The notes below the pieces were generated by a model, which saw nothing but the letters and a program-made list of their open reading frames with translations, was not told where the DNA came from and made no database searches. From contig NZ_CP048405.1 of the NCBI RefSeq assembly GCF_014084125.1, positions 6,634,001 to 6,698,000 of the forward strand: a stretch of DNA of 64,000 nt, written 5' to 3'. Source of the stretch: Streptacidiphilus sp. PB12-B1b. Its GTDB lineage: Bacteria; Actinomycetota; Actinomycetes; Streptomycetales; Streptomycetaceae. Shown here in pieces: positions 1-64,000 of this stretch (position 1 is the stretch's first letter; every line of letters begins with the position of its first letter). A program made the translations under genes and the position numbers.

Positions 1-1646
1 ACCCGGCGGGCGAAGCCGATGGTGAGGACGTCCGGGTCCAGTATGTCGGCGACCCAGCCCAGCTCGGCCTCGCTGGCGCCGCGCTGCCGCCAGGAGGCCC
101 GGACCCGCTCGCGGGCGTCGTCCACCAGCTGGGTGCGCAGCCGGCGGCGCAGCTCCCAGATCTCCTGGTCGCCGATGGCCTCGATGCCGGACCAGCGGCG
201 GTCCTCGCCGATGACCATGGCGTCGTCGGTGCGCTCCGCGCCGAGGTGGCGGGCTCCGAGCCGGACCACCTCCGGGTCGATCCAGGTGGGGGCGTGGACG
301 CCGTTGGTGATGGAGGTGATCGGCACCTCCTCGGCGTCGAAACCCGGCCAGAGTCCGTTGAACATGCCACGGCTGACCTGGCCGTGCAGCAGGCTCACGC
401 CGTTGGCCCGCTGGGCCAGCCGCAGGCCCATGGCGGCCATGTTGAACAGGGCCGGATCGCCGTCCGTCCAGCTCTCCGCGCCCAGCGCGAGCACCCGGTC
501 GGCGGGCACGCCGTCCAGGGCGGCGTCGCCGGAGAAGTGACGACGGACCAGCTCGCGGTCGAAGCGGTCGATCCCGGCCGGGACCGGGGTGTGCGTGGTG
601 AACACCGTTCCGGCGCGGACCGCCTCCAGCGCGGCGTCGAAGTCCAGCCCGCCCGGGGCGCCCGCCCCGGAGACCAGCTCGCGGATGCGCTCGACGCCGA
701 GGAAGCCGGCGTGGCCCTCGTTGGTGTGGAAGACCTCGGGCTCGGGGTGCCCGGACAGCCGGCAGTAGCTGCGGACCGCCCGCACCCCGCCGATGCCCAG
801 CAGCATCTCCTGGAGCAGCCGGTGCTCGCTGCCGCCGCCGTAGAGGCGGTCGGTGACATCGCGTTCGGAGGGGGCGTTCTCCTCGATGTCGGAGTCGAGC
901 ATCAGCAGCGGAACGCGTCCGACCTGGGCCTTCCAGATCCGGGCGTGCAGCCGGCGGCCGCCGGGCAGCGACAGCACGACGCTGCTCGGGCTGCCGTCCG
1001 GCTCGCGCAGCTGGCTGACGGCCAGCTCGTGCGGGTCGAGCAGCGGGTAGCGCTCCTGCTGCCAGCCGTCGCGGGAGAGCGACTGCCGGAAGTAGCCGTG
1101 GCGGTAGAGCAGGCCGACGCCGATGACCGGCGCGCCGAGGTCGCTGGCGGCCTTGAGGTGGTCCCCGGCGAGGATGCCGAGGCCGCCGGAGTACTGGGGC
1201 AGGGTCGCGGTGATGCCGAACTCGGGCGAGAAGTAGGCGATGGCGGCGGGACGGCCGTGGGGCCGCTCGGGCAGGGCGGACGCGGGGGGCTGGTCGGAGG
1301 ACGGGCGGTCGGACGGCAGGTGGCCGGAGAGCAGGTGGTCGGACGGGTCGCCGGACTGGTACCAGCGCGGCCCGTCGAGGTAGTCGTGCAGGTCGTCGGC
1401 GGCGTCGCCGAGGCGGCGCAGGAAGCGTCGGTCGACGGCGAGCGCGGCCAGCCGCTGCGGGGCGACCGCGCCCAGCAGTCGGACCGGATCACGGCCGGCG
1501 CTCTCCCAGACCTCCGGATCGACCGCGCGGAACAGCTCGCGCGTCTCCGGATGCCAGGACCAGCGCAGGTTGAGCGCCAGCTCACTGAGGGCTCGGAGGG
1601 GTTCGGGCAGGACGGTACGGACCGTAAAACGTCGAATTGCCTTCAC
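1..1646 (-). CDS. glgP: alpha-glucan (glycogen) phosphorylase, 3' end cut by the window
   Basis: This is the 5' part (548 codons) of a glycogen/maltodextrin phosphorylase, which releases glucose-1-phosphate from the ends of alpha-1,4-glucan. The protein opens KAIRRFTVR, then LRWSWHPETRELF, the N-terminal DUF3417 region typical of actinobacterial GlgP. Next come YFSPEFGI, YSGGLGILAGDHLK, RVPLLMLDSD and VFHTNEGHAGFLG, and it leaves the window at TIGFARR. The family runs to about 850 residues, so roughly 300 C-terminal residues, including the pyridoxal-phosphate lysine region, lie outside. GTG 1646 matches the usual family start but has no clear Shine-Dalgarno. An in-frame GTG at 1676 has AGGAG 10 nt upstream and would add ten residues. 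The gene diverges from glgE, as expected for opposing steps of glycogen turnover. Confidence 0.93.
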   Translation of the reverse strand, partial: MKAIRRFTVRTVLPEPLRALSELALNLRWSWHPETRELFRAVDPEVWESAGRDPVRLLGAVAPQRLAALAVDRRFLRRLGDAADDLHDYLDGPRWYQSGDPSDHLLSGHLPSDRPSSDQPPASALPERPHGRPAAIAYFSPEFGITATLPQYSGGLGILAGDHLKAASDLGAPVIGVGLLYRHGYFRQSLSRDGWQQERYPLLDPHELAVSQLREPDGSPSSVVLSLPGGRRLHARIWKAQVGRVPLLMLDSDIEENAPSERDVTDRLYGGGSEHRLLQEMLLGIGGVRAVRSYCRLSGHPEPEVFHTNEGHAGFLGVERIRELVSGAGAPGGLDFDAALEAVRAGTVFTTHTPVPAGIDRFDRELVRRHFSGDAALDGVPADRVLALGAESWTDGDPALFNMAAMGLRLAQRANGVSLLHGQVSRGMFNGLWPGFDAEEVPITSITNGVHAPTWIDPEVVRLGARHLGAERTDDAMVIGEDRRWSGIEAIGDQEIWELRRRLRTQLVDDARERVRASWRQRGASEAELGWVADILDPDVLTIGFARR

Positions 1647-2314
1647 CTCATGGAAGATAGCGTGCTGCTGCGACACTGCGTAGGAACTCCTGCGGGCAGG
1701 CGCGGGAATTAACTGATAGTCGGGCGCACGCCGGTGCGCGGCGGCGCATTGGCGCCGAGTGTTCACGCCCCCGGTACGCGGCCGTCGTGCGACCGCCGTA
1801 TGGACGACCCGCGCATTCCGGTGACACAGTCGAGACTTCCGTTCTGTTGGCCGAAACAAGTGGATACTGGTCTGTGAGCGTTCCGATCAGTGCGAGGATC
1901 GGCGCAGGTCAAAAACCTCCTTGCGGCGCGACGAGGCCGCCTGGTCCGCGTACGGCGGCTCCGGCGGCAGGGTCTAGCGAGCCCTTCGTGTTCGCAAGCT
2001 GATGCACCATCCGAACTGTTGTCCAGCGTGTCTCCGTTCCTCCCGTGCTCGTTGTATCCAGCGGGCAGCACCGTGCAGCACCCCTCCGAATCGCGCCAGG
2101 TACGATCGCGCGCTCCGGCGTGCGCGGAATGCGGGCAGACGGACGGGTTGGTCGGCGGCGAGGTCGGGGAAGGCTCCCGGCGTCACCCACCAGTGGCGCC
2201 GAGATGCCGACGGCCCATCCAACGCAGTCCTCCGGTCGGCTTGCCGGACGCCCCTGCCGCTGCGGCGTGCGCGCGTTCCGAGCAGGCGGCCGCCGAACGT
2301 GGTCAGGAGCGGGA
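1647..2314. other. 668-bp divergent intergenic region between glgP and glgE
   Basis: The region must hold the start signals for glgP (leftward) and for the glgE-treS-pep2-glgB run (rightward). I see no clear -35/-10 pair. A stem-loop with 6-bp arms (CCGATC/GATCGG) lies at 1883-1902. A Shine-Dalgarno-like AAGGAGG on the minus strand (1916-1922) is followed after 3 nt by a TTG that opens a 49-codon frame ending at 1763. Its codon use is unlike the neighbours, so it is not called as a gene. Nothing else coding is seen. Confidence 0.5.
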
Positions 2315-4615
2315 ATGCACCAGCAGGACACACAGACGGAGCAGCAGCCGATCACCGGATCGCCCCGGCGCGCCTTGCCCAAGGCCGCCCCTGTCCGCAG
2401 TCCTGCCCGCGACAACCCGGGCCCCGGCAACGACACTGACACCAGCACACCTGACACCGGCACACCCGCGGCCGGGGCGCCCGCCGCCCGGGCGGCGAGG
2501 ACCGGCCGCGGAGCCGGGGCGGCCCCGGACGCCCCGGCCCGGGCCGCCCGGCCCCAGGCCGCCCGGCGGGCGAAGCCGGGCAGGACGGCGAGGACAGCAG
2601 CGACCACAGCGGCAGAGGGCGAGCAGCAGATGATCGGCCGAATCCCCGTGCTTGACGTCAGCCCCCGAGTGGGCTGCGGCGGGCACCCCGCCAAGTCCGT
2701 CGTCGACGAGCCGTTCCAGGTCAGCGCCACGGTCTTCCGCGAGGGCCATGACGCGATCGGCGCCAATGTGGTGCTGCGCGACCCCAGGGGCCGCAGCGGC
2801 CCGTGGACGCCCATGCGCGAGCTGGCCCCCGGCACCGACCGCTGGGGCGCCGAGGTGGTGGCGACCGCCCCCGGCCGCTGGACGTACACGGTCGAGGCGT
2901 GGAGCGACCCGGTGGCGACCTGGCGGCACACCGCCGGGATCAAGATCCCGGCCGGGATCGACACCGCGCTGGTGCTGGAGGAGGGCGCGCTGCTGCTGGA
3001 GCGGGCTGCCGAGGGGGTGCCCAAGCGCTCCGGCCGCGCCGCCGTGCTGGCCGCCGCCGCACAGCTGCGCGACCCCGAGCTGCCCCCGGCCGTCCGGCTC
3101 GGGCGGGCGCTGAGCGACGAGCTGCTCCGGGTGCTGACGCGGTATCCGCTACGCGAACTGGTGTCCGCCTCTCGTCCGGCCGCGCTGCAGGTGGACCGGC
3201 CCCGGGCGCTGTACGGCTCCTGGTACGAGTTCTTCCCCCGCTCCGAGGGAGCGGTGGTCGACCCCGAGGGGGTGCGCCCGCCGCAGTCGGGCACCCTGCG
3301 CAGCGCGGCGCTGCGGCTGCCGGCCGTCGCCGCCATGGGCTTCGACGTGGTCTACCTGCCGCCGATCCACCCGATCGGCCGCGCCTACCGCAAGGGCCCC
3401 AACAACAGCCTGGAGGCCGGTCCGGACGACGTGGGCTCGCCCTGGGCGATCGGCTCCCCCGAGGGCGGCCACGACGCCGTCCACCCCGACCTGGGCACCC
3501 TGGAGGACTTCGACGCGTTCGTCGCCCGCGCCCGCGAGCTGGAGCTGGAGGTGGCGCTGGACTTCGCGCTGCAGTGCTCGCCGGACCACCCGTGGGTCGG
3601 CAAGCACCCCGAGTGGTTCACCGCCCGCGCCGACGGCTCCATCGCCTACGCCGAGAACCCGCCCAAGAAGTACCAGGACATCTACCCGGTCAACTTCGAC
3701 AACGACTTCGACGGGCTGGTCGCCGAGACGCTGCGGCTGCTGCGGCACTGGATGGACCACGGCGTGCGGATCTTCCGGGTCGACAACCCGCACACCAAAC
3801 CGGTGGTCTTCTGGGAGAAGGTGCTCGGCGAGATCGCCCGCACCGATCCGGACGTGCTCTTCCTGGCCGAGGCGTTCACCCGCCCGGCGATGATGCACAC
3901 CCTGGGGAAGATCGGCTTCCACCAGTCCTACACGTACTTCACCTGGCGCAACGGCAAGCAGGAGCTGACCGAGTACCTGACCGAGCTGTCCGGGGAGGCG
4001 GCCGCCTGGATGCGGCCCAACTTCTTCACCAACACCCCCGACATCCTGCATGCCTACCTGCAGCACGGCGGCCGCCCCGCCTTTGCGATCCGCGCGATCC
4101 TCGCCGCGACCCTCGCCCCCAGCTTCGGCGTCTACGCAGGTTATGAACTGTGCGAGAACGCCGCGGTCCACCCCGGCTCCGAGGAGTACCTCGACTCGGA
4201 GAAGTACCAGCTCAGGCCACGGGACTGGAACCGGTCCGACAGCCTCGCGCCGCTGCTCACCACCCTGAACAAGCTGCGCCGCGAGCACCCCTCCCTGCAA
4301 CTGCTGCGCAATCTGCGGTTCCACCACACCGACAACGACCAGATCCTGGCCTACTCCAAGAGCAGCGGCCCGGACACCGTCCTGACGGTGGTGAACCTGG
4401 ACCCCCACCATGCCCACGAGGCGACCGTGTCCCTGGACGTCACCGCCCTGGACACCAGTGCCGTGGATGCCGCAGCGCAGGTCGCGGACGACAGCTTCGA
4501 CGTCCACGACCAGCTCACCGGGGCCCAGTACCGCTGGGGCCGCCACAACTACGTCCGGCTGGACCCGCACCAGCAGCCGGCTCACATCTTCTCGGTCCGG
4601 AGGGCCGCCCAGTGA
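2315..4615 (+). CDS. glgE: alpha-1,4-glucan:maltose-1-phosphate maltosyltransferase
   Basis: GlgE transfers maltosyl units from alpha-maltose-1-phosphate to the non-reducing ends of alpha-1,4-glucan and is the polymerase of the GlgE pathway (GH13_3). From the start used here the protein has 766 residues. The catalytic set is visible: nucleophile Asp490 (RVDNPHTKP), acid/base Glu519 (FLAEAFTRP) and Asp576 (NTPDILH). All three sit exactly 96 residues beyond D394/E423/D480 of Streptomyces coelicolor GlgE1. ATG 2315 has AGGAG 5 nt upstream. The conserved protein begins near ATG 2630 ([10 protein letters not shown]), so residues 1-105 form a Pro/Ala/Arg-rich, probably disordered extension. If 2630 is the true start the protein has 661 residues. 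The stop overlaps the treS start (GTGA), implying coupled translation. Confidence 0.95.
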
Positions 4616-6324
4616 TCGTCAACGAGCCAGTTCCCGACACCTTCACCGACACCCCGCAGCAGGACCGCGACCCCGACTGGTTCAAGCGCGCGGTGTTCTA
4701 CGAGGTCCTCGTCCGGTCGTTCCAGGACAGCAACGGGGACGGGGTCGGCGACCTGCGCGGCCTCACCTCCAAGCTGGACTACCTCCAGTGGCTGGGCGTG
4801 GACTGCCTCTGGCTGCCGCCGTTCTTCGCCTCCCCGCTGCGCGACGGCGGCTACGACGTCGCCGACTACACCTCGGTGCTCCCCGAGTTCGGCGACCTGG
4901 CCGACTTCGTGGAGTTCGTGGACTCCGCCCACCAGCGCGGCATGCGCGTGGTCATCGACTTCGTGATGAACCACACCAGCGACCAGCACCCCTGGTTCCA
5001 GGCGTCCCGGAACGACCCCGAGGGCCCGTACGGGGACTACTACATGTGGGCCGACGACGACAAGCAGTACCCGGACGCCCGGGTCATCTTCGTCGACACC
5101 GAGACCAGCAACTGGACCTTCGACCCGGTCCGCAAGCAGTACTTCTGGCACCGCTTCTTCTCGCACCAGCCGGACCTCAACTTCGAGAACCCGGCCGTGC
5201 AGGAGGAGATCATCGCGGCCCTGCGCTTCTGGCTGGACCTGGGCATCGACGGCTTCCGGCTGGACGCCGTGCCCTACCTCTACGCCGAGGAGGGCACCAA
5301 CTGCGAGAACCTCCCGGCCACGCACGCCTTCCTGCGGCGGGTCCGGGCCGAGATCGACGCCGACTACCCGGACACGGTGCTCCTGGCCGAGGCCAACCAG
5401 TGGCCGGAGGACGTGGTCGACTACTTCGGCGACTTCAGCCGCGGCGGCGACGAGTGCCACATGGCCTTCCACTTCCCGGTGATGCCGCGGATCTTCATGG
5501 CGGTGCGCCGGGAGTCCCGCTACCCGGTCGCGGAGATCCTGGCGAAGACCCCCACCATCCCCTCCGGCTGCCAGTGGGGCATCTTCCTGCGCAACCACGA
5601 CGAGCTGACGCTGGAAATGGTCACCGACGAGGAACGCGACTACATGTACGCGGAGTACGCGAAGGACCCGCGGATGCGGGCCAACGTGGGCATCCGCCGC
5701 CGGCTCGCACCGCTGCTCGACAACGACCGCAAGCAGATCGAGCTGTTCACCGCCCTGCTGCTGTCGCTGCCCGGCTCACCGGTCCTGTACTACGGGGACG
5801 AGATCGGCATGGGCGACAACATCTGGCTGGGCGACCGCGACGGGGTGCGCACCCCGATGCAGTGGACACCTGATCGAAACGCCGGTTTCTCCACGGCGGA
5901 CCCGGGCAGGCTCAACCTGCCGACCATCATGGACCCGGTCTACGGCTACCAGGTGACCAACGTCGAGGCACAGACGAGCAGCAGCAGCTCCCTGTTGCAC
6001 TGGACCCGCCGCATGATCGAGATCCGCAAGCTCAACCCGGCGTTCGGGCTGGGGTCGTACGCGGAGCTGCCCTCCAGCAACCCCGCCGTACTGGCCTTCG
6101 TCCGGACCGTGTCCCTTCCCGACGGCGGAGACGACCTGGTCATGTGCGTGAACAACTTCTCGCGCTTTGCCCAGCCCACCGAGCTGGACCTGGCCCCGTA
6201 CCTGGGGCGCCACCCGGTGGAGCTGATCGGCGGGGTCCGCTTCCCCGCCATCGGCGAGCTGCCGTACCTGCTGACCCTGGCAGGCCACGGCTTCTACTGG
6301 TTCAGGCTCCGCCGCCCGGAGTAG
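4612..6324 (+). CDS. treS: trehalose synthase (maltose/trehalose interconverting)
   Basis: TreS, a GH13_16 alpha-glucosyl mutase of 570 residues, isomerises trehalose and maltose and so feeds the maltokinase encoded next. The body carries [20 protein letters not shown] near the start, the nucleophile region [11 protein letters not shown] (Asp218), LLAEANQWP (Glu260) and RNHDELTLE (Asp330), spaced as in the mycobacterial enzyme. The start GTG 4612 overlaps the glgE stop and is preceded by GGAGGG. The C-terminal beta-domain is complete and ends at RLRRPE. There is no fused maltokinase domain here; the kinase is a separate gene 213 bp downstream. Cytoplasmic. Confidence 0.95.
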
Positions 6325-6537
6325 TACCGGGCCGGAACCGGCCACCGTCCACCGCCCCGTCAACCAGCCACCGCCCAGGAGCAGCGCCATCCACTTCTAA
6401 TTTTCTTGGCGTGACGCACGGTCAGCCACCGCGCGCCGTAACTATCGCGTCATCGATATCCGGAAGACTGGTAGACCCGGCAGCAGCGCGCGTACGACCC
6501 GCTGCCGGGCTTGCCGCGTCCCCGGGGAAAGGGAGAC

Positions 6538-8424
6538 ATGTCCGACACCTCCCGATCACGCTCCGCCACAGCCCAGCACGCGGGCAGCCAGCGCGCCGGC
6601 AGTCAGACCGCGCGACCGCCCGCGCCCCAGCCGACGGAGACGCCGGCACCCCAACCCTCGGCCCGACCCATGACCAAGACCGCCGCACCGCCCGCCGTCC
6701 AGGCCGCGAACCAGCCCACGGCCAAGCCCCCGACCCACTCCGCGCAGCAACCGGCGCAGCCGCCCGCGACCGCGCCCCCGCCGGCGACCCGACCCGCGCC
6801 GCACACCGCCGACCTCGGCCGGCTGGTTCAGGACACCCTGCCGATGCTCTGCGACTGGCTGCCCCGGCAGCGCTGGTTCGCGGGCAAGGGGCACCCGGTC
6901 ACGGCCATCGTCCCGGCGGCCATCACCCTCCTCCCCGGTGGCCGGCCCGGCGATCCGCTGCTGCTGCACCTGCTGCTGCGGGTGGAGCAGGCCGGACAGG
7001 ACGGCACGCCCGGCAGCGAGCTCTACCAGCTGCTGCTCGGCGCCCGGCCCGGCCCCGCCCCCGCTCGGCTGACCTCGGACGCCGCGCAGGCAGCCGTGAT
7101 CGGCCGGATCAGCGGCGGTCCCCACGACGGCCTGCTGACCTACGACGCAGCCTACGACGAGGTACTGACACTCCGGCTGCTGAGCCTGCTGACCGCCCAG
7201 GGCGGCCGACCGGAGCAGGGCCGGACGGAGCCGGAGAACCGGACGGAGGCTCAGGGCCGGACGGAGGCCCAGGAGCGCTCGGAGGCCCAGGCGCCGCAGG
7301 CCGCGCAGGTCGGGCCGCTGCGCTTCAGCAGCCTCGGCGGGCTCGGCGAGGGCGCCGGGCGCGGCCTGCCCGGACCGGCCGGCGGCGCGCCGGCCAGAGT
7401 CGGCACCGCCGAGCAGAGCAACACCTCCATCGTCTTCGGCGACACCTCCATCCTGAAGCTGTTCCGGCGGGTGGCCCCGGGGCTCAACCCCGACCTGGAG
7501 CTGTCGCTGGCGCTGAGCCGGGCCGGCTCCACCCGGGTGCCCTCCACTCTGGCCTGGTTCGAGAGCGAGCTGCCGGCCGCCTCCGAGCAGCCCGACCCGG
7601 CCACCGGGCCCGGCTCGGCCGGACAGCTGGCCACCCTGGGCCTGCTGCAGCGCTTCCTCAGCGGCGGCCGGGACGGCTGGGAGTTCGCCCTCGGCCATGT
7701 CCGCGAGCTGCGGGCGGACCCGGAGAAGGCCGAGCAGCTGACCGGCAACTTTTCGGCAGAGTCGTTTCTGCTGGGCCGTTCCACCGCCGAGATCCACCTG
7801 GCGCTGGCCCGGGCGCTGCCGGTCAGCGTCCTCGGCCGGGCCGATGTGGAGGCGCTGGCGAGCTCCATGGCGCTGCGTCTGGACGCCGCCGCGCTGGTCG
7901 CCCCGGCCCTGGTGCCGTACCGGGAGCCGCTGCACCGGATCTTCCGGGCGCTGGCCGACTCCGCCCGCGAGGGCCGGCTGCTGCGGGCCCAGCGCATCCA
8001 CGGCGACCTGCACCTGGGGCAGTCGATGCGGACCGCGCGCGGCTGGATGCTGCTGGACTTCGAGGGCGAACCGGCCAAGTCGCTCGCCGAGCGCCGACGC
8101 CCGCAGCCCGCCGTCCGGGACGTCGCGGCCATGCTGCGCTCCTTCGACTACGCGGCCGCGCACCTGCTCACCGAGGTCGCGCCGGACGACGCGCAGCGCC
8201 CCCGGCTGGCCGGGCTGGCCGCGACCTGGGCCGGGCGCAACCGCGAGGCCTTCCTGGCCGGGTACGCGGCGGCGGGAGCGGACGACCCCACGGCCGATCC
8301 GCTGCTGCTGCACGCGCTGGAGACCGACAAGGCGGTCTACGAGGTGGTGTACGAGGCCCGCAACCGCCCCGACTGGCTGCCCATCCCGCTCTCCGCCATC
8401 GCCCGGCTGGCCCGCAGTGCCTGA
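6538..8424 (+). CDS. pep2: maltokinase (maltose-1-phosphate forming)
   Basis: This kinase has the aminoglycoside-phosphotransferase fold and phosphorylates maltose with ATP to give the maltose-1-phosphate used by GlgE. From ATG 6538 it has 628 residues. The first 95 or so are Pro/Ala/Thr/Gln-rich and probably disordered. The recognisable enzyme starts near DLGRLVQDTL and PRQRWFAGKG, followed by the NTSIVFG and LKLFRR nucleotide-binding segment. The catalytic loop is HGDLHLGQ (His488, Asp490) and the metal ligand is in LDFEGEP (Asp507). A Glu/Arg/Gln-rich insert lies near residues 220-260. GGGAG lies only 2 nt before the ATG; an in-frame TTG at 6511 has no ribosome site. The 213-bp gap after treS may hold a separate promoter, but none was recognised. 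The alternative symbol is mak. Confidence 0.92.
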   Translation: MSDTSRSRSATAQHAGSQRAGSQTARPPAPQPTETPAPQPSARPMTKTAAPPAVQAANQPTAKPPTHSAQQPAQPPATAPPPATRPAPHTADLGRLVQDTLPMLCDWLPRQRWFAGKGHPVTAIVPAAITLLPGGRPGDPLLLHLLLRVEQAGQDGTPGSELYQLLLGARPGPAPARLTSDAAQAAVIGRISGGPHDGLLTYDAAYDEVLTLRLLSLLTAQGGRPEQGRTEPENRTEAQGRTEAQERSEAQAPQAAQVGPLRFSSLGGLGEGAGRGLPGPAGGAPARVGTAEQSNTSIVFGDTSILKLFRRVAPGLNPDLELSLALSRAGSTRVPSTLAWFESELPAASEQPDPATGPGSAGQLATLGLLQRFLSGGRDGWEFALGHVRELRADPEKAEQLTGNFSAESFLLGRSTAEIHLALARALPVSVLGRADVEALASSMALRLDAAALVAPALVPYREPLHRIFRALADSAREGRLLRAQRIHGDLHLGQSMRTARGWMLLDFEGEPAKSLAERRRPQPAVRDVAAMLRSFDYAAAHLLTEVAPDDAQRPRLAGLAATWAGRNREAFLAGYAAAGADDPTADPLLLHALETDKAVYEVVYEARNRPDWLPIPLSAIARLARSA

Positions 8425-8538
8425 CCGGCGGCCGGACGCACCCGCACCACCGCTCCACCGACCGCCCGCACCACCGACCCGCCCCACATCCGCGCAGCGC
8501 CGTCCGCGCGTACGACAACAGCCAGGGAGGCCCCGGCC

Positions 8539-10887
8539 GTGAACCAGTTCGATCCGACCCGCCCGTCCACCCCCTCGAACGGCGAGCCGTCGCCGGGCAC
8601 CGGCAGAGCGGGTGCGCACGCCGGGCTGGGCCGACCCCGCCCCGAGGCGACGCCGGTCGGGGCGACGGCCGCCCCGCACCGGGTGCCGTCCGCCGCTCCC
8701 GCCCCCGGCGAGGTGGAGCGCCTGGTCGGCGGCTGGCACCACGACCCGCACGGCGTGCTGGGGGCGCACCCGACCCCCGAGGGCCTGGCCGTACGGGTGC
8801 TGCGCCCGCTGGCCGAGCGGGTGGTGGTGGAGACCCCGGCGGGGCGGTTCCAGCTGAGCCATCTGCAGGACGGCCTGTTCACCGGCCTGCTGCCGCTCCC
8901 CGGCGACGCCGCCGGGAGCACCGGCTACCGGCTGCGGGTGTCCTACGACGGCACCGAGCACGTCCAGGAGGACGGCTACCGCTTCCTGCCCACCCTCACC
9001 GAGCAGGACCTGCACCTGATCGGCGAAGGCCGGCACGAGCAGCTGTGGCGGGCCCTGGGCTCGCAGGTGCGGACCGTGGACGGGGTGGCCGGCACCGGCT
9101 TCGCGGTCTGGGCGCCGAACGCCTCCGGGGTCCGGGTGATCGCCGACTTCAACGGCTGGAACGGCATCGCGCACCCCATGCGCTCGCTGGGTTCGAGCGG
9201 GGTGTGGGAGCTGTTCGTGCCCGGCGTCGGCGAGGGCGCGCTCTACAAGTACGAGATCGCCACCCGCGACGGCCGGATGCTGCAGAAGGCCGACCCGCTG
9301 GCGCGCTCCGCGGAGATCCCGCCGGCCACCGCCTCGGTCGTGCACGTCTCCAGCCACACCTGGCACGACCAGGAGTGGCTGGAGCGCCGCGCCGGGCTGA
9401 CCGCCCACGACCATCCGATGTCGGTCTACGAGGTGCACCTGGCGTCCTGGCGGCCCGGACTGACCTACCGCGAGCTCGCCGCCGAGCTGCCCGGATACGT
9501 CCGCGACCTGGGCTTCACCCATGTGGAGCTGATGCCGGTGATGGAGCACCCGTTCGGCGGATCGTGGGGCTACCAGGTCTCCGGCTTCTACGCCCCGACC
9601 GCCCGGCTGGGCTCCCCGGACGACTTCCGGCACCTGGTGGACGCGCTGCATCAGCACGGGATCGGCGTCATCGTCGACTGGGTTCCGGCGCACTTCCCCA
9701 AGGACGACTTCGCGCTGGCCCGCTTCGACGGCGAGCCGCTGTACGAGCCGGCCGACCCGAACCGGGCCGAGCACCCCGACTGGGGCACGCTGGAGTTCGA
9801 CTACGGCCGGACCGAGGTGCGCAACTTCCTGGTCGCCAACGCCGTCTACTGGGCCGAGGAGTTCCACGTCGACGGGCTGCGGGTGGACGCGGTGGCCTCC
9901 ATGCTCTACCTGGACTACTCCCGCGAGCACGGCCAGTGGTCGCCCAACGAGCACGGCGGCCGGGAGAACTGGGACGCGGTGCGGTTCCTCCAGGAGATGA
10001 ACGCGACCGTCTACCGGCGCTGCCCGGGCGTGGTCACCGTCGCCGAGGAGTCCACCGCCTGGGACGGCGTCACCCGCGCCACCGACGTGGACAACCACGG
10101 GCGCGGCGGGCTGGGCTTCGGGCTCAAGTGGAACATGGGCTGGATGCACGACTCGCTGGAGTACATCCAGCACGAGCCGATCCACCGCAAGTACCACCAC
10201 GACGAGATGACCTTCTCGATGGTGTACGCCTACTCCGAGAACTACGTGCTGCCGATCTCCCACGACGAGGTGGTGCACGGCAAGGGCTCGCTGGTCTCCA
10301 AGATGCCCGGCGACTGGTGGCAGCAGCGCGCCAATGTCCGCGCCTACCTGGGCTACATGTGGGCCCACCCGGGCAAGCAGCTGCTGTTCATGGGGCAGGA
10401 GTTCGCCCAGGGCGCCGAGTGGGACCACGAGACCGGCCCGCAGTGGTGGCTGCTGGAGCCCGAGTGGCCCGCCGCCGCCGACCACCGGGGCGTGCAGGAC
10501 CTGGTCCGCGACCTGAACCGGGTGTACCAGGACTGCCCGGCGCTGTGGCAGCGGGACACCGACCCGACCGGCTTCAGCTGGCTGGACGGCCACGCCGCCG
10601 AGGACAACCTGTTCTCCTTCGTCCGCTACGACCGCGCCGGGCGGCCGCTGGTGTGCGTCAGCAACCTCTCCCCCGTGGTCCGCACGGACTACAGGGTCGG
10701 CCTGCCGCCGACCGGCCCGGACGCCCGCTGGCTGGAGGTGCTGAACACCGACGCCGAGGCGTACGGCGGCAGCGGCGTGGGCAACCCGGACCCGGTCAAG
10801 GCCGATCCGACGCCCTGGAACGGGCAGCCCACCAGCACCGAGCTGACCCTTCCGCCGCTGGCCACCATCTGGCTCACGCCCGCCTGA
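8539..10887 (+). CDS. glgB: 1,4-alpha-glucan branching enzyme
   Basis: GlgB introduces alpha-1,6 branches into the glucan made by GlgE. The protein has 782 residues. A 57-residue low-complexity N-terminal tail comes first. It is followed by an N1 domain ([12 protein letters not shown]), the CBM48 domain ([20 protein letters not shown]) and the GH13_9 barrel. The catalytic residues are Asp450 ([10 protein letters not shown]), Glu503 (VAEEST) and Asp576 ([12 protein letters not shown]). The GTG start at 8539 has GGGAGG about 8 nt upstream. It closes the glgE-treS-pep2-glgB run, and the 114-bp gap after pep2 shows no terminator. The family assignment is secure. Confidence 0.96.
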
Positions 10888-11022
10888 CCCGGCGTCCGGT
10901 GCGCCGCCCCCGCGACGGCGCACCGGGGCCCGTCCGGCCCGGCGCCCGGCCTGCATTCCGGACCCCGCGCCCGGCCCGCGTCCAGCCCACGGACGGGCCG
11001 TCGCGGGCGTCCGGCCGCTGCC

Positions 11023-11028
11023 TAGACT
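11023..11028 (+). promoter_or_regulatory. -10 hexamer TAGACT, leaderless arrangement
   Basis: TAGACT ends 7 nt before the ATG of the EPSP-synthase-like gene, which has no Shine-Dalgarno. Transcription starting 7-8 nt after the hexamer would begin at the start codon. No convincing -35 was seen. Confidence 0.45.
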
Positions 11029-11035
11029 CGGCCGC

Positions 11036-12274
11036 ATGACCGTCGTCGAGATTCCCGGCTCGAAGTCCATCACCGCGCGGGCGCTGTTCCTCGCGGCCGC
11101 CGCCGAGGGCACCACCGTGCTGCACCGGCCCCTGCTCTCCGATGACAGCGAGGGGTTCGCCGAGGGGCTGACCACCCTCGGCTACCGGCTGGACCGGCAG
11201 CCCGGCGTCTGGACCGTCGAGGGGCGGCCCGGCGGCCCGGCCGTCGCCGAGGCCGACGTCTTCTGCCGGGACGGCGCCACCACCGCCCGGTTCCTGCCCG
11301 CTCTGGCCGCCGCCGGGCACGGCACCTTCCGCTTCGACGCCTCCGAGCAGATGCGCCGGCGTCCGCTCGGCCCGCTCACCACGGCCCTGCGCGGGCTGGG
11401 CGTGGACCTCACCCATGACCGGGCCGAGGGGCACCACCCGCTGACGGTGCGCGCCGACGGCGTCAAGGGCGGGGCGCTGACCCTGGACGCCGGGCTGTCC
11501 TCGCAGTTCCTGACCGCGCTGCTGCTGCTGGGCCCGCTCACCGCCGAGGGCCTGGAGATCACCGTCTCCGACCTGGTCTCCGTGCCGTACGTGGAGATGA
11601 CGCTGGCCATGATGCGGCGCTTCGGCAACGACGCCCGCCGCACCGGCGACACCTTCCACGTACCGGCCACGCCGTACCGGGCGGTGGAGTACCTGGTCGA
11701 GCCGGACGCCTCCACCGCCGGCTACGTACTGGCCGCCGCCGCGCTGACCGGGCGCACGGTCACGGTGCCGGGCCTGGGCTCGGAGTCGCTCCAGGGCGAC
11801 CTGCGCTTCGCCGAGGTGCTGCGGCGGATGGGCGCCGAGGTCAGCCTCACGCCGGACTCGGTGACCGTCACCGGCCCGGAGCGGCTGCGCGGCATCACCG
11901 TGAACATGCGCGACATCTCCGACACCGTCCCGACGCTGGCCGCCATCGCGCCGTTCGCGGACGGCCCGGTGCGGATCGAGGACGTCTACAACACCCGGGT
12001 CAAGGAGTGCGACCGGCTGGCGGCCTGCGAGAAGAACCTGCGGGCCATGGGCGTGCCGGTGGCCACCGGGCGCGACTGGATCGAGATCCGGCCGGCCCGG
12101 CCGCGCCCGGCGCACATCGCCTGCCACGGCGACCACCGGATCGCCATGTCCTTCAGCATCGCCGGGCTGCGCACCGAGGGCGGGGTGACCCTGGACGACC
12201 CGGGCTGCGTGCGAAAGACCTTCCCCGGCTTCCATCGGGCGCTGGCCGCGCTGCGCGCCGACTGGGGCGTCTGA
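11036..12274 (+). CDS. EPSP synthase-like enolpyruvyl transferase (AroA family)
   Basis: This 412-residue member of the EPSP synthase/MurA family has the substrate signature PGSKSITARA at the N-terminus, LSSQFLTALLL in the middle, a catalytic Asp in DISDTVPTLAAIAPFA, RVKECDRLAA and GDHRIAMSF. In place of the usual (N/L)AGT loop it has CRDGATTARF, with Ala81 at the position of Escherichia coli Gly96. Loss of that glycine is known to weaken glyphosate binding in this family. The enzyme would form 5-enolpyruvylshikimate-3-phosphate, but the divergence and the glycogen-gene setting leave room for a specialised paralog. It starts at ATG 11036 without a ribosome site, behind a -10-like hexamer. Whether it is the only aroA in the genome cannot be judged here. 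Confidence 0.85.
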   Translation: MTVVEIPGSKSITARALFLAAAAEGTTVLHRPLLSDDSEGFAEGLTTLGYRLDRQPGVWTVEGRPGGPAVAEADVFCRDGATTARFLPALAAAGHGTFRFDASEQMRRRPLGPLTTALRGLGVDLTHDRAEGHHPLTVRADGVKGGALTLDAGLSSQFLTALLLLGPLTAEGLEITVSDLVSVPYVEMTLAMMRRFGNDARRTGDTFHVPATPYRAVEYLVEPDASTAGYVLAAAALTGRTVTVPGLGSESLQGDLRFAEVLRRMGAEVSLTPDSVTVTGPERLRGITVNMRDISDTVPTLAAIAPFADGPVRIEDVYNTRVKECDRLAACEKNLRAMGVPVATGRDWIEIRPARPRPAHIACHGDHRIAMSFSIAGLRTEGGVTLDDPGCVRKTFPGFHRALAALRADWGV

Positions 12275-12293
12275 CCGGGCCGGACGCGGCGCG

Positions 12294-12974
12294 TCAGGCG
12301 GGCGTGCCCGCGCGCCGGGCGATGTGGCCGGGGACGGCCGCCCCGGGCGGCAGCACCGGGTCGGGGACGGGCGCGCCCCAGCTGCTGACCAGCGGCAACT
12401 CCCCGGCCCACAGCCCCAGCTCGCCGTCCGGGCCGTCACCGTCCTCCGGCGGCCCGGCACTTGCCTTGACCGACGCCTCGTCCAGGGTGAGCGCCAGCAG
12501 CACGGTCGCGGCCAGCTCCTTGCGGTTGGGCTGCCGGGCGTAGCCCCACTGCCCGGGGGCGGCCTGCTCGGACAGCACCCGCAGCCCCTCCAGCTTCTCC
12601 TCCGGGTCGGTCACCACCCGCGGGACGCCGTAGACCATCGCGCAGCGGTAGTTGACCCCGTGTTCGAACACCGAGCGGGCCAGGACCAGGCCGTCGACAT
12701 GGGTGACGGTGACGCAGACGGTGGCCCCCGGGTCGGCGGCCAGGCTGCGGCTGGCGACCGACCCGTGCAGGTAGAGGGTGTCGGCGGTGGCTCCGTACAC
12801 GGTCGGGACGACCATCGGCACGCCGTCGACGACCACGCCCAGGTGGCAGATGAAGCCGGCGGCGAGGACCGCGTCCAGATCGGCCCGCTCGATGCTGCCG
12901 TTCTCGCGCATCCGGCGGTGCGCGGTCCGTTCGGTGACCGCGAGTCGGGCCGGTTCGCCCTGGGTTGTGTCCAT
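12294..12974 (-). CDS. pyridoxamine 5'-phosphate oxidase-fold flavoprotein
   Basis: A 226-residue protein of the split-barrel, FMN-binding superfamily that also includes NimA-type proteins. The segments GFICHLGVVVDGVPMVVPT, LYLHGSVASRS and YRCAMVYGVPRVV fit the barrel, and QWGYARQPNRKEL fits the C-terminal part of the family. It is probably a cytoplasmic FMN- or F420-dependent reductase or binder; the substrate cannot be told. ATG 12974 was chosen because AAGGA lies 8 nt upstream; a TTG at 12995 would add seven residues. It converges on the EPSP-synthase-like gene, with only 19 bp between the stop codons. The C-terminal third is Pro/Gly-rich and poorly conserved in character. Confidence 0.8.
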   Translation of the reverse strand: MDTTQGEPARLAVTERTAHRRMRENGSIERADLDAVLAAGFICHLGVVVDGVPMVVPTVYGATADTLYLHGSVASRSLAADPGATVCVTVTHVDGLVLARSVFEHGVNYRCAMVYGVPRVVTDPEEKLEGLRVLSEQAAPGQWGYARQPNRKELAATVLLALTLDEASVKASAGPPEDGDGPDGELGLWAGELPLVSSWGAPVPDPVLPPGAAVPGHIARRAGTPA

Positions 12975-13364
12975 CTTCTCGTCCTTAGACTTCAACGAAA
13001 TCAGTTGCTGATCAACGATCGTGGCATGGAATCCGTGGAATTAACAGACTATCCGACGAATTCCGCCAAGCCATTGCCAGCAGTGCGGTCAGACGGCACT
13101 ATGTGGCACACATTGACACCAGTGGTGCCGAAGCGGCGATCCCGTCTCCCGAAACCCTTATGTCACATGCCCGTTGCATGACTGCCCGTGAATCATTCAC
13201 GTGAGCGAATATTCAGATAAGCAAACATTCGCGCGCCTGAACATTCCCGCACGCTCCCGCACCACGATGCACCCGCACGTCCCCGCACGCACCCCGCCCC
13301 GAGGGCTCCCCTGTCGCGCCCCACGCGCTGCACCCCCGGCGGTGGCCCCCGGAGAGGCACCACC
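12975..13364. other. 390-bp divergent region between the flavoprotein and permease genes
   Basis: This stretch is richer in A/T than its surroundings and must contain start signals for both genes. An imperfect dyad centred on CACGTG, with arms GAAT/ATTC, spans 13190-13214, followed by further ATTC-containing stretches to about 13250. It could be an operator, but the symmetry is partial. GGAGAGG lies a few bases before the permease TTG. No small gene was found. Confidence 0.4.
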
Positions 13365-14870
13365 TTGAGCAACGACATACCTGTCGAAGGCCGGACGTCC
13401 GGCCTGCGGGCCAATGCCCTCGGCGGCTTCGACACCGTCGTCATGGCCCTGGCGGGCAGCGCCCCCGCATACTCACTGGCCTCCACCACCGCCGTCCTGG
13501 TCGGCGCCGCCGGACTGGTCAGCCCCGCCGCCCTGCTGTGGTGCGCGATCCCCATGCTCGGCATCGCCTGGGCCTTCAACTACCTGGGCCGCCTGGACGT
13601 CAACGCCGGCGCCAGCTACTCCTGGGTCGGCCGGGCGCTGCACCCCTCACTGGGCTTCCTGGCCGGCTGGTCCCTGGTGGTCTCCGCGACCATCTTCATG
13701 GTGGCCGGCTCGCTGCCCGCCGGGCAGTACACCCTCTCGCTGTTCAACAGCGGCTGGGCCGACAACACCTGGGCCTCGATCGGCGTCGGCGCCGTCGCCT
13801 TCCTGATCATGGCGCTGCTGGTGCTGATCGGCATCCGGATCACCACCCACGCCCAGTGGATCATGACCGGGGTCGAGGTCGTCATCCTGGTGGTCTTCGG
13901 CATCGGCGCGCTGATCCACGGCGGCAGCGCGGCGGTCTTCTCCTGGTCCTGGCTGTGGGGCTTCGGCCACTTCGGCGGCGTCAGCGGCTTCGCCACCGCC
14001 GCGCTGGTCGCCGCCTTCTACTTCTGGGGCTGGGACGTCACCGCCAACCTCAGCGAGGAGACCAGCAACAGCAAGCGCAACTCCGGCCTCGGCGGCCTGG
14101 TCGGCGTCATCGGCGTCTTCGCGCTGTTCGAGATCGTCACCATCGCGGTGAACCTGATCATCAGCCAGAAGGACATCGCCGACCCCAACTCCGCGCCGCT
14201 GCTGACCACCCTGGGCAACACCGTGTGGCCGGGCGCGGGCGGCAAGATCATGGTGCTCGCGGTGGTGCTCTCCACCATCGCCACCCTGGAGACCACGCTG
14301 ATCCAGGTCTCCCGCTCGCTGTTCGCCATGGGCCGCGACCGGACCATCCCGGCCATCTTCGGCAAGTCCCACTCCCGTTGGCAGACCCCGTGGTTCGCCA
14401 TCGCCGTGGTCGTGGCGGTCTCCCTGGTCCTCTTCGTCACCTCGCAGAAGCTGGGCTCGGTCGGCAACATCATGACCGACGCGATCGACGCCATCGGCCT
14501 GCAGATCGCGGTCTACTACGCGCTGGCCGGCATCGCCGTCGTGGTCGCCTACCGCAAGCTGGTGCTCAAGTCCTTCTCCAACGCGATCTTCGTCGGGCTG
14601 TGGCCGCTGGCCGGCGCCGTCTTCATGGCCTTCCTGTTCGTCGAGAACTGCATGTCCCTGGACGCCACCACCATCGCCATCGGCCTGGGCGCGCTCGCGC
14701 TGGGCCTGATCCCGATGGCCTGGTACTGGGCCAGCGGCAGCGAGTACTACCGCACCGGGACCGTCCGGCTGGACGCGACCTCGTCCGACGAGGTGGACGC
14801 CCTCTACGGCGAGAGCACCCTGGCCACCGCCTCCACAGGTCCGGCCGATACCCTCGCAACGGATATCTGA
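13365..14870 (+). CDS. APC-family amino-acid permease
   Basis: A 501-residue integral membrane protein of the amino acid-polyamine-organocation superfamily. The N-terminus has the typical substrate-binding region GFDTVVMALAGSAPAYSLAS in helix 1. About twelve hydrophobic helices follow, with the loop NLSEETSNSKRN in the middle and RSLFAMGRDRTIPAIFGK, the conserved cytoplasmic stretch, in the second half. It probably imports an amino acid or amine by proton symport; the substrate is not evident. The TTG start at 13365 is supported by GGAGAGG 8 nt upstream. The C-terminal 35 residues are hydrophilic and cytoplasmic. A stem-loop lies 22 bp after the stop. Confidence 0.88.
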   Translation: MSNDIPVEGRTSGLRANALGGFDTVVMALAGSAPAYSLASTTAVLVGAAGLVSPAALLWCAIPMLGIAWAFNYLGRLDVNAGASYSWVGRALHPSLGFLAGWSLVVSATIFMVAGSLPAGQYTLSLFNSGWADNTWASIGVGAVAFLIMALLVLIGIRITTHAQWIMTGVEVVILVVFGIGALIHGGSAAVFSWSWLWGFGHFGGVSGFATAALVAAFYFWGWDVTANLSEETSNSKRNSGLGGLVGVIGVFALFEIVTIAVNLIISQKDIADPNSAPLLTTLGNTVWPGAGGKIMVLAVVLSTIATLETTLIQVSRSLFAMGRDRTIPAIFGKSHSRWQTPWFAIAVVVAVSLVLFVTSQKLGSVGNIMTDAIDAIGLQIAVYYALAGIAVVVAYRKLVLKSFSNAIFVGLWPLAGAVFMAFLFVENCMSLDATTIAIGLGALALGLIPMAWYWASGSEYYRTGTVRLDATSSDEVDALYGESTLATASTGPADTLATDI

Positions 14871-14891
14871 CTGATCGACAACTCCCTTGCC

Positions 14892-14933
14892 GCGGATGCC
14901 GGTCGGTTCCTCGTGAACCGGTCCGGCATCCGC
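14892..14933 (+). terminator. stem-loop after the permease gene
   Basis: Arms GCGGATGCCGG and CCGGCATCCGC (11 bp) continue, after a small bulge, into CGGTTC/GAACCG around the loop CTCGT. There is no T-run, as is usual for actinobacterial terminators. It lies just after the permease stop. Confidence 0.65.
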
Positions 14934-14964
14934 CCGTTCCGTTCACCGCAGGGATGAACAGCCG

Positions 14965-14988
14965 GTGGGCGTCCGCGCGGACGCCCAC
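14965..14988. repeat. perfect 24-bp palindrome
   Basis: GTGGGCGTCCGC followed directly by GCGGACGCCCAC, a perfect inverted repeat without spacer. It lies between the permease stem-loop and the next gene (ATG 15033). With no loop it suits a protein-binding dyad better than an RNA hairpin, although a second terminator is possible. Confidence 0.5.
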
Positions 14989-15032
14989 CACTCCGCCGAC
15001 TCTCCCGCCCCAGACCGAGAGTGGTCACCCTC

Positions 15033-16007
15033 ATGGCCAGAGCACGACGACGCGTCACCGCCCCACGGTTCGACCCCACCTTCGGCGACCACGCCCTCGC
15101 CACCGCCCGGCAGGACCTCGTCGTGGGTCGCTGGCAGGGCGCCCGCGACCTGCTCCGCGACACCGGCCGGGACTGGGACCGGCGCACCCACCGGATGCGC
15201 CTGCTCGCCGACACCGCCGCCGGGATCCGCACCGTGGAGACCTGGCAGGCCGCCGACCCCGGCAACCCGGACGCCCTGGTCCTGCGCGCCGAGACCGAGG
15301 TCATGCGGATCTTCGCCGCCGTCAGCGAGCAGACCCGGACCAACGGCGCCCCGCCCGCCCCCTCCCAGGACGCCGTCGACCGGACGCACCTGGACCGGGC
15401 CGCCCGGATCTGCCTGCAGGCCGCCGAGAAGCACCCCGCCGACCCGGTGCCCTGGGTGTCGCTGATGACCCTGGCCCGGCTCTACGGCCACGGGCACCCG
15501 CACGTCTGGCACTGGTGGCGCGAGCTCCAGGCCCGCGACGCCTACAGCCGCGAGGGCCACCACCAGGTGCTGCGCCACCTCTCCGCGCGCTGGCACGGCT
15601 CGCACGGCGAGATGTACAACTTCGCCCGCGACAGCGCCGCCTTCGCCCCGGTCGGCTCGCCGCTGGCCGCGCTCACCCAGACCGCCCGGTCCGAGCACTA
15701 CCGGCACCGGGTCACCGTCGAGGGCCCCACCGCCGTCGGCCTGACCTACCACTGGACGCACGAGGTCGCCGTCCAGGCGCTGCACTCCACCATGCGCGAC
15801 TGGATAGCCCACCGCAACGGCATGGAGTACGCCCAGGACGTCGCCGACCTCAACACGGTGCTGCACGCCCTGATCTTCGCGGGCATGCGGGACGAAGCCC
15901 GCGAGGTCAACCGCCAACTGGGCGACCGGCCCACCCGGGTGCCCTGGTCCTACTCGGGCGATCCGGAGGGCCTCTTCGACCACTGGCGGTCGCAGCTCAG
16001 CGGCTGA
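15033..16007 (+). CDS. conserved hypothetical protein, probably helical-repeat
   Basis: I do not recognise a defined family. The 324-residue product is soluble, with no signal peptide or membrane segment. It is rich in Arg, Trp and His and mainly helical. Stretches such as ARQDLVVGRWQGARDLL, DPGNPDALVLRAETEVMRIF and HPADPVPWVSLMTLARL read like degenerate tetratricopeptide helices, suggesting a scaffold or binding role rather than a catalytic one; this is inference. ATG 15033 is taken as the start; a GTG at 15021 is four codons upstream, and neither has a good ribosome site. Codon use is typical of the genome. It ends 80 bp before pta, whose -10-like TAGGCT (16015-16020) suggests independent transcription of that gene. 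Confidence 0.7.
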   Translation: MARARRRVTAPRFDPTFGDHALATARQDLVVGRWQGARDLLRDTGRDWDRRTHRMRLLADTAAGIRTVETWQAADPGNPDALVLRAETEVMRIFAAVSEQTRTNGAPPAPSQDAVDRTHLDRAARICLQAAEKHPADPVPWVSLMTLARLYGHGHPHVWHWWRELQARDAYSREGHHQVLRHLSARWHGSHGEMYNFARDSAAFAPVGSPLAALTQTARSEHYRHRVTVEGPTAVGLTYHWTHEVAVQALHSTMRDWIAHRNGMEYAQDVADLNTVLHALIFAGMRDEAREVNRQLGDRPTRVPWSYSGDPEGLFDHWRSQLSG

Positions 16008-16087
16008 GCGCGGGTAGGCTCGTGGAGCGGGACCGTCTCCGCGCCGGTCCGCCCCACCACTGGCCTGGCAAGGAACGGAGTGCCCCC

Positions 16088-18214
16088 GTGGCGCGCAGCG
16101 TGTACGTGACCGGGATAGGCCGGGGGGACGGCCGGCAGGCCGTCGAACTCGGCGTCATGGAGTTGCTGACCCGGCAGGTCGACCGGGTGGGGGTGTTCCG
16201 CCCGCTGACGCACCACCGCACCGACCACGTGGTGGAGCTGCTGCGCGGCCGCTACCGCCTGGAGCTGCCCGCCGAGGAGCTGTACGGGCTGGACTACGAG
16301 GAGGCCGCCGCCCTGCAGGCGGAGCGCGGCCCGGACGAGCTGATCGGCCTGCTGGTGGACCGCTTCCGGCAGCTGGAGCAGCAGTGCCAGGCGGTCCTGG
16401 TGCTCGGCACCGACTTCGCCGGCACCAACATCCCGGACGAGCTGGCGGTCAACGCCCGGCTGGCCAACGAGTTCGGCGCCTGGGTGCTGCCGGTCGTCGG
16501 CGGCCACCGGGAGGGCGCCGACACCGTCGTCGCCGAGGTCCGCAACGCCCACCGCGCCTACAGCGACCTGGGCTGCAACATCCTGGCCATGATCGCCAAC
16601 CGGGTTCCGGGCCGGGACAAGCAGGAGGTCCAGCGGCGACTGGCCACCCGTCCGGACGTACCCGTGTACGTGATCCCGGACGAGCCCGCGCTGTCCGCGC
16701 CCACCGTCACCCAGGTGGTCGAGACGACCGGCGCCGAGGTGCTGCTCGGCGACGCCGCCGGGCTGGCCCGGGACGTGCGCCAGTTCATCTTCGGCGGGGC
16801 CATGCTGCCCAACTTCCTCGGCGCGATCGAGGAGGGCGCCCTGGTGATCACCCCCGGCGACCGGGCCGACCTGCTGATCGGCTCGCTGGCGGCGCACGCG
16901 GCCGGCTCGCCGCCGATCGCCGGCGTGCTGCTGACCATGGGCGAGACCCCCGGCCCGGACGTGATGCGGCTGGCCTCCCGGCTCGCCCCGGGGACGCCGG
17001 TGGCCGTCGTCCCGGCGGGCAGCTTCCCCACCGCCACCGCGCTGTCCACCCTGGAGGGCCGGCTCACCGCCGCCGGGCCGCGCAAGGCCGAGACCGCGCT
17101 CGGCCTGTTCGAGCTGCACGTCGACACCGCCGAGCTGACCAGCCGGATCGAGCTCAGCCGCTCGGAGCGGGTGACCCCGATGATGTTCGAGCACGAGCTG
17201 CTGGAACGCGCCCGGGGCTCGGCGCTGCGGGAGGTGGTGCTGCCGGAGGGCACCGAGGAGCGGGTGCTGCGGGCGGCGGAGGTGCTGCTGCGCCGCAACG
17301 TCTGCCACCTCACCCTGCTCGGCGACGAGGCCGCGGTGCGGCGGCGGGTCGCCGAGCTGGGCCTGGACCTCGGCCTGGACGCCCCGGAGACCGGCCGGGC
17401 CCGCGCCCGGGTGGTGGACCCGGCCGCCTCCCCGCTGCGGGACCGCTTCGCCGAGCTGTACGCGGAGATCCGCAGGCACAAGGGCATGACCCTGGAGGCC
17501 GCGCACGACGTGGTCGCGGACGCCAGCTACTTCGGCACCATGATGGTGCAGGAGGGCATCGCCGACGGCATGGTCAGCGGGGCGGTGCACTCCACCGCCG
17601 CGACCATCCGCCCGGCCTTCGAGATCATTCGGACCTCGCCCGGCGCGGCCGTGGTCTCCTCGGTCTTCTTCATGTGCCTGGCCGACCAGGTGCTGGTCTA
17701 CGGCGACTGCGCGGTCAACCGCGATCCGGACGCCGAGCAGCTGGCCGACATCGCCGTGCAGTCCGCCGACACCGCCGCCCGCTTCGGGGTGGAGCCCCGG
17801 GTGGCCATGCTGTCGTACTCGACCGGGGACTCCGGCAGCGGCGCCGACGTGGACAAGGTCCGCAAGGCCACCGAGCTGGTCCGCGCCATGCGGCCGGAGC
17901 TGCTGGTCGAGGGCCCGATCCAGTACGACGCGGCGGTGGAGCCCGCGGTGGCCGCCACCAAGCTGCCGGGCTCGCCGGTGGCCGGGCGGGCCACCGTGCT
18001 GATCTTCCCGGACCTGAACACCGGCAACAACACCTACAAGGCCGTGCAGCGTTCGGCCGGGGCGGTAGCCGTCGGCCCGGTCCTCCAGGGCCTGCGCAAA
18101 CCGGTGAACGACCTGTCCCGGGGCGCCCTGGTCCAGGACATCGTCAACACCGTGGCCATCACCGCCGTCCAGGCGCAGCAGGCCGCCGAGGACGCGGAAG
18201 GGGACCGGTCGTGA
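16088..18214 (+). CDS. pta: phosphate acetyltransferase
   Basis: Pta converts acetyl-CoA and phosphate to acetyl-phosphate and CoA. At 708 residues it is the long form. The N-terminal half is a P-loop-like BioD/DRTGG region (YVTGIGRGDGRQAVELG, VLGTDFAGTNIPDE, LIGSLAAHAAGSPPIAGVLL). The catalytic PTA domain starts near residue 360 (MMFEHELLERARGSALREVVLPEG) and carries VSGAVHSTAATIRPAFEIIR, MLSYSTGDSGSG and FPDLNTGNNTYKAVQRSA. GTG 16088 has AGGAACGGAG ending 7 nt upstream. Its last four bases (GTGA) overlap the ackA start, so the two acetate-overflow enzymes are translationally coupled. Confidence 0.96.
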   Translation: MARSVYVTGIGRGDGRQAVELGVMELLTRQVDRVGVFRPLTHHRTDHVVELLRGRYRLELPAEELYGLDYEEAAALQAERGPDELIGLLVDRFRQLEQQCQAVLVLGTDFAGTNIPDELAVNARLANEFGAWVLPVVGGHREGADTVVAEVRNAHRAYSDLGCNILAMIANRVPGRDKQEVQRRLATRPDVPVYVIPDEPALSAPTVTQVVETTGAEVLLGDAAGLARDVRQFIFGGAMLPNFLGAIEEGALVITPGDRADLLIGSLAAHAAGSPPIAGVLLTMGETPGPDVMRLASRLAPGTPVAVVPAGSFPTATALSTLEGRLTAAGPRKAETALGLFELHVDTAELTSRIELSRSERVTPMMFEHELLERARGSALREVVLPEGTEERVLRAAEVLLRRNVCHLTLLGDEAAVRRRVAELGLDLGLDAPETGRARARVVDPAASPLRDRFAELYAEIRRHKGMTLEAAHDVVADASYFGTMMVQEGIADGMVSGAVHSTAATIRPAFEIIRTSPGAAVVSSVFFMCLADQVLVYGDCAVNRDPDAEQLADIAVQSADTAARFGVEPRVAMLSYSTGDSGSGADVDKVRKATELVRAMRPELLVEGPIQYDAAVEPAVAATKLPGSPVAGRATVLIFPDLNTGNNTYKAVQRSAGAVAVGPVLQGLRKPVNDLSRGALVQDIVNTVAITAVQAQQAAEDAEGDRS

Positions 18215-19368
18215 CCGCCGCCACCCGGGTGCTCGTGCTCAACTCCGGCTCCTCCTCGGTCAAGTACCAGCTGATCGACATGGCCGACGGCAGCCGCCCG
18301 GCCTCCGGCATGGTGGAGCGGATCGGGGAACAGTCCTTCCCCGACCACGCCACCGCGCTCGCCGCCATCGCCGACGAGCTGGCCGGCAAGGGGGTGGGCC
18401 TGGACTCCCCGGCGCTCGCAGCCATCGGGCACCGCGTCGTCCACGGCGGTACGCGCTTCACCGCCCCCACCCTGATCACCGACCAGGTCCTGGACACCGT
18501 CCGCGAGCTGGTGCCGCTCGCGCCACTGCACAACCCGGCCAACATCACCGGCATCGAGATCGCCCGCAAACTGCGGCCCGACCTGCCGCAGGTCGCGGTG
18601 TTCGACACCGCCTTCCACGCCACCATCCCGGAGTACGCCGCCCGCTATGCGATCGACTCCGAGACGGCGGACCGGTTCTCCGTCCGCCGGTACGGCTTCC
18701 ACGGCACATCACATCAGTACGTGTCCCGCCGTACCGCCGAACTCCTCGGCAAATCACCCGAATCGGTGAATGTGATTGTCTTTCACCTGGGCAACGGCGC
18801 CAGCGCCGCGGCCGTCGCGGGCGGGGTGTGCGTGGACACCTCGATGGGGCTGACCCCGCTGGAGGGCCTGGTCATGGGCACCCGCTCGGGCGATCTGGAC
18901 CCGGCCGTCCTGCTGCACCTGCACCGGGTCGGCGGGATGTCCGCCGACGAGATCGACGACCTGCTGAACCGGCGCAGCGGCATGCTGGGCCTGTGCGGCG
19001 ACAACGACATGCGCGAGGTGACCCGGCGCGTCCAGGCCGGTGACGAGCGGGCGCAGCTGGCCTTCGACATCTATGTGCACCGGCTGCGGAAGTACCTCGG
19101 CGGATACACGGCGGTGCTGGGCCGGGTGGACGCGGTGGTCTTCACCGCCGGGGTGGGCGAGAACTCCGCCGAGGTGCGGGCGGCGGCCACGGCCGGGCTG
19201 GACGCCTTCGGCATCGACCTCGATCCGGCGCTGAACGCGCTGCGGTCGAAGGCGCCGAGGCTGGTGTCCTCGCCGCTCTCACGCGTGGCGGTGGCCGTGG
19301 TGCCCACCGACGAGGAGCTGGAGATCGCCCGGCAGACCTTCTCCGTCATCTCCTCCGGCGACCGCTGA
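18211..19368 (+). CDS. ackA: acetate kinase
   Basis: AckA interconverts acetyl-phosphate plus ADP and acetate plus ATP, completing the Pta-AckA route. It has 385 residues. The ASKHA-fold motifs are present: VLNSGSSSVKYQL at the N-terminus, GHRVVHGG, VFDTAFHATIP, YGFHGTSHQYV, FHLGNGASAA, MGTRSGDLDPA and TAGVGENSAEVR. The start GTG 18211 lies inside the pta stop. The 67-bp gap to pyk holds no hairpin, so read-through into pyk is possible alongside a pyk promoter of its own. Confidence 0.97.
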   Translation: MTAATRVLVLNSGSSSVKYQLIDMADGSRPASGMVERIGEQSFPDHATALAAIADELAGKGVGLDSPALAAIGHRVVHGGTRFTAPTLITDQVLDTVRELVPLAPLHNPANITGIEIARKLRPDLPQVAVFDTAFHATIPEYAARYAIDSETADRFSVRRYGFHGTSHQYVSRRTAELLGKSPESVNVIVFHLGNGASAAAVAGGVCVDTSMGLTPLEGLVMGTRSGDLDPAVLLHLHRVGGMSADEIDDLLNRRSGMLGLCGDNDMREVTRRVQAGDERAQLAFDIYVHRLRKYLGGYTAVLGRVDAVVFTAGVGENSAEVRAAATAGLDAFGIDLDPALNALRSKAPRLVSSPLSRVAVAVVPTDEELEIARQTFSVISSGDR

Positions 19369-19435
19369 CCACCGGCCGTTCGGGCGTATCGGGTGCATTC
19401 CGCTCGAAAACGCAACCGAAAGGTAACCCGATAGA

Positions 19436-20872
19436 ATGAGTGATATGCGCCGAGCAAAGATCGTCTGTACCCTTGGTCCCGCGACGGACAACTTCGAACA
19501 GCTGAAAGCCCTGATCGAAGCTGGAATGAACGTCGCCCGTCTGAACATGAGTCACGGCGTTCACGCCGACCACGAGGAGCGCTACCGCAACGTCCGCGCC
19601 GCCTCCGAGGCGACCGGCCGTCCCGTGGGCGTCCTCGCCGACCTGCAAGGTCCCAAGATCCGCCTGGCGACCTTCGCCGACGGCCCGGTGACCGTCGAGA
19701 ACGGCGACACCTTCACCATCACCACCGAGGACGTCCCCGGTGACCAGCACATCTGCGGTACCACCTACAAGGGCCTGCCCGGCGATGTGAAGCCCGGCGA
19801 CCCGGTCCTGATCAACGACGGCGTGATCGCCCTGGAGGTCGTCAGCGTCGACGGCCCCCGCGTGGTCACCCGGGTGGTCGAGGGCGGTGTGCTGTCCAAC
19901 AACAAGGGCATCAACCTGCCCGGCGCCGCCGTCAACGTCCCCGCCCTCTCCGAGAAGGACAAGGAGGACCTGCGCTTCGCGCTGGACCTCGGCGTCGACA
20001 TGGTCGCGCTGTCCTTCGTCCGCAACGCCGCCGACATCGAGGACGTCCACCAGGTGATGGACGAGGTCGGCCGCCGGGTGCCGGTCATCGCCAAGGTGGA
20101 GAAGCCGCAGGCGGTCGAGGCCATGGAGGAGATCGTCCTGGCCTTCGACGCGGTCATGGTCGCCCGCGGCGACCTCGCCGTGGAGTACCCGCTGGAGCGG
20201 GTGCCGCTGGTGCAGAAGCGGCTGATCACGCTGTGCCGCCGGAACGCCAAGCCGGTCATCGTCGCCACCCAGATGATGGAGTCGATGATCACCGCCTCCC
20301 GGCCGACCCGCGCCGAGGCCTCGGACTGCGCCAACGCCATCCTGGACGGCGCGGACGCCGTCATGCTCTCGGCCGAGTCCAGCGTCGGCAAGTTCCCGAT
20401 CGAGACTGTGCAGACCATGTCGCGGATCATCGAGGCGGCCGAGGAGGAGCTGCTGTCGCACGGCCTGCAGCCGCTCAACCCGGGCCGCAAGCCGCGCACC
20501 CAGGGCGGGGCGGTCGCCCGCGCCGCCTGCGAGCTGGGCGACTTCCTCGGGGCGCAGGCCCTGGTCGCCTTCACCAAGTCCGGCGACACCGCGCGGCGGC
20601 TCTCCCGCTACCGCTCGCCGATCCCGGTCCTGGCCTTCACCCCGGACGCCGCCACCCGCAACCAGCTGACCCTCAGCTGGGGCGTGGAGACCTTCGTGAC
20701 CCCGCAGGTGCAGACCACCGACGCGATGGTCAACCAGGTCGACGACGCCGTCCGGCACCTGGGCCGCTACCGGACCGGCGACACCCTCATCGTCACGGCC
20801 GGCTCGCCCCCCGGCGTGGTCGGCACCACCAACATGGTCCGGGTGCACCACCTGGGCGACCGCACCGGCTGA
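19436..20872 (+). CDS. pyk: pyruvate kinase
   Basis: Pyruvate kinase makes pyruvate and ATP from phosphoenolpyruvate and ADP at the end of glycolysis. The protein has 478 residues and opens MRRAKIVCTLGPATD after three possible extra residues. It carries ARLNMSHG, VLADLQGPKIRL, INLPGAAVNVPALSEKD, the signature VIAKVEKPQAVE, VMVARGDLAVE and ATQMMESMI, with the C-terminal allosteric domain to VRVHHLGDRTG. ATG 19436 is used, with GAAAGG 12 nt upstream. Most homologs begin at the codon equivalent to ATG 19445. A TAGAAT hexamer at 19432-19437 would place a transcript start at about that codon, so a leaderless mRNA is a real alternative. The gene ends at a strong stem-loop. Confidence 0.96.
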   Translation: MSDMRRAKIVCTLGPATDNFEQLKALIEAGMNVARLNMSHGVHADHEERYRNVRAASEATGRPVGVLADLQGPKIRLATFADGPVTVENGDTFTITTEDVPGDQHICGTTYKGLPGDVKPGDPVLINDGVIALEVVSVDGPRVVTRVVEGGVLSNNKGINLPGAAVNVPALSEKDKEDLRFALDLGVDMVALSFVRNAADIEDVHQVMDEVGRRVPVIAKVEKPQAVEAMEEIVLAFDAVMVARGDLAVEYPLERVPLVQKRLITLCRRNAKPVIVATQMMESMITASRPTRAEASDCANAILDGADAVMLSAESSVGKFPIETVQTMSRIIEAAEEELLSHGLQPLNPGRKPRTQGGAVARAACELGDFLGAQALVAFTKSGDTARRLSRYRSPIPVLAFTPDAATRNQLTLSWGVETFVTPQVQTTDAMVNQVDDAVRHLGRYRTGDTLIVTAGSPPGVVGTTNMVRVHHLGDRTG

Positions 20873-20898
20873 CCGGGCCCGCCGCCCTCCGTACGCCG

Positions 20899-20945
20899 GA
20901 AAGGGGCCGCTCCCGCCTCGTCACGAGGAGGGGGCGGCCCCTTTC
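20899..20945. terminator. strong stem-loop between convergent pyk and the secreted-protein locus
   Basis: The arms GAAAGGGGCCGC and GCGGCCCCTTTC pair over 12 bp, and an inner CCTC/GAGG pair encloses GTCAC. The hairpin reads the same on both strands, so it can stop pyk from the left and the Pro/Ala/Thr/Ser-rich gene from the right. Confidence 0.85.
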
Positions 20946-20977
20946 GGTGGTCCGCTCGGACGCCGGCCGGCTGCTGT

Positions 20978-22543
20978 TCAGCTCAGCGGCGTGTAGTACA
21001 GGTGCATCCCCGGGATCGTCAGATTGCCGCCGAACTGGCCGGTCTGGACCGCGACCGCGTTGGTCAGATCGAGCGTCAGCGGGATCGGGACGTCGCCGAT
21101 GAGGTCGTACAGCCATTGCGGCAGGGTGTCCGGCGTCAGCGTGAGATTGATGCCCAGCCAGGACAGCGGGATGCCCTCGGCCGAGGCCAGCGTGCCGGAG
21201 AGGCTGGTGACGTACATGGTCACCGTCCCGCCGGTCATGGTGGAGGTGGTGCCGGACCCGCCCTGGACGTGCAGCTGTTGGCCGATCTGCTGGGTCGACA
21301 TGTCGAGATTGCCGATGTTGACCGCCTGCGCGGTGAACTTCAGCGCCCGGACGTCCCCGGCGGCCGTGGGCACGGTCACCACGCCGAAGAACTGGGTGTT
21401 GATCAGCTCCAGGTTGTTGCTCTTGAGCGTCCACGGCACGGCCGGCATCTCGGTGATGCCGCTGTCGGCCATGCTGGTGTCCAGCGGCGCGGCCAGGTGG
21501 CTGATGTCGCAGAGCTTGTTCGCCTCGGCGGCGGAGCCGGGCGCGGCCGACGGCGCGGTGGTCGGCGCGGTGGTCGGCGCGGTGGTGGGCGCGCCGGTGG
21601 CCTTGGCCGGGGCGGAGCCGGTGGGCGCCGTCGTCCCGGAGCCGGTGCCCGTCGCGGTGGCGGCGGGGGTGGCACCGGCGGAGGCGGTCGCGGCCGCGGT
21701 CGGCGTGGACGGGGTGGCGGCGGAGGGGGTGGTGCCGGGCACCGGGGTGGTCGCGGCGGCGGCAGCGGCGGCGACGCGCGCGGCCGGGGCGGAGGCCGAC
21801 GGCGCGGGCGTCGAGGCGGCAACCGTGGAGGCGGCGACCGTGGAGGCGGAGGCCGTCGGGGCAGAGCCCGTCGGGGTGGCGGTGGACGACGCGTCCAGGC
21901 CGAGCAGGCCGCCGAGGCCGCTGAGGATCCCGCCGAGCGGATCGCCCGGCTGGTTGTGGTGGGCGGGCTTGGAGGGGCTGGCCGTGGGCTCGCCGGACGG
22001 CCGCGAGGACGGCTGCGGCGCGCTCGGCGCGGTGCTCGCCGAGGCGGTGGGCGCGGGCGCGTGGGTGGCCGGAGCGCCCTGCCCGGCGGAGCCGCCGGAG
22101 GCACCGGTACCGGTGGAGGCCGCAGTGGACGAGCCGCCCGTCGGCGTGGCCGCGCGGCCGGACTCCTTGGCCGACTTGGACGTCTTGGCCGCCGAGGGGG
22201 CGCCGGTGGACGCCGCGGAGGGGCTGGCGGTCGCGGTCGCCGCCTTGCCCGTCTCCAGCGCCTTCAGCGTGGTCTTGGTGCAGGTGTCGCCCTCGGGGGT
22301 GGACGCCGCCGCGCCGGTGGAGGCCGTGGCGGAAGCCGAACGGGCGTCGGCGGCGAGGGCGAACTTCGGCGCGATGGTGCCCATCAGCAGCGCCGTGGGC
22401 ACGGCCGTCAGCGCCAGGGCGCGGCCGACCGGCAGCTGCAGCCGACCGCGGACGGTGCGCCGGGGCGCGGCATGCCGCCCCGAGACCCGCGGCCCGGGGG
22501 CCTGCGGACCGGCGGCGCGGGCCGGGTCGGAGTCACTCGCCAT
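20978..22543 (-). CDS. exported Pro/Ala/Thr/Ser-rich protein with DUF6230-like C-terminal domain
   Basis: The function is unknown. The 521-residue product has an Arg-rich cytosolic N-terminus (1-40), a hydrophobic export segment (about 41-65: LALTAVPTALLMGTIAP, then FALAADA) and a very long low-complexity linker of Ala, Thr, Ser and Pro (about 66-340), as in wall-spanning or glycosylated linkers. A C-terminal folded region of about 180 residues ends in GMHLYYTPLS. That region shares landmarks (NKLC near its start, GMHL near its end) with the DUF6230 protein encoded at 23291-23923, so the two are probably paralogs. It overlaps the DUF6114 gene by 11 bp, pointing to one operon. The first cysteine of the mature part is far from the export segment, so it is not a lipoprotein. 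Confidence 0.78.
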   Translation of the reverse strand: MASDSDPARAAGPQAPGPRVSGRHAAPRRTVRGRLQLPVGRALALTAVPTALLMGTIAPKFALAADARSASATASTGAAASTPEGDTCTKTTLKALETGKAATATASPSAASTGAPSAAKTSKSAKESGRAATPTGGSSTAASTGTGASGGSAGQGAPATHAPAPTASASTAPSAPQPSSRPSGEPTASPSKPAHHNQPGDPLGGILSGLGGLLGLDASSTATPTGSAPTASASTVAASTVAASTPAPSASAPAARVAAAAAAATTPVPGTTPSAATPSTPTAAATASAGATPAATATGTGSGTTAPTGSAPAKATGAPTTAPTTAPTTAPSAAPGSAAEANKLCDISHLAAPLDTSMADSGITEMPAVPWTLKSNNLELINTQFFGVVTVPTAAGDVRALKFTAQAVNIGNLDMSTQQIGQQLHVQGGSGTTSTMTGGTVTMYVTSLSGTLASAEGIPLSWLGINLTLTPDTLPQWLYDLIGDVPIPLTLDLTNAVAVQTGQFGGNLTIPGMHLYYTPLS

Positions 22544-23156
22544 GGCGGTACTCCCCCTCGTGCACGCCCTCCGCCGACTGCGGCTCGGGCAGGTACGCCT
22601 GCGCGGCGGTGGGGGCCTCCCCGGCCGGCCCGGTCTGCTGCGGGAGTTCGGGGAACCGGGGGGCGGCGGTCAGCTCGCCGGTCCCGGCGTACTCCGCCTC
22701 GGCCGCCTCGGCGTCCTGCGGGTCGCTGACCGGCTCGGCCGCCTTCGGCTGCTTGAGCGGGGCCCAGGAGCAGACCATGACGCCGCCGAGCAGGCCCGGC
22801 AGCAGGCCCAGGCCGAAGCCGCCCAGGTTCGACATCGGGATGGACACCAGGACCAGCACCAGTGCGGCGATGCCCGCGAAGATGCGGATGAGCGGCTGGA
22901 ACCAGACGGAGACGCCGAGCGCGATCAGCAGCAGGCCGATCAGCAGCGAGGCGGCTCCGGCCGAGGTGGCGAGGTGGATGCTCAGGGTGCCGATGCTGAG
23001 GTTGGCGTACGGGAAGTAGAGGATCGGCAGTCCGGCCAGGAGAACCAGCAGTCCCCCCCAGAACGGGCGGGTGCGGCGCCAGTTTCGGAACGCTCGGCGG
23101 GCCTTGCTGAAGCCGGTCTCGGGCTCGGGCCGCGCCTGCGCGGTCGCGCTCGTCAC
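22533..23156 (-). CDS. DUF6114 integral membrane protein
   Basis: A 207-residue membrane protein of unknown function matching the actinobacterial DUF6114 family. After about 30 hydrophilic residues (RRAFRNWRRTRPFW) there are four hydrophobic segments: GGLLVLLAGLPILYFPY, ATSAGAASLLIGLLLIALGVSVW, IFAGIAALVLVLVSIPM and GLLPGLLGGVMVC. An acidic Glu/Pro-rich tail of about 60 residues follows. The start is GTG 23156, with GGGAG upstream. The middle position between two exported proteins and the overlap with the downstream gene suggest a membrane partner for them; that is inference from gene order. Confidence 0.82.
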   Translation of the reverse strand: MTSATAQARPEPETGFSKARRAFRNWRRTRPFWGGLLVLLAGLPILYFPYANLSIGTLSIHLATSAGAASLLIGLLLIALGVSVWFQPLIRIFAGIAALVLVLVSIPMSNLGGFGLGLLPGLLGGVMVCSWAPLKQPKAAEPVSDPQDAEAAEAEYAGTGELTAAPRFPELPQQTGPAGEAPTAAQAYLPEPQSAEGVHEGEYRHGE

Positions 23157-23290
23157 GTGGCAACTCCCAGATGGTGATCAGTGGTGGAACACGGTGGGGA
23201 GGGACCGGGGCCCCTCCCCACCACGCGTGATGGATCAGTACGTCGTCCATCGGCAGGTCGGCTGTCGGGCCGACTGGAGGCGCTTGCGCG

Positions 23291-23923
23291 TCAGAAGCAC
23301 TCAGCGTTGCTGTTGTTGACGCTGAGGTGCATCCCGTTCAGCGAGAAGGTGCCGGCCGAGGTGGCCCACGCCGTCTGCTGCACGCCGGTCAGGTTGGCCG
23401 AGTCGGCCTCCTGGGCGAACCCGGCGGGGTTGTAGAACTGCGGGTTGCTGGAGTCGCCCGCGCTGACGCTGCCCTTGCTGACAGCACCCTCGGCAACACC
23501 GATGTTGATGTTGTTGAAGGTCGCCGTCGTGGCCTGCAGATCGGTCATGTCGATGTACAGGTTGCTGGCGGTCACCGGGTGCTTGGCGTCGTCGCCTGCG
23601 GTGATCTTCAGCACGTAGGTGCCGAGCGGGCCCAGCGGCAGCTGCACGGACTGGCAGAGCTTGTTGATGGTGGCCGTCTTGAAGCCGGAGACGGCAACGG
23701 GGACGTACTTGTTGCCTTCCTGCGTGTCGACCGTGCCGTACTGCACGAAGCCCTGGCCGCTGAGCGAGTCTGCGGACACCTTGAAGTCGGTGCCGGAGAC
23801 ACTGAACGACGCGGCGAGGGCGCCCTGCGCGACGCTGACACCGACTGCCGCCGTGACGGCGAGGGTCGGGACCATGACGACTGCGAAGCGCTTCCAGCGG
23901 GTCTTGCCATAAGTCTGGGACAT
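23291..23923 (-). CDS. DUF6230 secreted protein
   Basis: The function is unknown; homologs are sometimes labelled cholesterol esterase without visible support. The 210-residue product has a Sec signal peptide: TRWKRFAVVMVP, a hydrophobic core, and likely cleavage after GALA near residue 38. The mature part is Thr/Asn/Ser-rich and beta-type, with landmarks INKLCQS, LYIDMTDLQATTATF and LNGMHLSV, and two cysteines that could form a disulfide. I see no catalytic triad. ATG 23923 has an excellent Shine-Dalgarno (GGAGG), implying strong translation. It is the first gene of the three-gene locus and is followed after 134 bp by the DUF6114 gene. Confidence 0.82.
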   Translation of the reverse strand: MSQTYGKTRWKRFAVVMVPTLAVTAAVGVSVAQGALAASFSVSGTDFKVSADSLSGQGFVQYGTVDTQEGNKYVPVAVSGFKTATINKLCQSVQLPLGPLGTYVLKITAGDDAKHPVTASNLYIDMTDLQATTATFNNINIGVAEGAVSKGSVSAGDSSNPQFYNPAGFAQEADSANLTGVQQTAWATSAGTFSLNGMHLSVNNSNAECF

Positions 23924-24552
23924 AACGAGGTCCTCCTTCTCGGACGTGCATCTTCGGCCTGCCCCGCTAGGGCCCCGGCCTGGGATGGGGAGAAGAGCTA
24001 CGTCCTCGGGAAGGGGAGCGCGTCGGCTGTATGCGTTCACACGTACGGACACAGGCGTCCGGACGGCTGATCGGCAGCATCGGCGATCACCCCCGAGCGA
24101 CAACCACCGGTCGAGCTGGGTGCTCGGCCGTGAGAGGACAGGCTCCACGGGGAAGGCGGAGACCCCCCTGTCCTCAAGGCACCGGCCGGGCCGGCACCTG
24201 CCCGGTGGGGATTCGCCGGAGGCAACCGACTGGCTGTCGGCCTACCCCAACGAACCGGGCGTGCCTGATCGTCGTCCAATACAGGCCGCTGCACAAGTGG
24301 TTCGTTACTGATGAGTAAGGAACAAGTGAACCCTTGCGGGCGGCCGGACGCAGGGCATATCACCGCCAGTGACCGCCGTCCGGACCGCCGCGCGGGCAAA
24401 GCCCAGGAAACACGCCGTTAACAGTCGATGACGGCCACCGAGGGTGACCGTCATCACAAAATATCAAGTTTTGGTAAACCTCAGGAACACCAGCGGCTTT
24501 GTCGGCAAATCGCCGATGCCGCTGCGTGCCGTCCGGTCACCCGGTGCCGTGC
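23924..24552. other. 629-bp region upstream of the DUF6230 gene
   Basis: No convincing gene is present. The right end holds a stem-loop (24427-24455) that would follow the thioredoxin-fold gene, then an A/T-rich stretch (24456-24480). The left part presumably carries the promoter of the DUF6230 locus. I could not identify -35/-10 elements. Confidence 0.4.
24427..24455 (-). terminator. stem-loop after the thioredoxin-fold gene
   Basis: GATGACGGCCACC pairs with GGTGACCGTCATC (12 of 13) around a 3-nt loop. It lies about 100 bp past the stop at 24553 on the minus strand. There is no U-run. Confidence 0.5.
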
Positions 24553-25536
24553 TCAGAACAGCTTGCGTGCCAGCGCCCCGCGCGCCTTGACCACCCGCGG
24601 GTCGTCCGCGCCGATCACCTCGAAGAGGTCCAGCAGGTGCCGGCGGACCCGGTCGCGGTCCTCGCCGAAGGTGCGGCCGACGGTGTCCACCAGCCGACCG
24701 AACGCGTCCTCGACATGACCGCCCGTCAGATCCAGGTCGGCGGCGGCGAGTTGGGCGTCCACATCGGCCGGGCGCTCGGCGGCGGCGGTACGCACCGCCT
24801 GCGGGTCCAGTCCCTGCACCCGCTGCAGCAGTTCGGCCTGGGCCAGGCCCAGCTTGGCCTCGACACTGCCCGGCTGGTCCGCCAGCACGGTCCGGTACGC
24901 CTGGATGGCGCCGCCCAGATCGCCCTGGTCCAGCGCCTCGTGCGCGGCCGCGAGCGTCGGATCCACCGGCTCCGGGGCCTCGACGGCCTCCGCATCGCCC
25001 CGCCCGGAGCGCACGCCGACCTCGCCGACGACGCCGAGTTGGGTGTCGGCCGCCTCGATCAGCTTGTCCAGCAGCTGCCGCACCTCGGGCTCGGACGCCG
25101 GGCCCTCGAACAGCGGCAGCAGCTGGCCGCCGACCACGGCCAGCAGCGTCGGCAGGTCGCGGATCTGCAGCTGCTGGGCCAGCTGCTGGTTGTTCCGCAG
25201 GTCGACGTTGGCCAGCACGAAGCGGCCGTCGTACTCCTCGGTGAGCCGCTCGATCAGCGGCTTGAACTGTTCGGCCGGGGCGTAGCCCTCGGCCCAGAAG
25301 TTGAGGACGACCGGCACCTCGGCAGAGAGCTGGACGACCTGCTCCTCGAACTCCCGCTCCGACGCGTCGAAGATCAGCGGGCCCGCGGACGGCAGGGCCG
25401 CGCCGGTGGCCTCCGCCTCCTGGATCTGGCGGGCGCGGGCGGCACGGGCCTGCTCCGCCTTCTGGGCGGCCTCACCGGCCGCCTTGACCGCGGCGAGGTC
25501 GACCGCGCCGCGCATGGACATGTTCCGTGGCTGCAT
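24553..25536 (-). CDS. thioredoxin-fold tetratricopeptide protein lacking the CXXC motif (CnoX-like)
   Basis: A 327-residue protein with a thioredoxin domain (about 52-160) followed by a helical tetratricopeptide-like region (about 190-327), the architecture of the chaperedoxin CnoX/YbbN. Where thioredoxins read WCGPC it has WAEGYAPAEQF (Tyr85-Ala-Pro-Ala88). I find no cysteine anywhere in the protein, so thiol redox chemistry is impossible. The conserved cis-proline region IRDLPTLL is kept. A holdase or adaptor role is the likeliest function (inference). ATG 25536 has GGAGG upstream. It diverges from the TetR gene, and a perfect palindrome lies between the two. Confidence 0.87.
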   Translation of the reverse strand: MQPRNMSMRGAVDLAAVKAAGEAAQKAEQARAARARQIQEAEATGAALPSAGPLIFDASEREFEEQVVQLSAEVPVVLNFWAEGYAPAEQFKPLIERLTEEYDGRFVLANVDLRNNQQLAQQLQIRDLPTLLAVVGGQLLPLFEGPASEPEVRQLLDKLIEAADTQLGVVGEVGVRSGRGDAEAVEAPEPVDPTLAAAHEALDQGDLGGAIQAYRTVLADQPGSVEAKLGLAQAELLQRVQGLDPQAVRTAAAERPADVDAQLAAADLDLTGGHVEDAFGRLVDTVGRTFGEDRDRVRRHLLDLFEVIGADDPRVVKARGALARKLF

Positions 25537-25862
25537 GGCTCTATCCTCCCCTGTCCGCCCGCCCTGGTGTGAATCGGCGGAGAATGGCCCTGGCCACGGT
25601 CGTCGTACTGCTGTGCGTCTGCGGTGCTGGTGTCTGTGTGCCTGTGGTGCCGGTGCCCGGATCCCCATCCGTGCGGCAGCGTGGTTGTCGCTCTTTCGCT
25701 ACGAGTCGTAGCGTATATCCGACCGCCCGGCTGTCACACCCCGCTGCACGTGAACTGCACCACTTCTGCACGCACAGCCCTTCACCCAGCCCCCCTACTG
25801 CCAGGTAACCTCCCGAGACCCGACGCCACTCCGCCGGCTGCCCCTCCAGCCAAGGACACCCC
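25537..25862. other. 326-bp divergent region with a perfect palindrome
   Basis: This is the shared upstream region of the thioredoxin-fold and TetR genes. Besides the palindrome at 25697-25713, A/T-rich sequence follows it (GTATATCC). AAGGAC lies 7 nt before the TetR TTG. No small gene was found. Confidence 0.45.
25697..25713. promoter_or_regulatory. candidate TetR operator
   Basis: CGCTACGA G TCGTAGCG: perfect 8-bp arms around one base. It lies about midway between the divergent starts at 25536 and 25863. Size and position fit the autoregulatory operator of the TetR-family protein encoded alongside. Confidence 0.55.
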
Positions 25863-26485
25863 TTGACCGACGCCCCCACCGCCCCGCGCAAAGGCCGCCC
25901 CCGCAGCCCCGACGCGGACCAGGCGATCCTCGCCGCGACCAGGGCCGTGCTCGCGGAGCAGGGCTGGGGCGGGCTGACCATGGGCGATGTCGCGGCCCGC
26001 GCGGGGGTCGCCAAGACCACCCTCTACCGGCGCTGGCCGTCCAAGAACGAGCTGGTGGTGTCCGCCGTCGCAGTGCTCTTCGACGAGCTGGTCCTGGCCG
26101 ACCTGGGCAGCCTGCAGGCGGACGTCGAGGCCGTCGTCCAGCAGTTCGCGGCGCTGCTGGCGCAGCCGGAGAGCCAGTCCGCGCTGCTGGCGCTGTTCGC
26201 CGAGGCCACCCGCGACCGGGCGCTGCGGCAGCGGGTGCGCGAGGCCATCATCGACCCGCAGAAGCAGCTGGTGCGCCAGGGCCGGGCCGCCGCCCAGGCC
26301 CGCGGCGAGATCCCCCGGACGAGGACCCGGCGCACGCCTGCGAGGACGTCGACGTCATCTTCGACACCATCGCCGGCGCGGTCGAGCACCGCATGCTGGT
26401 CAGCGGCGAACCCGCCTCCCCCGAGTGGATCCGCCGCTTCACCACCCTGCTGCTGACCCCCATGACCAGCGCGAAGGCGCCCTGA
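25863..26485 (+). CDS. TetR/AcrR-family regulator, interrupted by a single-base frameshift
   Basis: The N-terminal helix-turn-helix is typical: ILAATRAVLAEQGWGGLTM, then VAARAGVAKTTLYRRWPSK. The TTG start has AAGGAC 7 nt upstream. Up to GEIP the frame is good. After the CCCCC run at 26312-26316 it becomes Arg/Thr/Ser/Pro-rich nonsense and stops at 26456. Shifting by one base there restores PDEDPAHACEDVDVIF, then MLVSGEPASPEWIRRFTTLLLTP, and a stop at 26485, which is a normal TetR C-terminus. One C is therefore missing relative to the intact gene, giving about 207 residues when corrected. This is either a real inactivating deletion or a homopolymer sequencing error. The distorted 197-residue product would keep its DNA-binding domain. 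Confidence 0.8.
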
Positions 26486-26543
26486 CCCGGCTGTCGGCCG
26501 GTTCAGGGCGCCTGTGGGTGCGGGCCCGGGCCCGCAGGGGGCG

Positions 26544-28238
26544 TCAGAAGCCCGCGGGCTCGGTGTAGGTGCCCCACTCGTCGCGCAGGGCGTCGCAGAT
26601 CTCGCCCAGGGTGGCCTCCGCGCGGACGGCGTCCAGCATCGGCGGGAGCATGTTGGCGCCGGAGCGGGCGGCGGCCAGCATGGCGTCCAGACCGGCCCGG
26701 ACGGCCGCCTCGTCGCGTCCGGCCCGGCGCGCCGCCAGCTCGCGCACCTGCTCGGTCTCGACCTCGTGGCTGACCCGGAGGATCTCCAGCGGCGGGGTGA
26801 CGCTGCCGGTGTGGCAGTTGACGCCGACCACCCGCTTGGTGCCCTTCTCCACCGCCGTCTGGTAGGCGAACGCGGCCTCGGCGATCTCGCCGGTGAACCA
26901 GCCGTTCTCGATGCCGCGCAGGATGCCCGCGGTCATCGGGCCGATCTCCTGGCCCGGACCGCCCTTGGCGCCCATGCCCAGGATGCGCTCGAAGACGGCC
27001 TCCGCCTGCGCCTCGATCCGGTCGGTGAGCGCCTCGACGTACCAGGAACCGCCCAGCGGGTCGGCGACGTTGGCGACGCCGGTCTCCTCCAGCAGCACCT
27101 GCTGGGTGCGCAGGGCGATCTCCGCGGCCTGCGCCGAGGGCAGCGCCAGAGTCTCGTCCAGGGCGTTGGTGTGCAGTGAGTTGGTGCCGCCGAGCACGGC
27201 CGACAGCGCCTCGACGGCGGTGCGGACCACGTTGTTGTAGGGCTGCTGGGCGGTCAGCGAGACGCCCGCGGTCTGGGTGTGGAAGCGCAGCCACTGCGCC
27301 TTGTCGGTCTTGGCGCCGTAGCGCTCCTTCAGCCAGCGGGCCCAGATCCGGCGGGCCGCACGGAACTTGGCGATCTCCTCGAAGAAGTCCAGGTGGGCGT
27401 CGAAGAAGAAGGAGAGGCCGGGGGCGAAGACGTCCACGTCCAGCCCGCGGGAGAGCCCGAGCTCGACGTAGGCGAAGCCGTCGGCGAGGGTGAAGGCCAG
27501 CTCCTGCGCGGCCGTGGCACCGGCCTCGCGGATGTGGTAGCCGGAGACCGACAGCGGCTTGTACGCCGGGATGTTCTCGGCGCAGTACTCCATCAGGTCG
27601 CCGATCAGGCGCAGGTGCGGCTCGGGCGAGAACAGCCACTCCTTCTGCGCGATGTACTCCTTGAAGATGTCGGTCTGCAGCGTGCCGTTGAGCACCGAGG
27701 GATCGACGCCCTGCCGCTCGGCCGCGACCAGGTACATGCAGAACACCGGGACGGCCGGGCCGCTGATGGTCATCGAGGTGGTGACGTCGCCCAACGGCAG
27801 GTCCTTGAAGAGGACCTCCATGTCGGCGGCGGAGTCGATGGCCACACCGCAGTGGCCGACCTCGCCCAGCGAGCGCGCGTCGTCGGAGTCGCGGCCCATC
27901 AGCGTCGGCATGTCGAAGGCGACGGACAGGCCGCCGCCGCCCGCCTCCAGGATCATCCGGTAGCGCTCGTTGGTCTGCCGGGCGTTGCCGAAGCCGGCGA
28001 ACTGACGGATCGTCCAGGCCCGTCCCCGGTAGCCGGTGGTGTGCAGGCCGCGGGTGAAGGGGTACTCGCCGGGCCAGCCGATCCGCTCGAAGCCCTCGGG
28101 GGCCTCGCCGTCCGCGGGCCCGTAGACGGGCTCCACGGTGTCGCCGCTGAGCGTCGAGAAGTCGGCCTCGCGCTGCGAAGCGCGGTCGAACCGCCGCTGC
28201 CAGCGCTCGCGTGCCGCCTGCATGGTCTCTGCGTCCAC
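26544..28238 (-). CDS. icmA: isobutyryl-CoA mutase large subunit
   Basis: IcmA is the substrate-binding subunit of the adenosylcobalamin-dependent mutase that interconverts isobutyryl-CoA and n-butyryl-CoA. The 564 residues cover the TIM-barrel domain only; the B12-binding domain is absent, so a separate small subunit (IcmB) is required and is not in this window. The specificity residues read Phe80 (TIRQFAGFGN) and Gln198 (YIAQKEW), the pair known for isobutyryl-CoA mutase, where methylmalonyl-CoA mutase has Tyr and Arg. With GTG 28238 as start these numbers match the known enzyme exactly. A GTG at 28256 would add six residues. A double operator lies 30-68 bp upstream. Confidence 0.92.
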   Translation of the reverse strand: MDAETMQAARERWQRRFDRASQREADFSTLSGDTVEPVYGPADGEAPEGFERIGWPGEYPFTRGLHTTGYRGRAWTIRQFAGFGNARQTNERYRMILEAGGGGLSVAFDMPTLMGRDSDDARSLGEVGHCGVAIDSAADMEVLFKDLPLGDVTTSMTISGPAVPVFCMYLVAAERQGVDPSVLNGTLQTDIFKEYIAQKEWLFSPEPHLRLIGDLMEYCAENIPAYKPLSVSGYHIREAGATAAQELAFTLADGFAYVELGLSRGLDVDVFAPGLSFFFDAHLDFFEEIAKFRAARRIWARWLKERYGAKTDKAQWLRFHTQTAGVSLTAQQPYNNVVRTAVEALSAVLGGTNSLHTNALDETLALPSAQAAEIALRTQQVLLEETGVANVADPLGGSWYVEALTDRIEAQAEAVFERILGMGAKGGPGQEIGPMTAGILRGIENGWFTGEIAEAAFAYQTAVEKGTKRVVGVNCHTGSVTPPLEILRVSHEVETEQVRELAARRAGRDEAAVRAGLDAMLAAARSGANMLPPMLDAVRAEATLGEICDALRDEWGTYTEPAGF

Positions 28239-28267
28239 GGTGCTGCCCCGCTCCACGAGAAGAAAAC

Positions 28268-28306
28268 TACTTGGACTTCCTAGTAATTTACTCGGACGTC
28301 CAAGTA
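28268..28306. promoter_or_regulatory. tandem operator of two 18-bp dyads upstream of icmA
   Basis: Site 1 TACTTGGACTTCCTAGTA (28268-28285) and site 2 TACTCGGACGTCCAAGTA (28289-28306) share the dyad TACTNGGA-N2-TCCNAGTA and start 21 bp apart, two helical turns. The outer arms also pair with each other, so the block reads as one long imperfect palindrome. It suits two regulator dimers on one face of the DNA, probably of the MarR or TetR type. Confidence 0.65.
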
Positions 28307-28358
28307 GTTGTCGACAGCGACCCCCGGCGAGGAGCGGGGGTCGCTGTCGGGGCGGCGG

Positions 28359-28703
28359 TCAGGCCTTGACCAGCCGGTCCGGGTCCACGCCCGACTCGAG
28401 CTGCTCGTCGATCTGCTTCATCACCTTGCGCTCGGCGATGAAGGAGCAGGTGGGGATGGTTCCGGCGAGGATGACCAGGACCATCTTCTTGATCGGCCAG
28501 CCCAGCTTGTTGCCGACCAGGAAGGCCACCACGACGTAGACCATGTACGCCCAGCCGTGGATGGTGCCGACGATGGCCACCGCGATCTCCGCCTTGCCGA
28601 AGCCGTAGTACGCGACGCACGAGGCGCAGAGCAGGATCAGGCCGACGCCGGTGACGTACGCCAGGACGCGGTAGGCGGTCAGCAGGGGGGAGGACTTCTT
28701 CAC
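28359..28703 (-). CDS. DUF3817 membrane protein
   Basis: A 114-residue membrane protein of unknown function. It has three to four hydrophobic helices: YRVLAYVTGVGLILLCASCVAYY, AIVGTIHGWAYMVYVVVAFLVG and MVLVILAGTIPTCSF. The family hallmarks are a conserved His/Gly segment (IHGWAY) and the terminal FIAERKV. GTG 28703 is chosen because GAGG lies upstream and homologs begin with a short Lys-rich leader; longer in-frame starts would add an unlikely Gly/Pro-rich stretch. A second DUF3817 gene lies at 29487-29804, with a MarR gene between them. Confidence 0.82.
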   Translation of the reverse strand: MKKSSPLLTAYRVLAYVTGVGLILLCASCVAYYGFGKAEIAVAIVGTIHGWAYMVYVVVAFLVGNKLGWPIKKMVLVILAGTIPTCSFIAERKVMKQIDEQLESGVDPDRLVKA

Positions 28704-28863
28704 GGCGGGGCCTCGCAGTGCGGTGGGCGGCACGGTACGTCCGGGCTCGGGTACCGACGGGAAAAGAGCGTAACCGCCCGGCTGTGGATCACCGCCACCG
28801 CCCCGGACCGCCCTTACCATCCGCACCGGGGCCGGCGCCAGGGCCGGGCGTCAGGGCCGAGCG

Positions 28864-29400
28864 TCAGGGCCGAGGCGTCAGGGCCTGGGCGTCGGGCGGG
28901 GTGAAGTCGCCGGCGGCTATCCGCAGCGGGCGCAGCACCTCGAACAGCTCCCGGCAGTCCGCCTCGTCGTAGCAGCCGAGGCCGAAGTCCATGCCGACCA
29001 GCTCGCGGGTGGCCTCCTCGACCGCCTTGCGACCGTGCTCGGTGATGGCGGCGAGCACCCCGCGCCCGTCCAGCGGGTTGGGGCGGCGGACGACCAGGCC
29101 GGACTTCTCCAGCCGGTCCACGGTGTTGGTGACGCTGGTGGGGTGCACCATCAGCCGCTCGCCGATCTTCGACAGCGGCAGCTCACCGGCCTGGCTGAAG
29201 GTGAGCAGCACCAGCGCCTCGTAGCGGGCGAAGGTCAGCCCGTACGGCTTGAGCACGCCGTCGACCTGCGACAGCAGGATCTGCTGGGCCCGCATGATCG
29301 AGGTGATCGCCGCCATCGAGGGCACCGCCCCCCAGCGCCGGGTCCACAGCTCGTCGGCGCGCTCGATGGGGTCGAAGGAGAGGCTCAGCGGCTTGGGCAC
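28864..29400 (-). CDS. MarR-family transcriptional regulator
   Basis: A 178-residue winged-helix regulator. Residues from ITSIMRAQQILLSQVDGVLKP form the dimerisation helix. LTFARYEALVLLTFSQ, then LPLSKIGERLMVHPTSVTNTVDRLE, give the helix-turn-helix, and RRPNPLDGRGVLAAITEHGRKAVE is the wing with the usual Asp-Arg/Gly pair. The Asp/Glu/Cys-rich C-terminus (GLGCYDEADCREL) may sense a ligand or oxidation, which is inference. The start is GTG 29400, six bases after a TACGGT hexamer and without a clear ribosome site, so the mRNA is probably leaderless. It sits between two DUF3817 genes and near icmA, and is the nearest candidate to bind the operator at 28268-28306. Confidence 0.88.
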   Translation of the reverse strand: MPKPLSLSFDPIERADELWTRRWGAVPSMAAITSIMRAQQILLSQVDGVLKPYGLTFARYEALVLLTFSQAGELPLSKIGERLMVHPTSVTNTVDRLEKSGLVVRRPNPLDGRGVLAAITEHGRKAVEEATRELVGMDFGLGCYDEADCRELFEVLRPLRIAAGDFTPPDAQALTPRP

Positions 29401-29406
29401 GGGCCT

Positions 29407-29412
29407 ACCGTA
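29407..29412 (-). promoter_or_regulatory. -10 hexamer TACGGT, leaderless arrangement
   Basis: Read on the minus strand, TACGGT ends 6 nt before the GTG of the MarR gene. No -35 was recognised. Confidence 0.4.
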
Positions 29413-29486
29413 CCGGCAGCCCGCACCGGCGCGCCGCGCTGTCCACGGGCCGGGCAGCGGCCCGGACGGCGGAGGGCGGGCAGGTC

Positions 29487-29804
29487 TCAGGCGAGGACGG
29501 CGGGCGCGGCCTCGTAGCCCTGGAGCTCCTCCTTGGCCATCAGCCGCTCCGCGTAGAAGCCGCCCAGCGGCAGCACCGACAGAGCCATCACCCAGACCGC
29601 GCGCCAGAACGACCAGCGCTGCCGGTACCAGGCGATCAGCGCGAACAGCATGTAGAAGGTCCACAGGATGCCGTGCACCATGCCCAGGACCGGGACGCCG
29701 TTGAAGCTGGTCGTGCTCTTGAGCACCACGCAGACCAGCAGCAGCAGGAAGGACAGGCCCTCCGGCATGGACACCAGGCGCAGCCGGTGGACGGCGCTGT
29801 TCAT
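29487..29804 (-). CDS. DUF3817 membrane protein (second copy)
   Basis: A 105-residue DUF3817 protein of unknown function with three hydrophobic helices: GLSFLLLLVCVVL, VLGMVHGILWTFYMLFALIAWY and FWRAVWVMALSVLPLGGF. The histidine-glycine motif (VHGILW) and the final FYAERLMAKEE align with the copy at 28359-28703 (IHGWAY; FIAERKVMKQ). ATG 29804 has GAGGAG 7-8 nt upstream. Two divergent paralogs flanking one MarR gene suggest an old duplication. The segment between them (29401-29486) holds the MarR start region only. Confidence 0.84.
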   Translation of the reverse strand: MNSAVHRLRLVSMPEGLSFLLLLVCVVLKSTTSFNGVPVLGMVHGILWTFYMLFALIAWYRQRWSFWRAVWVMALSVLPLGGFYAERLMAKEELQGYEAAPAVLA

Positions 29805-29934
29805 CACGGGACTTCTCCTCACACGGGACCGGGCCCGCGTACCGGCCGGGCCCGCTCCAGTATCACCGACCCCCGGCTATCCTCGCGCCCATAGCGTTCC
29901 GAGCTGAACGATTCCGACGGACGGGGGCCTTTCG

Positions 29935-30726
29935 ATGGCGTGGGACTGGAACCGACGTACCTGTTCACGGCGGGGGCACGTGACCTATGCGCCGACCGAG
30001 CCGCACCTGAACGAGCGGCTGCGGACGCAGACCGCGCTGGGCGAGGCATGGCGCTGCCTGCGCTGCGGGGACTTCGCGCTGGGCGGCCCGGGCGGCTCCG
30101 GCAGGGCCCAGGACGCGCCGTCCGTGCCGCGCGGCAAGGCGCTGCGGGACCGGTTCATCCTGCGGCTGCTCGCGGTGGAGCGGCTGGTGCGCGGGGTGCT
30201 GATCGTTCTGATCGCGTACGCGGTGTGGCGGTTCAGCAACAGCCAGACGGCGGTGCAGCAGCTGTTCAACCACGATCTGTCGCTGCTGCGGCCGGTGGCC
30301 GTGCACTTCCACTACGACCTGGACAACTCGCCGATCGTCGGCTCCATCCAGAAGACCTTCAGCTACCACCGCTCCACGCTGGTGGCCACCGCCGCCGCGC
30401 TGCTGGCGTACGCGCTGATCGAGATCGTCGAGGGCTTCGGGCTGTGGGCGGCCAAGCGCTGGGCGGAGTACCTGACGGTGGTGGCCACGGCCGCTTTCCT
30501 GCCGCTGGAGGTTTACGAGCTGACCGAGAAGGTCAGTTACCTGAAGGTCGGCACGCTGGCGCTCAATCTGCTGGCCGTCGTCTACATCCTGCTGGCGAAG
30601 CGGCTGTTCGGGCTGCGCGGGGGCGCGGCGGCGTTCGAGGCGGAGCGGCAGGGGGCCTCGCTGCTGGAGGTGGAGACCTCGGCCGGGGAGGCGCCCGCGG
30701 GCGACCGGGCCGGATCGACCGCCTGA
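29935..30726 (+). CDS. DUF2127 membrane protein with an N-terminal zinc-binding segment
   Basis: A 263-residue protein. Residues 8-45 carry TCSRRGH and, 27 residues on, WRCLRCGDF; C, H, C and C could bind one zinc. The DUF2127 region follows, with hydrophobic helices at LVRGVLIVLIAYAVW, STLVATAAALLAYALIEIVEG, YLTVVATAAFLPLEVYEL and VGTLALNLLAVVYILLAKRLF. The function of the family is unknown. ATG 29935 opens a frame with strong codon bias, but no good ribosome site is seen. The hydrophilic Glu/Ala-rich C-terminus is cytosolic. Confidence 0.82.
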   Translation: MAWDWNRRTCSRRGHVTYAPTEPHLNERLRTQTALGEAWRCLRCGDFALGGPGGSGRAQDAPSVPRGKALRDRFILRLLAVERLVRGVLIVLIAYAVWRFSNSQTAVQQLFNHDLSLLRPVAVHFHYDLDNSPIVGSIQKTFSYHRSTLVATAAALLAYALIEIVEGFGLWAAKRWAEYLTVVATAAFLPLEVYELTEKVSYLKVGTLALNLLAVVYILLAKRLFGLRGGAAAFEAERQGASLLEVETSAGEAPAGDRAGSTA

Positions 30727-30856
30727 CCGGCGTCCACCTGACGGGCCACCCGATCGGGTGGCCCTGCGGCACCGGGGCGGCTGCCGGGCGGCTGGTGGAC
30801 ACGTCAACCACGACCAATATCGTCAAACTTTCAACTTCTATAGGTATCATTGACCC

Positions 30857-31369
30857 ATGGACACCACAGCAGCGGTCCCCGCGGAAGCCTCCGACGCGCC
30901 CGACCCGGATGCCCCCTGGCTCACCGCCGCGGAGCAGCGGCTGTGGCGTGCCCATCTGGAGGTCAGCCGGTTGCTGATGTACCAGCTGGAGCGCGAGCTG
31001 CAGGTGTACGGGCTGGCCACCAACGACTACACCATCCTGGTCGAGCTGTCCGAGGCGCCCATGCGCCGGATGCGGATGACCGACCTGGCGACCGCCACCC
31101 TCCAGTCCAAGAGCAGGCTGTCGCACCAGATCACCCGGATGGAGACGGCCGGCCTGGTCGTCCGCGAGGGCTGCCCCGGCGACCGGCGCGGGCTGTACGC
31201 CGTCCTCACCGAGCAGGGCTGGGACATGATGCGCAGGCTCGCCCCCACCCATGTGCGCAGCGTCCGCAACCACTTCATCGACCGGCTGGACGCCGACCAG
31301 ATCGCCTCCATGTACGAGGCGCTGGCCCCCATCGCCGAGCACCTGCGCGAGCTGCGCGGCCGCGCCTGA
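30857..31369 (+). CDS. MarR-family transcriptional regulator
   Basis: A 170-residue winged-helix protein. LWRAHLEVSRLLMYQLEREL is the dimer helix, YTILVELSEAP and RMTDLATATLQSKSRLSHQITRME form the DNA-binding part, and REGCPGDRRGLYAVLTEQG is the wing. It is clearly distinct from the MarR encoded at 28864-29400. The 50 bp before ATG 30857 are markedly A/T-rich (AATATCGTCAAAC, TATAGGTATCATTG) and should contain the promoter and perhaps an operator. No Shine-Dalgarno is evident. It converges on meaB with 45 bp between the stops. The target is unknown. Confidence 0.88.
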   Translation: MDTTAAVPAEASDAPDPDAPWLTAAEQRLWRAHLEVSRLLMYQLERELQVYGLATNDYTILVELSEAPMRRMRMTDLATATLQSKSRLSHQITRMETAGLVVREGCPGDRRGLYAVLTEQGWDMMRRLAPTHVRSVRNHFIDRLDADQIASMYEALAPIAEHLRELRGRA

Positions 31370-31414
31370 GCGGGCCCCAGCCCTGGTGAGCCAGGCGGTC
31401 AGGCACCGGATCGG

Positions 31415-32371
31415 TCAGGCGCCGGTCACCCCGGCCACCAGCTCGTCCGCCGCGGTGTACGGGTCCAGCCCGCCCGCCGCGACCCGGGCCGCCAGCGCGT
31501 CCAGCCGCTGGTCGCCGCGCAGGTCGCCGAAGCGCTGCCGCAGCGCGGTGACCGCGATGGTCTCCACCTCCTGCGCCGCCCGGCGCCGTCGGCGCACCGC
31601 CAGCTCCCCGTGCTCGGCCATCCAGGCGCGGTGCTTCTCCAGCGCCTCGACCACCTCGTCCACGCCCTGGCCGCGCGCGGCCACGGTCTTGATGATCGGC
31701 GGACGCCAGTCCCCCGCGCCGCGCGCCTCGCCCAGCCCCAGCATGTGGTTCAGCTCCCGGGCGGTGGCGTCGGCGCCGTCCCGGTCGGCCTTGTTGACCA
31801 CGTAGACGTCGCCGATCTCCAGGATGCCCGCCTTGGCGGCCTGGATGCCGTCGCCCATGCCCGGGGCCAGCAGCACCACGGTGGTGTCGGCCTGGGCCGC
31901 GATCTCCACCTCGGACTGCCCGACGCCGACCGTCTCCACCAGCACCACCTCGCACCCGGCCGCGTCCAGCACCCGGATCGCCTGCGGGGCCGACCAGGCC
32001 AGGCCGCCCAGGTGGCCGCGGGTGGCCATGGAGCGGATGAACACCTCCGGGTCGGTGGCGTGGTCCTGCATCCGCACCCGGTCGCCGAGCAGCGCGCCGC
32101 CGGAGAACGGCGAGGAGGGGTCGACCGCGAGCACCCCGACCCGCAGGCCCAGCTTGCGGTAGGCGGTGACCAGGGCCGAGGTCGAGGTGGACTTGCCGAC
32201 GCCGGGCGAGCCGGTCAGCCCGACCACGTAGGCGTTGCCGGTCAGCGGGGCCAGCGCGGCCATCACCTCGCGCAACTGCGGGGAGGCGCCCTCGACCAGG
32301 GAGATCAGCCGGGCCACGGCACGCGGCCGGCCCTGCCTCGCCTGCTCGACCAGCGTGGCGACGTCCATCAT
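31415..32371 (-). CDS. meaB: methylmalonyl/acyl-CoA mutase chaperone GTPase
   Basis: MeaB (ArgK family) is a G3E P-loop GTPase that gates loading of adenosylcobalamin into B12-dependent acyl-CoA mutases and protects them from inactivation. The 318 residues show Walker A GSPGVGKST, LAVDPSSPFSGGALLGDRVRM, RSMATRGHLGGL, the switch region ETVGVGQSE and the guanine-specificity motif NKAD. ATG 32371 has GGGAG about 10 nt upstream. Here it most plausibly serves the mutase containing IcmA, and any methylmalonyl-CoA mutase encoded elsewhere. Its leader contains a 15-bp perfect tandem repeat. Confidence 0.95.
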   Translation of the reverse strand: MMDVATLVEQARQGRPRAVARLISLVEGASPQLREVMAALAPLTGNAYVVGLTGSPGVGKSTSTSALVTAYRKLGLRVGVLAVDPSSPFSGGALLGDRVRMQDHATDPEVFIRSMATRGHLGGLAWSAPQAIRVLDAAGCEVVLVETVGVGQSEVEIAAQADTTVVLLAPGMGDGIQAAKAGILEIGDVYVVNKADRDGADATARELNHMLGLGEARGAGDWRPPIIKTVAARGQGVDEVVEALEKHRAWMAEHGELAVRRRRRAAQEVETIAVTALRQRFGDLRGDQRLDALAARVAAGGLDPYTAADELVAGVTGA

Positions 32372-32397
32372 CAGCGCGATTCTCCCGGAGGGCTTCG

Positions 32398-32427
32398 GTT
32401 CGGAGCGGGATCGTTCGGAGCGGGATC
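32398..32427. repeat. 15-bp perfect tandem repeat in the meaB leader
   Basis: GTTCGGAGCGGGATC occurs twice head-to-tail without mismatch, 27-56 bp upstream of the meaB start. The role is unknown; it may be a simple slippage duplication. Confidence 0.7.
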
Positions 32428-32442
32428 GGTCAGGAGGGAACA

Positions 32443-32480
32443 GCCCGGGGCGGGGAGTCCGCACACTCCCCACCCCGGGC
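32443..32480 (-). terminator. stem-loop after the thiolase gene
   Basis: GCCCGGGG and CCCCGGGC, then after one mismatch GGGGAGT and ACTCCCC, enclose a 6-nt loop. It begins 18 bp after the thiolase stop (minus strand) and separates that gene from meaB. Confidence 0.8.
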
Positions 32481-32498
32481 ACCGGCTACCGCTACCGG

Positions 32499-33701
32499 CT
32501 ACGGCACGCGGACGATCAGCGCGTCACCCTGGCCGCCGCCGCCGCACAGGGCCGCCACGCCGGTGCCGCCGCCGCGCCGCTTCAGTTCCAGGGCCAGGGT
32601 CAGCACGACCCGGGCGCCGGACATGCCGATCGGGTGGCCGAGGGCGATGGCGCCGCCGTTGACGTTGACCTTGTCGAAGGAGATGCCGAGGTCCTTGACC
32701 GACTGCACGGCCACGGCCGCGAACGCCTCGTTGATCTCGACCAGGTCCAGCTCGTCGACGCCGATGCCCTCCTTCTGCAGGGCGTGCCTGATGGCGTTGG
32801 ACGGCTGCGACTGCAGCGAGTTGTCCGGGCCCGCGACGTTGCCGTGGGCGCCGATCTCGGCGATCCACTCCAGGCCCAGCTCCTCGGCCTTGGCCTTGCT
32901 CATCACCACGACCGCGGCCGCGCCGTCGGAGATCTGCGAGGAGGTGCCGGCGGTGATGGTGCCGTCCCGGGTGAAGGCGGGGCGCAGCTTGGCCAGGGTC
33001 TCCACGGTGGTGTCGCCGCGGATGCCCTCGTCCTTGCTGAACAGCACCGGGTCGCCCTTGCGCTGCGGGATCTCGACCGGGACGATCTCCTGGTCGAAGA
33101 CGCCGTTCTTCTGGGCGGCGGCGGCCAGCTGGTGCGAGCGGGCGGCCACCGCGTCCTGCTCCTCGCGGCCGATGCCGAGACGGCCGTTGTGGGTCTCGGT
33201 GGACTCGCCCATGGGGATGTTCTCGAAGGCGTCGGTGAGGCCGTCGTAGGCCATGGCGTCGAGCAGCTCCACCGCGCCGTACTTGTAGCCCTCGCGGGAC
33301 TTGGGCAGCAGGTGGGGGGCGTTGGTCATGGACTCCTGGCCGCCGGCGACGACGACGTCGAACTCGCCCGCGCGGATCAGCTGGTCGGCCAGGGCGATGG
33401 CGTCCAGGCCGGAGAGGCAGACCTTGTTCACGGTCAGCGCCGGGACGTTCATCGGGATGCCGGCCTTGACGGCGGCCTGGCGCGCCGGGATCTGACCGGC
33501 GCCGGCCTGCAGCACCTGCCCCATGATCACGTACTGGACCTGCTCGCCGGTGATCCCGGCCCGCTCCAGCGCCGCCTTGATGGCGATGCCGCCGAGGTCC
33601 GCGCCGGAGAAGCCCTTGAGCGAGCCGAGCAGGCGCCCCATGGGGGTGCGCGCACCGGCGACGATCACTGAGGTGGTGGCGTTGTTAGCCCTGTTGCTCA
33701 T
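32499..33701 (-). CDS. acetyl-CoA C-acetyltransferase (thiolase)
   Basis: A 400-residue degradative/biosynthetic thiolase that condenses or cleaves acetoacetyl-CoA. The nucleophilic cysteine lies in [11 protein letters not shown]. The active-site histidine is in [16 protein letters not shown] and the second cysteine in [12 protein letters not shown]. The length is normal for the family. ATG 33701 has a purine-rich stretch (AAAGGGG) upstream. It diverges from mce; the 205-bp gap carries both promoters. With the 3-hydroxyacyl-CoA dehydrogenase encoded at 50091-50951 it could build or degrade C4 acyl-CoA, which IcmA then isomerises; that connection is inference. Confidence 0.94.
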
Positions 33702-33906
33702 GGTGGTCGAGCCCCTTTGCTGCGACGGTCCTGGGGCGCTGCGCTGCCACGGTCACGGCGATCCAGGTGGAGGTTTTCCGCTCAATGTACTAATGCGTAA
33801 CGTGGTCGTCACGGGCCGAACGGTGTGATCACGGGCACGGTCGGCACGGGTTTCCCCGAACGGCCCGCCTACGGTGCACTGGTAGGCACACCCCTAGGAG
33901 GCTTAC

Positions 33907-34347
33907 ATGCTCACACGCATCGACCACATCGGCATCGCCTGCTTCGACCTGGACCGCACCGTCGAGTTCTACCGCGCCACCTACGGTTTCGAGGTGTACC
34001 ACACCGAGGTCAACGAGGAGCAGGGCGTGCGTGAGGCCATGCTGAAGATCAACGACACCGGTGACGGCGGCGCCTCCTACCTCCAGCTGCTGGAGCCCAC
34101 CCGGGAGGACTCGGCCGTCGGCAAGTGGCTGGCCAAGAACGGCGAGGGCGTGCACCACATCGCCTTCGGCACCGCCGACGTGGACGCCGACTCCGAGGCC
34201 ATCCGGGACAAGGGCGTGCGGGTCCTCTACGAGCAGCCCCGAATCGGCTCCATGGGCTCGCGGATCACCTTCCTGCACCCCAAGGACTGCGGCGGGGTGC
34301 TGACCGAGCTGGTGACGGCCGAGCCGGGCGGCCACGAGCACGCCTGA
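33907..34347 (+). CDS. mce: methylmalonyl-CoA epimerase
   Basis: This 146-residue vicinal-oxygen-chelate protein interconverts (2R)- and (2S)-methylmalonyl-CoA. The motifs are RIDHIGIACFDLDRTVEFY at the N-terminus, YLQLLEP, GEGVHHIAFGTADVD and the closing GGVLTELV, supplying the metal-binding His and Glu residues. CTAGGAGG sits 7 nt before ATG 33907, an excellent ribosome site. The enzyme is short and complete. It links propionate and branched-chain catabolism, and supply of (2S)-methylmalonyl-CoA for polyketides, to the mutase system nearby. Confidence 0.95.
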   Translation: MLTRIDHIGIACFDLDRTVEFYRATYGFEVYHTEVNEEQGVREAMLKINDTGDGGASYLQLLEPTREDSAVGKWLAKNGEGVHHIAFGTADVDADSEAIRDKGVRVLYEQPRIGSMGSRITFLHPKDCGGVLTELVTAEPGGHEHA

Positions 34348-34721
34348 GCCGTGCCCCCGGCGTGCGACCCCGTACGAACGAACCCGTCGGTAACCTGAGC
34401 CAACCGCCGCACCCCCCTGCACATCGGCCTCGTGACGTGAGAAAATGCGCCAGTGCCACGGTCCGTGACCGCTGCCCGCTGCCCTCGGCGGCGGAGCGGC
34501 TGCGCAGGACGCGATAGCGTGCCCTTGTCAGGGCGGCCGCGGCGAGGGGCTCCCCGTCCGACGGCCGGGGGAAGGTGGGGGCGGCGTCGGGCTTCGCCGT
34601 GATCTGTCACCATTAACCGCAGAGCACGAGTTCATCATGGAGCTCACTCGGACGGCGGAACGGGACTCACCCGTTCCGTACGTGAGTGGCGACCCGACCA
34701 GGAGACGGATGGGACCGCGGC
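34348..34721. other. 374-bp region upstream of scy
   Basis: No gene is seen. A 9-bp stem-loop lies at 34656-34678. The rest is G+C-rich and shows no recognisable -35/-10 pair, although TTGTCA occurs at about 34524. The promoter of scy must be here unless it is read from mce. Confidence 0.4.
34656..34678 (+). other. stem-loop in the scy leader
   Basis: CGGAACGGG and CCCGTTCCG pair perfectly over 9 bp around ACTCA, ending 43 bp before the scy start. It could end transcription from mce or act as a leader structure controlling scy. Confidence 0.5.
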
Positions 34722-37700
34722 GTGCGGGGCTACGACGGCTACGAGGTTGACGATCACCTCTCCAAGTTCGAGGCCGAGATGGATCGGCTGCGAACGGAGC
34801 GGGAGAAGGCCGTCACGCATGCCGAAGACCTCGCCTACCAGGTCGAGGTCCTTCGGGCGAAGCTGCACGAGGCACGGCGGCAGCTGGCCCAGCCGCGCGC
34901 CTTCGACTCCGTCGCCGGCCAGGCCGAGCAGATCCTCCGCAACGCCGAGATGCAGGCCGAGCAGCTGCGCGCGGACGCCGAGCGGATGCGCCTGGAAGCC
35001 CAGAACATCACCCAGCGGGTCATGCAGGAGGCGGCCGAGCGCAGCGCCCGGCTCCAGGCCGAGTGGCAGGCCGAGGCCGACAACCGGCGCCGCCACCTGG
35101 AAGCCGAACTGGCCGAGCTGCGCCGCAACGCCGAACGGCACGTCAACGAGAACGTCTCCTGGGCCGAGCAGGCCCGCGTGGGCACCGAGGAGCAGGCCCG
35201 CCGCGTCCTGGACGAGTCCCGGGCCGAGGCCGAGCGGCTGCTGGCCGTGGCCCGGGCCGAGGCCATGGCCGTCTCCGAGCAGGCCACCTCGCAGGTCGCC
35301 GCGGACGTCGAGTCCACCCGGGCCGAGGCCGACCAGGTGCTGCAGCGCGCCCGGACCGAGGCCGAACGGCTGCTGACGGCCGCCGCCGCCCAGGCCCAGC
35401 AGGCCGCCGAAGGCGCCGAGCGGGTCAAGAGCAGCGCCCACAGCGAGGCCGGGGAGCAGCTGCAGCAGGCCCAGGCCGAGATCGACGCGCTGCGCCGGGC
35501 CGCCGCCGACACCCAGGCCGCCGCCGAGCGCGAACGCGCCGAGCTGGTCGCCGAGGCCGAGCGCTACCGCCGTGAGGCCGAGGAGCTGCGCGCCGCCGCC
35601 GAGCAGGCCGCCGAGGAGCTGCGGGCGGACGCCGAGGCCGCCGCCGCCAAGCGGCTGACCGACGCCGAGACCGCCGGTGAGGCGCGCGCGGCGACCGCCA
35701 AGGCCGAGGTCGCCCGGATGGTCGCGGCCGCCACCAAGGAGGCCGAGCAGGTCAAGGCCGCCGCCGAACAGCTCAAGGCCGAGGCCCAGCAGCTGCTGGA
35801 CGACGCCGAGGTGCAGGTCGAGCAGCTGCGGGTGGAGGCCGTCGAGGCCGGCCGCACCGAGGGCGCCGCCAACGCCACCGTCCACCTGGCCAAGGCCGCC
35901 CGCACCGCCGAGGACGTCATCGGCCGGGCCACCGAGGAGGCCGGGCAGCTGCGCGCCGCCGCCGCCGAGGAGGCCGAGCGGGTCCGGGCCGAGGCCAGGG
36001 CCGAGGTCGAACGGCTGCGCGCGGAGAGCCGCGCGGCGGCGGAGCGCGCCCAGGGCAGCGCCCTGGACGAGATCCAGGCGCACCAGGACGAGGCGGCGCG
36101 GCTGCGGGCCGAGGCCGAGGAGCAGCGCGCCGAGGCCGCGAAGGAGGCCGAGCGGGTCCGGGCCGACGCCCGCCGCCAGGCCGTCACGCAGATCGAGGAG
36201 GCCGCCCGCACCGCTGAGGAGCTGCTGGTCCGGGCCAAGGCCGACGCGGACGAGCTGCGCGGCGGCGCCGCCGTGGAGCTGGCCAAGCTGCGGGAGCGCG
36301 CCACCGAGCAGGCCACCGAGGTGCAGGCCAGGGCCGAGGCGGTGCTGGCCCGCGCCCGCGCCGAGGCCGAGCGGCTGCGCACCGAGGCCGAGACCGAGGT
36401 GGCCGAGGCCCGGAAGCGCCGTACGGACGCCGAGAACGAGCACCGCGAGCGGGTCGCCGAGATCGAGCGTTCCACGGCCGGGGCCGCGGAGCAGGCGGCG
36501 GCCGAGCGGCTGGCCCTGGCCGAGAGCGAGAGCGCCGAGCTGCGCGCCCAGGCCGCGCGCGAGCGGGACGAGGTGCTGCGGGCGGCCGAGCAGCTGGCCT
36601 CGACCCGGGTGGAGGAGGCGTCGGCCACCGCCGAGCACCTCAAGGGCGAGGCCCGGGAGGTCCGCGAGCGGGCGTCGGCCGAGGCCAAGCGGCTGTCCGA
36701 GGAGTCCCGGCAGGCGTACGCGCGGGCCACCGAGGAGCTGGAGCGCCGTCGGGCCCTGGCCGAGGCCGACGAGGCCGCCGCCGCCCGGGCCCGGACCGAG
36801 GCCGAGGCGTTCGCGGCGGAGCTGCGCGAGCAGGTCACCGCCGAGGTGGCCGCGGCCCGGGTGGAGGCGCAGGCGCAGGTCGCCGAGGGCGTACTGGAGC
36901 TGGAGCGGCAGAACGCCCGGGCCGAGGCCGAGCGCACGCAACTGCTGGGCGCGGCGCAGGAGGAGGCCGCCCGGCTGCGCGCCGAGGCCGAGGCCCGGGC
37001 AGCCGAGCGGCTCGCCGAACTCGACCGGCAGAGCGCCGAGGCCGAGGCCGAACGCGTCCAACTCCTGGACGCCGCCCGCGAAGAAGCCGCACGCCTGCAC
37101 ACCGAGACCGAAGCCCAGGCCGCCGAACGCCTCGCCGAACTCGACCGGCACAGCGCCGAGGCCGAGGCCGAACGCGTCCAACTCCTGGACGCCGCCCGCG
37201 AAGAAGCCGCACGCCTGCACACCGAGACCGAAGCCCGGGCCGCCGAACGCCTCGCCGAACTCGACCGGCAGATCACCGAAGCCGAGGCCGAGCGCGGCGA
37301 ACTCCTGGGCGCGGCACGGGAGGAGGCCGCCCGGCTGCGCGCCGAGGCGTCGGAGGAGGCGGCCCGGGTCCGGGCCGAGTCGCAGGCCGAGGCCGCCGAG
37401 GTCACCGCGGAGCTGGAGCGGCAGCGGGCCCTGGACGAGGCCGCCGCCGAGGCCGAGCTGGCCGAGGCGCAGCGCCAGCGCGGCGACGCCGCCGAGGAGC
37501 TGCGGACGGCCCAGGCCGAATCCCGCAAGCTGCTCGCCGACGCCGAGCGCGAGGCCGGGCAGGTCCGCGAGCTGGCGACGACCGAGGCCGCGCGGCTGCG
37601 GGCCGAGGCCGAGCAGAACGCGATCGCCTCGATCGCCGCCGCCGAGGACGAGGCCGCCGAGGTGCGCCAGTCGGTCGCCGGGATGTACGAGGCCGCCGAG

Positions 37701-39371
37701 GCGCAGACCACCCAGCTGCGGGCGGACGCCGAGCGCGAGGCCGCGCTGGTCCGCAGCCAGGCCGAGGAGCACGCCCAGGAGGTGCGCGACAGCGTCGCCA
37801 CCGAGGCCGGGCAGGTGCGGGACCTGGCGACGACCGAGGCCGCGCGGCTGCGCGCGGAGGCCGAGCGGGCGCTGGCCGAGGGCGAGGCCGAGGCGGAGTC
37901 CGTGCGGGCGGCGGCCACCGCCGCCGCCGAGGCGCTGCGGGCCGAGACCGAGCAGGCCGCCTCCCGGCTGCGGGCGGAGGCGCAGGCGGTGCGGGTCGCG
38001 GCCGACGAGGAGGCCCAGCGGATCAGCGCCGAGGCCGCGGCCGCCGCCGAGGCGCTGCGGGTGGAGTCCGAGCAGGCCGCCGCCCGGCTGCGGGCGGACA
38101 CCCAGGCCGCCGCCCGCGCGTTGCTGGCCGACGCCGAGGCGGAGGCCGCCCGGCTGCGCGCCGAGGCGCAGGCGGTGCGGACCGCCGCGGGCGAGGACGC
38201 CCAGCGGATCGCCGCCGAGGCGGAGACCGCCGCCGACGCCCTGCGCGCCGAGGCCGAGACCGAGGCCGCGCGGCTGCGCAAGGAGGCCGGCGCGGTGCGG
38301 ATCGCCGCGGCCGAGACCGCCGAGCAGATCACCACCGAGGCCGAGACCGCCGCGCTGGCGACCACCGCCGCCGCCGAGGAGCAGGCCGACGCCATGGTGT
38401 CCGCCGCCCGCAAGGAGGCCGACCGGCTGGTCACCGAGGGCGCGGCCGAGGGCGCGGCCCTGGTCGAGCAGGCCCGCAAGGACGCCGACGTGATGCTGGT
38501 GGAGGCCCGCCGGGACTCCACCGCCATCCGCGAGCGCGCCGAGGAGCTGCGCGAGCGGACCGACGTCGAGACCACCGCGCTGCACGAGCGGGCCCGCAAG
38601 GAGTCCGCCGAGGCGATGAAGGCGGCCGGCGAGCGCGTCGACAAGCTGGTGTCGGCCGCGACCGAGCAGGTCGAGGACGTCAAGCGGGAGGCCGCGCTGG
38701 CCCTGGGCGAGGCCCAGGAGCGTGCGGCCAAGCTGGTGGCCGACGCCGAGGAGAAGGCCGGTGAGCTGCTCTCCACGGCCGAACGCGAGGCTGCGCAGAC
38801 GCAGTCGGAAGCTTCGACGGAGGCGAGCCGGGTCCGGATCGCCGCCGTGCGGAAGGCGGAGGGGCTGCTCAAGGAGGCGGAGCAGAAGCTCGCCGACGAC
38901 ACCGCCAAGGGGGCGGCCCTGCGGGCCGAGGCGGCGGAGCAGTTGAAGACCGCGAAGGAGGAGGCGGAGCAGCTGCGCGCGGCTGCCGCCGAAGCAGCGG
39001 AGCGCATCCGCAAGGAGGCCGTGCAGGCCGCCGAGGCCGAGCTGACCCGGGCCCGCGAGGAGGCCGAGCAGCTCACCGACGAGGCTCTGAACGAGGCTCA
39101 GCGGATCACCGACGAGGGGCGCCGTGACCTGGACGAGCTCGTCAACCGCCGCAAGGACATCAACACCGAGATCGCCCGGGTGCAGGACGTCCTGCAGGCC
39201 CTGGAGTCCTTCGAGGCTCCGTCAGGGACCGCATCGGGCAAGAACAACGGGGGCAACGGGGGCAACGGGAGCGGCAGGCCGGGCGGCGGCCGGGGCAGTG
39301 CCCCGGCGGGCGTCGGCGCAGGCCCCACCCGCGCGGGTGGCAAAAGAAGTGACGTTGCACCACCCGATTGA
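34722..39371 (+). CDS. scy: polarity scaffold coiled-coil protein Scy
   Basis: Scy is the very long coiled-coil protein that organises the tip (polarisome) of streptomycete hyphae and works with DivIVA and FilP. This copy has about 1549 residues, longer than the roughly 1300 of S. coelicolor. The N-terminal segment (VDDHLSKFEAEMDRLRTEREKA) is followed by an almost uninterrupted Ala/Glu/Arg-rich coiled coil up to about residue 1500. It ends VNRRKDINTEIARVQDVLQAL and a Gly/Asn-rich tail. GTG 34722 is preferred because homologs begin near VRGY; a GTG at 34686 is possible. A 120-bp tandem duplication lies inside. filP follows after 111 bp. Confidence 0.9.
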   Translation: MRGYDGYEVDDHLSKFEAEMDRLRTEREKAVTHAEDLAYQVEVLRAKLHEARRQLAQPRAFDSVAGQAEQILRNAEMQAEQLRADAERMRLEAQNITQRVMQEAAERSARLQAEWQAEADNRRRHLEAELAELRRNAERHVNENVSWAEQARVGTEEQARRVLDESRAEAERLLAVARAEAMAVSEQATSQVAADVESTRAEADQVLQRARTEAERLLTAAAAQAQQAAEGAERVKSSAHSEAGEQLQQAQAEIDALRRAAADTQAAAERERAELVAEAERYRREAEELRAAAEQAAEELRADAEAAAAKRLTDAETAGEARAATAKAEVARMVAAATKEAEQVKAAAEQLKAEAQQLLDDAEVQVEQLRVEAVEAGRTEGAANATVHLAKAARTAEDVIGRATEEAGQLRAAAAEEAERVRAEARAEVERLRAESRAAAERAQGSALDEIQAHQDEAARLRAEAEEQRAEAAKEAERVRADARRQAVTQIEEAARTAEELLVRAKADADELRGGAAVELAKLRERATEQATEVQARAEAVLARARAEAERLRTEAETEVAEARKRRTDAENEHRERVAEIERSTAGAAEQAAAERLALAESESAELRAQAARERDEVLRAAEQLASTRVEEASATAEHLKGEAREVRERASAEAKRLSEESRQAYARATEELERRRALAEADEAAAARARTEAEAFAAELREQVTAEVAAARVEAQAQVAEGVLELERQNARAEAERTQLLGAAQEEAARLRAEAEARAAERLAELDRQSAEAEAERVQLLDAAREEAARLHTETEAQAAERLAELDRHSAEAEAERVQLLDAAREEAARLHTETEARAAERLAELDRQITEAEAERGELLGAAREEAARLRAEASEEAARVRAESQAEAAEVTAELERQRALDEAAAEAELAEAQRQRGDAAEELRTAQAESRKLLADAEREAGQVRELATTEAARLRAEAEQNAIASIAAAEDEAAEVRQSVAGMYEAAEAQTTQLRADAEREAALVRSQAEEHAQEVRDSVATEAGQVRDLATTEAARLRAEAERALAEGEAEAESVRAAATAAAEALRAETEQAASRLRAEAQAVRVAADEEAQRISAEAAAAAEALRVESEQAAARLRADTQAAARALLADAEAEAARLRAEAQAVRTAAGEDAQRIAAEAETAADALRAEAETEAARLRKEAGAVRIAAAETAEQITTEAETAALATTAAAEEQADAMVSAARKEADRLVTEGAAEGAALVEQARKDADVMLVEARRDSTAIRERAEELRERTDVETTALHERARKESAEAMKAAGERVDKLVSAATEQVEDVKREAALALGEAQERAAKLVADAEEKAGELLSTAEREAAQTQSEASTEASRVRIAAVRKAEGLLKEAEQKLADDTAKGAALRAEAAEQLKTAKEEAEQLRAAAAEAAERIRKEAVQAAEAELTRAREEAEQLTDEALNEAQRITDEGRRDLDELVNRRKDINTEIARVQDVLQALESFEAPSGTASGKNNGGNGGNGSGRPGGGRGSAPAGVGAGPTRAGGKRSDVAPPD
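37021..37260 (+). repeat. nearly exact 120-bp tandem duplication inside scy
   Basis: Positions 37021-37140 and 37141-37260 differ at only two bases. Each unit adds 40 residues (about 767-806 and 807-846) to the coiled coil, and the following 60 bp are a weaker third copy. Forty residues equal three hendecads plus one heptad, so the coil phase can be kept. Confidence 0.9.
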
Positions 39372-39482
39372 GCGGTCATTCTCCACTCTTCATCGGCTTT
39401 CGGCCGATGACACTCCGAATCCGTGCCAGGATTCGCCCTATCACCTCACACCTCACCGGGCATACGACAGGAACCGAACCCC

Positions 39483-40415
39483 ATGAGCGATCCACACTCT
39501 CCGCACGGCTTCGACACCGTGCGCCGTGGGTACGAGCGTGCTCAGGTCGACGAACGCATCAGCAAGCTGATTGCAGACCGGGACAGCGCCCTCGCCCGCA
39601 TCACCGCGCTCGAGAAGCGGATCGAGGAGCTGCACCTCGAAACCCAGAACGCGCAGGCCCAGGTCTCCGACGCGGAGCCCTCGTACGCCGGGCTCGGCGC
39701 GCGGGTCGAGAAGATCCTGCGTCTGGCCGAGGAGGAGGCCAAGGACCTGCGCGAGGAGGCCCGTCGGGCCGCCGAGCAGCACCGCGAGCTGGCCGAGGCC
39801 GCCGCGCAGCAGGTCCGCAGCGAGGCGGAGTCCTACGCCAAGGACCGCAAGGCCAAGGCCGAGGACGAGGGCCAGCTGATCGTCGAGAAGGCCAAGAGCG
39901 ACTCGACCCAGCTGCGCGCCGAGGCGACCAAGGACGCGCAGACCAAGCGCGAGGAGGCGGACGCCCTCTTCGAGGAGACCCGCACCAAGGCCTCCCAGGC
40001 CGCGCACGACTTCGAGACCAACCTGGCCAAGCGCCGCGAGCAGTCCGAGCGCGACCTGGCCGCCCGTCAGGCCAAGGCCGAGAAGCGCCTCGCGGAGATC
40101 GAGCACCGCGCGGAGCAGCTGCGGCTGGAGGCCGAGAAGCTGCGGACCGACGCCGAGCGCCGGGCCCGTCAGACCGTCGAGACGGCGCAGCGCCAGTCCG
40201 AGGACATCGTGGCCGACGCCAACGCCAAGGCCGACCGGATCCGCAGCGAGTCCGAGCGCGAGCTGGCCGCCCTGACCAACCGTCGGGACAGCATCAACGC
40301 GCAGCTCACCAACGTCCGCGAGATGCTGGCGACGCTGACGGGTGCCGCGGTCGCCGCCGCGTCCCTGCCGGACGACGACCTGACCCGCGGTGTGCCCGCG
40401 CAGCAGTCGCGCTGA
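39483..40415 (+). CDS. filP: filament-forming coiled-coil protein FilP
   Basis: FilP is an intermediate-filament-like cytoskeletal protein that gives hyphae stiffness and binds DivIVA and Scy near the tips; older records call it cellulose-binding protein. The 310 residues match the known length. The N-terminus reads HGFDTVRRGYERAQVDERISKL, a DivIVA-like start. An Ala/Glu/Lys/Arg-rich coiled-coil rod follows, then NRRDSINAQLTNVREMLATL and a short acidic tail. ATG 39483 with AGGAA upstream is preferred over an in-frame start at 39423. The gene closes with a strong stem-loop. Confidence 0.94.
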   Translation: MSDPHSPHGFDTVRRGYERAQVDERISKLIADRDSALARITALEKRIEELHLETQNAQAQVSDAEPSYAGLGARVEKILRLAEEEAKDLREEARRAAEQHRELAEAAAQQVRSEAESYAKDRKAKAEDEGQLIVEKAKSDSTQLRAEATKDAQTKREEADALFEETRTKASQAAHDFETNLAKRREQSERDLAARQAKAEKRLAEIEHRAEQLRLEAEKLRTDAERRARQTVETAQRQSEDIVADANAKADRIRSESERELAALTNRRDSINAQLTNVREMLATLTGAAVAAASLPDDDLTRGVPAQQSR

Positions 40416-40435
40416 CCCGGCGTCACCCCGGGTAC

Positions 40436-40492
40436 GACGCCGAAGGCCCCTCACCCCGCCCGCCAGGGCGCGGTCCAGGGGCCTTCGGCGTC
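40436..40492. terminator. stem-loop between convergent filP and the hydrolase gene
   Basis: GACGCCGAAGGCCCCT pairs perfectly with AGGGGCCTTCGGCGTC (16 bp), with a 25-nt loop. It serves both the filP transcript and the opposing hydrolase transcript. Confidence 0.85.
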
Positions 40493-40528
40493 TGCCGGGC
40501 GCGTCAGGCCGGGCGTTGAGCGGGGCGG

Positions 40529-41344
40529 TCAGCCCACGCGCCGCAGCAGCGCCCGTACCGCGGCGTTGAAGGCGTCCGGGGCCTCCAGCGCGGAGAGGTG
40601 CCCGGCCTGCGGGATGACGGTCAGAACGGCGTCGGGCAGCGCCGCGGCCATGGCCTCGGCGTCCGCCGGCGGGGTGATCGCGTCCAGCTCGCCGACCACG
40701 ACCGCGGCCGGCACCTCCAGCCGGGCCAGCGCCGCCAGGCTGTCGGGGCGCGCGGCCATGGCCCGCTGCATCCAGGCGACGCTCGCCGGCGCGGCCTCCT
40801 CGATCATCGCCCGGACCCGCTCGACCAGCCCCGGATCGCGCTCGGCGGCGCCCGCGCCCAGCAGCGGCGACGGCAGCTGCTCGTCCACCAGCAGCCGGAC
40901 GCTGTCGCGGGCGAGGACGGCGGCGGCGATCCGTTCCCGGTTGGCGCGCTGCTGCTCGGTGTCGGCGGCGGCCTTGGTGTCCGCCAGCAGCAGCCCGGCC
41001 AGGCGGTGCGGGTGCCGGCGGGCCAGGGCCATGGCGGTGTAGCCGCCGAGCGAGAGCCCGCCGACCACCGCGCGGTCGATGCCGGCCCGGTCCAGCAGCA
41101 GCGCCAGGTCGTCGGCGAGCAGGTCCAGCGAGGGGCGGTCCGGGCCGAGGTCGGTGCCGCCGAAGCCGCGCAGGTCCACCGCGAGGACCCGGGCCCCGCT
41201 GCCGTCCCGGCCGGGCAGGTCGTCCAGCTGCGCCTGCCACATCCGCGAGGACAGCGGGAAGGCGTGCAGCAGCACCAGCGGCGTGCCGGAACCGGACTCG
41301 CGGACGGCGAGGGCGGAGAGAGGGGGTAGCGGCTCGGTCGTCAT
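40529..41344 (-). CDS. alpha/beta-hydrolase
   Basis: A 271-residue alpha/beta-hydrolase fold protein. The oxyanion region is LLHAFPLSSRMW. The nucleophile elbow is GGLSLGGYTAM (Ser), the acid lies in VVGELDAITPPADAE (Asp) and the catalytic His in PQAGHLSALEAP. The substrate is unknown; homologs are often annotated as 3-oxoadipate enol-lactonase or haloperoxidase-like, which the sequence cannot decide. ATG 41344 is 7 nt downstream of a TAGGGT hexamer, consistent with a leaderless transcript. AGGGTGG overlapping that hexamer could also serve as a ribosome site. Confidence 0.87.
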   Translation of the reverse strand: MTTEPLPPLSALAVRESGSGTPLVLLHAFPLSSRMWQAQLDDLPGRDGSGARVLAVDLRGFGGTDLGPDRPSLDLLADDLALLLDRAGIDRAVVGGLSLGGYTAMALARRHPHRLAGLLLADTKAAADTEQQRANRERIAAAVLARDSVRLLVDEQLPSPLLGAGAAERDPGLVERVRAMIEEAAPASVAWMQRAMAARPDSLAALARLEVPAAVVVGELDAITPPADAEAMAAALPDAVLTVIPQAGHLSALEAPDAFNAAVRALLRRVG

Positions 41345-41351
41345 GTCGGCC

Positions 41352-41357
41352 ACCCTA
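41352..41357 (-). promoter_or_regulatory. -10 hexamer TAGGGT before the hydrolase gene
   Basis: It ends 7 nt before the ATG on the minus strand. A second -10-like hexamer, TAGTCT (41403-41408), faces the other way toward the ABC transporter. Confidence 0.4.
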
Positions 41358-41440
41358 GGTGGCGCAGGGCGTGCTTGTCGGGCGCGTCCCGCTGCTTTGT
41401 CCTAGTCTGACGGAGAGTGACCGGCGAGCAGGGAGCGGCG

Positions 41441-42517
41441 ATGATCGAGGTCCACGAGCTGACCAAGCTGTATGGCGACACGCTCGCCGTGGACCACCTC
41501 AGCTTCCAGGTGCCGCAGGGCGTGGTCACCGGCTTCCTCGGCCCGAACGGCGCGGGCAAGTCCACCACCATGCGGATGATGCTGGACCTGGACCGGCCCA
41601 CCAGCGGCCGGGTCAGCATCGACGGCAAGCACTACGCCCAGCTCAACGAGCCGCTCAAGCACATCGGCGCGCTGCTGGAGGCCAAGGCCGTGCACCCGGG
41701 CCGCAGCGCCTACAACCACCTGCTCTGGCTGGCCCAGAGCAACCGCATCCCGACCCGCCGGGTGGACGAGGTGCTGCGCCTGGTGGGGCTGCGGGAGGTC
41801 GCCAAGCGCCGCTCCGGGGGCTTCTCGCTGGGCATGGGCCAGCGGCTGGGCATCGCCGCCGCGCTGCTCGGCGATCCGCGGGTGCTGCTCTTCGACGAGC
41901 CGGTCAACGGGCTGGACCCGGAGGGCATCCTGTGGGTCCGCAACCTGATGAAGTCGCTGGCCGAGGAGGGCCGCACGGTCTTCGTCTCCTCGCACCTGAT
42001 GAGCGAGATGGCCGTCACCGCCGACCACCTGGTCGTCATCGGGCAGGGCCGGCTGCTGGCCAACCTCTCGATGGACGACTTCATCGACCAGAACTCGCAC
42101 AGCTACGTCCGGGTCCGCAGCCCCGAGCCGGAGGCCCTGCTGGACGCGCTCACCGGCGCCGGGCTGAGCGTCAAGCCGTCCACGGACAGCGCGCACGCGG
42201 GCGCGTACGAGGTGCCGGACGCCGACGCCGCGGTCATCGGCGACCTGGCCCGGGACCGGGGCCTGGCGCTGCACGAGCTGAGCCCGCAGCGGGCCTCGCT
42301 GGAGGAGGCGTTCATGCGGATGACGGCCGATTCGGTGGTCTACCGCACCGGCGCCGGCCCGGACCGAGGCGCCGCCCCGCAGCCGGACCGGCACGCGCAC
42401 CAGGGCCCGAACGGGGAGACCCGGCCGAACGGGGAGACCCGGACCGCCGCGCCGACCGGGGCGGTCACCGCCGAGCCGGGCTCCGGCTGGGGCGCCGGAT
42501 GGAAGAAGGAGAGCTGA
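41441..42517 (+). CDS. ABC transporter ATP-binding protein
   Basis: A 358-residue ATPase of the DrrA/BcrA type. It has Walker A GPNGAGKST (about residue 34), the ABC signature in FSLGMGQRLGIA, Walker B VLLFDEPVNGLDP and the switch histidine in VSSHLMSEM. About 220 residues form the nucleotide-binding domain, followed by the usual accessory domain and a disordered Gly/Pro/Arg/Thr-rich tail (about 310-358). ATG 41441 has GGGAG 5-6 nt upstream; the GTG at 41417 is less likely. The stop is 1 bp before the permease start, so the pair is an operon. The substrate is unknown; such exporters often confer drug or bacteriocin resistance. Confidence 0.93.
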   Translation: MIEVHELTKLYGDTLAVDHLSFQVPQGVVTGFLGPNGAGKSTTMRMMLDLDRPTSGRVSIDGKHYAQLNEPLKHIGALLEAKAVHPGRSAYNHLLWLAQSNRIPTRRVDEVLRLVGLREVAKRRSGGFSLGMGQRLGIAAALLGDPRVLLFDEPVNGLDPEGILWVRNLMKSLAEEGRTVFVSSHLMSEMAVTADHLVVIGQGRLLANLSMDDFIDQNSHSYVRVRSPEPEALLDALTGAGLSVKPSTDSAHAGAYEVPDADAAVIGDLARDRGLALHELSPQRASLEEAFMRMTADSVVYRTGAGPDRGAAPQPDRHAHQGPNGETRPNGETRTAAPTGAVTAEPGSGWGAGWKKES

Positions 42518-42518
42518 G

Positions 42519-43286
42519 ATGGCCAACTCCGGAGCGGTCCTGCTCTCCGAGTGGACCAAGGTCAGGACGGTCAGATCCACCGTCATCACGCTGGCGATCA
42601 CCTTCGTGGTCACCGTGGGCCTGGGCGCGGGCATCTCCGCGCTCACCAACAGCCAGTGGCACACCATGAGCCCCACCGACCGGGCCACCTTCGACGCCAC
42701 CTCCACCAGCTTCTCCGGCATCCTGCTGGGGCAGCTGGCGCTGATCGTCTTCGCGGTGCTGGTGGTCGGCAACGAGTACAGCACCGGGATGATCCGGACC
42801 ACCCTGTCGGCCGTGCCCCGGCGCTGGACGCTGCTGCTGAGCAAGGCCGCCGTGGTGCTGGCACTGGTGCTGCCGGTGGCGCTGGTGACCAGCTTCACCG
42901 CGTTCTTCATCGGCCAGGCACTGCTCGGCAGCCACAGCACCTCGCTGGGCGCCCCGCACGTGCTGCGCGCGGTCCTGGCCATGGCGGTCTACATGACCCT
43001 GCTGGCGGAGCTGTCGCTCGGCGTGGCCTTCATGCTGCGCAAGCCGGTGGCCTCGCTGGGGCTGCTGATGCCGTTCTTCTTCCTGATCTCGCCGATCCTC
43101 GGCAACGTCCCCAAGGTCAAGACCGTGGCCCGGTACTTCCCGGACCGGGCGGGCCAGCAGATGGTGCAGGTGGTGGCGGGCACCAACTCCCCCTACGGGC
43201 CGGTGGAGGGCTTCTTCGTCTGCCTGGCCTGGGTGGCGGTCTGCCTGGCCGGCGGCTACCTGCTGCTGCGCCAGCGGGACGCCTGA
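42519..43286 (+). CDS. ABC transporter permease (ABC-2 type)
   Basis: The 255-residue membrane partner of the ATPase before it. After the typical cytosolic start LLSEWTKVRTVRST come six hydrophobic helices: ITLAITFVVTVGLGAGISAL, ILLGQLALIVFAVLVVG, AVVLALVLPVALVTSFTAFFIG, VLAMAVYMTLLAELSLGVAFML, LGLLMPFFFLISPIL and FFVCLAWVAVCLAGGYLLL. NEYSTGMIRTTLS is the conserved coupling segment. The stop codon lies in the left arm of the shared terminator. Confidence 0.92.
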   Translation: MANSGAVLLSEWTKVRTVRSTVITLAITFVVTVGLGAGISALTNSQWHTMSPTDRATFDATSTSFSGILLGQLALIVFAVLVVGNEYSTGMIRTTLSAVPRRWTLLLSKAAVVLALVLPVALVTSFTAFFIGQALLGSHSTSLGAPHVLRAVLAMAVYMTLLAELSLGVAFMLRKPVASLGLLMPFFFLISPILGNVPKVKTVARYFPDRAGQQMVQVVAGTNSPYGPVEGFFVCLAWVAVCLAGGYLLLRQRDA

Positions 43287-43326
43287 GGCACTGACCCCGC
43301 CCGGCAGCGGCCGAGGTCAGTGCCTC
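43285..43326. terminator. bidirectional stem-loop overlapping both convergent stop codons
   Basis: GAGGCACTGACC and GGTCAGTGCCTC pair perfectly over 12 bp. The left arm begins within the permease stop and the right arm contains the stop and last codons of the small zinc-motif gene. Confidence 0.85.
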
Positions 43327-43658
43327 GGCGCGTTGCGCCCGCGCTGGACGGCCGCGCCGCGCCGCTCGCGGGCGTTCCAGCAGGCCCGGTGCCAGTGCCG
43401 GCGGTCCTCGACCCCGCCGAGCCCGCCGACGCCGGAGGTCGGCCAGGCCACCAGGTGGCCGACGCCGGGCGGGATCTCCTGGTCGCAGCCGGGGCAGCGG
43501 TAGAACTTGCCGCTGTCCCCGGCGACCGGGCGGACCATCCAGTCCTCGCCCCGGTAGCTCTGCGTCTGCTCCAGGAACCAGCCCCCGCCGCTGCCGCCCT
43601 CGCTCGAACGCGGCTTCTCGGGTTCGCTCCCACGGGGGCGGCTTCGGCGCGGTGACAC
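43317..43658 (-). CDS. small zinc-motif protein of unknown function
   Basis: A 113-residue basic protein. Cys55 and Cys58 (YRCPGCDQEI), His68, and His88/His90/Cys93 (HWHRACW) are spaced like a treble-clef or HNH-like zinc site. Homologs in Streptomyces have been called ATP/GTP-binding, but I see no P-loop. GTG 43658 has GGGAG 4-5 nt upstream. The N-terminal 40 residues are Arg/Pro/Ser/Gly-rich and disordered. A nucleic-acid role is possible but unsupported. Confidence 0.72.
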   Translation of the reverse strand: MSPRRSRPRGSEPEKPRSSEGGSGGGWFLEQTQSYRGEDWMVRPVAGDSGKFYRCPGCDQEIPPGVGHLVAWPTSGVGGLGGVEDRRHWHRACWNARERRGAAVQRGRNAPRH

Positions 43659-43886
43659 GTTTCTCCCTGGGCAGGCAGGCATGCTGGTCCCCACCAGGGT
43701 ACGAGGTGACACCGGCGAAAAGTCCGCATTAGCACAGGTTGCTCAGGTGCACCAGGGCCGGACCCCAATTCCACCCGTAATCGCGGTCGGCGAGCCCAAA
43801 TCATGGTGCCACCGGCACATGACATGAGTTACTCCAGAGGGAGGCGCGGGACCGAAGTTCCCCGCGGGACCGAGGAGTTGATTCCC

Positions 43887-45095
43887 ATGTCGGCCAGAGC
43901 CGGACATGAAGGCGCCGTCGCCACCGTGCGGGTGCCCAGGCAGCGGGTGGCCCCCAGGGCCGTCCCCGGCCCCACCGCCGTGAAGCCGCCGCCCATCCGC
44001 ACCGGGGCGTTCCTGCTGGCCGCGCAGTTCCCGGGCCAGGGCCACGCCGAGGCGCTGGACCGCGCCGTGTCGGCCGCCGTCGCCGCCGAGGAGGCGGGCC
44101 TGGACAGCGTCTGGCTGGCGGAGCACCACTTCGTGCCGTACGGCGTCTGCCCGTCCGCGACCACGCTGGCCGCGCTGCTGCTGGGCCGTACCCAGCGGAT
44201 CCGGGTCGGCACGGCGGTCAGCGTGCTGCCGACGCAGCACCCGGTCTCCCTCGGCGAGCAGGCCGCGTTGCTGCACCTCACCTCCGGCGGCCGGTTCACC
44301 CTGGGCGTCGGCCGCGGCGGCCCCTGGGTGGACCTGGACGTCTTCGGCACCGGCGTGGACGCCTACGAGAACGGCTTCGCCGAGTCGCTGGAGCTGCTGC
44401 TGCGCTGGCTGCGCTCGGCGCGGGTCGGGGCCGACGGCCCGCGCTACCGCTTCCCCGAGGTGGCGGTGGTGCCCCGGGCGGACGAGCACCCGCTGCCGTT
44501 CCCGGCCCCCGGCGGGCGCCGGGGCCCCGAGTACGCCGGTGCGCGCGGCCCGGCGGCCGCGACCGCGGGCGGCCCGCCGGTAATGGTCGCCTGCACCTCG
44601 CTGGGCACCGTCCGACTGGCGGCGCAGCAGGGCGTGCCGATGCTGCTGGGCATGCACTCCGGGGACGAGGACAAGGCCGGCATGGTCGCCGCGTACCGGA
44701 CGGCGGCGCGCGAGGCCGGGCGCACGCCCGACGAGATCGACCGGATCGAGTCGGAGCACATGGCCGCCGGGGTGGCCCAGGTCGAGGACAGCGGCGCGGA
44801 GGCCAAGCGGGTGCTGCTCAAGTCCATGCCCGCCTGGTTCCACTACGGCCTGTCGGCGCACCGCACGGTGGACGGCCGGGAGCGCCGGATGCGCGATCCG
44901 CGCGAGTACACCGAGCTGCTCTGCGGGCTGCACGCCGTGGGCACCCCGCAGCTGTGTGCGGACCGGCTGGCGGCGACCGCCGAGCGGACCGGGGTGCGGC
45001 GCTTCGCGCTGCTGGTCGAGGGCTCGGGTGACCGGGAGTCCACCCTGCGGAACGTGGAGCGGCTGGGCTCGGAGGTCCTGCCGCTGCTGCTGTGA
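43887..45095 (+). CDS. luciferase-like flavin-dependent monooxygenase
   Basis: A 402-residue TIM-barrel protein of the bacterial luciferase (LLM) superfamily, binding FMN or coenzyme F420. After a 40-residue Arg/Pro-rich leader come AAEEAGLDSVWLAEHHF, the family hallmark, then RIRVGTAVSVLPTQHPVSLGE, GGRFTLGVGRGGPW, VMVACTSLGTVRLAAQ and, near the end, GTPQLCADRLAATAE. The substrate is unknown. ATG 43887 has GAGGAG about 9 nt upstream. The 228-bp upstream gap diverges from the zinc-motif gene. It ends at a stem-loop shared with the convergent gene. Confidence 0.9.
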   Translation: MSARAGHEGAVATVRVPRQRVAPRAVPGPTAVKPPPIRTGAFLLAAQFPGQGHAEALDRAVSAAVAAEEAGLDSVWLAEHHFVPYGVCPSATTLAALLLGRTQRIRVGTAVSVLPTQHPVSLGEQAALLHLTSGGRFTLGVGRGGPWVDLDVFGTGVDAYENGFAESLELLLRWLRSARVGADGPRYRFPEVAVVPRADEHPLPFPAPGGRRGPEYAGARGPAAATAGGPPVMVACTSLGTVRLAAQQGVPMLLGMHSGDEDKAGMVAAYRTAAREAGRTPDEIDRIESEHMAAGVAQVEDSGAEAKRVLLKSMPAWFHYGLSAHRTVDGRERRMRDPREYTELLCGLHAVGTPQLCADRLAATAERTGVRRFALLVEGSGDRESTLRNVERLGSEVLPLLL

Positions 45096-45107
45096 GCCGT
45101 GGCCCGG

Positions 45108-45151
45108 CCCGTCGGTGGGGGCCGGTCTCGTACGCGGCCTACACCGACGGG
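45108..45151. terminator. stem-loop between convergent genes
   Basis: CCCGTCGGTG and CACCGACGGG (10 bp) enclose a G+C-rich inner stem. It lies between the stops at 45095 (plus) and 45179 (minus). Confidence 0.7.
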
Positions 45152-45178
45152 TCGATCGGCTTGCTGGGAGGGCGGGGG

Positions 45179-45571
45179 CTAGCAGTCCCTCAGTTCCTCC
45201 GACTGGTTGAGCACCTGGGCACGGATCGAGGTGAAGAGCGCATAGCGGTCGTCAGACCCCGGTCCGAGCGGGAAGACCGCGACCCGGTGGCAGTTCTGGA
45301 ACGCCAGGCGGACACCGAAGTGCCGCTCCAGCGATCCCCTGATCGCATCACTCGCCAACGCGCGGAGCAACTGGCCACGGGCCTGCTCCGAGGGCGGCGG
45401 AACCTGGTTGTCGGCGAACTCACTGCCGTCGACTTTCTGCTGGGCCACCAGCGAACTGATGAGTCCCCAGGCGTAGGGCAGGGAGACGCGGACGCAGTCG
45501 ACGAATTCCCTTTCATCGACCTCGCCTCGCTCGGCCTTTTCGAGCAGGGCCGGTGAGACGTCGAGCGACAT
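45179..45571 (-). CDS. conserved actinobacterial protein of unknown function (SCO5389-like)
   Basis: A 130-residue soluble protein, very well conserved in streptomycetes next to nucS. It reads LDVSPALLEKAERGEVDEREFVD at the start, then SLPYAWGLISSLVAQ, DNQVPPPSEQARGQLLRALASDAIRG and FGVRLAFQNCHRVAVFPL. No enzymatic motif or membrane segment is seen. ATG 45571 has GAGGAG 7 nt upstream. Strong conservation of the Pro-rich middle and of the Cys/His (QNCHRV) hints at a binding role. No function can be assigned. Confidence 0.85.
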   Translation of the reverse strand: MSLDVSPALLEKAERGEVDEREFVDCVRVSLPYAWGLISSLVAQQKVDGSEFADNQVPPPSEQARGQLLRALASDAIRGSLERHFGVRLAFQNCHRVAVFPLGPGSDDRYALFTSIRAQVLNQSEELRDC

Positions 45572-46044
45572 GGGTTCTCCTCTCGCGGACCTCGCAGACC
45601 GGGCGGCCTCGAGGTGGTGGTGCGGGGCGGAACGTTTTGGCGCTGGACGGACGTGCCTTTGAACCGAACCTGTCACGCATGCCGTGCGGTTGATGCGCAC
45701 GAACAAGCGTCCCAGGAATCCGGCATCCGACGGGGCGGAACGGACTATTCCCCCTCTGCCGGGCCACCGGTGATCAAGTGGGACACAAGGGGATCTCCAC
45801 TGGCTGCGTGCCCCCTCTCCGCACCAGGCCGTTACTCACCGTAGGCCGCCGAACGCAGTTGCACCAGATCGCCGCATGCGGATCTGGCCACTCCTGATCT
45901 GACAGGAGCACGACCGCGGCGCGCGTCCGGACCGGACGGCTCACTTCTCCGGCTGAACGCGCCCGCGCGCCCGGACGGTTTCCGCCCGGGCCGGTCCGCC
46001 GCCGAATCGCTCCGAATGGCCTCCGTGGGCTAGCGTGGTCGGCC
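45572..46044. other. 473-bp divergent region with clustered stem-loops
   Basis: Upstream of the SCO5389-like gene and nucS. Neighbouring stem-loops lie at 45864-45887 (CCAGATC/GATCTGG) and 45891-45908 (CTCCTG/CAGGAG), and another at about 45973-45993 (CCCGGACGG/CCGCCCGGG). No coding frame with normal codon use was found. A small RNA or regulatory leader is possible. Confidence 0.45.
46031..46036 (+). promoter_or_regulatory. -10 hexamer TAGCGT before nucS
   Basis: It ends 8 nt before the nucS ATG, which lacks a Shine-Dalgarno; a leaderless mRNA is likely. Confidence 0.45.
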
Positions 46045-46704
46045 ATGCGTCTCGTGATTGCCCGCTGCTCCGTCGACTACGCAGGACGGCTCACCGCCCA
46101 CCTGCCGTCCGCCCAGCGGCTCATCCTGGTGAAGTCCGACGGCAGCGTCGCCATCCACTCGGATGACCGCGCCTACAAGCCCCTCAACTGGATGTCGCCG
46201 CCCTGCACCCTCAAGGAGGAGGAGGGCCGGTGGACGGTGGAGAACAAGGCCGGGGAGAAACTGATCATCACCCTGGAGGAGGTCGCCCTCGACTCCTCGC
46301 ACGAACTCGGCGTGGACCCCGGACTGATCAAGGACGGCGTCGAGGCGCACCTGCAGGAACTCCTCGCCGACCGGATGGAGGTCCTCGGCGAGGGCTGGAC
46401 GCTGATCCGGCGCGAGTACCCCACCGCGATCGGCCCGGTCGACATCCTGTGCCGCAACAGCGAGGGCGTGACCGTCGCCATCGAGATCAAGCGCCGCGGC
46501 GAGATCGACGGCGTCGAGCAGCTGACCAGGTACCTGGAGCTGCTGAACCGCGATCCGCTGCTGGCGCCGGTCAAGGGCGTCTTCGCCGCCCAGCAGATCA
46601 AGCCGCAGGCGCGGGTGCTGGCCCTGGACCGCGGCATCGGCTGTGTCGTCCTCGACTACGACGCGCTGCGCGGCATCGAGGACGACAAGCTCAAGCTGTT
46701 CTGA
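46045..46704 (+). CDS. nucS: mismatch-specific endonuclease NucS (EndoMS)
   Basis: NucS cuts both strands at mismatches and is the core of the mismatch repair that replaces MutS/MutL in most actinobacteria. The 219 residues comprise an N-terminal DNA-binding/dimer domain ([15 protein letters not shown]) and a RecB-like nuclease domain. The catalytic residues are Asp133 (IGPVDILCR) and Glu147/Lys149 (VAIEIKRRG), followed by [10 protein letters not shown]. The C-terminus ends in DKLKLF, resembling the sliding-clamp contact proposed for this family (inference). The start has no ribosome site but a -10 hexamer 8 nt upstream. Confidence 0.96.
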
Positions 46705-46711
46705 CCCGGCC

Positions 46712-49306
46712 TCAGGGGGTGGCGGAGGTACCGGCGGTGCCGGTGGTCCCGGTGGTCCCGGTGCCGCCGGTGCTCACCGGAGGCGTCGTGGTCGGCGGCG
46801 GCGTGGTCGGCGGAGGGGTCGTCGGCGGCGGAGTCGTCGGCGGGGGCGTGGTGGGCGGCGGCACGGTCGGCGACTTCGTCGGCGGCGGGGATGACGCGTG
46901 GGTCGGCGGGGGCGTCACCGGGGCGCTCGACTGCGGGGGGCTGGGGGTGGTGCTGGGGCTGGGCGTGGTGGTGGCCGTGGCACCGGCGTCGGGAGTGGCC
47001 CCGGCGGGCTGGGTCTGCGGGGCGCCCACCGCGCCCGGACTGGACGCCGAGGCGGAGGCCGAACCGCTCGCGCCGCCCGGACCCGCACTGCCGCCGCCGG
47101 GGGTGCTCGGCGCGCCGGTCTGGGTGACCACCGGGACGGTCTTCACCCCGGCGCTGTTGTCCGGGTGCCGGAACGCGCCCACGGCCAGGGCGATGCCGGA
47201 GCCCAGTGCGCCCATCAGGACGACACCGGCCACCGCCGCGGCGATCTGACGGCGGCTCACCGGCGCGTCGTCGCCGGGGGCGCGGTCCGACCGCCCGGCG
47301 AGCCGGCGCAGGCCGCCGCGGGGCGGTCCGGCGGCGGCGAGCACGACCGGGCCCGCCGTCAGCGCCCGCATGGAGCCCTCCAGCAGGGCCAGGGTGGTGC
47401 GTCCGGCACTGGCGGCCCTGACGTCGCCCAGGGCGGCCCGCAGGGCGATGGAGGCCTCCAGCTCGGCGCGTGAGCGGTCGTAGGCGCCCACGCACAGCCC
47501 GAGCACGCCCAGCTCGTGGTGGAACCACGCCTCCTCCGCGACCGCGCCGGTCACCCGGGCGGACTCCAGGCCGAAGCGCAGCGCCCGCTCCCAGGCGCCC
47601 CAGCGCAGCGACAGCGCGAACGAGGGCGCGGCGGCGCGGGCCAGCAGGACGACCTTGGCGTGGCGTCCCGCCTCCCGGTCCGCGCGCATGGCGGCCAGCA
47701 GCACCTCGGCCTCGTCGGCGATCTGCTCCGGCGTCACCGAGGCGTGGCCGGTCCACCAGACGAAGTGCTGCCCGGCCTCGCGGGCGGCGTCGCTGCCGGG
47801 CCACTCGTCGGCGAGCAGCTCGCACACGCCGTCCACCAGCCGGTGGTGCACCCCGGTGGCGACCGCGAGCCCGGCCTCGACCAGCTCCTCCAGCGCCGCC
47901 TCGCCGTGGCCGACGTCGACCAGGGCCGGCAGGTGCGGGGCGGTGGGGCACTCGCCGCCGAGCGCGGTGGCCAGCCGCAGGGTGCGGCGGGCGGGGTCGC
48001 TGAGGCCGCGGGCGATGCGGACGGCCGGGGCGGCGCTCTCGGCGACCGAGGGCAGCGGCACCGGGTCCGGCGGCGGCTCGCCCACCGACTCGTGCTGGCT
48101 GACGTAGGCGTCGAAGCCGCCGGGTGTGGGCCGGGGGCCGGCCGCCGGATCGACCAGCGTGCCGGAGACCCGCTGCGTGTCCAGCAGTTCCACGCCCTCG
48201 ACGGGCCCGATGCCCTCCCAGTCGGGCCCGGGGAGCCCGGCGGCGAGCGCCTCGATGGCGGCCTCGCGGTGCCGCAGCAGCGCCCCGGCCTGGACGAAGC
48301 GCAGCGGCAGCCCCTCGGACTCGAACCACAGGTCCACCGCCCAGGCGCGCTCGGTCTCGTCCAGCGAGCGTCCGGCCAGCCGGGCCAGCAGCGAGAGGCT
48401 GGCCTGCCGGGACAGCCCGGGGATGGTGACCTCCTCCATCCGCGAGCTGGCGACCGGGGCGCTGACGTCCGGGGTGGCGGAGACCAGGAAGGCGCACTCG
48501 GGGGCGGCGGAGAGCAGCTCCTCCAGCGCCTCGGCGCCGAACTCGATGTCGTCCACCACCACGACCGCGCCGACGCCGCGCAGCAGCGCGGGCAGCCGGT
48601 CGCGGCCGGGCCGGTAGCCGGGGGCGCGGTAGGTGGCCGCGAACAGCTCCTGGAGCAGGTCGGCGGCGGTCCGGCGGTAGCCGGAGAGCTGGACGACGCC
48701 CGCCGGGGCGACCCCGGCGCAGGCGGCGGCGACGGTGTCCAGCACGGCGGTGCGGCCGGAGCCGGCCGGGCCGGTGAGCCGGACGCAGCGGCCCTGGCCG
48801 AGGCGGTCCCGGAGCCGGTCGCAGAGGGCGTCGCGCTCCAGCAGGTGGCCGCCGGTGGCGCGGGGGCGGGCGGAGGCGTCGGGGGCGATCAGCGAGGGCT
48901 GCGGGCGCCGGTCGGCCGGGCAGTCGCCGACGGAGGTGCCGTCGGGGGCGTTGACGTGGACCAGCAGGTCGCCGACGACGATGCTGCCGGTGCGGGTGCT
49001 GCCGTCGGCCGGTCCGTCGACGGCATCGTCCCAGGAGGGCTCGACGGCGAGCAGCGAGGTCTGCACGGTGGTGGCGGTCCCGGCGCTGCGGGCGACCTCG
49101 GTGGAGGCCGTGGCGGCGTAGCGCACGGGCAGGTTGGCGGCGGCGCCGTCGGGTATGGACCCGTGCTCGTACTCGGCTCCGGGGGCGCGTTCGACGGTCG
49201 GCATGGAGACGGTCGGGGTCTCGGCCGGGGGCTCGGTCGAAGCCTGGCTCTCGGGAAGGGATCGGGTCGCGGAGTCGTCGCCATCCCCCACCACATGCGG
49301 GTTCAT
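46712..49306 (-). CDS. P-loop ATPase with transmembrane anchor and Pro/Thr-repeat tail
   Basis: An 864-residue protein of unknown function. Residues 1-150 are Thr/Ser/Pro/Asp-rich. Around 165-260 is an ATPase core with Walker A LTGPAGSGRTAVLD and Walker B AVVVVDDIEFG. Helical, regulator-like domains follow: LSLLARLAGRSLDETE, a winged-helix-like part near HHRLVDGVCELLADEW, and tetratricopeptide-like helices. After an Arg-rich stretch a single membrane helix (AAAVAGVVLMGALGSGIAL, about 700-720) leads to a tail of Ser/Thr/Pro with PPPTT repeats. The layout resembles STAND/AfsR-like ATPases with the tail probably outside the membrane. ATG 49306 is used; nucS converges with 7 bp between the stops. 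Confidence 0.83.
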   Translation of the reverse strand: MNPHVVGDGDDSATRSLPESQASTEPPAETPTVSMPTVERAPGAEYEHGSIPDGAAANLPVRYAATASTEVARSAGTATTVQTSLLAVEPSWDDAVDGPADGSTRTGSIVVGDLLVHVNAPDGTSVGDCPADRRPQPSLIAPDASARPRATGGHLLERDALCDRLRDRLGQGRCVRLTGPAGSGRTAVLDTVAAACAGVAPAGVVQLSGYRRTAADLLQELFAATYRAPGYRPGRDRLPALLRGVGAVVVVDDIEFGAEALEELLSAAPECAFLVSATPDVSAPVASSRMEEVTIPGLSRQASLSLLARLAGRSLDETERAWAVDLWFESEGLPLRFVQAGALLRHREAAIEALAAGLPGPDWEGIGPVEGVELLDTQRVSGTLVDPAAGPRPTPGGFDAYVSQHESVGEPPPDPVPLPSVAESAAPAVRIARGLSDPARRTLRLATALGGECPTAPHLPALVDVGHGEAALEELVEAGLAVATGVHHRLVDGVCELLADEWPGSDAAREAGQHFVWWTGHASVTPEQIADEAEVLLAAMRADREAGRHAKVVLLARAAAPSFALSLRWGAWERALRFGLESARVTGAVAEEAWFHHELGVLGLCVGAYDRSRAELEASIALRAALGDVRAASAGRTTLALLEGSMRALTAGPVVLAAAGPPRGGLRRLAGRSDRAPGDDAPVSRRQIAAAVAGVVLMGALGSGIALAVGAFRHPDNSAGVKTVPVVTQTGAPSTPGGGSAGPGGASGSASASASSPGAVGAPQTQPAGATPDAGATATTTPSPSTTPSPPQSSAPVTPPPTHASSPPPTKSPTVPPPTTPPPTTPPPTTPPPTTPPPTTTPPVSTGGTGTTGTTGTAGTSATP
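46788..46866 (-). repeat. 15-bp coding repeats giving PPPTT units
   Basis: Five tandem copies of a 15-bp unit encode five PPPTT pentapeptides near the C-terminus of the membrane-anchored ATPase. Third-position changes between copies show selection for the protein repeat rather than recent slippage alone. Confidence 0.8.
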
Positions 49307-49461
49307 GTTCCTCTTTCGCCCCCGGTTACGTACGCAGTGCGCAGTGCGGGCACATTCTCCCGTCCGCGCGCGGCGTTCCGGCGCCGTGACGCAGACCGTT
49401 GCACACTCTTCACCATTTGCGCACCGGAGGCGAGGGCAGCCGTCACACCGTTACGGGACGG

Positions 49462-49845
49462 TCACCCGGTGGACACCGGCAGGGCCGGTGCGGACAGCTC
49501 CGGGGCGAGGCCGACGGCCAGGTCGGCGCTCAGCTCGGGGGCGTCCGGGACGTAGCCCTCGATGGCCAGGATGCGGTGCAGCTTGGTGGCCACCAGCAGC
49601 CGCTGCAGCTGCGGGGGGATGCCGCGGAGCACCATCCGCCGCCCGCAGCGGCCGGCCCGGCGGTGGGTGCCCATCAGCACGCCCAGGCCGGTGGCGTCCC
49701 AGGAGTCGAGGCCGGAGAGGTCCAGGACCAGGTCGCCGTGGCCGTGGTCGACGGCGCGGTGCAGCACGGAGCGGGCGTCGGCGGCGGTGCGGACGTCCAG
49801 GCGCCCCTCGATGGCCAGCTCGTCGTGGTCACCCCTGATCCGCAT
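49462..49845 (-). CDS. STAS-domain anti-sigma-factor-antagonist-like protein
   Basis: A 127-residue protein with a single STAS domain. ELAIEGRLDVRTAADARS is the first strand-helix unit, and DLVLDLSGLDSWDATGLGVLMG holds the usual phosphorylation loop. In SpoIIAA and BldG that loop reads D-S-(S/T)-G-L-G; here Ser is Ala51 (DATGLG), with Thr52 next to it. Control by the usual serine phosphorylation is therefore doubtful. A Pro/Ala-rich tail follows. ATG 49845 has AAGGAG upstream. It lies directly upstream of the large ATPase gene on the same strand (155-bp gap) and may be cotranscribed. Confidence 0.87.
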   Translation of the reverse strand: MRIRGDHDELAIEGRLDVRTAADARSVLHRAVDHGHGDLVLDLSGLDSWDATGLGVLMGTHRRAGRCGRRMVLRGIPPQLQRLLVATKLHRILAIEGYVPDAPELSADLAVGLAPELSAPALPVSTG

Positions 49846-50023
49846 ATCCGCTCCTTCGTGGCATGCCGAGGGTCCAAGTGTCCTTGCTTCTCCCATCTGA
49901 CGCGGAACCAGCTGTCCGAGTTGCTGGCCACGGCGAAATCTGACGGGAAATCACTCGTTCGAGTGAGGGTTTTTCCTCCCATGTCGCAAGTACGGCCGAT
50001 TATTGTGCATCGCGCACGGCGCG

Positions 50024-50057
50024 GCAGTCCCAGGTGATCAAGCTCACCCGGGACTGC
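50024..50057 (-). terminator. stem-loop after the 3-hydroxyacyl-CoA dehydrogenase gene
   Basis: GCAGTCCC/GGGACTGC (8 bp) and, after one mismatch, GGTGA/TCACC (5 bp) enclose TCAAGC. It starts 33 bp past the stop on the minus strand. Confidence 0.75.
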
Positions 50058-50090
50058 GGCCCGTTGTGACGACCGTTACGGCGACGCCGG

Positions 50091-50951
50091 TTACTTGGCC
50101 GCGTCGTAGCCGTAGAAGCCGCGGCCGCTCTTGCGGCCCAGATCCCCGGCGGTGACCATGCGGGCCATGATCTCGGGCGCGGCGAACTTCTCGTCCTGCG
50201 TCTCGTTGTAGATGTTGCGGGCCGCGTGCAGCAGGATGTCCACGCCGGTGAGGTCGGCCGTGGCCAGCGGGCCCATGGCGTGGCCGAAGCCCAGCCGGCA
50301 GGCGGTGTCGATGTCCTCGGCGGTGGCGACGCCGGACTCGTAGAGCTTGACCGCCTCCACCACCAGGGCGGTGATCAGCCGGGTGGTGACGAAGCCGGCC
50401 ACGTCGCGGTTGACGACCACACAGGTCTTGCCCACGCCCTCGGCGAAGGCCCGGGCGGCGGCCAGCGCGGCGTCGCTGGTCTTGTAGCCGCGCACCAGCT
50501 CGCACAGCTGCATCATCGGCACCGGCGAGAAGAAGTGGACGCCGACCACGGACTCCGGGCGCTCGGTCACCGCGGCGATGTGGGTGATCGGGATGGCCGA
50601 GGTGTTGGTGGCCAGCACCGCGCCCGGCTTGACGATCCGGTCGAGCGCCCGGAAGACCTCCTGCTTGACCTCCAGCTGCTCGAACACCGCCTCCACGACG
50701 ATGTCCGCCCCGGCGACGTCCTCCAGCTCGGTGGTGGTGGTGATCCGCGCCAGCGCCGCCTCGGCGGCCTCGGCGGTGAGCTTGTCCTTGGCGACGAAGC
50801 GCTCGTAGGAGGCCGTGATCCCGGCCACCCCCCGGTCCAGCGCCGCCTGGGTCACATCGCGCAGGACCACGTCGTACCCCGCCTGCGCGGATACCTGGGC
50901 GATGCCCGAGCCCATGAGCCCGGCTCCGATGACAGCGATCTGCTCGGCCAC
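50091..50951 (-). CDS. 3-hydroxybutyryl-CoA dehydrogenase
   Basis: A 286-residue 3-hydroxyacyl-CoA dehydrogenase that reduces acetoacetyl-CoA or oxidises 3-hydroxybutyryl-CoA with NAD(P). The Rossmann motif is GAGLMGSGIAQVSAQAGYDV, followed by NTSAIPITHIA, the signature around GVHFFSPVPMMQLCELVRG and VVNRDVAGFVTTRL. The His/Glu catalytic pair falls in HFFSP and PMMQLCELV. The length is that of the stand-alone enzyme (PaaH/FadB2 type). ATG 50951 is preceded by a GAGAGGGACACC stretch. With the thiolase at 32499-33701 it fits C4 acyl-CoA metabolism. Confidence 0.94.
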   Translation of the reverse strand: MAEQIAVIGAGLMGSGIAQVSAQAGYDVVLRDVTQAALDRGVAGITASYERFVAKDKLTAEAAEAALARITTTTELEDVAGADIVVEAVFEQLEVKQEVFRALDRIVKPGAVLATNTSAIPITHIAAVTERPESVVGVHFFSPVPMMQLCELVRGYKTSDAALAAARAFAEGVGKTCVVVNRDVAGFVTTRLITALVVEAVKLYESGVATAEDIDTACRLGFGHAMGPLATADLTGVDILLHAARNIYNETQDEKFAAPEIMARMVTAGDLGRKSGRGFYGYDAAK

Positions 50952-51116
50952 GGTGGTGTCCCTCTCGTCGTTGAGTGCCTCCGGAGGAATCTAGCGCCCG
51001 GCCGCAGCGCCCCCGCGCCCGGACCGGTGGCCCGGCGGCCCCGGGATGTCCGGAAGTCGGCCGAAAGCAGGCCCTCGACAGGGTTGGCGCGGGCCCGAAC
51101 GCCGGAGAATAGGAGG

Positions 51117-51440
51117 GTGAGCCGACTCGACCCCCTGCTCCAGCTGGTGCTGCCGTTCGCCGTGGTGGGCGTGATCATCGTGCTGTACCGCTGGGCCGCG
51201 CGCGGCGGCCGCTCGTTCGTCCCCCGGGTGCCGCGCCCCGGCAGCCCGGACGAGTACGGCCTGCTGGTGCCGGTGGCCGCACCCGCCGACGACGCCGAGG
51301 CGCTGCGGCTGGGCGCGCTGCTGGACCGGGCGGGCGTGCGCAACACCCTGGTGCGCACCACCCACGGCCTGCGGATCATGGTCTGGGGCGACCAGGCCCC
51401 GCAGGCCCGCAGCCTGCTGCACGGCCGCAACCAGACCTGA
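51117..51440 (+). CDS. small membrane-anchored protein of unknown function
   Basis: A 107-residue product. One N-terminal hydrophobic helix (LLQLVLPFAVVGVIIVLY) is followed by an Arg-rich stop-transfer and a soluble part that reads like a small ferredoxin-like domain: EYGLLVPVAAP, AEALRLGALLDRAGVRNTLV and HGLRIMVWGDQAPQARSLL. AGGAGG (51111-51116) abuts GTG 51117 with no spacer, too close for use, so a downstream GTG such as 51147 may be the real start. It converges on murA with 30 bp between the stops. Confidence 0.7.
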   Translation: MSRLDPLLQLVLPFAVVGVIIVLYRWAARGGRSFVPRVPRPGSPDEYGLLVPVAAPADDAEALRLGALLDRAGVRNTLVRTTHGLRIMVWGDQAPQARSLLHGRNQT

Positions 51441-51470
51441 CCGGGCCGGTCGGCGGGGTCGGAGGCGGCG

Positions 51471-52763
51471 TCAGAACGGGTCCGGGTCGGGCTCCCGGGT
51501 GACGTCCGCACCCAGGCCGGTGAGCTGCTCCACGAAGCCCGCGTAGCCCCGGTCGATGTGGTGGATCTCGGAGACCAGGGTCGGGCCCTCGGCGACCAGC
51601 CCGGCCAGCAGCAGCCCGGCCCCGGCCCGGATGTCGGTGGAGCGCACCGGCGCGCCGGAGAGCCGCGGGATGCCCCGCAGCACCGCGTGGTGGCCGTCGG
51701 TGCGCACCTGCGCGCCGAGCCGGGCCAGCTCCTGGAGGAAGACGAAGCGGGCCTCGAAGATGTTCTCTGTGATCATCGACACACCCTCGGCGACCGAGTT
51801 CAGTGCGGCGAACTGCGGCTGCAGGTCGGTGGCGAAGCCCGGGTAGGGCAGCGTCACCACGTCCACCGCGCGCGGGCGGCGCTCCATCACCACCCGGAAG
51901 CCGTCGTCCAGGTCGGTCACCTCGGCGCCACTGGCCACCAGCTTGTCCAGGGCGATCCGCAGGTGCTCGGCGTGCGCGTGGCCGATGCTGATGTCGCCCT
52001 GGGTCATCGCCGCGGCCACCGCGAAGGTCCCGGCGACGATGCGGTCCGACAGCGTCTCGTACGCCACCGGCGAGAGCCGGTCCACGCCCTGCACCTCAAT
52101 GGTGGAGCTGCCCGCGCCGCCGATCTTCGCGCCCATGGCCTCCAGCATCCGGCACAGGTCGACGATCTCCGGCTCGCGCGCGGCGTTGTCGATGACCGTG
52201 CCGCCCTCCGCCAGCACCGCCGCCATCAGGATGTTCTCGGTGGCGCCGACGCTGGGGAAGTCCAGCTCGACGGTGCTGCCGCGGAGCCCGGCCGGGGCGG
52301 AGGCGAGCAGGAAGCCGTGCTCGTTGGTGATCTCCGCGCCCAGCCTGGTGAGCCCGTCGATGTGCATGTCCAGGCCGCGCGAGCCGATGGCGTCCCCGCC
52401 CGGCCGGGCCACCTTCACCCGGCCGCAGCGGGCCAGCAGCGGGCCCAGCACGGCGATGGACGCCCGCATCCGCCGGACCAGGTCGTAGTCGGCCTCGTGG
52501 CCCGGATCGGCGGGGACGTCGATGACGGCCGTGCCGGTGTGGTCGCCGGGCTCGGCCGACCACTCCAGCGTGACCGTGCAGCCCATGCGGCGCAGCAGCT
52601 CCGCCATGATCTCCACGTCGAGGATCCGCGGCAGGTTGCCCAGCCGGGTCTCCCCCTCCGCCAGCAGCGCCGCAGCCATCAGCTTGAGCCCGCTGTTCTT
52701 CGCGCCGGGGACCTGCACCCGCCCCGCGAGCCTCGATCCACCCACCACTCGCAAGCGTTCCAT
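51471..52763 (-). CDS. murA: UDP-N-acetylglucosamine 1-carboxyvinyltransferase, Asp-type
   Basis: MurA transfers enolpyruvate from phosphoenolpyruvate to UDP-GlcNAc, the first committed step of peptidoglycan synthesis. The 430 residues show [17 protein letters not shown] at the N-terminus, then [46 protein letters not shown] and [13 protein letters not shown]. The catalytic Cys of most bacteria (Cys115 in E. coli) is Asp124 here, as in mycobacteria, which makes the enzyme insensitive to alkylation by fosfomycin. ATG 52763 lies 6 nt after TACGAT, a leaderless arrangement. It follows the PduO gene on the same strand. Confidence 0.96.
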
Positions 52764-52769
52764 CCCGGC

Positions 52770-52775
52770 ATCGTA
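52770..52775 (-). promoter_or_regulatory. -10 hexamer TACGAT before murA
   Basis: It ends 6 nt before the murA ATG, which has no Shine-Dalgarno. Confidence 0.45.
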
Positions 52776-52801
52776 CGGGCAGTGCCGGGCGCCGTCGGCG
52801 G

Positions 52802-53374
52802 CTAGCGGTTCTCGCCGGGCACCCAGAGCACGTCGCCGACGGCCTTGTTGGCGCTGCGGGCGAGGATGAACAGCAGGTCGGACAGGCGGTTGAGGTAGGT
52901 CGCGGCAAGCGGGTTGACGCTGTCGCCGTGGGCCTCGATCGCGGCCCAGGTGCTGCGCTCGGCCCGGCGGACCACGGTGCAGGCCACGTGCAGGTAGGCC
53001 GCGCCGGGGGTGCCGCCGGGCAGGATGAAGCTGCGCAACTTCTCCAACTCGGCGTTGAAGCGGTCGCAGTCCTGCTCCAGCCGGTCCACGTAGCTCTGCA
53101 GCACCCGCAGCGGCGGGTACTCCGGGTCGGGGACGACCGGGGTGGCCAGGTCGGCGCCGACGTCGAACAGGTCGTTCTGGATGCGCGTCAGCACGGCCGT
53201 GACGTCCTCGTCCAGGCCGCCGCAGGCGATCGCCACGCCGATGGCGGCGTTGGCCTCGTTGCTGTCGGCGTAGGCCGCCAGCCGGGGGTCGGTCTTGCGG
53301 GTCCGGCTCATGTCGCCGAGCGCGGTGGAGCCGTCGTCGCCGGTACGGGTGTAGATGCGGGTGAGGTTGACCAT
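52802..53374 (-). CDS. PduO-type cob(I)alamin adenosyltransferase
   Basis: This 190-residue enzyme transfers the adenosyl group of ATP to cob(I)alamin, giving the adenosylcobalamin used by IcmA-type mutases. The N-terminus [16 protein letters not shown] is the ATP-binding signature. Other family segments are [56 protein letters not shown] and [13 protein letters not shown]. The length is complete. ATG 53374 sits 6 nt after TACGCT and lacks a ribosome site. The order DUF2550-PduO-murA downstream of the ATP synthase is shared with mycobacteria. Confidence 0.95.
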
Positions 53375-53380
53375 GCCGCG

Positions 53381-53386
53381 AGCGTA
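53381..53386 (-). promoter_or_regulatory. -10 hexamer TACGCT before the PduO gene
   Basis: It ends 6 nt before the ATG on the minus strand; no Shine-Dalgarno is present. Confidence 0.45.
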
Positions 53387-53412
53387 GCGCGGGGGTCTGT
53401 GGCGCAGGGGTG

Positions 53413-53949
53413 TCAGGCGACGTTGACCCGCTGGCCGGGCGGGGCCGCCTCCAGCCAGGCCAGGAAGCCGGTCAGGGCGTCCTCGCTCATCGCCAGCTCC
53501 AGCGGCTCACCGGCGTGCAGGCAGGTCAGCACGACCGCTCCGGAGAGCAGCGCCAGCTCCTCCTGGCCCTCGGGGGTGCGCCGGTACAGCACCTCGATCC
53601 GGGAGCGCTGCAACACCCGGCGCGGCCGGGGGGCGTAGCTGAAGACCCGGAACCACTCGACGGAGTCGTTGTTGTAGCGGGCGATGCCGAACACCCAGCC
53701 CTTGCCGCCGTCGTCGGCGGAGACCGGCGCGGGCGCGGAGCCGGAGGGCAGCGGGGCGTCGGCGGGCGCGGCGCCCGCCTCGGCGGGGGCGTCCGGGCCG
53801 GCCGGGGTGAGCGGCGGCATCCGCAGCCGCGCCGAACAGTCGAAGGTGCCGCCGGCCCGCTGGATCAGCCGGCGCCGGAGCGCGAACGCGCCCAGCCCGA
53901 TCAGGACGGCCAGCAGGACCGCGATGACGATCACCACTGCGAGGACCAT
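53413..53949 (-). CDS. DUF2550 membrane-anchored protein
   Basis: A 178-residue protein of unknown function. One N-terminal membrane helix ([21 protein letters not shown]) is followed by an Arg-rich segment and a cytosolic domain with [32 protein letters not shown] and [24 protein letters not shown]. The family regularly follows atpC in actinobacteria, as it does here after a terminator. ATG 53949 has AGGAGG 9 nt upstream. Its middle contains a Pro/Ala/Gly-rich insert (about 55-80). Confidence 0.88.
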
Positions 53950-54065
53950 GCCCTGCCACCTCCTCGCGTGTCGGCCGGCGCCCGGAAACCGCTATGACTT
54001 CTGTGCCTCTTCAACTGCCGCGCCGCCCTTGGGGTAACTCTCGTTCTCCCGTGCGGGGACGCAGT

Positions 54066-54096
54066 GGTCCCGGGGCCACTCGCGTGCCCCGGGACC
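54066..54096 (-). terminator. terminator of the ATP synthase operon
   Basis: GGTCCCGGGGC and GCCCCGGGACC pair perfectly (11 bp), 45 bp past the atpC stop. It separates the operon from the DUF2550 gene. Confidence 0.85.
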
Positions 54097-54140
54097 GGTC
54101 GTACAGCGTGCACTGATCGTACAAGTAGTTCGAGAAGCGC

Positions 54141-54512
54141 CTAGCGGTTGGTCGCGGCCTGGAGCCGGACGGCGGCGCGGCGCTGGGCCGCGGCCTCCGC
54201 ATCGGACTTGGCCGCCGCCAGGGCACGCTCGGCACGCTCGACGTCGATCTCGTCGGCGAGTTCGGCGACCTCGGCCAGGATCGACAGCTTGTTGTCCGCG
54301 AAGGACAGGAAGCCGCCGTGGACGGCCGCGACCACGGTCGTGCCGTCGGCCTGCCGGATGGTCACCGGGTCGGACTCCATGACGCCCAGGACGGGGGTGT
54401 GCCCGGCCTGGATGCCGATGTCACCGGACTTGGTACGGGCAAGGACGATCGTGGCCTCGCCCGACCAGACCTTGCGGTCGGCCGCGACCAGCTCGACATG
54501 CAGCTCAGCCAC
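54141..54512 (-). CDS. atpC: ATP synthase epsilon subunit
   Basis: The epsilon subunit of F1 links rotation to catalysis and restrains ATP hydrolysis. The 123 residues comprise a beta-barrel (LHVELVAADRKVWSGEAT, GDIGIQAGHTPVLGVM, AVHGGFLSFADNKLSILAEVAE) and a two-helix C-terminus (VERAERALAAAKSDAEAAAQRR). GTG 54512 has GAGGAG about 6 nt upstream. The 175-bp gap from atpD is unusually wide for this operon and holds two stem-loops. Confidence 0.96.
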   Translation of the reverse strand: MAELHVELVAADRKVWSGEATIVLARTKSGDIGIQAGHTPVLGVMESDPVTIRQADGTTVVAAVHGGFLSFADNKLSILAEVAELADEIDVERAERALAAAKSDAEAAAQRRAAVRLQAATNR

Positions 54513-54605
54513 AGTGGGCTCCTCGGTCTTGATGCCCGTGCCGTGAAGCCCGGGTTGCGGAAAGAATAACGTTCCCCCCGGCCGGCGGTGCACCCGGGGA
54601 GGTGT

Positions 54606-54665
54606 CCGGTGATCAGCTCACCGGAAGCGCGCCGAGGGGCGGTCCCGTACGGGGCCGCCCCTCGG
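54606..54665 (-). other. two stem-loops between atpD and atpC
   Basis: Hairpin 1 (54632-54665): CCGAGGGGCGG/CCGCCCCTCGG with CCC/GGG inside and one mispair. Hairpin 2 (54606-54624): CCGGTGA/TCACCGG around TCAGC. They may stop part of the transcripts or stabilise the upstream message, lowering epsilon relative to beta. Confidence 0.7.
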
Positions 54666-54687
54666 TGCCGGGCCCTGGAAGAAGCGG

Positions 54688-57047
<2,360 letters not shown>

Positions 57048-57075
57048 GGGTCGTTACCGTCCTTTCCGTCTCTCG

Positions 57076-58650
57076 TCAGGCCGAGTCGCCGAGCAGCGCG
57101 CCCTCAGAGGTGGTGAACTCCTTCTTGAACGAAGCGATGGCCTCGGTCAGGGAGGCGATCGTGCCGTCCTCGAGCTTGCTGGTCTCGACGATGGTGGTCA
57201 GCACACCCTTGTGCTCGCGGCGCAGGTAGTCGAGGAACTCGCGCTCGAACTTGCGGATGTCCGCGACCGGGACGTTGTCCAGCTTGCCGGTGGTGCCGGC
57301 CCAGACCGAGACGACCTGCTCCTCGACCGGGAACGGCTGGTACTGGCCCTGCTTGAGCAGCTCGACCAGGCGGGCGCCGCGCTCCAGCTGCGCCTTGGAG
57401 GCCGCGTCCAGGTCGGAGCCGAAGGCGGCGAACGCCTCCAGCTCGCGGTACTGGGCGAGGTCCAGACGCAGGCGGCCGGCCACCGACTTCATGGCCTTGA
57501 TCTGCGCGGAGCCACCGACGCGGGAGACCGAGATACCGACGTTCACGGCCGGGCGGATGCCGGCGTTGAACAGGTCGGACTCCAGGAAGCACTGGCCGTC
57601 GGTGATGGAGATGACGTTGGTCGGGATGTACGCCGAGACGTCGTTGGCCTTGGTCTCGATGATCGGCAGACCGGTCATCGAGCCCGCGCCCAGCTCGTCC
57701 GACAGCTTGGCGCAACGCTCCAGCAGGCGGGAGTGCAGGTAGAAGACGTCGCCCGGGTAGGCCTCGCGGCCCGGCGGACGGCGCAGCAGCAGCGACACGG
57801 CGCGGTACGCCTCGGCCTGCTTGCTCAGGTCGTCGAAGATGATGAGGACGTGCTTGCCGTCGTACATCCACTCCTGGCCGATGGCCGAACCGGTGTACGG
57901 GGCGAGGTACTTGAAGCCGGCCGGGTCGGACGCCGGGGCGGCCACGATGGTGGTGTACTCCAGCGCGCCCGCCTCCTCCAGCGCACCGCGCACGGAGGCG
58001 ATGGTCGAGCCCTTCTGGCCGATGGCGACGTAGATGCAGCGGACCTGCTTCTTCGGGTCGCCCGAGCGCCAGTTGTCGCGCTGGTTGATGATCGTGTCGA
58101 TCGCCACCGCGGTCTTGCCGGTCTGGCGGTCGCCGATGATCAGCTGGCGCTGGCCGCGGCCGATCGGGGTCATCGCGTCGATGGCCTTGATGCCGGTCTG
58201 CATCGGCTCGTGCACCGACTTGCGGACCATGACGCCGGGAGCCTGCAGCTCCAGGGCGCGGCGGCCGTGGGACTCGATCTCGCCGAGGCCGTCGATCGGC
58301 TGGCCGAGCGGGTCCACGACGCGGCCGAGGTAGCCCTCGCCCACGGGGACCGACAGGACCTCGCCGGTGCGGCGGACCGTCTGGCCCTCCTCGATTGCGC
58401 TGTACTCGCCGAGGACGACGACACCGATCTCGCGGGTGTCGAGGTTCAGCGCGAGCCCGAGGGTTCCGTCCTCGAACTTGAGCAGCTCGTTCGCCATGAC
58501 CGAGGGCAGACCCTCGACCCGGGCGATGCCGTCAGCCGTGTAGGTGACAGTGCCGACCTCTTCACGCGAGGCGGCGTCCGGCTGGTACGACTGGACGAAG
58601 GTGTCCAGCGCGTCCCGGATCTCCTCCGGCCGGATCGTGAGCTCCGCCAT
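57076..58650 (-). CDS. atpA: ATP synthase alpha subunit
   Basis: The non-catalytic nucleotide-binding subunit of F1, 524 residues. Walker A is [15 protein letters not shown], and [15 protein letters not shown] and [21 protein letters not shown] are unmistakable. The N-terminus ([14 protein letters not shown]) would contact delta. GAGAG lies before ATG 58650. It is separated from atpH by 161 bp with hairpin and repeat elements, an unusual break in the operon. Confidence 0.98.
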
Positions 58651-58780
58651 CTGGGTTCCCTGCTCTCCTAGTTGCGATCCTCGGCCCGCCCGTGGAGGGC
58701 CGCAAGTATTCGACTCTCGGCCAGCGGTATGGACTGACCGTATTTACCGACCGAGGGTCGGATGCTGCATGGGGCTTAGC

Positions 58781-58809
58781 CCGCTGTACTGCTGTACCGC
58801 TTTACTGCT
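58781..58809 (-). repeat. 13-bp direct repeats just after the atpH stop
   Basis: CCGCTGTACTGCT and CCGCTTTACTGCT (one mismatch) lie 16 bp apart. A CCGACC/GGTCGG hairpin (58747-58761) follows toward atpA. Together they fill the atpH-atpA gap. Confidence 0.65.
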
Positions 58810-58811
58810 GC

Positions 58812-59627
58812 CTAGCTCACGAGGCCCTGACGGGCGCCGTCCATGCGGTTGGCGATCGTCCCCTCGATGATCTCGTCGCCGATCTGGACCCGGACGCCGC
58901 CGAGGACCGCGGGGTCCACGTCGATGTTCAGGTGGACCGGACGCCCGGCCAGCCGCGCCAGGGCCGCGGCGAGGCGGTCCTTCTGCGCGTCCGACAGCGG
59001 AACCGCGACGGTCACCAGGGCGACCACGCGACCGCGGCGAGCGGCGGCGAGCCGGGAGAAGTCCTCCAGGCCGCCTTCCAGGCTACGTCCCCGGGGCTGG
59101 GTCACCAGCGAGGCGACCAGCTGGGTGGTGGCCGGCTTGGCCTTGCCGCCGAGCAGCCGCTGCACCAGCTCGGCCTTGGCGGCGTTGCCCGCGGCGGTGT
59201 CGGTCAGCGCCGAGCGGAGCTCGTTGCTGCCGGCGACGACCCGCCCGAACCGGAACAGCTCGTCCTCGACCTCGTCCAGCGCACCGGCCCGGTCCGCGCC
59301 GATGATCTCGGCGTAGGCGGCCAGCTGCTCGATCCCGTCGACCAGGTCGCGCGGGGCGGACCAGCGGGAGCGGACCATGCCGGACAGCAGGTCCTGGGCG
59401 TCCGCCCCGATCTTGCCGCCGAACAGCGAACCGATCAGGTCGGCCTTGCGCTGGCCCTCGGTCGCCGGGTCGGTGAGGATCCGGCGAAGCGTGACCTCAT
59501 GGTCCAGCACGCCGGTGACGGCGAGCAGGTCCGCCGCGAGGGCGGTGACGTCGACCGACGCGTTGTCGGTCAGCGCCTCCAGGCGCTCACGGGCTGCGGC
59601 GTTCGACTGACGCGTGGCGCTGCTCAC
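58812..59627 (-). CDS. atpH: ATP synthase delta subunit
   Basis: The stator subunit that binds the top of F1, 271 residues, the long actinobacterial form (about 180 in E. coli). The extra length is at the N-terminus, before the conserved part GGKAKPATTQLVASLV, then RGRVVALVTVAVPLSDAQKDRLAAAL, and the closing VHLNIDVDPAVLGGVRVQIGDEIIEGTI. GTG 59627 overlaps the atpF stop by 4 bp (GTGA). The gene ends 161 bp before atpA. Confidence 0.96.
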   Translation of the reverse strand: MSSATRQSNAAARERLEALTDNASVDVTALAADLLAVTGVLDHEVTLRRILTDPATEGQRKADLIGSLFGGKIGADAQDLLSGMVRSRWSAPRDLVDGIEQLAAYAEIIGADRAGALDEVEDELFRFGRVVAGSNELRSALTDTAAGNAAKAELVQRLLGGKAKPATTQLVASLVTQPRGRSLEGGLEDFSRLAAARRGRVVALVTVAVPLSDAQKDRLAAALARLAGRPVHLNIDVDPAVLGGVRVQIGDEIIEGTIANRMDGARQGLVS

Positions 59628-60175
59628 TTGGCGGCGCCCTGCGACTCGGCTGCCTTCGCCTCGAGCTCGTCGAGGAAGCGGTCGATGATCCGGCTCTGGC
59701 GCGCGGAGTCCTCGAGGGACTCGCCGACGACCCGGCCGGCCAGGTCGGTGGCGATGCGGCCGACGTCCTGCCGGAGCGCGGTCGTCACCTGCCGACGGTC
59801 CGCCTCGATCTGCGCGTGGCCCGCGACGATGATGGACTCGCGCTGGCGCTGCCCCTCCTCGCGCATCTCGGCGATGATCGCCGAACCCTGCTCGCGGGCG
59901 TGCTCGGTGATCCGGGCCGCCTCGTGGCGGGCCTCGGCGAGCTGGGCCTTGTACTCCTCAAGCGTGCGGTTGGCCTCGGCCTGAGCCGTTGCCGCCCGTT
60001 CCAGGCCACCCTCGATCGCGTCGTGCCGCTCCTCCAGGGTCTTCTGGATGTTGGGCAGGAGCTTCTTTCCGAGGACGCCAAAGACGATCAAGAAGCAGAG
60101 CAGGCCGATGATCAGTTCCGACGTGTCGGGAATGAGCGGGTTCTGGCTCGCCCCCTCCGCCAGGATGTTCATCAT
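59624..60175 (-). CDS. atpF: ATP synthase b subunit
   Basis: The stator stalk, 183 residues. One N-terminal membrane helix (ELIIGLLCFLIVFGVLGKKLLP) leads into a long charged coiled coil rich in Ala, Glu and Arg, ending IDRFLDELEAKAAE. Two consecutive ATG codons (60175, 60172) can serve as start, with AAAGG about 7-10 nt upstream. The stop overlaps the atpH start. Confidence 0.97.
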   Translation of the reverse strand: MMNILAEGASQNPLIPDTSELIIGLLCFLIVFGVLGKKLLPNIQKTLEERHDAIEGGLERAATAQAEANRTLEEYKAQLAEARHEAARITEHAREQGSAIIAEMREEGQRQRESIIVAGHAQIEADRRQVTTALRQDVGRIATDLAGRVVGESLEDSARQSRIIDRFLDELEAKAAESQGAAK

Positions 60176-60215
60176 GTCTGAACCTTTCGTCGAGTGTGGC
60201 TACTGGCTGGTCTGG

Positions 60216-61350
<1,135 letters not shown>

Positions 61351-61632
61351 CCGTGACTCCTTCGTCGTGACGCATAGGAACAGCAACCTTGGGTGTCGGC
61401 GCGGCTGGTGGGGCCGCTGGTCGGCACTGGGGACGTTGGGGTGGCGGCGCCGCCGCAGTCGACCCGTCCGTGAGCACTGCGCTCCGCGGCCGAGGACCGG
61501 GCACCCCCGTGATCTGTGCTGTGGCTCCAGCGCTCGATCCGGGCACGTCGCCGACCGAGGGGGCTGTGCCCGTCTCGGCCGGATGTGATTCCGGACGATA
61601 GCAGATCGGGATGAAGCGTCTTTAGTCCGCCC

Positions 61633-62094
61633 TTACGTCCCATCACGGGACCCCGTCTTCCCCGGAGGCGTCTCCTTGCGTTCCTTCGCAGGGACGGAGG
61701 GCTGCGGGTCGACGTAGAGCATCTTGGTGCGCATGGTGTAGACCACCTGCCCACCCACCCAGGCCAGGGCAGTGGCCAGCAGCGAGAGCGCGAAGGCCCT
61801 GCCGTTGAACAGCGTGGTGTTGCGGAAGACGATGATGAAGACGCCCACCAGGAGGATCTGCACCGTGTAGACCAGCAGCCCGGCGGTCATCACCAGTTGC
61901 GGCCGGTCCCGGGTCAGGCGCATCAGCACCGCGAACCCGAGGCCGAAGAAGACGGCGACCACGGCCACCGCCACCAGACCGCCGATCAGGCCCTTCTCGC
62001 CGGCGACGAGCGCACTGACGATAACGGCGACGACTCCCACAGGGACGGCCGCGGCAGCGGCTCCCCGGAGAATCCGGGCGTCGTTGGACAGCAT
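61633..62094 (-). CDS. atpI: ATP synthase accessory protein AtpI
   Basis: A 153-residue membrane protein heading the operon, thought to help assemble the c-ring. It has four hydrophobic helices: GAAAAAVPVGVVAVIVSALV, GGLVAVAVVAVFFGLGFAVL, LVMTAGLLVYTVQILLVGVFIIVF and LSLLATALAWVGGQVVY. A basic Pro/Lys-rich tail follows. ATG 62094 has GGAG about 10 nt upstream. The 221-bp leader contains a hairpin (GACCTT/AAGGTC, 62195-62213) and a possible -10 near GATACC; the operon promoter is probably here. Confidence 0.9.
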   Translation of the reverse strand: MLSNDARILRGAAAAAVPVGVVAVIVSALVAGEKGLIGGLVAVAVVAVFFGLGFAVLMRLTRDRPQLVMTAGLLVYTVQILLVGVFIIVFRNTTLFNGRAFALSLLATALAWVGGQVVYTMRTKMLYVDPQPSVPAKERKETPPGKTGSRDGT

Positions 62095-62315
62095 CGTCGT
62101 CAACTCCGGCGCGATGGGTGGAAAGAAGGATGATCCGGTGAAGGCGGAGACTGAGCACGGCGTCACAGGCCCGCGAGGCGGACCGCGACCGAACGACCTT
62201 CTCCCATAAGGTCCTTCGGCTCTTCTCCTGATGTCGTGAACGGTATCACAAGCTATTTGGTCAGGTCTTTACTCTTCGGGTGTGCTTCTTGCCACACGAG
62301 CCCCACCCGCAGGGA

Positions 62316-63644
62316 TTAACGCACGTTTCGCCCGGATACGCCCGAATGACGGCCGGTGGCGTGTGCCCCGGTCCCGATCCTCCGCAGCATCTCCTCGTCC
62401 TCACGGGAGAGCGTGGCCGCGTCCAGCTCGGCCGGGTCGAGCGGCTCGTTCAGCGCTTCCGGGTCGGCCGCCGCCGTACGGCGGTAGCGCGGCGGCAGGA
62501 AGCGCTCCGCTATCCGGGGGGCGTGCGGCTTGAACCGGGGCATCAGCAGGAAGAGGATGCCGAGCACGCACAGCGCCATGCCGACCCGGACCGCGTACAG
62601 CTCGGTCCGGCTGACCGAGAAGGCGACCGTGGCGAACGCGATCAGCGCACCCCAGAAGTACATGATCATGACGGCCCGGCTGTGCGAGTGCCCGATCTGC
62701 AGCAGCCGGTGGTGCAGGTGCTGGCGGTCGGCCGCGAACGGGGACTTCCCCTGCCAGGTCCGGCGGACCACCGCGATCAGCAGGTCCGCCAGCGGGATGG
62801 CGATGGCGGTCAGCGGCAGCAGCAGCGGGATGTAGACCGGCACCATCGCGTGGGTGGCCACCGTCTGCGAGTTGTTGTAGTTGGCCGCCAGCGCGCCCGG
62901 GTCCACCCCGCCGGTGAGCGAGATCATCGACACCGACAGCACCAGGCCGATCAGCATCGAGCCGGAGTCGCCCATGAAGATCCGGGCCGGGTGCAGGTTG
63001 TGCGGCAGGAAGCCCACGCACATGCCCACCAGGATCACGCTGAACAGCGTCGCCGGGGTGGCGTCGGTCAGGCCGTAGCCGTAGGAGAGGCGGTAGGCGT
63101 AGACGAAGAACGCCATCGCCGCGATGCAGACCATCCCGGCCGCCAGGCCGTCCAGGCCGTCGATGAAGTTGACCGCGTTGACGCTGAGCACCACCAGCAG
63201 CACCGCCAGCAGCGTGCCCCACCACTGCGGCATCAGCACCGGGCCGAAACCGGGCACCGGCAGCCAGAACACGGTCACGCCCTGGTAGACCATGACGCCC
63301 GCGGCGACCATCTGCCCGCCCAGCTTCACCAGCGCGTCCACGCCCCACTTGTCGTCCAGGACGCCGATCACCCACATGATCCCGGCGCCCGCCAGCAGCG
63401 CCGTCACGTCGGTGTTGTTGTGGAAGACGCTGCTGAGGGTGGTCAGCCTGGAGGCCACCAGCAGGCCGGCGCACAGCCCGCCGAACATGGCGATGCCGCC
63501 CAGCCGCGGCGTGGGCTCGCGGTGGACGTCCCGCGCGCGGATCTCCGGCATCGCCCCGGCGAGGATGGCGAACTTCCTGGCGGGCCCGGTCAGCAGATAG
63601 GTGACCGCAGCCGTGACGCACAGCGTCAACAGGAACTCACGCAC
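62316..63644 (-). CDS. wecA: polyprenyl-phosphate N-acetylglucosamine-1-phosphate transferase
   Basis: A 442-residue MraY/WecA-family membrane enzyme that moves GlcNAc-1-phosphate from UDP-GlcNAc to a polyprenyl phosphate, starting cell-wall glycopolymers. It has about eleven hydrophobic helices. The cytosolic loops carry VHREPTPRLGGIAM, the Asp pair in GVLDDKWGVD, NFIDGLDGLAAG and FMGDSGSMLIG with its catalytic Asp. GTG 63644 has GAGGAGGG 7 nt upstream. The order wecA-atpIBEFHAGDC is the common actinobacterial one. The C-terminal 60 residues are Arg/Pro-rich and cytosolic. Confidence 0.93.
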   Translation of the reverse strand: MREFLLTLCVTAAVTYLLTGPARKFAILAGAMPEIRARDVHREPTPRLGGIAMFGGLCAGLLVASRLTTLSSVFHNNTDVTALLAGAGIMWVIGVLDDKWGVDALVKLGGQMVAAGVMVYQGVTVFWLPVPGFGPVLMPQWWGTLLAVLLVVLSVNAVNFIDGLDGLAAGMVCIAAMAFFVYAYRLSYGYGLTDATPATLFSVILVGMCVGFLPHNLHPARIFMGDSGSMLIGLVLSVSMISLTGGVDPGALAANYNNSQTVATHAMVPVYIPLLLPLTAIAIPLADLLIAVVRRTWQGKSPFAADRQHLHHRLLQIGHSHSRAVMIMYFWGALIAFATVAFSVSRTELYAVRVGMALCVLGILFLLMPRFKPHAPRIAERFLPPRYRRTAAADPEALNEPLDPAELDAATLSREDEEMLRRIGTGAHATGRHSGVSGRNVR

Positions 63645-63846
63645 CAGCGCCCTCCTCAACCGCGGTCGGCACCCCCGTGACTCCGGCAGAGCATAGCGTC
63701 AGTGACTGGGGGTCGGGATGTGCCTGAAGGTGCCTCACGACGGACCACCTTAGTTACAGGGACGCGGATAACCACCATTGCGGTTTTGTCGACAGCGATG
63801 CTTTCTCGGCAGCGCCGCGCCCACCGCCCCGGGGCTCCTTCCCCGT

Positions 63847-64000
63847 TCAGGCCGGAAAGCGTTCGAGCAGCGTCCGCACCTCGGCCGCCACCGCTCCCCC
63901 GCCGCCCTGCCCGTCCCGGCCCGGCCCGCCCGTGCCGCCGGCCCGCAGCGCACGGCCCACCAGCTCCGCGAGCTGCTCCATCTGCGCAGGTCCCATGCCC
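63847..64000 (-). CDS. glyA: C-terminus of a probable serine hydroxymethyltransferase, 5' part outside the window
   Basis: The last 50 or so codons of a gene entering from the right. They read GMGPAQMEQLAELVGRALRA, a Gly/Ala linker, then AAEVRTLLERFPA before the stop at 63847. The end of glycine/serine hydroxymethyltransferases has this form: a T-x-G-M-G segment, two helices, and a final R-x-L-x-x-x-FP. The streptomycete gene order also places glyA next to wecA. The catalytic part is not visible, so the identification rests on the tail and the context. The 202 bp before wecA show nothing notable. Confidence 0.55.
   Translation of the reverse strand, partial: GMGPAQMEQLAELVGRALRAGGTGGPGRDGQGGGGAVAAEVRTLLERFPA

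Follow-up and report, generated by a model that had tools for sequence, protein, structure and literature searches.

In Streptomyces coelicolor a "cholesterol esterase (SCO5420)" is almost 37-fold upregulated on Tween, and pyk2 is SCO5423, according to one report (PMC7494193). Streptomyces "cholesterol esterases" are also listed in PMC4098958, PMC12772271, and PMC3087709. Within the literature searched, DUF6230 occurs in a single paper (a promoter list), DUF6114 is absent, and a single paper names any of SCO5420 to SCO5422, so that the locus appears almost unstudied there.

The locus lies in a 64,000-nucleotide stretch of Streptacidiphilus sp. PB12-B1b that was analyzed as a whole (hereafter the window). 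New here is an operon headed by the che1 RNA, together with two near-invariant blocks able to pair over the ribosome site of its first gene. Its features are:

23291..23923, minus strand: A, a DUF6230 protein of 210 aa (PF19741, E 5.7e-55)
22533..23156, minus strand: B, a DUF6114 protein of 207 aa with four predicted membrane helices (PF19609, E 2.6e-33; hydropathy)
20978..22543, minus strand: C, 521 aa, with an export segment (residues 42-58), a linker (68-337), and a C-terminal domain (about 367-513)
21005..21445, minus strand: the C-terminal domain of C, a well-supported distant DUF6230 homologue (profile comparison, strand agreement, and model)
24081..24174, minus strand: che1 RNA (RF02935), made up of two hairpins followed by a 27-nt tail that is near-invariant (cmscan, 80.6 bits)
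23989..24014, minus strand: a near-invariant leader block (the second block), able to base-pair with the Shine-Dalgarno block or the che1 tail
23930..23955, minus strand: the Shine-Dalgarno block ahead of the A start codon (consensus block in relatives)
23193..23222, minus strand: a 13-bp hairpin in the A-B gap (z -2.38 for the whole gap)

Locus Organization and Neighborhood

The three open reading frames of the first-pass annotation were all found on the minus strand, and Pfam agrees with its assignment of A to DUF6230 and B to DUF6114, the whole model being matched by A (186 bits, cut-off 27.5 bits) and by B (115.3 bits, cut-off 27.9 bits). B also has a weak NCBIfam match to MusI (E 0.0062). 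The A frame is nested in a longer one whose start codon lies further upstream, and the excellent ribosome site ascribed to A is present as AAGGAGG 8 nt before its ATG. The reported 11-bp overlap of B and C is confirmed at 22533-22543; a start codon at exactly this overlap was found at 70 of 77 loci, a count biased toward 11 because the script picked the start nearest to 11 bp. Hydropathy likewise bears out the membrane or export segments claimed: A and C have one each, at residues 13-29 and 42-58, and B has four.

Downstream lies a convergent pyruvate kinase gene and upstream, on the same strand, a gene for a thioredoxin/TPR protein. This order is kept in relatives, with thioredoxin upstream of A at 79 of 79 and pyk2 convergent at 70 of 75 named loci with room for the neighbor. 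Since three genes stand between the pyruvate kinase and thioredoxin genes, A should be SCO5420, an identification by gene order, not sequence comparison. The earlier statement that no function was known for any of the three genes thus needs amending for A, whose counterpart by gene order is called a cholesterol esterase in print. DUF6230, DUF6114, and the C domain each occur once in the genome. Among the 80 best matches retained from a larger set, the nearest relatives of A are Streptacidiphilus proteins with 70, 69, and 61% identity. Plasmid records gave five protein matches, with no annotated feature in the four examined; no relative was found on viral contigs, and the best match in a viral fold library had an E value of 0.0088 and a TM score of 0.15.

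Conservation of the Three Genes

We searched 246 genomes drawn from the class, those without a match being listed only in part. DUF6230 was found in 50 of the 246 and DUF6114 above its cut-off in 49, and the lists, compared by eye, have 49 genomes in common; A and B thus go together in 49 genomes and A stands alone in one (G085), which upholds the co-conservation that the first-pass annotation had made a test of its proposal. Three weak DUF6114 matches come from genomes without DUF6230. DUF6230 is present in all 22 listed genomes of the window's family (Streptomycetaceae), and as the lists are apparently sorted by kinship, no genome of this family seems to be without the A-B pair. By our reading of the table, A and B are full and adjoining at 73 of 75 fetched loci, the exceptions being L078, with fragments of both, and L087, without B. 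Another class gave five DUF6230 matches, and A adjoins B at all four loci fetched from it.

Of the 75 loci, 45 have a recognizable C, which has its own frame at 25 and is fused to B at 20. A further 28 carry A and B with no C detected, three of them as A-B-A-B-A arrays. We considered whether such arrays end in linker proteins and rejected this, the extra N-terminal sequence being an apparently spurious frame on plain A-type proteins. Within Streptomycetaceae, where the 80 best loci out of a larger set of matches were examined together with the window (81 in all), the three genes occur together at 77; the other four have A only (two) or A and B (two), on contigs that end soon after. The A-B-C arrangement is no chance grouping. 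We regard the architecture, the domain homology described below, the co-conservation, and the presence of che1 as well supported.

The che1 RNA and Leader

The che1 RNA heads the operon at a distance of 157 nt from the A start codon, matches positions 1-91 of the 91 of its model with a score of 80.6 bits against a gathering score of 54.1, and occurs once in the genome. Its name may be linked to cholesterol esterase. Neither this RNA nor the hairpin between A and B figured in the first-pass annotation. Of the 246 genomes, 22 carry che1; they are the same 22 members of the window's family that carry DUF6230, and 22 of the 23 che1 matches adjoin a DUF6230 gene. The gathering score is exceeded by 21 matches, and each of these, judged by coordinates, lies just upstream of a DUF6230 gene; of the two that score below it, that in G234 is upstream of a DUF6230 gene and a second copy in G182 is elsewhere. 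A scan of 13 loci returned che1 at seven of nine pyk2-type loci, with no match above the gathering score at L115 and L127, which have diverged leaders, nor at L061, L065, L071, and L072.

Conserved sequence runs past the Rfam model to the ribosome site. Exact blocks were found in the 81 upstream regions for the che1 tail (68), the second block (57), and the Shine-Dalgarno block (71), that of the window being a variant of the consensus block. The second block is unique in the genome at three mismatches or fewer. Its duplex with the Shine-Dalgarno block has an energy of -29.3 kcal/mol in the window, as low in 2 of 2,000 shuffles, and -30.4 kcal/mol for the consensus, as low in 3 of 2,000; its duplex with the che1 tail reaches -31.9 (11 of 2,000). 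The Shine-Dalgarno site is predicted to be paired with a probability above 0.8 in 60 of the 78 leaders and in 15 of the 78 controls, the medians being close (0.83 for leaders, 0.76 for the GC-rich controls).

The leader set left out L127, L128, and L145, in which the che1 tail was not found within four mismatches, and alignment A6 further left out L115 (clipped 5' end), so that structural counts refer to the remaining 77 sequences. In the first hairpin, each of the seven pairs of the upper stem shows two-sided changes. The two leader helices are paired in 97.8 and 99.8% of cells and have no two-sided changes; as they hardly vary, covariation speaks neither for nor against them. Of the 77 sequences, 8 break one pair of the helix that would cover the ribosome site, and the window, by its sequence, is one of them. 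A cis-acting leader with two competing states is the simplest hypothesis to fit these pairings. The conserved blocks could in part be DNA elements.

The Hairpin between A and B

Stems of at least 11 bp occur in 57 of 78 A-B gaps against 0.8 expected. We rejected a classical terminator, given that only 4 of the 78 stems have at least four T in the next 10 nt; a pattern scan also gave no terminator-like or sigma-70-like site. The hairpin is possibly a 3' stabilizer or a weak terminator, and could protect the A message or lower read-through.

Protein A and the Esterase Question

Protein A has a likely cleavage point before residue 38 (by our own reading of the sequence), followed by the mature beta domain, in which Cys 90 and Cys 209 lie in columns conserved at 98 and 86%. 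The predicted model (pLDDT 83.9, pTM 0.80) is nearly all beta strand, its helices being only three residues long. Neither soluble domain had a clear counterpart in the PDB: the best matches were at Foldseek E 0.051 and VIA-align Z 2.9 (99 residues, rmsd 5.1) for A, and at E 0.088 and Z 2.5 (72 residues, rmsd 4.2) for the C domain, where a missing match should not be equated with a new fold.

A second lead to lipids, beside the Tween induction, comes from the neighborhood. A divergent cholesterol-oxidase-like GMC gene adjoins A at 10 of 15 loci in one related family and is confined to that family, in which five loci are without it (one cut by a contig end). The four of these GMC genes compared with the NCBIfam cholesterol oxidase model score 552-566, below its 850-bit cut-off, and the best cholesterol-oxidase-like GMC match in the window's genome is more than 200 kb away. 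The association of GMC gene and A is probably a single evolutionary event.

These two leads, taken with the lack of a conserved His in A, lead us to favor surface handling of hydrophobic or ester ligands, with an unusual esterase as the main rival. Under that rival A would be a true secreted esterase of a novel kind outside the alpha/beta-hydrolases, and B-C a membrane receptor or second copy. The published name and induction of SCO5420 speak for it, and Tween induction suits an esterase equally well; A also has well-conserved candidate residues in Ser43 (95%), Asp125 (93%), and Ser92 (90%). Against this, among 159 sequences the best His column reaches only 38% and GxSxG occurs in only 14, while Asp125 is the sole charged column conserved at 85% or more (81% in the 58 members outside the pyk2-linked set) and, by our reading of the profile alignment, faces a non-acidic residue in the C domain. 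With a predicted fold of almost pure beta structure besides, we think an esterase unlikely, while keeping it foremost among the alternatives to ligand handling.

Kinship of the Two Soluble Domains

The first-pass annotation had proposed that the C-terminal domain of C is homologous to A and would have been contradicted by unrelated folds; the main strands instead follow in identical order in the two predicted models (pLDDT 88.9, pTM 0.83 for the C domain), and the profiles align over nearly the whole C domain. With 159 A sequences set against 118 C sequences, the profile comparison reached P 1.3e-4 and an hhalign probability of 54%, against a best of 0.014 in 20 column shuffles and 0.36 for the reversed profile; an earlier one with smaller alignments had been weak (P 0.023). 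Strand assignments on the profile alignment agree with a kappa of 0.51, a value that none of 115 shifts attained. The A profile also matches an intermediate sequence, the fused C domain of L079 (E 1.4e-4), and no other C protein; the converse search of A proteins with the C profile returned nothing at E≤1. C itself has no Pfam family at E≤1 and so lies below the PF19741 cut-off. The export segment has a proline inside its hydrophobic core in 146 of 157 A proteins, 93 of 97 split C proteins, and 17 of 20 fused ones, as against 23 of 297 B helices. Taken together, sequence profiles and predicted models make a distant DUF6230 homologue in the C-terminal domain of C well supported.

Protein C and Its Fusions with B

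The linker of C is rich in Ala, Thr, Ser, and Pro as had been described (Ala 28%, Thr 18%, Ser 15%, Pro 13%, Gly 11%), and its length comes to 270 aa where about 275 had been given. It measures 109-308 residues (median 248) in 75 Streptomycetaceae proteins and 83-146 in 19 fused relatives (L185 left out), and is nearly absent from the 215-aa C of L071. Behind the hydrophobic core, 89 of 90 split C proteins carry an A-x-A motif where shuffling predicts 22, as do 12 of 20 fused proteins where 3.6 are predicted. If the motif is a guide, cleavage may free C from the membrane, and fused B-C might be processed too. The 20 fused proteins of these and the proline counts include L185 and leave out L064; L185 is an apparent B-C fusion in one Streptomyces genome that may reflect a lost stop or a sequencing error.

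In all 20 fused proteins the B helices are separated from the C domain by a hydrophobic segment that corresponds to the export segment of a separate C; in several, one or two of the B helices fall short of the hydropathy threshold. On a B tree of about every sixth of 80 named loci, in which the window was entered twice and L064 was labeled as without C despite a weak C match, the fused label requires several changes, four forced by well-supported branches, with the caveat of few columns and unsettled bootstraps; fusion or fission therefore happened more than once, a pattern that speaks for joint action of B and C. As B and C form one polypeptide at 20 of the 45 C-bearing loci, the two are probably one unit at the membrane, and the fusions support the membrane partner proposed in the first-pass annotation.

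Its further picture, one free and one wall-spanning copy of the same domain, fares less well, since C combines a signal-peptidase-like site with a linker of variable length. A structural assembly of surface or wall, with C passing through the wall on its linker, A as free subunit, and B as anchor, would draw on the homologous domains, the long Streptomycetaceae linker, the fused B-C forms, and the occurrence of DUF6230 throughout the listed genomes of the family. Yet the site after the export segment is near-universal in split C, relatives have shorter linkers, and more than a third of the fetched loci have A and B with C undetected, all of which makes such an assembly rather improbable. Least probable is a role for B as an export, folding, or retention factor for DUF6230 domains in a module that senses or signals and does not handle lipids. 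B does accompany A almost everywhere, in the A-B-A-B-A arrays and in another class included, but A has its own export segment.

A Tentative Model

We return to surface handling of hydrophobic ligands, which we put forward tentatively, at a little below an even chance. A, B, and C would form an exported module, gated by a leader in Streptomycetaceae, that handles hydrophobic ester or lipid ligands. Going by sequence, A is a secreted DUF6230 beta domain, C holds a distant homologue of it on an extended flexible linker, and B is a four-helix membrane protein that elsewhere in the actinobacteria is joined to C through a further helix. In Streptomycetaceae the che1 leader would gate A synthesis, with the downstream block pairing over the ribosome site and the che1 tail competing for that same block, giving a two-state translational switch; the hairpin after A could leave more A message than B-C message. 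Outside the membrane, A and C may bind ligands resembling Tween, steryl, or acyl esters, A acting as the soluble and B-C as the membrane-side partner, and the label "cholesterol esterase" would then describe the kind of ligand and not imply a classical hydrolase mechanism. That the whole amounts to a two-state RNA switch plus an undescribed lipid- or ester-binding surface module, of unknown fold and built around a four-helix protein, with "cholesterol esterase" as a misnomer, is a more doubtful proposition.

Were the model right, an Rfam RNA would gain a target and a mechanism open to testing, a domain not recognized by Pfam would join two DUF families in one system, an enzyme name would come into question, and which signal opens the leader would become directly testable.

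Comparison with Known Systems

The RNA upstream of A is a full-length match to Rfam che1, an entry of 91 positions and of type "Gene; sRNA", whereas conservation here reaches the ribosome site and suggests a cis-acting leader. Counted from pyk2, A holds the same place in the gene order as SCO5420, the "cholesterol esterase" of Streptomyces coelicolor, but is without lipase hallmarks. In contrast to alpha/beta-hydrolase lipases, A has no conserved Ser-His-Asp and mostly no GxSxG, and the alpha/beta fold is absent from its predicted model. With respect to DUF6230 (PF19741), A matches the whole model, while the C-terminal domain of C escapes it and appears by profile as a distant homologue. B matches the whole of DUF6114 (PF19609), and 20 of the 45 loci with C have this family and the linker-domain protein in one chain.

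Linker length and an additional weak match to the DUF6230-protein profile

The third protein of the export locus, which in the window carries a long low-complexity linker, occurs in L071, a locus from another genome, as a natural linker-less variant beside the DUF6230 and DUF6114 genes. The convergent pyruvate kinase gene pyk2 was absent from the fetched stretch of L071. An additional, weak match to the profile of the DUF6230 proteins was found in L203, a locus from another class.

L071, 6158-6805: third protein, 215 aa, with almost no linker
L203, 1509-4040, strand opposite to the nearby DUF6230-DUF6114 pair: 844-aa frame, weak match to the DUF6230-protein profile (E 2e-4 to 6e-4)

Neighboring genes

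A cholesterol-oxidase-like GMC gene adjoins, and is divergent from, the DUF6230 gene in ten loci (L082, L086, L093, L096, L100, L102, L106, L109, L112, and L113), several of which have in common SDR, AurF-like, and MerR-like genes, these groups being named from single members by Pfam. Another gene group near the DUF6230 gene is common to 14 loci with the DUF6230-DUF6114 pair (L061-L063, L065-L067, L069, L070, L072-L076, and L104), and the two members tested had no Pfam match. A second group is common to eight of these 14 loci as well, and the single member of it that was tested is an LPMO_10 protein.

By our reading of the window, the following frame has an end resembling phosphate acetyltransferase and is followed by an acetate-kinase-like frame.

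Window, 13538-18214: 1558-aa open frame in GC-rich sequence, the length being that of the open frame, with start sites not fixed

Gene fusion and gene order

The DUF6114 and linker-protein genes, separate in relatives, form a single open frame in one Streptomyces genome (L185). L079, a locus of another family, retains a thioredoxin-like gene and, from our reading of its genes, has a mutase-like gene upstream of the DUF6230 gene and a fusion of the DUF6114 and linker-protein genes. This order resembles that of the window.
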